Positions 1-36,880 of a stretch of 36,880 bases of DNA are shown here, piece by piece. Both the position numbers and the translations under genes were made by a program. Under the pieces are notes generated by a model. That model worked only from the letters and a program-made list of their open reading frames with translations, had not been told where the DNA came from and made no database searches. The stretch is from positions 1 to 36,880 of IMG/VR virus record IMGVR_UViG_3300025418_000656. One strand, 5' to 3'. This DNA is from a virus. The number at the start of each line of letters is the position of its first letter. Positions within the stretch are counted from its first letter, which is position 1.

Positions 1-1
1 A

Positions 2-409
2 TTTGATATCGCTTCAGGTATCATCCGTGGTGATGTCGCTGCTAACGATGGTGGTCCAGGTTCGGTAACTCCTTTTGCGTTTGGAATTCCTGTTATCAAC
101 GTTCCGTTGATCAGCGAAACCCAGACTTACAATGGATCAGCTAACACAGGTGATGTTCACTTGACATTCCCGCAAAACTTCATTATTGGTATCAAGCGTG
201 ACGTAACCGTTTATCGTTTGTTCCAACCAAAGAAGGACACAATTGAATACACACTATTCATTCGTGTTGGTTGCGTAATGGAAAACTACGATGCACACGT
301 TATCGTTAAGAACATTGCAGTAGCAGGCTCAGTAATGTCTACCCCATCATTTGGATCAGCATACAATGGTTCAAACGTTACAGGTGGATTGAACGGCGAG
401 ACATACTAA
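2..409 (+). CDS. Major capsid protein, C-terminal part (5' end outside window)
   Basis: The frame is open at the left edge, so about 135 C-terminal residues of a larger gene are visible. The stretch FIIGIKRDVTVYRLF followed by YTLFIRVGC and a final VIVKNIAVAG is the pattern seen near the C-terminus of HK97-fold major capsid proteins, where a conserved beta strand and a Gly/Arg-rich loop precede the last strand of the subunit. It would form the icosahedral shell. The head-completion genes that follow directly support this. An internal TTG at 107 is in frame but is not a start. The gene ends at TAA 407-409 and is followed at once by a strong hairpin, fitting a highly expressed gene whose transcript is cut off. 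The family call is from remembered pattern, not a search. Confidence 0.8.
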   Translation, partial: FDIASGIIRGDVAANDGGPGSVTPFAFGIPVINVPLISETQTYNGSANTGDVHLTFPQNFIIGIKRDVTVYRLFQPKKDTIEYTLFIRVGCVMENYDAHVIVKNIAVAGSVMSTPSFGSAYNGSNVTGGLNGETY

Positions 410-428
410 TTTTAATTAGTTGCAAGGC

Positions 429-454
429 GGGGGATTACAGAAATGTAGTCCCCT
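429..454 (+). terminator. Hairpin terminator after the major capsid gene
   Basis: Bases 430-438 (GGGGATTAC) pair with 445-453 (GTAGTCCCC) in a 9-bp stem with one G-T pair and a 6-base loop. A 429/454 G-T pair can extend it. The downstream run is only moderately T-rich (TTAGCCATTTAAT). It stands between the capsid stop and the next promoter, so it probably ends the capsid transcript. Confidence 0.75.
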
Positions 455-465
455 TAGCCATTTAA

Positions 466-474
466 TGCTATAAT
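466..474 (+). promoter_or_regulatory. Extended -10 promoter (TGC-TATAAT) of the head-completion operon
   Basis: TGC at 466-468 precedes a perfect TATAAT at 469-474. No convincing -35 is seen because that position falls inside the terminator stem, so this would be an extended -10 promoter. Predicted transcription start is near 481, which makes the ATG at 498 with its GAGAGG site the likely first start codon. The same nonamer recurs at 17717 and 22671. Confidence 0.65.
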
Positions 475-497
475 AAACAATGACGAGAGGAAGTCAA

Positions 498-899
498 ATG
501 TCATTTACAGATCTAAAAATTACAGAACTAAGAAAAGTCGCAGATTCCTTTGCTATTGATACAGAAGGATTAAAGACAAAACAAGAAATCATTGCAGCTC
601 TTGAAGAAGAGGGCATCAGCTATCAGATGTATGCTAAGTTTGATAATGCTGAAAAGCAAGATATTGAAGTACCAGAGTTTGAAAAGCAAAAGAGAGAAAA
701 GAAAATTATGTCAAAGACAACAAACCAAGTCCTTGTAAAGATGGAAAGAAATAACCATTCATATCAGGTTGGTGTTTTTCAGTTTACACAAGAGCATCCA
801 TTTTTGGCTATGTCAGAAGCAGACGCTCAAAAGATTTTTGATACAGAACAGGGTTTCCGTCTTGCGACTCCTCGTGAGGCTCAAGAGTACTACGCTTAA
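498..899 (+). CDS. SAP/Rho-N-like small protein behind the major capsid gene
   Basis: About 133 residues. The N-terminal 40 residues (TDLKITELRKVADSF ... KTKQEIIAALEEEGIS) look like a helix-extension-helix fold of the SAP/LEM/Rho N-terminal type, a small nucleic-acid or protein binding module. The remainder is a Lys/Glu-rich linker and a compact domain with VGVFQFTQEHPF. Such proteins often sit right after the capsid gene in actinophages; the role in the virion is unknown. I prefer ATG 498, which has GAGAGG seven bases upstream, over ATG 480, which lies at the predicted transcription start and has no ribosome site. Confidence 0.65.
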   Translation: MSFTDLKITELRKVADSFAIDTEGLKTKQEIIAALEEEGISYQMYAKFDNAEKQDIEVPEFEKQKREKKIMSKTTNQVLVKMERNNHSYQVGVFQFTQEHPFLAMSEADAQKIFDTEQGFRLATPREAQEYYA

Positions 900-922
900 A
901 AATTAAATAGGGGGTGTTCTGA

Positions 923-1894
923 TTGCAAACAATCAACACAAACAGCCAGGAAAAGATCTACTTAGAGGTATATAGTAACGGTGTATTATCACAGGCAGAT
1001 TCTTTGCCAACCCTTTCAATATATAACGCAGATAGCGATGTCTATAATCCTGGCGGAGTGATTAGTCAGACACCCCTTTATACAAATTTAAATGCTTACG
1101 ATGAACCCGCAACTGGAGTTTATTCATATCAACTTACGCCAAACTTAACAAGTGTAAATATGGTTCTTGAAGTAGTTTGGTCTTACACACAAAACGGGGT
1201 ATCAGTAAAGACAACTGATTACTATAGTATTGAAACCCCATATGCTTCAATCCCAGAAACCATGGATTTTCTAGGTTATAGTGGAACAGTAGGGGCAGCA
1301 AACTATCTTGATCCAAACACAATTATTAAAACCGAAAAGATGGCTAGAACTATTATTGAAGGTTACACAGGAATTAAGTTTTATAAATATTATGGTTTTC
1401 AAGAAATTTACGGAATTGGTGCAAATACAATTCAGCTAACAGAGAAGATGCTCTCTTTGGATCAGATTTGGGAAAATCAAATTCTAGTATTTGATGGAAC
1501 AACCAGCCCAGTCTATAATACATTTGGGTACAACACAGAGATTAGCCCTACTGGTTATCAGCTTCGTATCTGGTATCCAGCTTGGCCAGACGGTTGGAAC
1601 AATGAAATGGATCCAACCATTTATGAATCTGGACGTTTCAGAGATACTTATCTATATCGTTTTGTTGGAGAAATTGGTTACAACTATGTTCCAGAAGATA
1701 TTAAGCTTGCTTCAATGCTTTTGCAACAGGATATTATGTCAAACGACTACAACTGGAGGAACAAGTATTTGTCACAAGTTAACTTGAGTGAAATTTCATT
1801 CAAGATGGCAAGCGGGGCATTTAATGGTACAGGTAATGTTATGGTAGATAACATCCTAGATCAATACCGCAAGGCAAATATTGTAATTATCTAA
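923..1894 (+). CDS. Head-to-tail adaptor (connector) protein with N-terminal Ig-like extension
   Basis: 323 residues. From about residue 135 the pattern TIIKTEKMARTIIEGYTG, then YGIGANTIQLTEKMLSLDQI, is that of head-tail adaptors (HK97 gp6 / SPP1 gp15 type): a helical bundle followed by a strand that docks onto the portal. The first 110 residues look like a separate beta-rich domain, which makes the protein longer than the usual 100-200 residues. Its start is TTG at 923, preceded by AGGGGGTG six bases upstream; no ATG fits better. It forms the ring below the portal that continues the DNA channel. The next gene overlaps its stop (TAATG), implying translational coupling. Confidence 0.7.
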   Translation: MQTINTNSQEKIYLEVYSNGVLSQADSLPTLSIYNADSDVYNPGGVISQTPLYTNLNAYDEPATGVYSYQLTPNLTSVNMVLEVVWSYTQNGVSVKTTDYYSIETPYASIPETMDFLGYSGTVGAANYLDPNTIIKTEKMARTIIEGYTGIKFYKYYGFQEIYGIGANTIQLTEKMLSLDQIWENQILVFDGTTSPVYNTFGYNTEISPTGYQLRIWYPAWPDGWNNEMDPTIYESGRFRDTYLYRFVGEIGYNYVPEDIKLASMLLQQDIMSNDYNWRNKYLSQVNLSEISFKMASGAFNGTGNVMVDNILDQYRKANIVII

Positions 1895-2346
1895 TGTTAA
1901 ATAACCTAGTATCATTTGCAGGATCTATCATGAATATGAACGCAGATGTTTATATTCAAGAAAATACACAGGATGCCAATACAGGTGAAATTACCCGCCA
2001 ATGGGTATATTCACAAACTATTCAATGCCGTATTGAACCTGTTAAAGCACGTGGTGCTTCTACAAGAACAGATAACAAAACTTTTGGAACATCAGGCGAT
2101 GAAATTTATAACGAAAAGTTTCAGCTTAAGATGTACGGAACATCTCTTCTGAGTAAGCGTTGGCGTATTCAAAATATTAGAACAAACAAAGGCAAATCAG
2201 TATTTGTTGAAATTGACAGAACTGGAGCACCAGATACAATTTTTGAAGTAATGTCATCACACGCAGTAGTTGATCCTTTTGGATCAGTCTCTTATTATGT
2301 GTCAGTACTTCTAAGAACTGAGCTACAAGATGACTCTGAAGCTTGA
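1894..2346 (+). CDS. Head-closure (head-tail joining) protein
   Basis: 150 residues, beta-rich, with the typical order of the Phage_H_T_join / SPP1 gp16 family: an N-terminal VYIQ strand, TGEITRQWVYSQTIQCRIEPVKARG, then YNEKFQLKMYG and WRIQNI. In relatives this protein sits under the adaptor, plugs the DNA channel after packaging and offers the docking surface for the tail. Start ATG 1894 overlaps the previous stop by one base, and its 3' end overlaps the next gene by 17 bases, so the whole neck block is one coupled operon. Homologues are usually 100-130 residues, so this one is slightly long. Confidence 0.7.
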   Translation: MLNNLVSFAGSIMNMNADVYIQENTQDANTGEITRQWVYSQTIQCRIEPVKARGASTRTDNKTFGTSGDEIYNEKFQLKMYGTSLLSKRWRIQNIRTNKGKSVFVEIDRTGAPDTIFEVMSSHAVVDPFGSVSYYVSVLLRTELQDDSEA

Positions 2347-3049
2347 GATTGATACAAAACAACTTGTTCAGGGATTAGATGAGGTAGTCGCAGGACTTGA
2401 TCAATTACTACAACCTAAAGCACTAGAACAAATATCTAGAACTGTGTTTTCAATCACAGGTGAAAGATTTATGGTTGATGTTGATAACTATGCCAGAGCA
2501 AATCCTAAAAAAATGCACCATGTATATGAGTGGGGTCAAATAGGAAATAAAACTGGAAGATTATTTGTTTTAGAAAGAGCATCTGTACTTGATGGAAGCC
2601 TTTTAATAACAACTAATTTTTTGCAATCAAGAATGCCAGTCCCAATCAATCCATTGTTGTTGCAACCAGGCAAAACAGGAAAAGTAGTAACTACAAGAAA
2701 TATTTTTGCAAATAAAGCACAAGTTATGGAATCTGGAACTCCAGTATCTTTTCAAGCAAAAAGAGTTTTAGCCATGACCTCTGGAAACGGTATTGCTTTT
2801 ATAGCACCAGGAACACAGATTAATATTTTAAATCCTGGCGGGATCCAAACAAAAAATGCTTTTGCTGAGTATTTGCTTGAGTGGTATACTAAAAATGGTA
2901 ACGTAATTATGGATTCATCAGGGGTATATGAGAGAATAGCTAATGATGTTGCAAAGGTTTTAAGCACAGGTAAATCTGGAGCGGCGGGAGTACAAAAAGC
3001 AGTTACATTAATTGCTGATGCAGTAGATACAGGGAGTGTAATAAGATGA
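2330..3049 (+). CDS. HK97 gp10-like neck/minor virion protein
   Basis: 239 residues. The N-terminus (LKLEIDTKQLVQGLDEVVAGLDQLLQ) resembles the start of HK97 gp10-like proteins, which lie between the head-closure and tail-terminator genes and help complete the neck. The middle holds GQIGNKTGRLFVLER and a conserved AKRVLAMTSGNG segment; the C-terminus is a long amphipathic helix region. At 239 residues it is longer than HK97 gp10 itself. Position in the standard head-tail gene order is the main evidence. It overlaps the head-closure gene by 17 bases and shares ATGA (3046-3049) with the next gene. Confidence 0.6.
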   Translation: MTLKLEIDTKQLVQGLDEVVAGLDQLLQPKALEQISRTVFSITGERFMVDVDNYARANPKKMHHVYEWGQIGNKTGRLFVLERASVLDGSLLITTNFLQSRMPVPINPLLLQPGKTGKVVTTRNIFANKAQVMESGTPVSFQAKRVLAMTSGNGIAFIAPGTQINILNPGGIQTKNAFAEYLLEWYTKNGNVIMDSSGVYERIANDVAKVLSTGKSGAAGVQKAVTLIADAVDTGSVIR

Positions 3050-3585
3050 CGGTAGATTATTCAAGAGTGGCAGCCACAGATGTTAGAAATGCTATTTGGG
3101 CACAGCTACAAAGCTATGGCATACTTCATGCCAGTGATTATGTACCACAAGGTTCTAATGGCCTTACAACCGCTCTTTGCCCTATTATTCCATCACAGCA
3201 AGTACCAGAATTTAACAACTTGCTTCCAGGAAAAACTTATATTACCTATGACATTATTCAGAAGAATTACGGGGTTCAATGGTGGCTTTCACAAGAGACC
3301 ATGGTTCTTCAAATCATTTCAAGAAGCAATGCTCAGATCCTGACTATATCAAACTTCCTCACAGACTTTGTTAGAAGATATGAGTACTCAGCTGCTGATA
3401 TCAATGATGTAGCTCATACAGCAAATAGCCCATTTAAATTCCTCTACTGCAGACTAGAGGCAGCAAATCCTATCCAGCCATTCCAAGATGAAGGCGGGTT
3501 CATGAGTGGTGACTTCTCATTTATGTATACATATACCCGTTCAGTAGACGAAGGCACAAATACCAATACTGGCAGATATATCTAA
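3046..3585 (+). CDS. Tail terminator / tail completion protein
   Basis: 179 residues, an alpha/beta protein: an N-terminal helix (VAATDVRNAIWAQL), strand YITYDIIQKNYGVQW, and helix ILTISNFLTDFVRRYE, ending with a strand-rich FMYTYTRSVDEG. This matches the fold order of tail terminators (lambda gpU / SPP1 gp17 type), which cap the tail tube as a hexamer and bind the head. It is the last gene before the major tail protein, exactly where a tail terminator is expected. ATG 3046 overlaps the preceding stop as ATGA. A promoter begins within a few bases of its stop, so the operon probably ends here. Confidence 0.6.
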   Translation: MTVDYSRVAATDVRNAIWAQLQSYGILHASDYVPQGSNGLTTALCPIIPSQQVPEFNNLLPGKTYITYDIIQKNYGVQWWLSQETMVLQIISRSNAQILTISNFLTDFVRRYEYSAADINDVAHTANSPFKFLYCRLEAANPIQPFQDEGGFMSGDFSFMYTYTRSVDEGTNTNTGRYI

Positions 3586-3587
3586 GT

Positions 3588-3615
3588 TTGAATTATTTCT
3601 TATAGGTGCTATGAT
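3588..3615 (+). promoter_or_regulatory. Promoter of the major tail protein gene
   Basis: TTGAAT (3588-3593), a 16-base spacer and TATGAT (3610-3615) preceded by TGC (3607-3609). The predicted start near 3622 leaves a leader of about 68 bases, A/T-rich with a T-rich tract at 3640-3660, before the ribosome site AAGGTGGTGA at 3671-3680. The leader is longer than at other promoters in this window. Confidence 0.65.
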
Positions 3616-3689
3616 TTTCTATGAGGAAAGAAATTGCTTTAATTTTTGTTTGTTTTAATTTAAAATAAATAAGGTGGTGAAATAAATAA

Positions 3690-4499
3690 ATGGCTCTAAA
3701 TACTAAAAATGTAATCGTAGGTGCAGCAGCACTTTTCACTAGCGTTGGAAACAACACTAACACTTTTGGTCGCCCAGCAACTGATGCTACAACCCTAGGT
3801 GCTTTGTTCCCAGCTGGTACACCAGCTCGTCAAGGTCTTCTTGCATCTAATGGAGCAGCAAACGGTGGATACCGTGAAGTAGGTTTTACAAACACAGGAC
3901 TTGAGATCTCATACGAACCAGTATATGGTGAGATTATGGTTGATCAACTTTTGGATGCAGCTCGTATCTTCAAGCAAACCCTTAAGGTTTTGCTAAAGAC
4001 CGAACTTACAGAAGCAACTCTTGAGAATCTAACATTCTCATGGGGACAAATGGACTCTTACTATGTTGCAAACACTGCAAGCACAGTAGCAGCAGTACCA
4101 TCATTGATTAACAATGATACAGCTCTCGGTAACTCAGATTCTCCAGCAGCAACATTGAACATGGCTGCAGGTGCTCTTGGTGATACACCAGTAGAGCGTG
4201 TACTTATTGCAGTTGGACAAGCTCCAGCTCAAATTGGTACATCTCAATCATATGCAGATCCAAGCGGTGCATCAGGATCAACAGTAATCGGTGCAGGTGC
4301 AAATACAAATGCACTTCGTAGCCGTGAGCGTGTCTATGTTGCACGTCGTGTAGTATCAATTGATACAACAATGCATGCTTTGAAGCGTGATGCAGCAACT
4401 GTGTTCCCAGTGAACTTCCGTTGCTTGCCTGATACTTCATATGCTTATGCAGGATCAGAATACGGTGTAGTTATTGACCGTGTATACGGAACTAACTAA
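3690..4499 (+). CDS. Major tail (tube) protein
   Basis: 269 residues. It has the features of actinophage major tail proteins: an N-terminal NVIVGAAALFTS, GYREVGFTNTGLEISYEP (strands that make the inner tube ring), the helix VDQLLDAARIFKQT, and TLENLTFSWGQ, with an Ala/Ser-rich loop region and a final FRCLPDTSYAYAGSEYGVV. Hexamer rings stack along the tape measure to make the tube. It has its own promoter (3588-3615), a good ribosome site, and a strong terminator right after it, consistent with very high, independent expression. Codon choice looks more even (cgt, ctt, gca) than in the fibre genes. Confidence 0.85.
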   Translation: MALNTKNVIVGAAALFTSVGNNTNTFGRPATDATTLGALFPAGTPARQGLLASNGAANGGYREVGFTNTGLEISYEPVYGEIMVDQLLDAARIFKQTLKVLLKTELTEATLENLTFSWGQMDSYYVANTASTVAAVPSLINNDTALGNSDSPAATLNMAAGALGDTPVERVLIAVGQAPAQIGTSQSYADPSGASGSTVIGAGANTNALRSRERVYVARRVVSIDTTMHALKRDAATVFPVNFRCLPDTSYAYAGSEYGVVIDRVYGTN

Positions 4500-4526
4500 T
4501 CTGTAAACTACAACTTAATATAGAAT

Positions 4527-4559
4527 TTCAGGCCCCGTCAGAAATGGCGGGGTTCTGAA
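4527..4559 (+). terminator. GNRA-capped hairpin terminator after the major tail gene
   Basis: CCCCGTCA (4533-4540) pairs with TGGCGGGG (4545-4552) around a GAAA tetraloop, with a T-G pair. Flanking TTCA (4527-4530) can pair with TGAA (4556-4559) across a small internal loop. T-rich sequence follows. This is the strongest terminator in the window and is immediately followed by the next promoter. Confidence 0.85.
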
Positions 4560-4560
4560 T

Positions 4561-4588
4561 TTGTCTTGTCTATATATATTGGTATAAT
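4561..4588 (+). promoter_or_regulatory. Promoter of the tail chaperone / tape measure operon
   Basis: TTGTCT (4561-4566), 16-base spacer, TATAAT (4583-4588) preceded by TGG (4580-4582), i.e. an extended -10. Start is predicted near 4595, just before AAGGAG at 4600-4605 and the GTG start at 4611. Confidence 0.7.
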
Positions 4589-4610
4589 TTAACTAAACAA
4601 AGGAGCTATA

Positions 4611-4949
4611 GTGGCAACAACAGTATATGATATCGTAGAAATTCAATTGTCTGATGGTACAGAAATCACCCTCAGACCGCTTCCTATTAAGCAGCTAAAG
4701 AAGTTCATGGATGTAGTTAACTCCATGCAAGCAGAAGAAAATCAATCAGAGGCTGCAGCAATGGATGTATTTGCAGATGCAGCAATGATCTGCCTCAGTG
4801 CACTGGGAAGAACAGACTTGGGAACAAACAAAGATAAGTTTGAAGAAGTCATTGAAGTACCTACCATGATGAAGATTTTGGAAGTCGCAGGAGGTCTAAA
4901 GCTAACAGACCCAAACCTTCTGGGAGCGGCTCTAGTTGGGACGAACTAG
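4611..4949 (+). CDS. Tail assembly chaperone, frame 0 product (gpG-like)
   Basis: 112 residues from GTG 4611, with AGGAG five bases upstream. Sequence pattern: a beta hairpin (VEIQLSDGTEITLRPLPIKQLK) then helices, ending in GGLKLTDPNLLG. This is the standard shape of the shorter tail chaperone that lies between the major tail and tape measure genes of siphophages (lambda gpG role). It is thought to coat and keep soluble the long hydrophobic tape measure while the tube assembles. Near its end is a slippery heptamer (4910-4916), so a fraction of ribosomes should shift to make a longer G-T fusion (4611-5227). Function is by position and signal rather than by strong sequence identity. Confidence 0.8.
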   Translation: MATTVYDIVEIQLSDGTEITLRPLPIKQLKKFMDVVNSMQAEENQSEAAAMDVFADAAMICLSALGRTDLGTNKDKFEEVIEVPTMMKILEVAGGLKLTDPNLLGAALVGTN

Positions 4950-4960
4950 ATCTACGCTCC
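4910..4960 (+). promoter_or_regulatory. -1 programmed ribosomal frameshift signal
   Basis: The heptamer CCCAAAC at 4910-4916 lies in the correct zero-frame phase (C CCA AAC, codons GAC-CCA-AAC) for a -1 slip. After a 6-base spacer, GGAGCG (4923-4928) pairs with CGCTCC (4955-4960), and nested inside TCTAGT (4931-4936) pairs with ACTAGA (4945-4950) around an 8-base loop. The zero-frame stop TAG (4947-4949) lies inside the inner stem. After slipping, reading continues at 4916 in frame to 5227. Confidence 0.8.
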
Positions 4961-5227
4961 TTAGAGTCTGAAGTTTTCTTGCTCGGTCATTGGAAAAACT
5001 TTGACGAGTTAGAAGAAAGTCTTTCTATCAATGAATTAGATGCAATTCTAAATTCAATGCGAGAGAAAGAACATCGTGAGATGAAGTTTATGGCTTCATT
5101 GCAGGGTGTGGACCTTGAAGAACAAAGCAAGGAACCAGAAGATGTTACAGCACTTAAGAATGCTAGAATCGCTTCTGATGAAGGCTTTGGAATAGGTGAA
5201 GGACTTGGCTTTATGTCATTAGAATAA
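4916..5227 (+). CDS. Tail assembly chaperone, -1 frame extension (gpT-like part of the G-T fusion)
   Basis: The -1 frame is open through the overlap and encodes about 103 residues beyond the slip: SGSSWDELDLRSLESEVFLLGHW, then the acidic helical ELEESLSINELDAILNSMREKE, ending at TAA 5225-5227. As a fusion with the upstream gene the product would be about 205 residues. A TTG at 4979 exists but has no ribosome site, so separate translation is unlikely. In lambda-like systems the T part recruits the tape measure and tube protein. It ends only 18 bases before the tape measure start, as is usual. Confidence 0.75.
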   Translation, partial: PSGSGSSWDELDLRSLESEVFLLGHWKNFDELEESLSINELDAILNSMREKEHREMKFMASLQGVDLEEQSKEPEDVTALKNARIASDEGFGIGEGLGFMSLE

Positions 5228-5245
5228 ATGGGGGGTGTAAACTAA

Positions 5246-8200
5246 TTGGCTAATATAGAACTTAATATAGTTGCGTTAGGTGACTTCTCTTCAGTTAATG
5301 CACAAATTAAAGCTCTACAAGCCCAAGTCGCATTGCTCCAACAGGGTATGTCTGGCATTGGTGTTAATTCAACACTATCTAAAGATTTAGCAAACATATC
5401 AAATTCTTTCAAACAAACAATGGTCTCAACTGGCCAATTTACTGCATCTACTGTACAGATGACTACAGAGACAGAAAAGTTTGGAGCCGCCCTTCAAAAA
5501 GGATCTCTCGGTCTTGGCAATTATTTTAATATTATTGCTAATAAAACCTCATCTGCAACATCAAGTGTAAAAGCCCTTGCCGTAGAACAAACAAAATTAC
5601 AAAACTCTGTAATTATGTCAGACCCTACAAAGCAAGGGTTTTATTCAGTATTTACACCAACAACTATTAATGCAGTAGCAAATGCAACAAAGATTGCTGC
5701 AAATGAACAAAATATTTATAATATTGCAGTTGAAAAAGGTTCTCAAGCTTTAATTAACTGGGGTAAGAATACACAGTGGGCGGGTCGTCAATTAACTGTT
5801 GGTATGTCTATGCCACTCATACTATTTGGACAACAAGCAGTATCTACATTTGATACGGTTAACAAAGCACTTACACAGCTTCAAAAAGTTTATGGAGAAG
5901 GTCTTACACCTCCAAGCCAAAATTCTATTAATCAAATTTCTCAACAAGTTCTTACCCTCGGAAGAAATATGGCAAGCACTTTGGGTATAACCCAAGAGTT
6001 TACTGTACAAGTTGCAGCATCATTTGCCGCTATGGGTAAAATGGGTGATCAGCTTACACAAGCAACAGAACAAACAGTAAGACTTGCAAAGCTTGGAAAT
6101 CTTGATCAACAAACAGCTACAAGTGCAGTTATTGCCCTTCAAAATGTTTATAAATTAAATACAACACAGCTTGCTGATGCTGTAAACTACTTTGGTGCAA
6201 TTCAGAAGCAAACATCTCTTTCCATGAATGACCTTGTTTCTGCAGAATCCAAGGTTGGTCCAGTTATTGATCAGTTAGGCGGAAGCTACAAAGATACATC
6301 AGTTATGCTTCTTGCTATGAAAGAAGCAGGTGTACCTGCAGCACAAGCAGCTAACGCACTTAAATCTGCATTTGGCTCTATTATCGCTCCAACAGCTGCT
6401 GCAAATAAAGAATTTCAATCATTCGGAATTAATCTTTCTGCCATAAAAGATGCGGGTGGTCCAGTACAAATGATTCAGGCTTTGCAGGCAAGCCTTCAAA
6501 ATTTATCCCCACTTGTAAGAGAACAGCTTATTGAAAAATTATTTGGTAAGTACCAATTCTCACGTATCTCAGCATTGATTGATAACTTTGGAAAAGTTGG
6601 ATCTCAAACTGCAAATGCTATTAAAGTTGCAGGAGCAACATCAAGTCAGTTACAAGATCTTGCTAATCAAGAAATTGCACAAGCAACATCTTCTCCATCA
6701 GCACAATGGACAAAAGCAATGGCAACAATTAAAGCTGATTTGTATCCAGTAGGGCAAAAGATTGTTGAATTTGGAACAAAAATTCTTGAATTTGGTAATG
6801 GAATTGCAAAGCTATTTCAAGGACTTCCTGGCCCAGTAAAAGCAGTTATGGGTGCACTTGCAGTAGGCGTAGCCTTATCTGGACCTATTATTATGTTAAC
6901 TGGTTTGTTTGCAAACTTTGTTGGGTATATAGTAAAAGGCATTTTTAATTTAAAACAACTCGCCACTGGAGGAAAAACCCTTGGTCAGTTGTTAACTCCA
7001 GAGCTTATTGCTGCACAAAATGCCAATAAATTATTTGCTGATGGAATCGCTTCAGATGTAGATGAAATTGATTTGTTAAACAATGCAATCAAGCAATTAA
7101 CAGTAAGTATGCAAGAGCTTGTTTCAAGCATGAATGCAGGTGCGGGAATTACAAGCCTTACAGAAGCAGCATCAGCATTAAGTGCAGTAGCAACTGCAGA
7201 AGGTGCAATACCAGACGCTATTAGAAATATTCCTTTCAAAGCCCCAGGAATGGCTACTGGAGGATTTGTTCCAGGAGTTGGAAATTCAGATTCAGTACCA
7301 GCAATGTTAATGCCAGGCGAAGCGGTTATTCCAAAAGCACAGGCACAAAAATATGGTCCGTTTATTAGTACAATGATAAGTGGAAGATTACCAGGATATG
7401 CGGGCGGAACCGAAGAAGTAACTGGTGGCACATTTACACAAGCTAATTATTCAAATGCAGCAATGTATGCACCAGGAAATACAAGTTCTGGCGGATTTGG
7501 AATGGATCCACAATGGTTGGCAAGTAGTCCAGTTGCCCCAGCATCATGGAAAGCGACATTAAATGCTTTGATGATGTCAAAAGCAAATATGAGAATAACT
7601 CAAAAAACTTATGCTGAATTTTCTGCACAAACAAATTCTTTCTTGGGAGAATTATTTACAACATTCCAAAATATTGCAAGTGATAGTAAAAATATTTATC
7701 AACATGCTCAAGAAAGATTACCTGTAATTGTTGAACAAATTAAAGCTGCTGAATCAGAAGGAAGAATAACTGCACAACAATCTGTACAAATGCAAGAAGC
7801 AGCAACAAGTCTTTTGAACCCGCCACAATCAGAAAGAACTGGAAGCGTATATAATAGAAACGCAATCGCTTATGATGAAAATGGTCAACCATATGTAAGT
7901 AAGATTAGAACTGGAAGAGCTTACGGATCTGGAATTAAAGCAAAAATTAAAAATGCTTTTGGTTTCCAAACTGCTCAAGAAGGCCTAACTGCTGGAATTG
8001 GACAAAGTGGAACTTCTGACTATCAGTATTCACATATGACAGAGCGTTCAAATGTTAGAGTTGTAACTGAACCAGCAGCAATCCCAGGCAAGACTGAAGG
8101 TACTGAGGCACAAAAAGCACTTGCTGCAATGATTAATAGCGGTAAACCAATAAGCGTTGGAACAAAAATTCAAGTAAGTCCTGAAACATTAGCATCAGCT

Positions 8201-10798
8201 AAATCTGCAGGAGAAAAAATTGCTACAACAGTTTCAGGATCTGTTAATGAAAATCTTGGAGTCAAGAGCCCTTCTCAAGTTACTGCAGAAACTGGAAAAC
8301 AAGTAGACGCTGGACTAGCACAAGGCATGACAGAAAATGTAGGGTTAGTTGAAGAAGCAGCTACAAAGGTTGCAGATACAACATCACAATCACTAGCATC
8401 TAAGATGCTTAGCAAAACCAAAAACTTAATGACTGGAAATGCAATGGGTGGCGGAGTTGCAGGCGGTATGGGTGCTGGAATGACTGCAATGGCAATGGGT
8501 CAAATGGCTTCACCAATGCTTGCAAAAATTCCAGGAATTGGTGGTGCAGCTTCAGCAGGAATAGGAGATGCATCAAGTGCTTTTGGTTTAGCAATGATGA
8601 TTCCAGGATTACAAGATTTTGCACCAGAAATTGCGGGAGTAGCAGCAGCACTAGGAGTTGCTGGAGTAGGTATAAAAGATTTAATGAAGTTAGAAAAGCT
8701 TCATGCTCAAGAGTCAAAAGCAGACTTTACAGCAAGTTCTGATGCAGCACAATTCTTTGGAAATACTGTACAAAACACCACAGTTGATTTAAATGGTTTT
8801 TCAGTAGCATTTAATGGTACAAGATTGGCTTCTGCAGGATTTAACCAACAAATGGCAATTACAAATACTCAACTTGCCAATTTTGAAAAAATGGTTAAGG
8901 ACCTTCCAACAGACAATCCTCTATCACTTGTTATAACTCAGCTCAAATCAATGTCAAATTCTGGAGATATATCAAGAATTGCAAACGAGTTTGTACAAAT
9001 GCAAGTTGCAATTGGTAATATTAAACCAGAACAAGCACAACAATTCTTGAATTTAATACTTGACACAAGTAATCATTCACAACTTGTAGGTACAGTTCTT
9101 GTAACGTTTAAATCTCAAGTAGATGCTATTTCTAAATCACTTCAAGATGCAGCAGGATCAACTACAAACTTCCAAAACGTAGTATCACAATTAATGGGCT
9201 CACTAGAAGGTTCAAGCTCTCTTGCACAAGTAAATGCAATCATCGCAGGATTAGAGGCATCAGGATATAACGGTGCAGCAGGAATTAATGCCTTAGAAAA
9301 TAGTTTCATACTGCTTGGAAATAAAGCAGCAGCAGATGCAGTAAAAGCATTATCAGCAATTGGAATGCAATTAAGCGACATTATGGTTGTTGTAGCAGCA
9401 ATCAACGGCGGAGCAACTATAGATGTAACTGGTAAATCACCAGCACAAATTGTTGCTGAAGCAACAAAAGATTTAGGAAAACAACAAGATGCTAATAACG
9501 CTAAAACAGATACACTTAAAAAACAAAATGCTGTTTTAACATCTCAAAATACTACTACAACTGCAAGCCTTGATCTTTTAAAGAAAAAGAAAGCTGCAAT
9601 TGATGCAGAATTAAAGCAACAACAGCTTATTACATCTGAGTTACAAAAACAAAATCAATTTAATCTTTCACAAGCAGATCTTGATGATAAAATTCGCCTT
9701 GCTCAAGCATCAGGTGATTTTATGCAAGCATCTTTGATTCAACAACAAAAAAATTACAACGCTGTTGACTATGCAGGTGCAAATAAAACTCAACAATTAC
9801 AAAATCAAAGCGATGCTTTAAATGTTACTATTACAGCAATGGAAGATAAGATTGCTGCAAATAATGCAACAATTTCTGCAAATAATCAAGCAGTAATTAA
9901 TAATACAAATTCTACAGATAAAAATACAGGAGCTTTGGTAGGCGGAGGTAAGTTAACAGGTCTTGATAAGCCAGGTGCTACTGCACCAGTAACAACCCCA
10001 CCAAGCGGTACAACTGTTCCAGATGTAAAGAATCCAGGTAAAACAGTTAATGCTACAGGGTTCCCAACTTCTAGCGTTGCACTTGCAACAGGACACCAAA
10101 TGGGTGTATGGACACCAAAAGCAGGATCAACCCTAGACTTTAATGGAAGAGAATGGAAGATTGTTTATGTTGATGGTGATATAACATATGCAACAGATAT
10201 GGGGCCAAGCAAAGCTAAGCCAGGATCTCCAGGAACATCAAACAACCCTATTCTTCCTCCAGGAATAAAAGCTATACCAAATCCACAATTTAGTCAAGGT
10301 GCTAAAGCACTTGGACCTAAAGCTATGTTCCCTTATTTTGATAAAAAAACTGGTTATGAATTTTTAACAATAGACAACGGTGCGTGGGTCAAAGATTCTT
10401 CTGGAAAAACAATTGGTCAATGGGCATGGCAACCATTGCCAGGAGGCGATTGGGTTGCTTTAGCACAAGGTGGACAAGTAGCTGGGCCAGGATCTTGGAC
10501 TTCAGATTCAATTCCAGCAATGCTATCAAATGGAGAGTTTGTAACAAATGCTGCATCAGTATCTAAATACGGTGTATCATTTATGAATTCAATAAACAAT
10601 GGAACTTATAAACCATCAATTCCAAATATGGCGGGTGCTATGCAAATGACAGCATCTGGATCTGCAGGCGGTTCAGTGTATAATATTACTGTAAACGCAG
10701 AAACTAATGCAAGTGCAGATGATATTGCAAATACAGTTCTTGCCACAATTGAACGTAGAAATAAGATGACATCAACTAATAGGAGGATCTCAGTATAA
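5246..10798 (+). CDS. Tape measure protein
   Basis: 1850 residues, by far the typical class for a tape measure that sets tail length and helps DNA cross the cell envelope. Visible parts: an N-terminal coiled region (to about 120); a TP901-type core (about 150-400) with WAGRQLTVGMSMPLILFGQQAV, which also contains a hydrophobic stretch; a hydrophobic segment at about 527-562; a Gly/Ala/Met-rich hydrophobic block at about 1064-1145; and a Gln/Lys-rich coiled coil at about 1407-1552. A Gly-rich motif with DSxPAMLxxGExV occurs twice (672-704 and 1742-1776). Start is TTG 5246 with GGGGGTG upstream; an ATG at 5228 is in frame but stops after five codons. By the usual 0.15 nm per residue, the tail would be roughly 0.28 micrometre. 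Confidence 0.9.
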   Translation: MANIELNIVALGDFSSVNAQIKALQAQVALLQQGMSGIGVNSTLSKDLANISNSFKQTMVSTGQFTASTVQMTTETEKFGAALQKGSLGLGNYFNIIANKTSSATSSVKALAVEQTKLQNSVIMSDPTKQGFYSVFTPTTINAVANATKIAANEQNIYNIAVEKGSQALINWGKNTQWAGRQLTVGMSMPLILFGQQAVSTFDTVNKALTQLQKVYGEGLTPPSQNSINQISQQVLTLGRNMASTLGITQEFTVQVAASFAAMGKMGDQLTQATEQTVRLAKLGNLDQQTATSAVIALQNVYKLNTTQLADAVNYFGAIQKQTSLSMNDLVSAESKVGPVIDQLGGSYKDTSVMLLAMKEAGVPAAQAANALKSAFGSIIAPTAAANKEFQSFGINLSAIKDAGGPVQMIQALQASLQNLSPLVREQLIEKLFGKYQFSRISALIDNFGKVGSQTANAIKVAGATSSQLQDLANQEIAQATSSPSAQWTKAMATIKADLYPVGQKIVEFGTKILEFGNGIAKLFQGLPGPVKAVMGALAVGVALSGPIIMLTGLFANFVGYIVKGIFNLKQLATGGKTLGQLLTPELIAAQNANKLFADGIASDVDEIDLLNNAIKQLTVSMQELVSSMNAGAGITSLTEAASALSAVATAEGAIPDAIRNIPFKAPGMATGGFVPGVGNSDSVPAMLMPGEAVIPKAQAQKYGPFISTMISGRLPGYAGGTEEVTGGTFTQANYSNAAMYAPGNTSSGGFGMDPQWLASSPVAPASWKATLNALMMSKANMRITQKTYAEFSAQTNSFLGELFTTFQNIASDSKNIYQHAQERLPVIVEQIKAAESEGRITAQQSVQMQEAATSLLNPPQSERTGSVYNRNAIAYDENGQPYVSKIRTGRAYGSGIKAKIKNAFGFQTAQEGLTAGIGQSGTSDYQYSHMTERSNVRVVTEPAAIPGKTEGTEAQKALAAMINSGKPISVGTKIQVSPETLASAKSAGEKIATTVSGSVNENLGVKSPSQVTAETGKQVDAGLAQGMTENVGLVEEAATKVADTTSQSLASKMLSKTKNLMTGNAMGGGVAGGMGAGMTAMAMGQMASPMLAKIPGIGGAASAGIGDASSAFGLAMMIPGLQDFAPEIAGVAAALGVAGVGIKDLMKLEKLHAQESKADFTASSDAAQFFGNTVQNTTVDLNGFSVAFNGTRLASAGFNQQMAITNTQLANFEKMVKDLPTDNPLSLVITQLKSMSNSGDISRIANEFVQMQVAIGNIKPEQAQQFLNLILDTSNHSQLVGTVLVTFKSQVDAISKSLQDAAGSTTNFQNVVSQLMGSLEGSSSLAQVNAIIAGLEASGYNGAAGINALENSFILLGNKAAADAVKALSAIGMQLSDIMVVVAAINGGATIDVTGKSPAQIVAEATKDLGKQQDANNAKTDTLKKQNAVLTSQNTTTTASLDLLKKKKAAIDAELKQQQLITSELQKQNQFNLSQADLDDKIRLAQASGDFMQASLIQQQKNYNAVDYAGANKTQQLQNQSDALNVTITAMEDKIAANNATISANNQAVINNTNSTDKNTGALVGGGKLTGLDKPGATAPVTTPPSGTTVPDVKNPGKTVNATGFPTSSVALATGHQMGVWTPKAGSTLDFNGREWKIVYVDGDITYATDMGPSKAKPGSPGTSNNPILPPGIKAIPNPQFSQGAKALGPKAMFPYFDKKTGYEFLTIDNGAWVKDSSGKTIGQWAWQPLPGGDWVALAQGGQVAGPGSWTSDSIPAMLSNGEFVTNAASVSKYGVSFMNSINNGTYKPSIPNMAGAMQMTASGSAGGSVYNITVNAETNASADDIANTVLATIERRNKMTSTNRRISV

Positions 10799-11379
10799 TG
10801 GCTGACGGAATAATGGGAATCCCTATTGGTGTACAGATATCTTTGGGGCTTGATGGTAGCGGAAATGCTACTACAGATCCCGCCCAAATGGTTTGGTACA
10901 AGCTTAGCGATCATAATAGAAACCCTATTTCAATCTCATATGACCTAGTTCAACAGCAACAAAGAATGGCTAATGGAACTATGCGTCAATATGTTGTTGC
11001 CCGTAAATTTAAAATTACAACAGATTGGAAAGATTTTCCAACATTAGACTCTAACCTAGTTGATTATAATCCAAATTTGGGTGATGTTCCAAGAAATGCT
11101 AAAGCTGCTGCTTGGATAAAGGCTTTTTATGAAATCAATGCCTTCTACCCAGTATGGTTAAAACTAATATTTGCACAAGAAAATATATTTTCTGGAAGCA
11201 CTCCAATTGCGGCGGGGAATGTTCCAGTAACCTCTTCATATACAGATGCTGCAACAACACCTTCATCTACATATGATGGAGTATACAATGCTTTTATGAC
11301 TACATTCACTTATGATATTAATAAAAGAAGACAGGGTTACGATTACGTAAATCTTAAAATAGAATTTACGGAGATTTAA
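10798..11379 (+). CDS. Probable distal tail / tail-tip protein
   Basis: 193 residues, beta-rich, no signal peptide or membrane segment. It begins GIMGIPIGVQISLGLDGSG and contains YDLVQQQQRMANGTMRQYVVARKFKITTDW, a pattern I associate with small tail-tip proteins that occur between the tape measure and the large tip protein in actinophages. By gene order it should be the distal tail protein or a hub component that attaches to the end of the tube. I do not recognise a catalytic motif. It overlaps the tape measure stop by one base (TAATG), with AGGAGG upstream, and its own stop overlaps the next ATG in the same way. Confidence 0.5.
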   Translation: MADGIMGIPIGVQISLGLDGSGNATTDPAQMVWYKLSDHNRNPISISYDLVQQQQRMANGTMRQYVVARKFKITTDWKDFPTLDSNLVDYNPNLGDVPRNAKAAAWIKAFYEINAFYPVWLKLIFAQENIFSGSTPIAAGNVPVTSSYTDAATTPSSTYDGVYNAFMTTFTYDINKRRQGYDYVNLKIEFTEI

Positions 11380-14300
11380 TGTTAAACGTAAGTTCAAATG
11401 TATCTTCCTATCTTGGCACAAATAGCGTTCAAATGCTCCCTCATGTTTCGGGAGAATGGAACTATAATTTAGTATATCAACCATATGCAACATTTGCTGG
11501 CAATGGCAATATGGTTAACGTGTCAGCTACTAATGTACTAACAACCTGGCAAGTAAGTGGAAAAGGAAGCATCCAGTCATCAGGACTTGGCAAAGTTACT
11601 ACTGTTTTTACAAATCCATCAGCCCTAGAGTTCCTAGTTACACCTACAGCAAATTCGTCTAATCCAACTATTGTTGATATGTCAGATCCAACAAATTTTC
11701 AATCTGCTATAACTACTGCAATTAACCTTCCAACAGCTGTAAACAAGTGTTACAAAATAGTATTTCTTGCAAAATCAATTGATAATAATGTAATTAATTT
11801 AGTTGCACAGTCAAACAATCAAGGTATACCTTTGACAGGTACAGCATCAAAAACAATAGATAATATAGACTGGCAGGTAGTTGAACTTAAGGTAGGACAA
11901 AGAGCGACAGACCCTTCATTTTCATCAATCAACCTGACCCTAGATATTACAAACACAACCTTGAGTTCTTCAAGCTTAGGTTCATCATGGGGAATATTAA
12001 TTAATCAGATTAGAATTTATGAAATTACTTATTTTGATTATCTTTATGGAAACCTATGGGATACAAATAGTGTGTTCTCTTGGTTCCGACCAGGCGAAAG
12101 CTATGTAAGATCTGGAAACTCATCTGTTGCTGATGCTGATGTTTATGCTGAAAGATTACTTAAAAATACAAGCAGTGGCGGGATAATTCCATCAGGCTGG
12201 AACACTCAAGCACCATGTAGCCCAGTTGTTTATTCTCCAAGAATTCTTTTTTCAAGCGGACCAAACCCAATATTTAAAAATGGAGCTATAAGCCCATTTT
12301 CCCAATATAAGTATTTTGTATCAGAATTGCCATCAGGATCTACATCAATAGGTGCTGCATACGAAGAACTTTTAAGTGTAAACAAATTAGTATTAAAGTT
12401 TAATATAAGCCAATCTATACCAGACAATATTACGGTAAAGCTTTATAATTCTGTATCAAATACTACAACATCATTTACTGTTCCAGGCACATCAATATCT
12501 AAAGCTGGAGTTTGTGTCCTGTACTGGCAAGGTGCTGGAAATGGAATAAATGGATCAGGCTGGGATGTTACTAAATGGAATTGGACTCCATCGCAAACAA
12601 CATCTGGCATGCCATTTATTGATGCAAACGGCAATATTTCTATGCATGTGGGCGGGGTCAATGTAAATGGCTACCAAAACATAGATACAATATCTGTAAC
12701 ACAGCTATCATCAACACCCCTAGCAAACTTTACAACACAACTAGCATCTGGCAATATTACACCTGATGCATACTCAGAACTTCACAGAATGCAAGTCATT
12801 GAGATATCTCCAAGACTTGAGTTAGATTTGTCATCATTTATTCTTGACTTTGAAGTTAAAAAAGAATTAGATAATAAGGGAACGCCTCTACCAATATCTT
12901 CAATATCAGCTAACTCTGGAATTGTTAGTTTTTCAAATATCCCGCTTACTGGAAATAATAATGCACCCCTTTCAGTATTTTCAACAAACGCAAATGCTTT
13001 TGTCAGCATGAGATCTGGTAATACAATAACATCTCCGCTTGCAGGATTGCTTGTAAAAAATGTAAAGCTTTATCTTAACTACTATTTCCCAACACAATCA
13101 AACGCAGTAGTTCCAGCGGGCGTTCATTATGTAGACACATGGGATAACCAAGATATTAAGCAAACAAAAGCAAATACTTTTGATATCATGAAGTTTCTAC
13201 AAACTTTGCCAGTAAATGACTATGTATCTGAATCACAATCTATTGATAAAGTATTTTCAAGCATTATGGATTTTGCTGGTTTTACAGACTATAACTATGA
13301 TGAACTCATAACAGCATTAAATGATGCTGGACAAAAAATAACAGTCAGTTATTTCTATGCAGACGCAGCAAATAAAACTGTATATCAAGCATTGCAAGAA
13401 GCTTTCTTAGCATATCAAATTGGTGCATTTATTGATGAATATGGAGTCATGAGGTTTAAAAACCTTAATGCTATACTTTCAACTACAAGTTCAGTAGCTA
13501 CCATTGTTGATCAAAATATAATTGTTGATACATATAACGAAAACATCAAAACTAAAGTTGGAAAGATTTTGATGAGATATCGTGGACCACAACAAAAGAG
13601 AGCTGTAAATGTTGCCCCGCCAGGAGCCAAGGCAAGTGCTGTAACAAGTATTTTGCAAGTATCGCCAGACATTATTTGGCAACAAGATACAGAAGATTTG
13701 GTACCATTTAATTTCTTAAAGCAATCAATGACAAATCTATCTCAAAATTATTATGTAGTTGATCAAGGTTCATTCAATAACATATTCTTGACAACCACCC
13801 TTGATCATGCGGGATACTGTTTTATTGAAAATGAAATTATGTCAACTGGCAATATGGAAATTGCTTTGAGCCAGCTTGATTCAAATGGTAATATCACGGG
13901 CGTTCCTACATTAATCTATCCATCAAATTCAAATGAATTAAATGCTTTAGTTGGCTCATATTCTAATCAATCAGGACTTGCAACAATTACTCAAACACCA
14001 AGTGGTAAGTTCATGGGTGTTCAAAGAGGCTTGTTTGGAACCAAAGCAAGTACTCACAATGTTATGTCAAATGCATCCGATTACACTGCAAAACTTAGTA
14101 CACTTAGTCTTCCGCTGGGAACAACTTATGCTTCAGCATCTACAACACCAGCCATAACACAAAACATAATTCGTGTACCAACTGGCCCAGGATCAAGAAC
14201 AATGGTGATGGCGGGAGGAACAACTTTATCAGGATTAGATAACGGATATGCCACATATTCAGCAAAGTTTAGATTCCCACAAATTGCAGAAGATTGCTAT

Positions 14301-17300
14301 GCAGGTTTATTCTTTGGTTTATCAGGACAATCAACATCTTCACAAACATATTTTGTTGAAATCCACGCATCCTTGGTAAGTCCAGTCAAAACAAAGTTTT
14401 ATTTAAACTTCTATTATATTGATTCAACTGGACAACCAACTTCATTGCTTAATGTTCCAAAGGGCATAGATATTACAGATCTTGTTGAATATGATTTTGC
14501 AAACGAACCTATTGACGATTTGTATCAAGCCAATGCTGGCGGTTTTATTAATTTAAAGTTTGTCAGAGCTGGCAATGGTCAAACAGCAATATATGTAAAT
14601 AAGAACAGGATCTTACTGGATAGAAGATTCCAAACAAAAAATGCAAAGGGCAATTTTATCTACAGCTCGTACTGGGCAGGTGCAAATTCATCTACAGATG
14701 GATCAGCATCAACATTATTTGCTAATAAAAACTTTAGAGGAACAAACTTTGGATTCTTTGCAACCGCAAGTAAGGCAAGTACAACTGTAGACTTGTCAGA
14801 AATATATGCAACAGAAACACCTATAGATGAGCCAGTTAATTATTATTTCCAAACAAGACAATTCTTAAACGGTATAGTAGCTGGATACAATATAACTGAA
14901 AGATCATTTTTTGTCCAGTCTAGACCACAAATTTATGGTTTAAACTATTATGATATTCAATTAGCCTTAACTCCATCACTTGGGGCGGAAATGTTTAAAG
15001 CCTCTTATGTATTCCCATACTATCCAAATAATGATACAAGTGGTCAAAGCCAAGTTGTACATGTAAGAGACAATGCACTTGCTTACTCAGATGTTTATTC
15101 AACAGGATTCAGAGCTAAATTTGCAATTGCAAATGCCTCTAACTATTCTGTATACACTAAAACTACTCCAGGCTATACACAATTGGCAGATGCAGAAATT
15201 TTGCTATCTTCTCGTGGAGCAGTAGTTCTAACACCTCAACAAACTCTTGAAAGAATTATTAACCCACAACTTGTCAATGAAGTTGTAGAACTTCAATCAG
15301 ACTGGGTTCAATCAAAAGATTCAGCAGACAGCATTCTCAAAGTTTTAGCATACTCGTCAGATTCGTTTAGCAAAGATATTGTTATAAATATATTTGGTGA
15401 CCCAAGAATTCAAATTGGTGATGTTATTACCTTGAGTTATTCTTTAAAAAATCTTTCTAATGTAGTATTCTTTGTTCAAGGCGTAGATCAAGTTTGGTCA
15501 AATGGAGGACTAGTAACCACTCTTACTTTAAATCAAATTAGTTACGGTGGAACTAATAGAAATTCTTTGCCTAATTCATATCCTTCATCAACAGCAGCAT
15601 TGGCAAATGCACCCAAAGTAACTGGAGTAACACCAAGCACGGGATATGACACGGGTGGAACAACCGTAACAATTACGGGAAGTAATTTTGGAACAGATTC
15701 AGTAGCATTCTTTGGTAGCAATCAAGCAACAAGCACAACATATGTAAGCTCAACACAATTAACTGCAGTTACGCCACCATCAAGTATTGACGGGGCTGTA
15801 GATGTTTCAGTATTAACAAATGGCATAGTGGGCATAGATCCAGCATCAAATAATCCATTTACATATAATGTTCTAAAATATCCAGTAAAATCTGTTACAG
15901 GTATATCTGCCTCAGTATCACTATCAGGATCATTTGGCGGTCAGTATCCAGTAGCAATAACTTGGACCCTAGATTCAGTTAATACAAATCAATATAATGC
16001 TTACAATCTTATTATTGATGATGGTGTCAGTCCAGTTGAATATGATTCTGTTTCAGATACGGGTTCAACACACACATATACAACAGCTAATACATGGTAT
16101 GGAGGAACAAGTCTTACAATTACTGTAACACCTCTGTATATAGATCCTACTAGTAGAATAACTTTTAAGGGGACTGCAAATACAGTTACCTACATAGTTT
16201 CATCTTCTGGAGTTGTTAATCCACCAGTATATGTAAGTAGAAATACAATTGCAATATCACAATTTGGCGGTTCTGGAACTAGTTATCAAACGTTTTTTAA
16301 TATTCAAAATGGATCAGGAGCTAATGCTACATATGTATTTTTAGATGGCACGGCGGGATCAAATAGGGTTAATCCAATATCAACAGGAGTAAATTACTTT
16401 AGTAATGTTAATAATATAGGCCCAATTAATACTTCAGATACAGGAAATCACACAGTATATTTGTATGGTTACAATACGGGAAGCCAATCAGAAAGCTCCA
16501 GCAGCACCTTAGACCCAAATGCTGGAACTCCAGGAATTGTATTTAATCCTTCACAAGAAGTTGGCAAAGGTGTTATAACTAATCCAAATGCAGTAACTAC
16601 AACACCACAAGCACCTAATTTTACAACTGGTAAAAGAATAACAACATCTTCTGCAGGAGGATCATTAATCGTTACTTCAGTTGCTATAGCTCCAGGTGCA
16701 AATTCTGATTCTTTCTATCTATATCTTGATTCTCCAACAGGGGCAGGGGCAAGCAAGATTGCTGGACCTGGCACAAATGGTTTATGGGCAGGAACACAAA
16801 TTCAATTCCAACTTCCAATTAAATCAAATGATACTGCTTGCCACACACTCTATGCACTAGGACATAATTCAAACTCAAATACAAACGGAACAGTAACTGC
16901 TGTTTTAACATATAACCCATCACAAGAAGCAAGTCAAGGTGGTTACTTTACTGGTAACAATGCATCTTGTGCACTGCCAGGAGGAGGCTCAGGATCTCCA
17001 ACTCCTTCTGCCCCACCTCTACCATCAATTACACCAAGTGTGACTGGTGCAATAGATTTTACTTGGTCAGTTACAAGTTTTTCATACGATACATACTATG
17101 TAACCTATACAGATGGTACTACAACAATTACAGACACAATAAGTCAGACTGGCTCAAATTGGGTTTCTGCAAAAGATGGAACAACAATTTCTACAGATGG
17201 ATTATATTTCTATGATTCAAGATATGAACAATCATTTGCCCCAAGTACAAATGTTACATTTACTGTATACGGATCAAAAGCTGGACAAAATGGTACAAAA

Positions 17301-17702
17301 GCAACTGCTTCTGGAAAAACCCCAGCGGTAGCAATTAGCTTGCCATATGCACCTTTAATCTTTGTAACGGGTAGTGGCAGCACAAAGATATTTAACTGGA
17401 CAGACGATTACATGCCTACTGGCACATTAGCTTATTACGCTGTTTGGCTTTATTATGCATCAAATGATTTGGGAACACCAGTTACCATAAGCGGAACAGC
17501 CCATGGATCAAATACTACAAAATCTGTATATCTTCCATATGCGTCAAGCCCAACAAATCTTTCTGCTTACTATATGCCAGAAAACCCAGCGGGATATCAA
17601 ATATCAACTACACATGGGTCTCCAATATTGATTGAAGCAAGAGCAATTTTCCAATATAACGGAAACTACTATGCGGGGCCACTGGGAAGCCTTCAATATT
17701 AA
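11379..17702 (+). CDS. Very large tail-tip / central fibre protein with IPT/TIG and FN3-like domains
   Basis: 2107 residues. The N-terminal two thirds are beta-rich. Around 584-704 the segment TVYQALQEAFLAYQIGAFIDEYGVMRFKN resembles the hub part of tail-associated proteins. Residues about 950-1150 resemble a concanavalin/LamG-like lectin fold (YATYSAKFRFPQI, YAGLFFGLSG). Residues about 1411-1497 are a clear IPT/TIG Ig-like domain (VTGVTPSTGYDTGGTTVTITGS). Then come an FN3-like domain (about 1507-1605), two copies of a roughly 123-residue repeat (about 1610-1865, each with an NPSQE motif), and two more Ig/FN3-like domains. Such architecture fits adhesion to the host surface and sugar binding. 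No lysozyme, peptidase or other catalytic motif was seen. Confidence 0.8.
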   Translation: MLNVSSNVSSYLGTNSVQMLPHVSGEWNYNLVYQPYATFAGNGNMVNVSATNVLTTWQVSGKGSIQSSGLGKVTTVFTNPSALEFLVTPTANSSNPTIVDMSDPTNFQSAITTAINLPTAVNKCYKIVFLAKSIDNNVINLVAQSNNQGIPLTGTASKTIDNIDWQVVELKVGQRATDPSFSSINLTLDITNTTLSSSSLGSSWGILINQIRIYEITYFDYLYGNLWDTNSVFSWFRPGESYVRSGNSSVADADVYAERLLKNTSSGGIIPSGWNTQAPCSPVVYSPRILFSSGPNPIFKNGAISPFSQYKYFVSELPSGSTSIGAAYEELLSVNKLVLKFNISQSIPDNITVKLYNSVSNTTTSFTVPGTSISKAGVCVLYWQGAGNGINGSGWDVTKWNWTPSQTTSGMPFIDANGNISMHVGGVNVNGYQNIDTISVTQLSSTPLANFTTQLASGNITPDAYSELHRMQVIEISPRLELDLSSFILDFEVKKELDNKGTPLPISSISANSGIVSFSNIPLTGNNNAPLSVFSTNANAFVSMRSGNTITSPLAGLLVKNVKLYLNYYFPTQSNAVVPAGVHYVDTWDNQDIKQTKANTFDIMKFLQTLPVNDYVSESQSIDKVFSSIMDFAGFTDYNYDELITALNDAGQKITVSYFYADAANKTVYQALQEAFLAYQIGAFIDEYGVMRFKNLNAILSTTSSVATIVDQNIIVDTYNENIKTKVGKILMRYRGPQQKRAVNVAPPGAKASAVTSILQVSPDIIWQQDTEDLVPFNFLKQSMTNLSQNYYVVDQGSFNNIFLTTTLDHAGYCFIENEIMSTGNMEIALSQLDSNGNITGVPTLIYPSNSNELNALVGSYSNQSGLATITQTPSGKFMGVQRGLFGTKASTHNVMSNASDYTAKLSTLSLPLGTTYASASTTPAITQNIIRVPTGPGSRTMVMAGGTTLSGLDNGYATYSAKFRFPQIAEDCYAGLFFGLSGQSTSSQTYFVEIHASLVSPVKTKFYLNFYYIDSTGQPTSLLNVPKGIDITDLVEYDFANEPIDDLYQANAGGFINLKFVRAGNGQTAIYVNKNRILLDRRFQTKNAKGNFIYSSYWAGANSSTDGSASTLFANKNFRGTNFGFFATASKASTTVDLSEIYATETPIDEPVNYYFQTRQFLNGIVAGYNITERSFFVQSRPQIYGLNYYDIQLALTPSLGAEMFKASYVFPYYPNNDTSGQSQVVHVRDNALAYSDVYSTGFRAKFAIANASNYSVYTKTTPGYTQLADAEILLSSRGAVVLTPQQTLERIINPQLVNEVVELQSDWVQSKDSADSILKVLAYSSDSFSKDIVINIFGDPRIQIGDVITLSYSLKNLSNVVFFVQGVDQVWSNGGLVTTLTLNQISYGGTNRNSLPNSYPSSTAALANAPKVTGVTPSTGYDTGGTTVTITGSNFGTDSVAFFGSNQATSTTYVSSTQLTAVTPPSSIDGAVDVSVLTNGIVGIDPASNNPFTYNVLKYPVKSVTGISASVSLSGSFGGQYPVAITWTLDSVNTNQYNAYNLIIDDGVSPVEYDSVSDTGSTHTYTTANTWYGGTSLTITVTPLYIDPTSRITFKGTANTVTYIVSSSGVVNPPVYVSRNTIAISQFGGSGTSYQTFFNIQNGSGANATYVFLDGTAGSNRVNPISTGVNYFSNVNNIGPINTSDTGNHTVYLYGYNTGSQSESSSSTLDPNAGTPGIVFNPSQEVGKGVITNPNAVTTTPQAPNFTTGKRITTSSAGGSLIVTSVAIAPGANSDSFYLYLDSPTGAGASKIAGPGTNGLWAGTQIQFQLPIKSNDTACHTLYALGHNSNSNTNGTVTAVLTYNPSQEASQGGYFTGNNASCALPGGGSGSPTPSAPPLPSITPSVTGAIDFTWSVTSFSYDTYYVTYTDGTTTITDTISQTGSNWVSAKDGTTISTDGLYFYDSRYEQSFAPSTNVTFTVYGSKAGQNGTKATASGKTPAVAISLPYAPLIFVTGSGSTKIFNWTDDYMPTGTLAYYAVWLYYASNDLGTPVTISGTAHGSNTTKSVYLPYASSPTNLSAYYMPENPAGYQISTTHGSPILIEARAIFQYNGNYYAGPLGSLQY
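16205..16980 (+). repeat. Tandem protein-domain duplication in the large tail protein
   Basis: Two adjacent segments, about 16205-16600 and 16605-16980, encode related sequence: DTGNHTVYLYGYN...VFNPSQEVGKG in the first and DTACHTLYALGHN...TYNPSQEASQG in the second, with the NPSQE motifs about 123 residues apart. The DNA has diverged, so this is an old duplication of a beta-sandwich domain. Limits are approximate. Confidence 0.6.
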
Positions 17703-17716
17703 AATATCCCTTAAAA

Positions 17717-17725
17717 TGCTATAAT
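17717..17725 (+). promoter_or_regulatory. Extended -10 promoter (TGC-TATAAT) giving a leaderless transcript
   Basis: TGC 17717-17719 and TATAAT 17720-17725; no good -35. The predicted start, about 17732, lies only two bases before ATG 17734, and no ribosome site is present. The next gene is therefore probably translated from a leaderless mRNA. Confidence 0.65.
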
Positions 17726-17733
17726 AGATATAA

Positions 17734-18435
17734 ATGACAACAAAAGAGCCATCAAATAGTTATATATATCCGTTAACCACTGGTCAACGTGGTTCAAAGC
17801 TATATATAACCAAAACTGATCCAAGATGGACGGATCCTAAGAAAAAAGCAGTACTTATTGCAAAATACGGTGCTTCAAACATTGTGCTTGTTCCAGAGTA
17901 TGCTTTATCTCAGGTTCAAGGTGGAAAAACTTTAAGTAGCTTCTTTTTAGAAACTTCCAGCCCTACGTCTAATCTTCAAGATGGCACAGTCACACTAGCA
18001 CCAGTAAGCAATGTTGGACTTAACCCTCCAACAAATCTTAATATAGTTGGTCAACCACAGACTGTTTCAGCATCAAATGGAACATCTCAATTTGTAGTTA
18101 CTATAAGTTTTGATGATGTCCCAGGGGCTACTGACTATGATGTTCAATTTGTAAGCACAGGATTGGGTACTTTGCCACAAGCTGTAACAGGACTTACGGC
18201 AACAGGATCAGGTGGTACAATTACTGCTACATGGAATTCAATAGCCAACGCAAGTAATTATACTTTATATGCAGAGGCTGTAGGATCTACAACACCTGTA
18301 TTTTCATCAGCACCAATTGTAGGCACAACAGGAACAATACCTGGACTAACTTCTGGATCATATCAGGTAGTAGTAACTCCATACAACTCATATGGTGTTG
18401 CAGGAACAACAGCTTCAACAACAGTTTCAATATAA
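17734..18435 (+). CDS. FN3-domain tail protein
   Basis: 233 residues. Residues 1-90 are a unique head with YIYPLTTGQRGSKLYITKTDPRW and KKKAVLIAKYGASNIVLV. Residues about 97-145 and about 148-225 look like two fibronectin type III-like sandwiches; the second has TGLTATGSGGTITATWNS, NYTLYAEAV and GSYQVVVTPYNSYG. FN3 domains are common in surface-exposed tail proteins and bind sugars or other proteins weakly. It lies between the tip protein and further fibre genes. Predicted to be leaderless (promoter -10 eight bases upstream of ATG), which is unusual among its neighbours that have AAGGAG sites. Confidence 0.65.
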   Translation: MTTKEPSNSYIYPLTTGQRGSKLYITKTDPRWTDPKKKAVLIAKYGASNIVLVPEYALSQVQGGKTLSSFFLETSSPTSNLQDGTVTLAPVSNVGLNPPTNLNIVGQPQTVSASNGTSQFVVTISFDDVPGATDYDVQFVSTGLGTLPQAVTGLTATGSGGTITATWNSIANASNYTLYAEAVGSTTPVFSSAPIVGTTGTIPGLTSGSYQVVVTPYNSYGVAGTTASTTVSI

Positions 18436-18444
18436 GGAGAATAA

Positions 18445-19323
18445 ATGTTAAAAGGAACATACATATTTAAGCAGGGCGGTGTAGAGATAGGCCGTTCCGA
18501 AAACATTATTACTACCAACGGTAAGTCAACCATTATTCAGTATTTAGCTAACTCTTCATATGATTGGGCTTCAACAATTGCTGTTGGAGCAATCCCAACA
18601 ACCGCCACAGTTAATGATATTACAATGAAATATGAAGTTGCAAGAACACCAGTAACACTTAAATCTTATGTCATTGGCTCTCCAAATCTAATTATAGTTA
18701 AAGGTACATTAGCATCAACACTTGCAGCAAACATATATGAAATTGGCGTATTCCCTTACAACACAGGGCAGGTATTTGGAACAAGAGATCAATTAATTAT
18801 TGATGATTTTAGTAATCTAACAAACTGGACAGGAACCTATACAAGCAATTCATATGCTGCACAAAGCCCTTACTCACCTAGAATTGGATTAAATAGCGTT
18901 GTTATTCCAGCAAACACAACAATAACTAATTCTCTGGCTTCAGTTAACCTTGCACAATATAGCACAATAGATACGCTTGATATTCTTGTAAATGTTACAA
19001 GCGGTCAATCTGGAACATTAAATGTAGTTTTTACAGATGTAAATGGACTTACAGCTACAGTTCCTTACACCTTTAATGGTTCTGGATATCAAGTTTTATC
19101 AAATGTATTTCCATCAAGCATATTTGCTTTGTCCGCTATTTCTTCTATTGCAATAACAACTGTGGGATCAAATTCCAGTATTACAGTAGACGCACTTAGA
19201 GTTTCAGTAAATGCAGAGGTTGCATCAAGTACAGGACTTATTAGCAGATCTGTTTTGACAACACCTATTGCCAAGATTTACGGTATCCCACTAGATATTG
19301 AATACTACGTACAACTAAGTTAG
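18445..19323 (+). CDS. Minor tail / fibre-associated protein
   Basis: 292 residues with AAGGAG just upstream of ATG 18445, nine bases after the previous stop. The N-terminal 120 residues (LKGTYIFKQGGVEIGRSENIITTNGKSTIIQYLA, then YEIGVFPYNTGQVFGTRDQL) look like a conserved tail-fibre attachment domain; the second half (DDFSNLTNWTGTYTS ... ITVDALRVSVNAE) resembles a carbohydrate-binding beta-sandwich of the kind that begins with a DDF-W motif. No catalytic residues are apparent. The context, between an FN3 protein and fibre proteins, indicates a component of the adsorption apparatus. Family not firmly recognised. Confidence 0.55.
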   Translation: MLKGTYIFKQGGVEIGRSENIITTNGKSTIIQYLANSSYDWASTIAVGAIPTTATVNDITMKYEVARTPVTLKSYVIGSPNLIIVKGTLASTLAANIYEIGVFPYNTGQVFGTRDQLIIDDFSNLTNWTGTYTSNSYAAQSPYSPRIGLNSVVIPANTTITNSLASVNLAQYSTIDTLDILVNVTSGQSGTLNVVFTDVNGLTATVPYTFNGSGYQVLSNVFPSSIFALSAISSIAITTVGSNSSITVDALRVSVNAEVASSTGLISRSVLTTPIAKIYGIPLDIEYYVQLS

Positions 19324-19332
19324 GAGGTATAA

Positions 19333-20622
19333 ATGCAACAGAAAACTGTAACTCTAGCCCCTGGAGTTTCTGGTGTAATTTTAGTCAGAGCAAAAAAAGT
19401 TGACGCATCTGGCAATATTACCTATTCTGATTATGCTTCCTATAACTATTCATCAACTGGTCTTTCACCAAGTGGCGGGAATACATTAAGCACAAATACT
19501 AATGGCGACGTACTACTTGCTGGTGGTTCAATATATGCTGGAAACTTTCCAAATATAGCTACAGGATCTTTTGATCCATCAGTTAACACAACAACAGGAT
19601 CTGGAGTTGTATTAAATAAATACGGAATAGCTGGGTATAATTCTGGAACACAAGAATTTTATATTAATGCAAGAACTGGTAATGCAATCTTTGCTGGAAA
19701 TGTGTCTAGCAATGCAATTATTAGTGGTGTTCTTGCTTCAGATCTTGTAAACAATGCTGCTGCAGGTTCAGCACTTGTTAGCACAGTTAATACAATATCT
19801 TCAAATTACATAAAAGTTGTTGGAGATCAAATTCAAAATGCTACAGGACAAATAAGTGCAGTTTCTGCTAATGGGACAACTTTTTATTCGGGAAATAGTT
19901 CAAGTTCAGGTGCAAGAGTTGTAATTAATCAATATGGAATTTTAGGTTATAACTCATCAAGCACAGGAGATTTAAACAATATTTCTTTTGCTATAAATTC
20001 AACCTCTTCACCTATAGCGGGATCAAATGTAACAATTCCAGCAGGCTCTGCATATTTTGCAGGACAGATTATATCTACATCTGGTTCAATCGGAGGATGG
20101 AGCCTGGGTAATAATCTAATAAGTTCTTCAGGATCTTATGTATTAACAACATTAAATGCAGCTACAGGAACACTAACTCTTGTAAATAGTGGAGTAAATT
20201 CTGCATACAACACATTAACTTTAGGAGGATCTTCAGTCTCTTCTTCAACTTTTGGTGCATTGATAACTATTACTCAACCAACTTCTGGCTATTCAAGCTT
20301 GGCTATTTATAATCAAGGATACAATAGTGCAATTGTTGGTGTAAACAATACTTCATTTGGAGGAAATTCTTCTATTGCAGTAATTAATAGTTCAACAGAA
20401 AACTCTGTAAAGTTGGCGGGAACAAATATATATTTATACGGTAAATATGGAGGAGATGCAACAAATGGTCACAGTCAAAGTAAATCCTCAGATAGTAGCT
20501 TAACTTTACAATCATCTTCATATTCACAATATACAGCATTAAGAAATACATTCTTATACTCTTCTTGGTCACCTGATAACTCATACGGTAATGATGGTGA
20601 TATAGTATTGGTTTATTCATGA
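19333..20622 (+). CDS. Tail fibre protein with two internal repeats
   Basis: 429 residues; TAGGAGG lies six bases before ATG 19333. The Ser/Asn/Gly-rich sequence contains two related blocks, SGVVLNKYGIAGYNSGTQEF...TGNAIFAG at about 90-134 and GARVVINQYGILGYN...GSAYFAGQIIST at about 193-257, the second followed by SGSIGGWSLG. This GI.GYN...F.I.A.TG.A.FAG pattern is common in phage tail fibre shafts and appears to form trimeric beta structure. The C-terminal part (DGDIVLVYS end) is likely the tip. It shares ATGA (20619-20622) with the next gene. Confidence 0.65.
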   Translation: MQQKTVTLAPGVSGVILVRAKKVDASGNITYSDYASYNYSSTGLSPSGGNTLSTNTNGDVLLAGGSIYAGNFPNIATGSFDPSVNTTTGSGVVLNKYGIAGYNSGTQEFYINARTGNAIFAGNVSSNAIISGVLASDLVNNAAAGSALVSTVNTISSNYIKVVGDQIQNATGQISAVSANGTTFYSGNSSSSGARVVINQYGILGYNSSSTGDLNNISFAINSTSSPIAGSNVTIPAGSAYFAGQIISTSGSIGGWSLGNNLISSSGSYVLTTLNAATGTLTLVNSGVNSAYNTLTLGGSSVSSSTFGALITITQPTSGYSSLAIYNQGYNSAIVGVNNTSFGGNSSIAVINSSTENSVKLAGTNIYLYGKYGGDATNGHSQSKSSDSSLTLQSSSYSQYTALRNTFLYSSWSPDNSYGNDGDIVLVYS

Positions 20623-22427
20623 CAAATTATGTAAATATAAATAATGTTTGGAAATCAATAAGTAAAGTATATGTTAATGTAAACAATGTCTGGAAAAATG
20701 TTAGTTTTGGTTACGTAAATATAAACAATGTGTGGAAACAGTTTTTTACATCTTTATCTTCTTATACTTTTAATTTTGGCAATACTATTTATATAGGAAC
20801 TAACGGTTATGTTTCCCTAGATCAAGGAAATAGCTCAACCAGTATAACTTCAACTGTCGGACGTGTTCTTGGTATATTCCCTCAAGATTTAGTTCAAGAT
20901 TATCTAAGTTATGCGGCAGGAACATCTTATTGGTATGTTTTATGGCAAGGTCACAGATATACTGGTAGTACAGGAACTGCAGAAATTAAACTTGAAATGT
21001 GGTTTCCTAATGGATTAAATTATATTTATGTAAATTATACATTGCCATCTACACTTACACCAACAAATAAGCCAGGAATTTATAATAACGGATCTGCAAT
21101 TGCATCATATTCTAGTTCTTTATCAAGCGGAAATCAACTTATAATTTATTCAACAACTACAGCACCAACAGAAAGTTCATTTTATTTTACTCCAAAAGGC
21201 AATAGTTGGGGTGGCTGGATAAACTTGTCAGGCAGCTCTGGAATTACTAGTGGTTCAACAGATGACGGATATTACACAATGCCCACATTTCAGTCATACT
21301 CTCCATCTGCGCCTACAAGTGTAACAAATTCAAGTGTAGCAAATACAACCGCTACAGTATCTTGGTCAGCACCAACTGATAACGGCGGCTCTCAAATAGT
21401 AAGCTATGATTATTCACTTAATTATGGATCAACTTGGACTTCATCTGGTTTTACTGGTTCAACACCAAACACATCTGTAAATTTGACGGGACTGTCTGGA
21501 GGAACTTCATATACCGTTTATGTAAGAGCAAATAATTATGGCGGTTCAACAGGAACAAATTATGGATCAACTAGCTTTACAACAATATCTGCTCCAGGTG
21601 CTTTTACATATTATATAAGTGATAGCACACCAACTCCATATTGGCCTTCAGGTTCTGGTATAACTATATCTGGACGTTTTGGTGGAAACAATATATTAAG
21701 AGTAACATGGAATGCTGCAGTATATGCATCATCTTATGCAGATAGTGTATCTGGAGTAGCATCAGGAACATATAATGTTGGAAACAATACTTCAGATACT
21801 TGGGGATACAGTTCTTCTGGAAATGAATATGCAACAGTTACTGCATATAATACAAATTGTCAATTTACAATAAGTTGGACAGCATCATCAAATGCAACAA
21901 GTTATTACTATGCTTATCAAATAAATGGATCAACATATAGCGGTACTACTACAGGTACGGCTGTAGTAATAAGTGCTTCAAGTGGCCAAACAATAAATAT
22001 GATTGGTGTTTCAGCATGGACAGGAGCTAATGCGACTGGAACAGGAACAGCAGGAACAGCAGGGTCAAGTTCAGTTACTGTTTCATCAACCAGTACTTCA
22101 TCTTCTGCAGGACCAACCTATGTCACATACGTTGCTGCTGGAGTAGCACCATCAGCACCTTCAGTTAGTGGTGATAATAGTATCACTCCTCATGGCGGAC
22201 ATTTCTATTGGAGTTCAACAGGAACAGCTCCTATTGGTTACGTATTTTCAATTTACTCACCATCTGGAAGTACAGTATACTCTACTTATGGAAGCACTTC
22301 TTCTGCAACAAGCTTTGCCGTTGGAACTGGATACTACACAACTGCAGGAAACTATACAATTTATATTTATGCCTCAAATGCCTACGGAACATCATCAACA
22401 ACAGTATTTAGTCAATATATGTCATAG
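20619..22427 (+). CDS. Tail fibre / receptor-binding candidate with YVNxNNVWK repeats and FN3 domain
   Basis: 602 residues. Residues 4-45 are three tandem 14-residue units (YVNINNVWKSISKV and two variants), a tryptophan-lysine repeat found at the N-terminus of some phage tail proteins. Residues about 46-215 are beta-rich and resemble a lectin-like domain (FNFGNTIYIGTNGYVSLDQG, WFPNGLNYIYVNY). Residues about 229-325 are a clear FN3 domain (VSWSAPTDNGGSQIVSYDYS, YTVYVRANNYG). The rest is Ser/Thr/Gly-rich with further Ig-like repeats and TNCQFTISWTASSNATSY. As the last large fibre gene it is a good candidate for the receptor-binding tip. Extremely rich in Ser, Thr and Tyr. Confidence 0.6.
   Translation: MTNYVNINNVWKSISKVYVNVNNVWKNVSFGYVNINNVWKQFFTSLSSYTFNFGNTIYIGTNGYVSLDQGNSSTSITSTVGRVLGIFPQDLVQDYLSYAAGTSYWYVLWQGHRYTGSTGTAEIKLEMWFPNGLNYIYVNYTLPSTLTPTNKPGIYNNGSAIASYSSSLSSGNQLIIYSTTTAPTESSFYFTPKGNSWGGWINLSGSSGITSGSTDDGYYTMPTFQSYSPSAPTSVTNSSVANTTATVSWSAPTDNGGSQIVSYDYSLNYGSTWTSSGFTGSTPNTSVNLTGLSGGTSYTVYVRANNYGGSTGTNYGSTSFTTISAPGAFTYYISDSTPTPYWPSGSGITISGRFGGNNILRVTWNAAVYASSYADSVSGVASGTYNVGNNTSDTWGYSSSGNEYATVTAYNTNCQFTISWTASSNATSYYYAYQINGSTYSGTTTGTAVVISASSGQTINMIGVSAWTGANATGTGTAGTAGSSSVTVSSTSTSSSAGPTYVTYVAAGVAPSAPSVSGDNSITPHGGHFYWSSTGTAPIGYVFSIYSPSGSTVYSTYGSTSSATSFAVGTGYYTTAGNYTIYIYASNAYGTSSTTVFSQYMS
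20628..20753 (+). repeat. Three tandem 42-base coding repeats
   Basis: Units at 20628-20669, 20670-20711 and 20712-20753 each encode 14 residues of the form YVNxNNVWKxxxxx. The DNA core TAAATATAAAYAATGTnTGGAAA is well kept between units one and three. Unit number could change by slippage or recombination without breaking the frame. Confidence 0.85.
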
Positions 22428-22442
22428 TGAAAGGAATTATAA

Positions 22443-22661
22443 ATGTTAATTGAATTAACTAATGAAGAGAAAATTGATTTAATTAATCATAAAATTAATT
22501 TTTGGCAAGGTCTTATTGACAATGGTGCAAACCTTGTTAAAACACTTACAGAAGCAGGGGCGGAAGCTGAAGAAAAATTATCTCAAGCATTACAAGATAT
22601 TGAAGATCGCAAAGCTAAAATAGCCATGTTGAACCAAGAATTGCAGGGCTTGACTAATTAA
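22443..22661 (+). CDS. Small coiled-coil protein, paralogue of the next gene
   Basis: 72 residues with AAAGGA upstream of ATG 22443. It begins LIELTNEEKIDLINHKINF and continues as a heptad-like helix ending DRKAKIAMLNQELQGL, so it should be a soluble coiled coil. The gene at 22695 starts SIELTNEEKISIINSHKKNL, clearly related in protein and DNA. Small coiled-coil genes behind fibre genes can encode fibre folding or trimerisation helpers (T4 gp57A is the known example), but the similarity here is only of size, position and helix content, so function is unknown. The next promoter's -35 lies inside its last codons. Confidence 0.6.
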   Translation: MLIELTNEEKIDLINHKINFWQGLIDNGANLVKTLTEAGAEAEEKLSQALQDIEDRKAKIAMLNQELQGLTN

Positions 22662-22679
22662 CCTTGTGAATGCTATAAT
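22650..22679 (+). promoter_or_regulatory. Promoter TTGACT-18-TATAAT with extended -10
   Basis: TTGACT at 22650-22655, an 18-base spacer and TATAAT at 22674-22679 preceded by TGC (22671-22673). It is one of the best promoters in the window. Start near 22686 would leave a very short leader at the AAAGGAGG ribosome site (22683-22690). Confidence 0.8.
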
Positions 22680-22694
22680 AAGAAAGGAGGAAAT

Positions 22695-22925
22695 ATGTCA
22701 ATAGAACTAACAAATGAAGAAAAGATTTCAATAATCAATTCTCACAAGAAAAATCTATCTTTAAATCAGTATAACGTACAACTTAACATTAAAGAAGAAA
22801 ATAGTAAAGCTAATCCAGATCAGAATATACTTTCTAATCTAAATAATCAATTAGCAGACCTAGATAAGCAAAATGCTGCACTTGATGCAGAAATTGCTTT
22901 ACTTCCTGCCACACCTACAGCATAA
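22695..22925 (+). CDS. Small coiled-coil protein, second paralogue
   Basis: 76 residues. ATG 22695 has a near-perfect ribosome site AAAGGAGG four bases upstream and its own strong promoter, so it should be made in quantity. The first 20 residues match the gene at 22443; the rest diverges into an Asn/Gln/Lys-rich helix (LNNQLADLDKQNAALDAEIALL) with coiled-coil character and a short Pro/Thr tail. A gene duplication followed by divergence is the simplest explanation. Possible roles are fibre chaperone or minor virion protein; nothing in the sequence decides. Confidence 0.6.
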   Translation: MSIELTNEEKISIINSHKKNLSLNQYNVQLNIKEENSKANPDQNILSNLNNQLADLDKQNAALDAEIALLPATPTA

Positions 22926-22939
22926 TAGAACGGAACATT

Positions 22940-23140
22940 ATGGAAAAAGCGGAATTAATAATTACCGCTCTTCAGCAACGAATTTCCCAAATGGCGGGAG
23001 ATCATGCAATTGAAATTGCTATGCTAAGAGCAGAATTAACAGAGCTAACAAACCAACTAAATGAAATTCAAAACAAAAAGAAAGCTAAGGATGAATATTC
23101 TCAAGAGATTGCAAACAAAATCTCCCCAGAAAATCTATAA
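22940..23140 (+). CDS. Third small coiled-coil protein
   Basis: 66 residues, almost wholly one amphipathic helix (LIITALQQRISQMAGDHAIEIAMLRAELTELTNQLNEIQ) followed by a charged tail. No membrane segment or signal peptide, so it is unlikely to be a spanin. The ribosome site is weak (CGGAACATT before ATG 22940). Its 3' end overlaps the next gene. It does not share the ELTNEEKI start of the two preceding genes. Unknown function; coiled-coil partner or chaperone for the fibre block is a guess from position. Confidence 0.5.
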   Translation: MEKAELIITALQQRISQMAGDHAIEIAMLRAELTELTNQLNEIQNKKKAKDEYSQEIANKISPENL

Positions 23141-23501
23141 TCCTATTGTACCAAGTGGGCTAATTGCTCATACTGACAAAGGTTATTTTTATATTAAGGG
23201 TGAAAAGAAGTTTAGATTTATATCTGAAAGAGCCATGCATACTTGGTCCCTGCCCATAATTAAAACTAATGATAATATGTTAAACAAGTTAGTTACAGCA
23301 GGAACATTGGGATTTCGTGATGGGACTTTGGTTCAAGACATATCAGATGGTAAAATGTATCTTATAAGCGATTCAAAACGTCGTCACATTTTAGACCCAG
23401 ATGTGCTAGAATGGATGAATACAGAAGTTATTAAGGCGGGGCAAAAAGAGATTCTTGTCCATACAGAAGGAGAACCGTTAGATGTCAATTCCTCTAGATA
23501 A
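23091..23501 (+). CDS. Virion-type protein with two YxIxGxKKR-like repeats
   Basis: About 136 residues from ATG 23091; the frame also has ATG at 23061 with no ribosome site, which would deepen the overlap with the previous gene to 80 bases. Two related modules are visible: PSGLIAHTDKGYFYIKGEKKFRFIS...W and FRDGTLVQDISDGKMYLISDSKRRHIL...W. This short beta motif (start residue G-T/S-L, then Y-x-I, then K-K/R-R) recurs in actinobacterial and phage surface proteins. The function is not established. The placement behind fibre genes suggests an accessory tail or surface-binding protein. Start choice uncertain. Confidence 0.5.
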   Translation: MNILKRLQTKSPQKIYNPIVPSGLIAHTDKGYFYIKGEKKFRFISERAMHTWSLPIIKTNDNMLNKLVTAGTLGFRDGTLVQDISDGKMYLISDSKRRHILDPDVLEWMNTEVIKAGQKEILVHTEGEPLDVNSSR

Positions 23502-23931
23502 TTCAATTATTGATTTTGGTACCATTACCAATATCGTTAATACCCTAAGTACCCACGAAGATGTATTCACAGCTTTTGAGCAACAGGTTTTGCTACAGGC
23601 TACAGATACATCAACAGGAAGCAATAACACATCAACGCCTTTAAGCGTAACTTCAGTACAAATGGCTTCAGTAAAATACGGTGCAGTTGTGGGTAACAAC
23701 AATGTGCCTTTTGGAGTAACATTCAGCGCTCCTCCAGTTGTCCTAGCAACTGTTGAATACAACAATGCCTCATCATCATTGGTTGCACAGGTTGTAACCT
23801 CAAATGGATCATCTAGCACGGCATCTGCAAGCACCTATGATGGTGCAAGTATCAACATTATTGATACGGCGGGTAAAGTAAAGAATGGAACATCAGTAAT
23901 TCTACATGTCCTTGCGATTGGACAACGCTAA
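23482..23931 (+). CDS. Tail protein with H-type-lectin-like C-terminal domain
   Basis: 149 residues. The N-terminal 45 residues are helical (VNTLSTHEDVFTAFEQQVLLQA). The C-terminal 95 residues (VQMASVKYGAVVG, VPFGVTFSAPPVVLATVEY, SINIIDTAGKVKNGTSVILHVLAIGQ) follow the pattern of the small six-stranded H-type lectin / gp53-like fold at the end of many tail fibres, where V.F...F..PP.V. is the hallmark. This fold binds sugars in trimers. It would be an extra receptor-binding or decoration protein. Start ATG 23482 overlaps the previous gene by 20 bases with GGAGAACCG upstream. Confidence 0.6.
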   Translation: MSIPLDNSIIDFGTITNIVNTLSTHEDVFTAFEQQVLLQATDTSTGSNNTSTPLSVTSVQMASVKYGAVVGNNNVPFGVTFSAPPVVLATVEYNNASSSLVAQVVTSNGSSSTASASTYDGASINIIDTAGKVKNGTSVILHVLAIGQR

Positions 23932-23935
23932 ATAA

Positions 23936-24196
23936 ATGTACGAACCTATCAAGTTTTGGACAAAACGAGATAGAAGAATCAGCAAAGAAGGATATGTTTT
24001 AGTCAAAGTACCAGAACATCCTAAAAATTTTAAAGGCTGGTATTATGAGCACCGCCTTATAATAGAAAAACAATTAAATAGACTTATTGAAGATTGGGAA
24101 ACTATTCACCATATCAATGAAGACAAAACAGATAATAGATTAATTAATCTGTTTTTATGTTCAAGATTAGAACATAATAAAGCCCACGTTGCTTGA
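23936..24196 (+). CDS. HNH homing endonuclease (free-standing)
   Basis: 86 residues. Motif order is that of HNH_3-type homing endonucleases: YYEHRLIIEKQL (H39), the ETIHHINEDKTDNRLINL core (H58, H59, N61, then D66-N67-R68 and N71), and the closing LEHNKAHV (H80, H84). These nucleases nick or cut a specific site in a related phage that lacks the gene and so spread by repair. It stands alone between the structural half and the DNA-metabolism half, five bases after the lectin-like gene. Its stop codon lies inside the -35 of the next promoter. There is no DNA-binding HTH tail, so it may be a minimal version. Start ATG has no ribosome site. Confidence 0.8.
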   Translation: MYEPIKFWTKRDRRISKEGYVLVKVPEHPKNFKGWYYEHRLIIEKQLNRLIEDWETIHHINEDKTDNRLINLFLCSRLEHNKAHVA

Positions 24197-24222
24197 CAAA
24201 AACTAATACCATACGCTACAAT
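24193..24222 (+). promoter_or_regulatory. Promoter TTGACA-18-TACAAT for the metallophosphoesterase operon
   Basis: Perfect TTGACA at 24193-24198, 18-base spacer, TACAAT at 24217-24222 (preceded by CGC). The -35 includes the TGA stop of the HNH gene (24194-24196). Start near 24229 gives a leader of about 19 bases with AAAAAGGA before ATG 24248. It likely drives the first part of the DNA-metabolism genes. Confidence 0.8.
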
Positions 24223-24247
24223 TAACTAAACCTAGAAAAAGGATTAT

Positions 24248-25009
24248 ATGACTAATGATATAAAGTGGATGATGGTGTCGGATATTCATTTCCCCCGCCA
24301 TGATCCAAGAAAAGTAGAACTATTCATGAAGGTTCTAAAATGGTACAAGCCTGATGCAGTAGATCTACTTGGTGATATTGATGATGCAGATTCAACTTCA
24401 CGTTGGGCTGCTGAATATCCCGCAGAGTTTTCTATCCCCGTATCTGACGGTGGAGTAACAGGAACAAGAGATTTCCTTGCAGAAGTTCGCAAGACTGCAG
24501 GGGCGGAAGCTGACATTCACTTCCATGATGGTAATCACGGCTGGACAAGACATGGTGATTATCTTGCAAAGAAAGCTCCAGCATTTCTAGAATTCATTAC
24601 GCCTGATTCACTCTATGAATATAAAAAGCATGGCATTAACTGGCACGAATATAACGAGCCACCTGTTAAACGCTTTGGTGATATGTATGGTCATCATGGC
24701 GAGTCCATTTCCAAGAACGCAGGAGAATCAGTACGTAATGACGTTAACAACTGGGGAGTATCCCTAGTTCGTGGACATTCCCACCGTATGGGAGCCTATT
24801 ATCAGACATACAATATCACGGGTCAAGAACTTCGTGGATATGAGATTGGGCATCTTTGCGATGAGGATAAGATGGATTATTCCATCCAAAAGAATTGGCA
24901 GGCAGGATTTGCGATTGCACACGTTGTAAACGATTATCCACATATGCAGCTAATTCAAATAACACGGGATTATACCTGTGTAGTAGACGGTAAAATCTTT
25001 ACCGCATAA
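24248..25009 (+). CDS. Calcineurin-like metallophosphoesterase
   Basis: 253 residues. All canonical metal-binding motifs of the calcineurin-like phosphoesterase family are present in order: SDIHFP (D12, H14), GDIDD (D43), GNHG in place of GNHD (H97), YGHH (H149/H150) and RGHSHR (H177, H179). These bind two metal ions and hydrolyse phosphoesters; phage members range from nucleases of the SbcD/Mre11 type to small nucleotide phosphatases. It is too short for a complete SbcD, and no SbcC partner is seen, so substrate is open. It is first in its operon behind a consensus promoter, implying early or abundant expression. GNHG instead of GNHD is a tolerated variant in the family. Confidence 0.85.
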   Translation: MTNDIKWMMVSDIHFPRHDPRKVELFMKVLKWYKPDAVDLLGDIDDADSTSRWAAEYPAEFSIPVSDGGVTGTRDFLAEVRKTAGAEADIHFHDGNHGWTRHGDYLAKKAPAFLEFITPDSLYEYKKHGINWHEYNEPPVKRFGDMYGHHGESISKNAGESVRNDVNNWGVSLVRGHSHRMGAYYQTYNITGQELRGYEIGHLCDEDKMDYSIQKNWQAGFAIAHVVNDYPHMQLIQITRDYTCVVDGKIFTA

Positions 25010-25025
25010 CCTATAGGAGAAATAA

Positions 25026-25208
25026 ATGAACGCAAAGCGTAAGGCTCTTGTTGAGCACTATGTATACGCAACTGCTGCAGCAGCAGTGGCAATTTGGCAG
25101 GGTGGAAATCACGATGTCAAGAAGGTAGCATGGGCAGCACTCGTTGGTGTACTTGGTCCAGTTCTAAAGGCTACTGTTGATCACTTTAATGCACCAGCAA
25201 CAAAGTAA
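25026..25208 (+). CDS. Small hydrophobic protein, possible holin
   Basis: 60 residues with AGGAG before ATG 25026. Two short hydrophobic helices (YATAAAAVAIWQ and WAALVGVLGPVLKATV) are separated by a polar turn GGNHDVKK, with a basic start and a short tail. This is the size and pattern of small class II holins that permeabilise the membrane at lysis, and of similar short proteins annotated as holins in actinophages. However, the first helix is short for a membrane span and no endolysin is visible next to it, so a cytoplasmic helical hairpin is also possible. Confidence 0.4.
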   Translation: MNAKRKALVEHYVYATAAAAVAIWQGGNHDVKKVAWAALVGVLGPVLKATVDHFNAPATK

Positions 25209-25230
25209 GTAATAGATATATAACTTAATA

Positions 25231-25416
25231 ATGCTAAATTGCAAAAAGTGTGCAGGACGGGTATTTGTTGATAGGATTTATTCCCAAAATCTAAGAGTTG
25301 AATTGTTCTGCATACTATGTGGGAAAAGATGGATGGTCAAGAGAGATAATAGGTTCGGAGCATGGGTAGCAAGACTGGAAGAAATGCTGCAACACGGTTA
25401 CGGTATTTCTATCTAA
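25231..25416 (+). CDS. Small zinc-ribbon-like protein
   Basis: 61 residues with two CxxC knuckles: C4-K-K-C7 and C27-I-L-C30, separated by 19 residues, the spacing of a single zinc ribbon. Basic residues follow (GKRWMVKRDNR). Likely a nucleic-acid or protein-binding zinc module, function unknown. There is no ribosome site; TATAAC at 25219-25224 six bases before ATG could be a weak -10 of a leaderless mRNA. Its last 55 bases overlap the next gene in another frame. Confidence 0.5.
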   Translation: MLNCKKCAGRVFVDRIYSQNLRVELFCILCGKRWMVKRDNRFGAWVARLEEMLQHGYGISI

Positions 25417-25877
25417 ACGATAAGTTGCATAAAGTTTTGCGTCGCTCAAGAGCAGAAGATCTAGTTGTCGCTTGGGACTACCAATTGGGCAAGCGTGTTG
25501 CTTATAGCTTGGCAGATGTCAATAAAAATAAGCAACATGCTTACTCCATCAAAGAAGTTGTTCAAATAATTGGTAAGCATGAAGATACCATTAAATGGCA
25601 TCTATACAGAGGAGATTTAAAATTTCCGCAAAGAGTTTATTCTCTTAACGGTAACAAGACTCCAGGAAAATATTTTTGGAGTGAAGACGATATAAGAGAA
25701 ATGCATGATTTTTTTAAGACGGTACACAGAGGCAGACCTAGAAATGATGGCGGTATTACGCCAGGAAATATGCCAAGTAGAGCGGAGATTGAAGCTATAA
25801 TGAAACAAGAAAACATTTTATATGTAAAGAATAGCGATGGAGAATTTGTTCCAGTCTGGAAACAACCTGAATGGTAA
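25362..25877 (+). CDS. MerR-like helix-turn-helix DNA-binding protein
   Basis: 171 residues. Residues about 14-55 are a basic strand-rich region (RYFYLNDKLHKVLRRSRAEDLVVAWDY). Residues about 60-110 look like a winged HTH of the MerR/excisionase type: YSIKEVVQIIGKHEDTIKWHLYRGDL, then YFWSEDDIREMHDFF, where the aromatic wing and the final helix are characteristic. A Pro/Gly linker and a short tail follow. Such proteins recur at the start of replication gene blocks in actinophages, where they may regulate early transcription; this is inference from position. ATG 25362 has only a weak AGG site, and translation may depend on coupling to the overlapping gene. Confidence 0.6.
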   Translation: MGSKTGRNAATRLRYFYLNDKLHKVLRRSRAEDLVVAWDYQLGKRVAYSLADVNKNKQHAYSIKEVVQIIGKHEDTIKWHLYRGDLKFPQRVYSLNGNKTPGKYFWSEDDIREMHDFFKTVHRGRPRNDGGITPGNMPSRAEIEAIMKQENILYVKNSDGEFVPVWKQPEW

Positions 25878-26107
25878 ATGATAAACAAAATAGAAAAGCA
25901 TCTCATGTCTTAAATCAGGCATTGCGTGTGTTGGAATTCACAATGGACTTGGCTGTACAAAAGCAGGACATTGATGCTATGATAGGGATATCAGACAGGC
26001 TTATGGTTTTATATCAGCACCTATCAGAAGGCAGTATTAAAAAGTTTAAGCCAGGTTTTGCATTAGTTGAAAAGGAAGAATTAGATGAACAGTCAGACGA
26101 GCATTAA
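25871..26107 (+). CDS. Hypothetical helical protein
   Basis: 78 residues, mostly helix: HVLNQALRVLEFTMDLAVQKQDIDAMIGISDRLMVLYQHLSE, then a short tail rich in Lys and Glu. It overlaps the HTH gene stop by seven bases and the next gene by 23 bases, so it is part of a translationally coupled string leading to the helicase. No domain recognised. The alternating short helices suggest a protein-protein adaptor, but this is not testable from the sequence alone. Confidence 0.5.
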   Translation: MVNDKQNRKASHVLNQALRVLEFTMDLAVQKQDIDAMIGISDRLMVLYQHLSEGSIKKFKPGFALVEKEELDEQSDEH

Positions 26108-26294
26108 GGTTGAATTACAATTCACTAAGAATTTAGGTAATTATGAAAGCCTAAGAATTGGTATTGGTATTGAAGATTTTAAACGTCAAGGCGAATCAAC
26201 TGATGATGCAACAGATAGAGTTTATGCTTTTGTTGAAAAAAAGCTAATGGAAAAAGTTCATGAGATTGAAGAAGAGCTAAAGGGTAAGAAATGA
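26085..26294 (+). CDS. Hypothetical small protein of a replication-block family
   Basis: 69 residues: a strand pair (KVELQFTKNLGNYESLRIGIGIEDF) followed by a long helix (DRVYAFVEKKLMEKVHEIEEELKGK). The pattern TKNLGNYES is one I remember from small genes near replication genes in actinophages, with no known role. It overlaps the neighbours on both sides (23 bases upstream, ATGA downstream). Size and alpha/beta make-up would suit a DNA-binding or dimerising cofactor. Confidence 0.5.
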   Translation: MNSQTSIKVELQFTKNLGNYESLRIGIGIEDFKRQGESTDDATDRVYAFVEKKLMEKVHEIEEELKGKK

Positions 26295-26623
26295 CCAAAG
26301 ATGAAGCAAAGCTGGCTTACGGCTTAGTTTCACTTTACTGCTCCCTATACAAAGAGCATTACAAGAAGCCCCCAGTTGTAAACAAGTATCGTGAAAAGTG
26401 GGCTATGCAAGATGTTATTGATAGTGTGGGTTATGATAGAGCTAAGGTTCTGCTAGAATACTATTTTAAGATTAGTAAAAGCGGTCATCCACTTACTTGG
26501 TTTTTTTACAACTTTGAAAAGCTAGATATTACTTTGCAACAAGCAGAAGAAGACAAGTCCCGCAGGGAATTAATTAGATCTAGAACCAGGGAAATGGTTC
26601 AGGAAAGGGACAATGAACACTGA
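26291..26623 (+). CDS. Hypothetical protein upstream of the helicase, possible helicase loader
   Basis: 110 residues, all-helical and charged: LVSLYCSLYKEHYKKPPVVNKYREKWAMQDVIDSVGYDRAKVLLEYYF, then HPLTWFFYNFEKLD and an Arg/Glu-rich C-terminal helix. The position, ending 11 bases inside the helicase gene, and the small helical make-up are what is seen for phage helicase loaders, but no loader signature is visible and the link is by context only. Confidence 0.4.
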   Translation: MTKDEAKLAYGLVSLYCSLYKEHYKKPPVVNKYREKWAMQDVIDSVGYDRAKVLLEYYFKISKSGHPLTWFFYNFEKLDITLQQAEEDKSRRELIRSRTREMVQERDNEH

Positions 26624-27839
26624 GTCCGCCGTTATCACGGCAGTATGTACCAATAAAGATATTGCTACAGTACTTGCTGAAAATATTGATGAAGTATTTA
26701 CTTCACATAGAGATGTGTGGGAAGGTTTAAAGTCTTATTATTTAAAGTTTAAAGCAGTTCCAGATGTTTCTGTTCTTACAGATAAGTTTAAAGATTTTGA
26801 ACCTGCAAAGGTTAAGGGAGAAACTGCTTATTACCTTAATGAATTAAAGAATGAATATCTTGCAAGCAGAATCCGCAACTTACTTTTAAGTTCAGGTGCT
26901 TCACTAAAAACAGAAGCATCCGCTAGAGTTATTCAGCAAATGCAAGCTGAGCTTAATACTCTTGGAAAACTTACTGCAAATGTGCGAGATGTTGACCTAA
27001 CAGATTTTAAACTAGCAGAGCAACACTTTGAAGCAGTTAAAAATCGTTCAGATGCAATGGGCGGTAGCCCAGGAATTATGACAGGCTTCAAGGCTATTGA
27101 CTATGCATACCCCACAGGAATGGCTCCAGGACACCTTATCGTCATGATTGGTTGGCCAGGTAGGGGTAAGACTTGGTTCTCCTCTTATTTGGCTTGTAAG
27201 GCATGGGAACAGGGCTTTAAACCAATGATCATATCCCTTGAAATGACACCTGAAAATATGCGTGACCGTATTTATACTATGATGGGGTCGGGATTGTTTA
27301 AGGCTTCAGACTTTTCTAGAGGTAATATTGACATAGATGCATTTGATGAATGGGGAACTAAAAAGTTTGCCAATAAGAATCAATTTATCCTAGTATCAAA
27401 TGAAGGCACAGGTCAAGTTACACCGAATACGGTGCAAGCAAAGATTGACCAGCACAAGCCTGATATTGTTATTCTTGATTATCACCAATTGTTTAATGAC
27501 TCATCTGGCGCTAAATCAGAAGTAGAACGCAACCGTAATATTTCTCGTGACTTTAAGTTGTTAGCAGTTCGCAATAATATTCCTATCATTGACATTACTG
27601 CTGCAACTATGGATGATGTATCAGATCAAGATGAACCACCATTGTTATCACAAGTTGCATGGTCTAAAGCAATTGAGTATGATGCTGATATGGCTATCGC
27701 AGTGCATAAGCAACCTGATACAAATGTTATGGAGATTGTAAGTCGCAAGAACCGCCATGGTACAGAGTTCGGATTCTATTTGGATTGGGACCTTAACCGT
27801 GGAGTTATTAACGAGCTGTATGATAAGGGCATAGCGTAA
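26613..27839 (+). CDS. DnaB-like replicative helicase
   Basis: 408 residues. The C-terminal half is a RecA-fold hexameric helicase core: Walker A GWPGRGKT at 180-187, H1a-like GFKPMIISLEMT, Walker B IVILDY with D289, and later SKAIEYDADMAIAV and a final SRKNRHGTEF corresponding to the DnaB arginine-rich motif. The N-terminal 160 residues are helical and match a shortened DnaB N-domain (VITAVCTNKDI, then FTSHRDVWEGLKSYYL). It would unwind the phage fork 5' to 3' and work with the primase two genes downstream. Start ATG 26613 overlaps the preceding gene by 11 bases. Confidence 0.85.
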   Translation: MNTESAVITAVCTNKDIATVLAENIDEVFTSHRDVWEGLKSYYLKFKAVPDVSVLTDKFKDFEPAKVKGETAYYLNELKNEYLASRIRNLLLSSGASLKTEASARVIQQMQAELNTLGKLTANVRDVDLTDFKLAEQHFEAVKNRSDAMGGSPGIMTGFKAIDYAYPTGMAPGHLIVMIGWPGRGKTWFSSYLACKAWEQGFKPMIISLEMTPENMRDRIYTMMGSGLFKASDFSRGNIDIDAFDEWGTKKFANKNQFILVSNEGTGQVTPNTVQAKIDQHKPDIVILDYHQLFNDSSGAKSEVERNRNISRDFKLLAVRNNIPIIDITAATMDDVSDQDEPPLLSQVAWSKAIEYDADMAIAVHKQPDTNVMEIVSRKNRHGTEFGFYLDWDLNRGVINELYDKGIA

Positions 27840-27849
27840 TTTATGTAAT

Positions 27850-27885
27850 CAATCTTTAACTTGATATAATTATCAGGAAAGATTG
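27850..27885 (+). promoter_or_regulatory. Inverted repeat across a promoter (operator candidate)
   Basis: CAATCTTT (27850-27857) and its exact reverse complement AAAGATTG (27878-27885) flank a 20-base centre that contains the -10 (TATAAT, 27865-27870). The right arm covers the expected transcription start and the ribosome site region. Only one arm is within the mRNA, so a DNA-binding site is more likely than an RNA hairpin. Confidence 0.5.
27862..27870 (+). promoter_or_regulatory. Extended -10 promoter (TGA-TATAAT) before the primase block
   Basis: TGA 27862-27864 and TATAAT 27865-27870 in the 43-base gap after the helicase. No -35 match at 17 bases upstream. Predicted start about 27877, next to the ribosome site AGGAAAG at 27876-27882. 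This would restart transcription for the primase. Confidence 0.6.
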
Positions 27886-27891
27886 GTGATC

Positions 27892-28173
27892 ATGTACCCA
27901 CGCAAAATACATGACTTTTGGATGAGCGGAACCATCAAAGATGATTCCAAATTCCAAAGCTCAAGGGAGAACTATGAAAGACTTTTGGTCCAGCAGATGC
28001 GAGACAAAGGTTATGTTCCTGTCCTTGACATGCAACCACAATTTAATGTAAAATATAACGAGAGTAAGGACCACTATTCTTTCAACCTTGTAATGTACGG
28101 TATTTACATTGGTAAAGCCAAAGCATTAAAGTACGAAGGGTTCTCTGGTCAGAGTTTAATACCTAAAGGATAA
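27892..28173 (+). CDS. Hypothetical protein between helicase and primase
   Basis: 93 residues from ATG 27892 (MYPRKIHDFW); in-frame TTG 27883 and GTG 27886 would add three or two residues but lie in the ribosome site and the inverted repeat. Alpha-beta protein: helix NYERLLVQQMRDKGYV, then strands DMQPQFNVKYNESKDHYSFNLVMYGIYIGK. No known domain. First gene behind the promoter at 27862, three bases ahead of the primase start, so it is probably co-expressed with it. Confidence 0.55.
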   Translation: MYPRKIHDFWMSGTIKDDSKFQSSRENYERLLVQQMRDKGYVPVLDMQPQFNVKYNESKDHYSFNLVMYGIYIGKAKALKYEGFSGQSLIPKG

Positions 28174-28176
28174 CAA

Positions 28177-29136
28177 ATGTCGGATGCATACACTAAAGCG
28201 GACCTCCGCTCTATTTTGCAATCCTGCGGAATTGAAATCATTTCTCAAACTGGTACAGATTTTCTTTGCTTATGTCCATTTCATCATAACACTGATTCTC
28301 CAGCCTTTGCTGTAAGTTATTCAAAGGGTTTATATATTTGTTACAATCAGAACTGTAACTCGGCGGGAACCGTACTAGACCTTGTTAAAACATTAACCAA
28401 TCGCAATGACTTTGAAGCCATGAGATTTATCTCGGCAAACAAGCTTTCACCAGCAGAAATACTTGAAGAAGAACTTAAAGACCTGCTAGATGATAAGCCA
28501 GAGTTTATAGAATTTCCACAGGCTACGCTAGATAAACTTAATACTAACTTGGAACAAAATCCAAAAGCACAAGAGTATTTTCTTTCAAGAAAGATTACAC
28601 AAGAAGCTGGTCGTTATTTTAATCTAGGTTACTCAGATACTCAGAATATGGTTACAGTACCGCTACATTCTCCTGATGGGTTGCCTGTAGGTATTATTGG
28701 AAGATCAATTGAAGGCAAAGCATTTAAGAATAGCCCCAACCTTCCACGTAATAAAACCATGTTTAATATACATAGAGCCAAACGACAGGGTGGCACTATT
28801 ATTGTTGTTGAGTCTAGTTTTGATGCAATTCGTTTATGGCAAGCTGGTTATCCAAATGCCGTAGCAACCCTAGGCGGAAGCATATCAGATACTAACATTC
28901 AGTTGTTAAATAAATATTCATCCACAATCATTATTATGACAGACAATGATTCTGCTGGGCGGGCGTTGGGAAATACAATCGCTAATAAATTAAGGAATAA
29001 AAATATTCTATGGGCAAGATATGACCATGGCACAATGTATCCGCACATGGCAAAAGATGTGGGCGATCTCACAGATGAAGAAATAAAATTGTGTATAAAG
29101 AATGCAATTCCGCACTTTGAGTACGCAAATATATGA
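28177..29136 (+). CDS. DNA primase (CHC2 zinc finger plus TOPRIM)
   Basis: 319 residues. An N-terminal CHC2 zinc finger has C33-P-F-H36 and C55...C60 (CPFHHNTDSPAF, CYNQNCNSAG). The TOPRIM domain follows with VVESSFDAIRLW (E212) and IIMTDNDSAG (D256, D258), the metal-binding catalytic triad for RNA primer synthesis. The DnaG RNA polymerase sub-domain N-terminal to TOPRIM is present but compact, and the C-terminal helicase-binding domain of bacterial DnaG is absent, so it is about half the size of cellular DnaG. It should act with the DnaB-like helicase upstream. Three bases separate it from the preceding stop. Confidence 0.9.
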   Translation: MSDAYTKADLRSILQSCGIEIISQTGTDFLCLCPFHHNTDSPAFAVSYSKGLYICYNQNCNSAGTVLDLVKTLTNRNDFEAMRFISANKLSPAEILEEELKDLLDDKPEFIEFPQATLDKLNTNLEQNPKAQEYFLSRKITQEAGRYFNLGYSDTQNMVTVPLHSPDGLPVGIIGRSIEGKAFKNSPNLPRNKTMFNIHRAKRQGGTIIVVESSFDAIRLWQAGYPNAVATLGGSISDTNIQLLNKYSSTIIIMTDNDSAGRALGNTIANKLRNKNILWARYDHGTMYPHMAKDVGDLTDEEIKLCIKNAIPHFEYANI

Positions 29137-29142
29137 TATACT
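29117..29142 (+). promoter_or_regulatory. Promoter of the SSB/polymerase operon
   Basis: TTGAGT (29117-29122) and TATACT (29137-29142), the latter preceded by TGA (29134-29136). The spacer is only 14 bases, so the extended -10 is likely the main determinant. The leader of about 40 bases holds a weak GGGC/GCCC stem (29152-29155 / 29164-29167) and the AAGGAG ribosome site. It overlaps the end of the primase gene. Confidence 0.55.
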
Positions 29143-29188
29143 GAAGGCACAGGGCATTTTATAGCCCCTTACACTAAGGAGAAATAAT

Positions 29189-29866
29189 ATGGGAATCGTA
29201 ACAGGTTTGTCAGCAATGACAAAGCAAATGGAAAACAAGGCATCATCAGGTGATGCACAAAAAGGAAGATGGCTACAACTCAAAGATGGCCAATCACTTA
29301 AAATCCGCTTCATGCAAGAAATTGATCCAGACTCAAAGAACTATGTTCAAGAAGCTGGTCTTGCTTTCATTGCAGTAGAGCATACAAATCCAAAGGATTA
29401 CAAGCGTAAGGCACTTTGCACAATTGAAGATCAAGGTCGTTGCTTTGGTTGTGAACAACATCGTCGTGACCCCAAGGCGGGTTGGAAGGGACGTTCACGC
29501 TTTTACGCTAACGTTCTTGTTGATGATGGTGCAGAAGAGCCATACATCGCAATCTTTTCTCAGGGGGCAGGTCCAAAATCTGCAACTCCAGAGATTATCA
29601 ACTATGCAGGCGAGACAGGCAGTATTTCCAACTTGACTTGGAAGTTAAAGCGTACTGGCACTGCAACTGATACTAACTACTCAATTATTCCACTTCCAAC
29701 TGCGGATGTTCCGCCAGTTGATTTGGAAAAGTATGAATTGTTTGACCTTCAAAAGTCAGCAGTTCGTGATGTTCCTTACGAGGAGCAAGAGAACTTCTAC
29801 CTAGGAATCACTTCAGATTCTTCAGATGAGTCTTTGCAATCAACATCATCAGCAGTTGAGTGGTAA
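29189..29866 (+). CDS. Single-stranded DNA-binding protein, T4 gp32-like
   Basis: 225 residues with AAGGAG before ATG 29189. A zinc site of the gp32 type is visible: H65, C77, C85, C88 (H-x11-C-x7-C-x2-C), close to the H-x12-C-x9-C-x2-C of T4 gp32. It lies within an OB-fold-like region (LKDGQSLKIRFMQEI, SRFYANVLVDDG, YIAIFSQG, LTWKLKRTG). The C-terminus is acidic with a terminal Trp (SDSSDESLQSTSSAVEW), the usual partner-binding tail. It would coat template strands at the fork and recruit the polymerase and recombinase. It comes directly before the polymerase under its own promoter. Confidence 0.75.
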   Translation: MGIVTGLSAMTKQMENKASSGDAQKGRWLQLKDGQSLKIRFMQEIDPDSKNYVQEAGLAFIAVEHTNPKDYKRKALCTIEDQGRCFGCEQHRRDPKAGWKGRSRFYANVLVDDGAEEPYIAIFSQGAGPKSATPEIINYAGETGSISNLTWKLKRTGTATDTNYSIIPLPTADVPPVDLEKYELFDLQKSAVRDVPYEEQENFYLGITSDSSDESLQSTSSAVEW

Positions 29867-29876
29867 GTATTAAATA

Positions 29877-32800
29877 ATGAAATTTGCCCACCTTCACGTT
29901 CATTCGCATTATTCGCTTATGGATGGCCTCAACACGCCTCATGAGCTGCTTGAAGCTGCAAAGAAGGCTGGGCAAAATTCGTTAGCGATTACAGATCACG
30001 GCACGTTATCATCTCATAGAGATATGCAGATTGCTGCCAAAGAGTTAGGTATGAAGCCAATACTAGGTCTTGAAGCCTATATTTCAGCAACAGACCGCTT
30101 TGACAAACGTGCCGTATCTAAGCGTGAAGATAACACTTCACTTTACAACCACATTATCTTACTAGCTAAAGATGATTTAGGATTAAAGAACCTACAAAAG
30201 CTTTCACAGATTGCTTGGACAGAAGGATACTATCACAAACCACGCATTGATATTGATGCACTTTGGGAATTTGGTGACGGTATAATTGTAGTATCTGGTT
30301 GTATGAATGGACTTATCTCTAAAGCTATTGAGCGTGGGGATAATGATAAGGCAAGAGAATATGTCAAGATGTTTAAAAATCGTTTTGGCAAAGACTTTTA
30401 TATTGAAGTTCAAGCACATAACCCAGACAGTTTAAACTCTGCCCTTCTTGCATTGGCAGATGAATTTGGGGTGAAGCCAGTTGCTACAGGAGACTGTCAT
30501 TTTGCAAAGAAAGAGGAGAGGGATTTGGAAGAACTCCTCCTTATCCTTTCAACAAAGCCTACCGAAAACAAAGAGGCAGACTATGCAAGCAGTCGTAAAT
30601 TCAGTAATATTATTGATCGCTTTGATTATATTTATCCCAATCGCCCTATTAGTTTCGCTGACATTAACGTTTATATTCAATCCTATGATGAAATTCGTAT
30701 GGATTTTGAAAAAGCGGGCATCACAAGAACAGACATATACGAATCATCAGTAGAAATTGCAGACAAGATTGAGTCTTATGACTTTCACGAAAACCTTGAT
30801 TTGCTACCAGTACCAAAAAAGAATGCATTAAAAACACTAAAAGAAATGTGCGACAAGTCTCTAGTAGAAAAGGGATTAGACAATGAGACATACAGAGAAA
30901 GACTCCAAGAAGAGCTTCAAGTCATCGCTGACAAAAATTTTGCTAGTTACTTCCTTGTTGTTGGCGATATGGTGGGCTGGGCGAAAGACAATCAAATCAT
31001 GGTTGGACCAGGCAGAGGATCCGCTGCAGGATCTCTAGTTTGTTATTTGTTGGGTATTACTGACGTAGACCCAATTAAGTTTGACCTTTTGTTCTTCCGC
31101 TTTATTAATCCAGAGCGTAATGACTTTCCAGATATTGATACAGACTTTATGGACCGCCGTCGTGGTGAAGTAAAAGAGTATCTACGTAAAAAGTTTAAGC
31201 ATGTTGCTTCTATTTCTACTTACCAATACTTTAAAGATAAGGGTGTTGTGCGGGACGTGGCAAGAGCATTCCTAGTACCACTTGGAGAAGTTAATAAAGC
31301 ATTAAAGGGTGTTGAGACATTTGAAGAGTATGAGTCAAGCCCAAGCACTGAAGAGTTTAGAAAAAAGTATCCTGAAGTAACTAAGTATGCTTCTATGCTT
31401 CGTGGCAAGATTCGTGGTAATGGTATGCATGCCGCTGGTGTTGTAGTTGCAAAAGATGATATTAGCAAATATGTTCCAATTGAAACACGCAAGGATCCAA
31501 ATGAATCAGTTTCTGGACGTATCCCAGTTGTGGCATATGACATGGAGCAAACAGCAGATTTGGGTTTGATTAAGCTTGACGTGCTGGGACTTAAAACTTT
31601 GTCTGTTATTGATGATGCAATCAAGACAATCCAGCACATAAGTAAGAAGACAATCAATCTTAAAGAAATTCCACTTGATGACCCCAAGGTATTTGAAATG
31701 CTTTCAGGTGGTTTTACCAAGGGAGTGTTTCAAGCTGAAGCAACTCCTTATACAAATCTTCTTATGAAAATGGGTGTCAGTACATTTGAAGACCTTGCAG
31801 CATCAAACGCATTGGTACGTCCAGGTGCTATGAATACTGTAGGAGGAAGCTATATTCGCCGTAAAAAGGGTGAAGAGATGATTACCTACGCTCATCCAAT
31901 TATGCATGAGTTTACAGAGCGTACATATGGCGTTATTATTTATCAGGAACAAGTTATGCAAGCTTGCGTTTACCTTGGTGGTATGTCGTGGGCGGATGCT
32001 GATAAAGTCCGTAAGATTATTGGAAAGAAGAAAGATGCAAGTGAATTTGATGCGTACAAAGACCAGTTTATCTCAGGTGCTTCACAATATATTACTGTTG
32101 AGGATGCCACAAAGCTATGGCATGATTTTGAAGCTCACGCAGGTTACTCGTTTAACCGTTCGCATGCTATTGCTTACTCTATGCTGTCTTATTATACTGC
32201 TTGGCTTAAGTGTTATTTTCCTCTTGAGTTTATGTTTGCCGTTCTCAAAAACGAAAAGGATAAGGATGCTAGAACAGATTATCTCTTGGAAGCCAAGCGT
32301 TTGGGTATCAAAGTCCTTCTCCCGCACATCAACGAATCAGAATTAGATTTTAGCATTCAGGGCAATTCAATCCGATTTGGTTTATCTAACATCAAGTATA
32401 TTTCAGATAACATTGGTAGCAAGATAACTGCTTTGCGACCATTTAAAAATTATGCTGACTTTACAGAAAAGGCGGGAATCAAGGGTAGTGGTATCAACTC
32501 CAGAGCTATTGATTCATTAAACCAGATTGGTGCAGCAGCATTCCCAGATAACCCACGTAGCGGTAACGAGAATGAAAACCTATACGAATACCTTGGAGTA
32601 CCTAAGTTTGATACAGGTAAGCTAAGCCCTAAGATTAAAGCACAGGTTAACCCATTACAGGACTTCCTAGAAGAAGGATGCTTTGTCCTACTAGCAATGG
32701 TTAAGTCTATCAAGAAAGGTCCTACATGGGCACGTGTAGAGCTTGTAGACGATACAGGATCAATTGGTATCTTCCATGAGGTAAACACAAAGATTGAACC

Positions 32801-33149
32801 AGGCATGATGTACTTCTTTTTGGTAGGAGATAACCGTATTCACAAGTATGTAACAATTGACGATGTTGTTAATAAAACAGATGAGCCATTTGTTCAATGG
32901 TTATACAAAGATAAACTTAAGATTGATAATGGCAAAATGCTTGTACTTGATTTTACACATTACAAGACTAAGGCAAATAAGATGATGGCTCATATTATTT
33001 TGTCTGATGCAGACAAGAATTTAGAGCGAGTAATTGCTTTCCCTAAACTCTATAGCAAAGCCTTAGGAAAGATGCAACCAGGAAAGATTTGTGACCCAGC
33101 CATTTCTAAAATGGATGACGGAACTTTATTTGTAAAGGAGGTGAGCTAA
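29877..33149 (+). CDS. dnaE: DNA polymerase III alpha subunit (DnaE-type) with PHP domain
   Basis: 1090 residues. PHP domain at 1-215 with all nine expected metal ligands: H5, H7, D16, H41, E66, H92, C142, D206 and H208. C-family palm: PGRGSAAGSL then PDIDTDF (D419, D421) and LDVLGLK (D568) as the catalytic triad. Next come the fingers (RPGAMNTVGGSYIRRKKGEE, YGVIIYQEQVMQ), helix-hairpin-helix-like KAGIKGSGINSRAIDSL and a C-terminal OB-like domain (ARVELVDDTGSIGIF). Slightly shorter than cellular DnaE (about 1160). It replicates the phage genome; the complete PHP site suggests built-in 3'-5' proofreading as in actinobacterial DnaE1. No SD is seen; start is 10 bases after the SSB stop. Confidence 0.93.
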   Translation: MKFAHLHVHSHYSLMDGLNTPHELLEAAKKAGQNSLAITDHGTLSSHRDMQIAAKELGMKPILGLEAYISATDRFDKRAVSKREDNTSLYNHIILLAKDDLGLKNLQKLSQIAWTEGYYHKPRIDIDALWEFGDGIIVVSGCMNGLISKAIERGDNDKAREYVKMFKNRFGKDFYIEVQAHNPDSLNSALLALADEFGVKPVATGDCHFAKKEERDLEELLLILSTKPTENKEADYASSRKFSNIIDRFDYIYPNRPISFADINVYIQSYDEIRMDFEKAGITRTDIYESSVEIADKIESYDFHENLDLLPVPKKNALKTLKEMCDKSLVEKGLDNETYRERLQEELQVIADKNFASYFLVVGDMVGWAKDNQIMVGPGRGSAAGSLVCYLLGITDVDPIKFDLLFFRFINPERNDFPDIDTDFMDRRRGEVKEYLRKKFKHVASISTYQYFKDKGVVRDVARAFLVPLGEVNKALKGVETFEEYESSPSTEEFRKKYPEVTKYASMLRGKIRGNGMHAAGVVVAKDDISKYVPIETRKDPNESVSGRIPVVAYDMEQTADLGLIKLDVLGLKTLSVIDDAIKTIQHISKKTINLKEIPLDDPKVFEMLSGGFTKGVFQAEATPYTNLLMKMGVSTFEDLAASNALVRPGAMNTVGGSYIRRKKGEEMITYAHPIMHEFTERTYGVIIYQEQVMQACVYLGGMSWADADKVRKIIGKKKDASEFDAYKDQFISGASQYITVEDATKLWHDFEAHAGYSFNRSHAIAYSMLSYYTAWLKCYFPLEFMFAVLKNEKDKDARTDYLLEAKRLGIKVLLPHINESELDFSIQGNSIRFGLSNIKYISDNIGSKITALRPFKNYADFTEKAGIKGSGINSRAIDSLNQIGAAAFPDNPRSGNENENLYEYLGVPKFDTGKLSPKIKAQVNPLQDFLEEGCFVLLAMVKSIKKGPTWARVELVDDTGSIGIFHEVNTKIEPGMMYFFLVGDNRIHKYVTIDDVVNKTDEPFVQWLYKDKLKIDNGKMLVLDFTHYKTKANKMMAHIILSDADKNLERVIAFPKLYSKALGKMQPGKICDPAISKMDDGTLFVKEVS

Positions 33150-33370
33150 TGACTGAAGAAACACCAACCAGCTTGGAAAATGTAAACATAAGTATTGAAC
33201 AAATTCTCGCAGCGGTTTTGGCAAAGGTCGGATCAGTTGAAATGACTTTGCAAGAATTATTGTCAGATTATTCAAACAAGAATATTGCTGTTAATCAAAA
33301 CCCAGAAACTCAAAATATTATTTTTGAGTTGGCAGATATGCCAGAAGCACCACAAACAGAAACCGAATAA
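33149..33370 (+). CDS. Hypothetical small acidic protein
   Basis: 73 residues with AAAGGAGGTGAG before ATG 33149, whose A is the last base of the polymerase stop. One amphipathic helix (SIEQILAAVLAKVGSVEMTLQELLSDYSN) is followed by a strand (AVNQNPETQNIIFELAD) and an acidic Pro/Thr tail. No domain recognised. An acidic small protein coupled to the polymerase could be a polymerase-associated factor, but nothing in the sequence shows that. Confidence 0.5.
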   Translation: MTEETPTSLENVNISIEQILAAVLAKVGSVEMTLQELLSDYSNKNIAVNQNPETQNIIFELADMPEAPQTETE

Positions 33371-33376
33371 ATAGTG

Positions 33377-33382
33377 TATAAT
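33377..33382 (+). promoter_or_regulatory. -10 (TATAAT) of a leaderless gene
   Basis: TATAAT 33377-33382 lies exactly eight bases before ATG 33391, the same distance as at 17720/17734. There is no ribosome site in between and no clear -35. Predicted start about 33389. It would drive the small gene and the RecA-like gene. Confidence 0.5.
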
Positions 33383-33390
33383 ATAAGTAT

Positions 33391-33645
33391 ATGGCTCAGT
33401 CCTACATACTTAAAGGTACGGAGAACGAGTTCCTGCTAGTAGTCAGAGCAGAGGACGAAAAAGCAATCTATAACATAATAGATTTTTTAGCGACCAGCCG
33501 TAATGAACAGATTAAAGAGTTGGCAATAGAGTTAGAAAAGAGTATGCATGATAACGGAAGAGATTCTGGCAAAGCTGGATCCAAAAACAAGAGCAAGACT
33601 TCAATTAGCAACAACAGTAAGCGTAGAAAAGCAAAAGACACCTAG
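33391..33645 (+). CDS. Hypothetical protein overlapping the RecA-like gene
   Basis: 84 residues. Residues 1-52 form an alpha/beta unit (SYILKGTENEFLLVVRAEDEKAIYNIIDFLATSRNEQIKELAIELEK); residues 53-84 are a Ser/Lys/Asn-rich basic tail encoded by the same bases as the start of the RecA-like gene in another frame (98-base overlap). The tail looks like a by-product of that overlap, so the functional part is probably the first 50 residues. Predicted leaderless. Family not recognised. Confidence 0.5.
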   Translation: MAQSYILKGTENEFLLVVRAEDEKAIYNIIDFLATSRNEQIKELAIELEKSMHDNGRDSGKAGSKNKSKTSISNNSKRRKAKDT

Positions 33646-34546
33646 TATTGGTTTAACCATGGGATTAAAAGGCGGCCTTGGATTTGGTCGTCAAGTTCTT
33701 ATCTGGGGTAATAAGTCTGCAGGTAAATCATCATTTTGTTTACAAATGATTGGTCAAGCACAGAAAGAAGGCAAGACTTGTGCTTGGATTGATGCAGAAG
33801 CATCTTATGACCCAGTTTGGGCTGCACGTCTGGGAGTTGATTCAGAGAAGCTAATCTATTCACCTGCAAAATCTATTAATGACATGGTAGATGTTGCACA
33901 GCAACTTATGGAGGCGGGAGTAGATGTTATTGTTGTAGATTCTATTTCAGCATTACTGCCAGCAATTTATTTTGAGAAAGATAGCTCTGATTTAAAGAAG
34001 TTGGAAGACACCAAGCAGATTGGTGCAGAAGCAAAGGATATGACACATGCAGTCAAAATGCTTAACTATGCAAACAAAAATACGCTACTCGTTCTTATAT
34101 CTCAGCAGAGAAACCAGTTTGGATCTATGCATGCAAGCCACATCCCAACAGGAGGAATGGCTGTTAAGTTTTTCTCCAGCACCGTCATCAAGCTCTGGGC
34201 ATCAGAAGCTGATGCAAATTCTATTAAGTCTGGAGTCCAAGTTGGTGACAAGATTATTGAACAAAAAGTGGGAAGACCAGTTAACTGGATTATTGACTAT
34301 AACAAAACAGGACCAATGGGTTTATCGGGTCAGTATGACTTCTATTTTCAAGGCGATAAAGTTGGAGTTGATGCTGTCGGAGAAATTCTAGATACAGCAG
34401 AGATGATGGGTATTGTTCAAAAGGGCGGCGCTTGGTATACAGTCAATGAAGAAAGATTCCAAGGACGTGCTAAAGCTGTAGAATATTTGCGAGAAAATCC
34501 AGATGTTGCAGAAAAGATTAAGGGTGAAATATATGACAAGTCTTGA
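33548..34546 (+). CDS. RecA/UvsX-like recombinase
   Basis: 332 residues. N-terminus EEILAKLDPKTRARLQLAT is the usual phage RecA start, then Walker A GNKSAGKSS (54-62, K60), the catalytic IDAEAS (E84), Walker B VIVVDSIS (D131), and the L1/L2 region with ISQQRNQFGSMHASHIPTGG, where the L2 loop is Gly-rich. It forms filaments on single strands, aided by the gp32-like SSB, for strand exchange, recombination-dependent replication and repair. Shorter than cellular RecA (about 350) with a reduced C-terminal domain. ATG 33548 gives the complete N-terminal motif, which forces a 98-base overlap with the preceding gene. Confidence 0.88.
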   Translation: MITEEILAKLDPKTRARLQLATTVSVEKQKTPSIGLTMGLKGGLGFGRQVLIWGNKSAGKSSFCLQMIGQAQKEGKTCAWIDAEASYDPVWAARLGVDSEKLIYSPAKSINDMVDVAQQLMEAGVDVIVVDSISALLPAIYFEKDSSDLKKLEDTKQIGAEAKDMTHAVKMLNYANKNTLLVLISQQRNQFGSMHASHIPTGGMAVKFFSSTVIKLWASEADANSIKSGVQVGDKIIEQKVGRPVNWIIDYNKTGPMGLSGQYDFYFQGDKVGVDAVGEILDTAEMMGIVQKGGAWYTVNEERFQGRAKAVEYLRENPDVAEKIKGEIYDKS

Positions 34547-34730
34547 AAACTTTCTTAAGGGAAGCAAAAAGGTTGAGCCTTCTTTACAATCAATGGAACC
34601 AGCAAGTGGTTCATTTGCTTGTCAAAATAAAGAATGTGGCGAAGTTGTATATGAAGGATATATTGATAGAGCACACAATAAATTAAAGTGGGTTTGCAGC
34701 CAAGGTCATGATTCAGCGGTGACAATTTAA
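34533..34730 (+). CDS. Small zinc-finger protein
   Basis: 65 residues from ATG 34533, with AAGGGTGA upstream; an ATG at 34503 lies within the RecA-like frame and lacks a site. Metal-binding residues: FACQNKECGEVVYEG and WVCSQGHDS, i.e. C-x4-C ... C-x3-H, one zinc ribbon. N-terminal LENFLKGSKKV is a basic helix. Overlaps the RecA gene by 14 bases and the next gene by one. It may bind DNA or a recombination partner; no evidence decides. Confidence 0.5.
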   Translation: MTSLENFLKGSKKVEPSLQSMEPASGSFACQNKECGEVVYEGYIDRAHNKLKWVCSQGHDSAVTI

Positions 34731-35041
34731 TGTCAGAGCGAGGAGAAATAAAGCGTGATGGTGCAAAAGCTCAAAAGAATTCTGGTAGAGGCGTATATCA
34801 AAAGGGTGATAGCCAATGGCATGATTTCGTGGTTGATTATAAGGAGTATAGTAAATCCATCTCCATTTCAAAAGAAATTTGGGCGAAAATTTGTACGGAT
34901 ACTTTTAAGGTTAGCAGGGACAAGTATCCTGTACTTAAATTGATCTTGGGCGGGGAAGGTCAAAAAACTAGACTTGCAGTAATTGAGTGGGCGTTGTTTG
35001 AACAAATGGTAGAGTGTTGGGAGACACGAAATGATCAATGA
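34730..35041 (+). CDS. Holliday-junction-resolvase-like nuclease (PD-(D/E)XK type), tentative
   Basis: 103 residues. The pattern GRGVYQKGDSQWHDFVVDYKEYSKSISIS..IWAKICTDTF...PVLKLIL follows the core of small phage resolvases of the restriction-endonuclease fold, where KGD, then a D/E-x-K strand (V-D-Y-K), then SxxIS..W and a further strand line up. It would cleave four-way junctions made by recombination. In this copy the usual E-x-K is D-Y-K and the first acidic residue is not certain, so activity is not assured. Placed between the RecA-like and Cas4-like genes. TAATG overlap with the gene before. Confidence 0.5.
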   Translation: MSERGEIKRDGAKAQKNSGRGVYQKGDSQWHDFVVDYKEYSKSISISKEIWAKICTDTFKVSRDKYPVLKLILGGEGQKTRLAVIEWALFEQMVECWETRNDQ

Positions 35042-35213
35042 AACTAATGTAGATGAATTTAGAATTTGGTTTGAAAACGGAATAAAGCGTGGATGGATTA
35101 CAGACATGTTCTGTGCTACACATGACGGAGTTCCATCTATTACAGAGGAAGAAGAACAAGAGTGGGAAGAAGGCGGAGACCCTTGCCAGTTCTGCGTTAG
35201 GATTCTTGAATGA
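35031..35213 (+). CDS. Conserved small protein with WITDMFCATHDG motif
   Basis: 60 residues: IWFENGIKRGWITDMFCATHDGVP, an acidic run (TEEEEQEWEEGGDP) and C-x-x-C. I recall this layout (W-I-x-x-x-F-C-x-T-H-D-G ... E-E-G-G-D-P-C) as a widespread small gene of unknown function in actinophages, which is one reason for the host inference. The Cys/His/Asp set could bind a metal ion. It overlaps the nuclease gene by 11 bases and the next gene by ATGA. Confidence 0.6.
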   Translation: MINETNVDEFRIWFENGIKRGWITDMFCATHDGVPSITEEEEQEWEEGGDPCQFCVRILE

Positions 35214-35536
35214 CAGAAAAACCAGTTATTGAATTAATCAGCGAACTTACAGAGTTCAACGATATGAAAACATACATGAATGATTCAGATCTTGACTATG
35301 CACTTGATTTAATTGTAAAGTTAATTGCTAAGCCAGATGTTCCTTCATCAAAAGCTCCTGACCTTATCGTTAAGATGCAGGCTTTGTCTGCCAAGTTTGC
35401 CATGATGTCACGCTACTACACCACCTTTGAAAAAGGCGGGGAGAATTCTAAAAAGAAGAACGTGTATTACACGGCTGAAGAAGCCATAAATAGACTCGTA
35501 GATGCCCTTAAGTATTCTGCAAGATATGGAGCATAA
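35210..35536 (+). CDS. Conserved hypothetical protein of the recombination block
   Basis: 108 residues, all-helical: ISELTEFNDMKTYMNDSDLDYALDLIVKLIAKPDVPSSKAPDLIVKMQALSAKFAMMSRYYTTF, then KKKNVYYTAEEAINRLVDALKYSARYG. I recall similar proteins always found directly before the Cas4-like gene in actinophages, but no function is known. ATGA overlap upstream, one-base overlap downstream (TAATG), so expression is tied to the nuclease. A scaffold or cofactor role for the nuclease is a guess from the constant pairing. Confidence 0.55.
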   Translation: MTEKPVIELISELTEFNDMKTYMNDSDLDYALDLIVKLIAKPDVPSSKAPDLIVKMQALSAKFAMMSRYYTTFEKGGENSKKKNVYYTAEEAINRLVDALKYSARYGA

Positions 35537-36315
35537 TGGGAAGAGAAATTATTGGAAACTTAAAGTTCCAAAAACAAGATGCGGATGGCTTTGATGTAAA
35601 TAAGTTTGCCAAAATGATGGAGGAGGCATATTTAGATGTTGAAGGAAAAGACAAATTCACAATCAAGAAAACTTTTAGTCCTAGCACTATTGGTTATGGT
35701 CACGGTAACTGTGCTAGATATTGGTTCATTGCTTTTTCTGGTGCTGAGTTTGAAGAGCAGTTTGATGCTATGGCTAGGGCTAACATGGATAACGGTACGG
35801 CTGCTCATGACAGGTTACAGAAAGTCATGGCAAAAACGGGAGTTGTTAAAGCAACAGAACTTGAAATTATCCACGATGACCCGCCAATTAGAGGATTTGC
35901 AGATGTTATTATTGAATGGAACGAACAAGAAGTAGTTGGTGAAATCAAAACAATTAAAGATGAGCAGTATGCTATAAGAAAAGCAGAAATGAAGCCATCT
36001 CCAAATCACTTGCTTCAAATTCTTACTTATATGAAGATAAGAAAAGCTAAGCAGGGATTTTTGTTTTATGAAAATAAAAACGATCAATCTGTTTTGATTA
36101 TTCCAGTTAATTTAAATGAACGAACAAAAGAAATTATCAACAATGTTTTTGATTGGTTAAGACAAGTTCGTGCTAACTGGGAAGCTGGTACATTACCAGA
36201 AAGACCTTTTACTAAATCACAATCAGCATGTAAATATTGTCCTGTCAAGAAGGTTTGCTGGAAAGAAATGGACGAAGGTGAAGTCTTTATTCCTGCAATG
36301 GAAGTACCCAAATGA
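35536..36315 (+). CDS. Cas4/RecB-like exonuclease with Fe-S cluster
   Basis: 259 residues of the PD-(D/E)XK family. Core motifs: H91, GFADVIIEW (D123), VGEIKTIK (E136, K138) and HLLQILTYM (Q161), in the usual order. Four cysteines, C59 (GNCARYW), C232, C235 and C241 (CKYCPVKKVC), are spaced as in the Cas4/AddB-type iron-sulphur clasp. Such enzymes resect double-strand ends to give single strands for the RecA-like protein. There are no CRISPR repeats or Cas1/Cas2 in the window, so this is a phage recombination nuclease rather than a CRISPR adaptation enzyme. Length 259 is typical. Confidence 0.85.
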   Translation: MGREIIGNLKFQKQDADGFDVNKFAKMMEEAYLDVEGKDKFTIKKTFSPSTIGYGHGNCARYWFIAFSGAEFEEQFDAMARANMDNGTAAHDRLQKVMAKTGVVKATELEIIHDDPPIRGFADVIIEWNEQEVVGEIKTIKDEQYAIRKAEMKPSPNHLLQILTYMKIRKAKQGFLFYENKNDQSVLIIPVNLNERTKEIINNVFDWLRQVRANWEAGTLPERPFTKSQSACKYCPVKKVCWKEMDEGEVFIPAMEVPK

Positions 36316-36605
36316 TATGTGCATATGAAGATTGCAAAGGTGTAAAAGAATTTGAGCCTAAGACTCATAATCAAAAATACTGCTCAGATGAGTGCTGCCG
36401 TATTGCCACGAATCAAAAGCTTAAAGAAGCTTACTACGAGCGTAAGGCAAGACTGGCGGGAGCCAAAAGAATTTGCAAGACTAAAGGGTGCAGCGTAGTT
36501 CTTAGCAGATATAATGATGGCAAAATCTGTGATAAATGCATAGGGGCTGAAAAAGAAAAAGAAAGAAAAGCCCTACTAGAAATGGTAAAAATTGTCTCTC
36601 GCTAA
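36312..36605 (+). CDS. Double zinc-ribbon small protein
   Basis: 97 residues with two Cys-rich modules: MICAYEDCKG ... YCSDECC (C3, C8, C24, C28/C29) and ICKTKGCSVVLSRYNDGKICDKC, joined by a basic helix (KLKEAYYERKARLAGAKR). The first resembles the short FYND/MYND-like ribbon common in phage proteins; the second is C-x4-C...C-x2-C. Probably a DNA-binding or adaptor protein for the resolvase it precedes. It shares ATGA with the Cas4 gene and overlaps the next gene by 14 bases. Confidence 0.55.
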   Translation: MICAYEDCKGVKEFEPKTHNQKYCSDECCRIATNQKLKEAYYERKARLAGAKRICKTKGCSVVLSRYNDGKICDKCIGAEKEKERKALLEMVKIVSR

Positions 36606-36880
36606 ACTAGTTAAGCCCAAAGCACATAAAGTATTAGGCATAGATGCTAGTACAAATAGCATTGCTTTTTGCTTGATGAATGAAAAGGTTCCTGTAAAAT
36701 GGGGAGAGATAACATTTGATGGGGCGGACGTTTACGAAAGAATTCTTGATGCCAAGAGAAAGATTAGATCATTTAAAAGAGAGCTTGACACAGACTTTGT
36801 TGTTATTGAAGCAGCCATTTCTGTTAAGTCAGTTGCAACGGGAATGAAGATGGCATACGTATTTGGTGCTATAATGGGAG
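36592..36880 (+). CDS. ruvC: RuvC-like Holliday junction resolvase, N-terminal part (3' end outside window)
   Basis: About 96 codons are visible from TTG 36592 to the window edge. VLGIDASTNSIAFCLM carries the first RuvC catalytic Asp, and DFVVIEAAISVKSVATGMKMAYVFGAIMG carries the second acidic residue (Glu) and the helix after it. These are the RNase-H-fold motifs of RuvC, which cuts Holliday junctions symmetrically. Full-length proteins have about 160-180 residues, so roughly half is missing. No better start was found: no ATG lies ahead of VLGIDAS in this frame, and the ribosome site is weak, implying coupling to the zinc gene it overlaps. Confidence 0.75.
   Translation, partial: MSLAKLVKPKAHKVLGIDASTNSIAFCLMNEKVPVKWGEITFDGADVYERILDAKRKIRSFKRELDTDFVVIEAAISVKSVATGMKMAYVFGAIMG

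Follow-up and report, generated by a model that had tools for sequence, protein, structure and literature searches.

What do two small, related genes do directly behind the fibre genes of an uncultured virus? The question is raised by the window analysed here, the whole 36,880-nucleotide stretch of IMG/VR record IMGVR_UViG_3300025418_000656. In it, two small adjacent open reading frames of 72 and 76 residues (A and B) and a third of 66 residues (C) are present on the + strand, as a first-pass annotation had described. That annotation suggested that the set may be fibre-folding helpers matched to different fibre proteins, or minor virion proteins. We think it rather probable that A is a tip-specific assembly helper of the last fibre, exchanged with the tip as a cassette, while B has a tip-independent role. 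The two are not an equal pair, B being part of another unit, one that does not change with the tip.

Gene order and kinship of A and B

The features of the window that are needed below are as follows.

19333..20622, + strand: fibre 1 (name given here), 429 aa, upstream of fibre 2, without a family match
20619..22427, + strand: fibre 2, the last fibre gene, 602 aa, with fn3 at residues 230-310 (PF00041, E 1.5e-8)
22137..22424, + strand: variable C-terminal tip of fibre 2, type I, ending in ..QYMS; the portion tracked by A
22443..22661, + strand: A, 72 aa, helical, type I ('FWQ'), tip-matched, adjoining the last fibre gene
22650..22679, + strand: promoter-like site of B, TTGACT-18-TATAAT with TG before the -10
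22683..22690, + strand: Shine-Dalgarno of B, AAAGGAGG, ahead of the B ATG
22695..22925, + strand: B, 76 aa, paralogue of A, predicted helical hairpin
22940..23140, + strand: C, 66 aa, helical, phrog_10610-like, outside the A/B set

The genes run in the order minor tail gene, 233-, 292-, 429- and 602-aa genes, A, B and C. They are followed by two genes of ~146 aa, HNH, metallophosphoesterase, a holin-like gene, DnaB helicase, primase and SSB. From the stop of fibre 2 to the end of A the window has ~240 nt at most.

The common start of A and B that had been noticed earlier is real. Both proteins begin with MxIELTNEEKI..IN, 35 of the first 48 DNA bases are identical, and of 5000 shuffles of A just 1 equalled the local alignment score of 69. 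An HMM built only on 23 B proteins was run against 36 A and 720 shuffled A sequences and found window A with E 7.8e-8 (28.2 bits), the best shuffle having E 0.011. The homology of window A and B is established, and one HMM takes in both as members. With the B-only HMM, 25 of the 36 A genes fall below E 0.01. The remaining 11 do no better than the best shuffle (L067, L134, L052, L079, L069, L148, L073, L150 and L076; L034 and L044 were not among the matches listed), so what ties them to the family is where they lie, their size and, in some of them, resemblance to other A genes. In two cases the sequence surrounding the A start is similar to that at the B start of another virus (L062 or L063 with L073, 62 nt, 79%; L071 with L063, 70 nt at 77%), a likeness such as a duplication may leave behind.

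That no family could be recognised holds for A and B, as PHROGs, Pfam and NCBIfam returned weak coiled-coil-type matches only. Sequence searches of the PDB with A and B gave generic helical matches only (coiled-coil designs and similar), and comparing the fold of B with the PDB likewise brought up generic helices, with nothing at E <= 0.001. The two proteins are predicted to diverge into different helices, as proposed. AlphaFold2 models of each monomer show one helix at residues 7-71 for A (mean pLDDT 94.5; 16 rows, mixed types) and a hairpin of helices 7-36 and 43-69 for B (mean pLDDT 92.2; 33 rows). Across loci, A has 51-98 aa and B 64-82 aa. Purifying selection acts on A, with dN < dS in 8 of 9 pairs of related loci; the ninth, L003/L004, has one change in A. 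For the L063/L071 pair, dS and dN are 0.738 and 0.149 in A, and 0.569 and 0.062 in B. A spanin or lysis role was considered and rejected, the Rz-like matches falling far short of the cut-offs (E 0.34 for window B, E 0.012 for the B of L063).

Loci related to the window

Uncultured viral contigs were scanned with A, B and alignments of both, which gave 74 loci for study; repeat rows of one contig and L001, which repeats the window, were left out. Most loci were recovered through B. The usual order, found in most of the 74, is fibre 1, fibre 2, a position between the last fibre gene and B that we call the slot, B, and then C or the next gene. In 61 of the 74, the DNA examined contains the end of a fibre-1-like gene. 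We defined A as the single small slot gene that remains after a size and Zn-ribbon filter (45 loci). Dropping near-duplicates left 36 of these for the similarity matrices and reduced the table of tip classes from 73 to 57 loci, L043 being excluded from that table because its fibre lies outside the contig.

The A/B family is present in uncultured aquatic viruses of bacteria. A tblastn search of 50,697 phage records with window A and three B proteins found no credible relative, the best matches being weak and partial (E 0.1 to 1; Enterococcus phage hypothetical proteins and Streptomyces tape measure proteins). Occurrence of the genes in phages without these fibres, which had been named as evidence against a fibre role, was thus not encountered in those records. 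A scan of genome contigs with B produced 161 pattern matches and 0 confirmed ones. Among the literature, judged by titles and abstract openings, no paper was recognised as treating the A/B gene pair.

A follows the tip of the last fibre

The similarity matrix of A correlates with that of the last 110 residues of fibre 2 with r = 0.877 (36 loci, 0/2000 permutations), and with r = 0.836 once B, the backbone gene and fibre 1 are removed (29 loci). The relation is confined to the tip: successive 110-residue windows of fibre 2, counted from the C-terminus, give 0.877, 0.371, 0.195, 0.200 and 0.144, and the N-terminal 110 residues give 0.210. Against the backbone gene (phrog_9440) A has r = 0.022, against the metallophosphoesterase 0.101, and against B a weak 0.261. 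Rank correlations are 0.516 for A with the tip and 0.142 for A with B, lower than the matrix values because most locus pairs are unrelated in both. Leaving out loci found via A, r is 0.844 (30 loci, 0/5000); with both ends of A trimmed, it is 0.865.

Clustering at 0.3/0.3 groups the A proteins into type I (the window, L009, L069), type II (14 loci), type III (4) and type IV (5), with 10 singletons, and tips cluster in the same way except in L075, L056 and L131. The adjusted Rand index between A and tip clusters is 0.944 at this setting and 0.366-0.924 at five others; the clusters depend on thresholds that were set after inspection, whereas the matrix correlations are threshold-free. The match with the tip persists within types, where A proteins are 36-65% identical. 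A scan with type II A returned 15 contigs, 8 known before (7 of which had contributed rows to the query) and 7 new, and 15 of 15 have a type II tip, including the near-duplicates L148 and L150. These two have unusual downstream genes, yet they carry a type II tip, a type II A and a distant B. Scanning with the tip instead of A yielded four loci: the twin contig of the window, L069 and L075 with A, and L002 without it. L002 is an exception, its type I tip being 76% identical to that of the window.

The class of the tip also bears on whether A is present at all. An A-like slot gene accompanies 0 of 16 Cys- or Pro-rich tips and 35 of 41 other tips (Fisher 1.3e-9), or 0 of 16 and 30 of 36 when loci found via A are left out, with Cys-rich taken as at least 4 and Pro-rich as at least 14 in the last 100 residues, cut-offs that were picked after seeing the tips. 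L019, L031, L041, L045 and L081 lack A although their tips are neither Cys- nor Pro-rich. Such coupling of the A gene to the variable tip points to a helper dedicated to that tip.

Tip and A are replaced together

Among 16 pairs of loci with B similarity > 0.75, 8 share both the A and the tip cluster, 8 differ in both and 0 differ in one alone, clusters being those at 0.3 and two of the 'same' pairs having a tip similarity of just 0.19-0.20. L052, L067 and L069 are alike in B (0.89-0.96) and backbone (0.96-0.97) and have three different tips and three different A genes. Both tip and A likewise differ between L016 and each of L010 and L018, and between L073 and L062. In such swap pairs, DNA similarity ends 297-1887 nt ahead of the fibre stop and returns in the last 15-32 nt of A, or 2 nt past A in L062/L073. 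There is thus joint replacement of tip and A, with its cassette border. On the backbone tree (31 loci), 8 changes are needed for A type and 8 for tip type. For type II, the tip follows A in 4 of 4 supported independent contrasts, too few for significance (sign test 0.125).

B probably belongs to the next unit

B behaves differently from A. It correlates at 0.57-0.66 with the N-terminal and stem windows of fibre 2 (42 loci) and at 0.253 with the tip; the values are 0.451 with the backbone gene (39 loci) and 0.445 with the fibre-1 C-terminus (42 loci). B accompanies every tip type met, a presence that is partly by construction, since most loci were found through B. In the 15 contigs found via A, an adjacent B is present in 15, in two of which it is too distant for the HMM cut-off used. 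We considered whether B might be matched to fibre 1, for which a smaller set gave 0.552, or 0.537 with the backbone removed, and the larger set still 0.410. This is not supported, although the remaining 0.410 makes some link conceivable: the N-terminal and stem windows of fibre 2 correlate more (42 loci), so regional linkage is enough to explain the relation. An extra B-like copy lies immediately 3' of B in L019, L025, L053, L054 and L078.

The good ribosome site and the promoter-like sequence ascribed to B were confirmed: AAAGGAGG stands before the ATG, and TTGACT-18-TATAAT scores 11/12 with TG. Promoter-like sites in the window overall are no commoner than in shuffles. Three scans covering the window gave 122 of them, with observed and shuffle-expected numbers of 26/34.9, 56/58.0 and 40/33.8. 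Four of the 122 score 11/12, and of those four the site of B alone has TG. Another site scoring 11/12 lies at 24193-24222, just before the metallophosphoesterase gene at 24248.

That relatives repeat the site ahead of B is better evidence for a promoter than the window score. In 51 distinct regions upstream of B, TATAAT occurs within 45 nt in 43, TGnTATAAT in 39, and this plus a -35 in 33, and GGAGG is found in 42. Upstream of the slot gene the counts are 2/33 for TATAAT and 0/33 for the full promoter, and random 69-mers from the same loci contain a promoter in 18 of 2550. In the window, the -35 of B overlaps the final codons of A (..LTN*); in 14 of 36 loci, among them the window, TTGAC of the -35 falls within the end of A or abuts it (..LTN*, ..LTNQG* and similar). 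As B has its own promoter-like site and the slot gene does not, A probably ends the fibre transcription unit and B begins the next.

C is not part of the set

C is helical and follows B, as described earlier, but it lacks the TNEEK start, and its likeness is to a different family, phrog_10610 (weak for window C, E 0.0017). Streptomyces phages have a DNA polymerase up to 57.2% identical to the window's. Two such phages, Tomas and Daubenski (Stanwilliamsviridae), share with the window C, two ~146-aa genes, HNH, metallophosphoesterase, holin, helicase and primase. Unlike the window, they pass directly from the minor tail gene to C, with no 233-, 292-, 429- or 602-aa genes, A or B between; the fibre genes, A and B are jointly absent there. 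HMMs of B and of the A types found nothing above noise in the two 14-kb loci (best E 0.23). The idea that A, B and C form a single set is therefore rejected, C being kept in Streptomyces phages without A, B and fibre genes at this place.

The suggestion that these proteins are helpers matched to different fibre proteins thus stands for A, as a genetic match to the C-terminal type of the upstream fibre. It is not supported for B, which goes with stem and backbone more than with the tip, or for C, which persists without the fibres. Similarly, the proposed search of relatives for co-occurrence with fibre types links A type to tip type, and B was found with all tip types met.

A proposed helper for the fibre tip and its alternatives

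We propose that A, encoded directly after the fibre and presumably co-transcribed with it, acts during folding or trimerisation of the tip, or caps it. Its helical body, behind the shared TNEEK start, would bind the C-terminal tip as a chaperone. The tips appear often to be FN3-like, judging by a sequence pattern that is only partly a Pfam match. Each tip type having its own A, the two would be exchanged as one cassette. B would be an old paralogue behind its own promoter, whose task does not depend on the tip; it may assist fibres in general.

The leading alternative is that A hitch-hikes and is functionally unlinked to the tip. The first shared DNA 3' of the tip is that of the promoter and ribosome site of B, so recombination there carries any gene in between. 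Adjacency and such recombination would likewise couple tip and A, DNA similarity does resume around the promoter of B, and in the window the end of A is near the fibre stop (about 240 nt). However, A is under purifying selection in 8 of 9 pairs, accompanies 35 of 41 tips in one class and 0 of 16 in the other, and retains its match within types where it is only 36-65% identical and in L148/L150 despite other downstream genes. The slot otherwise holds enzymes suiting the tip. For these reasons we regard hitch-hiking as unlikely. It is somewhat doubtful, though conceivable, that the genes encode minor virion proteins, A being built permanently into the fibre tip as a helical subunit or cap and B being part of another tail structure. 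This would give the same genetic matching, and it accords with the position of the genes at the end of the tail genes and with the long helix of A, predicted with high confidence. The promoter-like site of B, and later genes that include HNH, metallophosphoesterase and helicase, speak against it.

A could also be a host-directed accessory gene, for example for anti-defence or superinfection exclusion, matched to the receptor bound by the tip instead of the tip protein. Genes of this kind often encode small proteins, and tip matching would also result. Nevertheless, A has a common origin with B, a gene that is not matched to the tip, and A lies directly behind the fibre gene, before the promoter-like site of B. 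We consider this explanation very improbable.

A tip-specific helper beside a general one has a precedent in T4, where the 79-residue gp57A is a rather general fibre chaperone and gp38 is specific to gp37 (PMC3004832); in Alteromonas phages, a fibre and its cognate chaperone (V22 gp27, A5 gp9; DUF4376) form a module common to distant phages (PMC10579305). As far as the excerpts of these sources extend, A resembles gp38 and the Alteromonas chaperones in that its gene adjoins a fibre with a variable C-terminus; like a chaperone of this type, it lies directly 3' of that fibre and is matched to it. It differs in being helical and of 51-98 aa, against 176-239 aa for the Alteromonas proteins and 22.3 kDa for gp38. 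PHROGs, Pfam and NCBIfam gave no gp38, Tfa or DUF4376 match for A. By analogy, A probably takes the role of T4 gp38 or Tfa as a different protein. B is like gp57A, as excerpted, in size (64-82 aa against 79 residues) and in its independence of the tip. It is small, helical and indifferent to tip type, as a gp57A-like protein would be, its presence with all tips being partly by construction. B is unlike gp57A in its predicted hairpin and has no match above noise in PHROGs or Pfam, both of which we take to contain gp57A. B may be a general fibre partner in the role of gp57A.

Other slot genes and tip chemistry

Where A is absent, the slot can hold enzymes. Five consecutive Thr stand within the last 150 residues in 6 loci, and 5 of these have a GlcNAc-transferase-like slot gene (the sixth is L053); of the 51 loci without the run, 1 has such a gene (L007). 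In the five (L006, L008, L011, L013, L033), poly-Thr, Cys-rich fibre tips precede the gene, which was assigned by Pfam (PF11397) in L008 and L033 and by likeness in L006, L011 and L013. L033 has an additional radical SAM/SPASM gene.

Tips with the PP-repeat pattern have an oxygenase-like (PF13640) slot gene in 3 of 3 loci (L007, L029, L036), as against 1 of 54 others, L040, whose tip shows a PP repeat by eye. Pro-rich tips of another kind (L053, L066, L080) have no slot oxygenase, and two further oxygenase-like matches (L076, L080) sit downstream of B, outside the slot. Altogether, 2OG-Fe(II) oxygenase-like genes stand behind PP-repeat, Cys-containing tips in L007:11-2996, L029, L036-L040 and L043; L007 has two of them and one GlcNAc-transferase-like gene (PF11397). 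Hydroxylated, glycosylated fibre tips are a possibility here.

Phage prolyl-hydroxylase-like genes as such are already in print. 2OG-Fe(II) oxygenases similar to prolyl hydroxylase are widespread in phages (PMC12774648), and the use of viral P4HA genes has been called 'cryptic' (PMC9301287); the excerpts of these two papers do not tie the enzymes to a fibre tip type.

That tip class goes with slot content suggests that the slot generally holds a factor suiting the tip. It is quite conceivable, if still short of probable, that a 'maturation slot' exists behind the last fibre gene, its content dictated by tip chemistry: a helical helper with FN3-like tips, 2OG-Fe(II) oxygenases (once with a GlcNAc-transferase-like gene) with PP-repeat tips, and GlcNAc-transferase-like genes with poly-Thr tips. 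Tip and factor would be swapped together, in a cassette bordered by a variable part of the fibre on one side and a conserved promoter on the other. With A, the hypervariable fibre tips of uncultured aquatic phages gain a named partner that can be tested. The comparison also makes the cut and join points of tip cassettes visible and draws attention to tips for which hydroxylation and glycosylation are possible. When such fibres are expressed to find their bacterial targets, the matching slot gene may be needed.

Two further kinds of locus were seen. In L031:2680-4938 and L041:1588-4965 the fibre C-termini are Hint/intein-like by eye, that of L041 with a weak Pfam Intein_splicing match (E 0.032), and there is no slot gene. 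L061, L078, L081, L045, L129 and others, whose tips are without A, have a small Zn-ribbon-like slot gene, with a weak DUF6171 match in L061 and L045 and a neighbour of ~74-131 aa in several loci.
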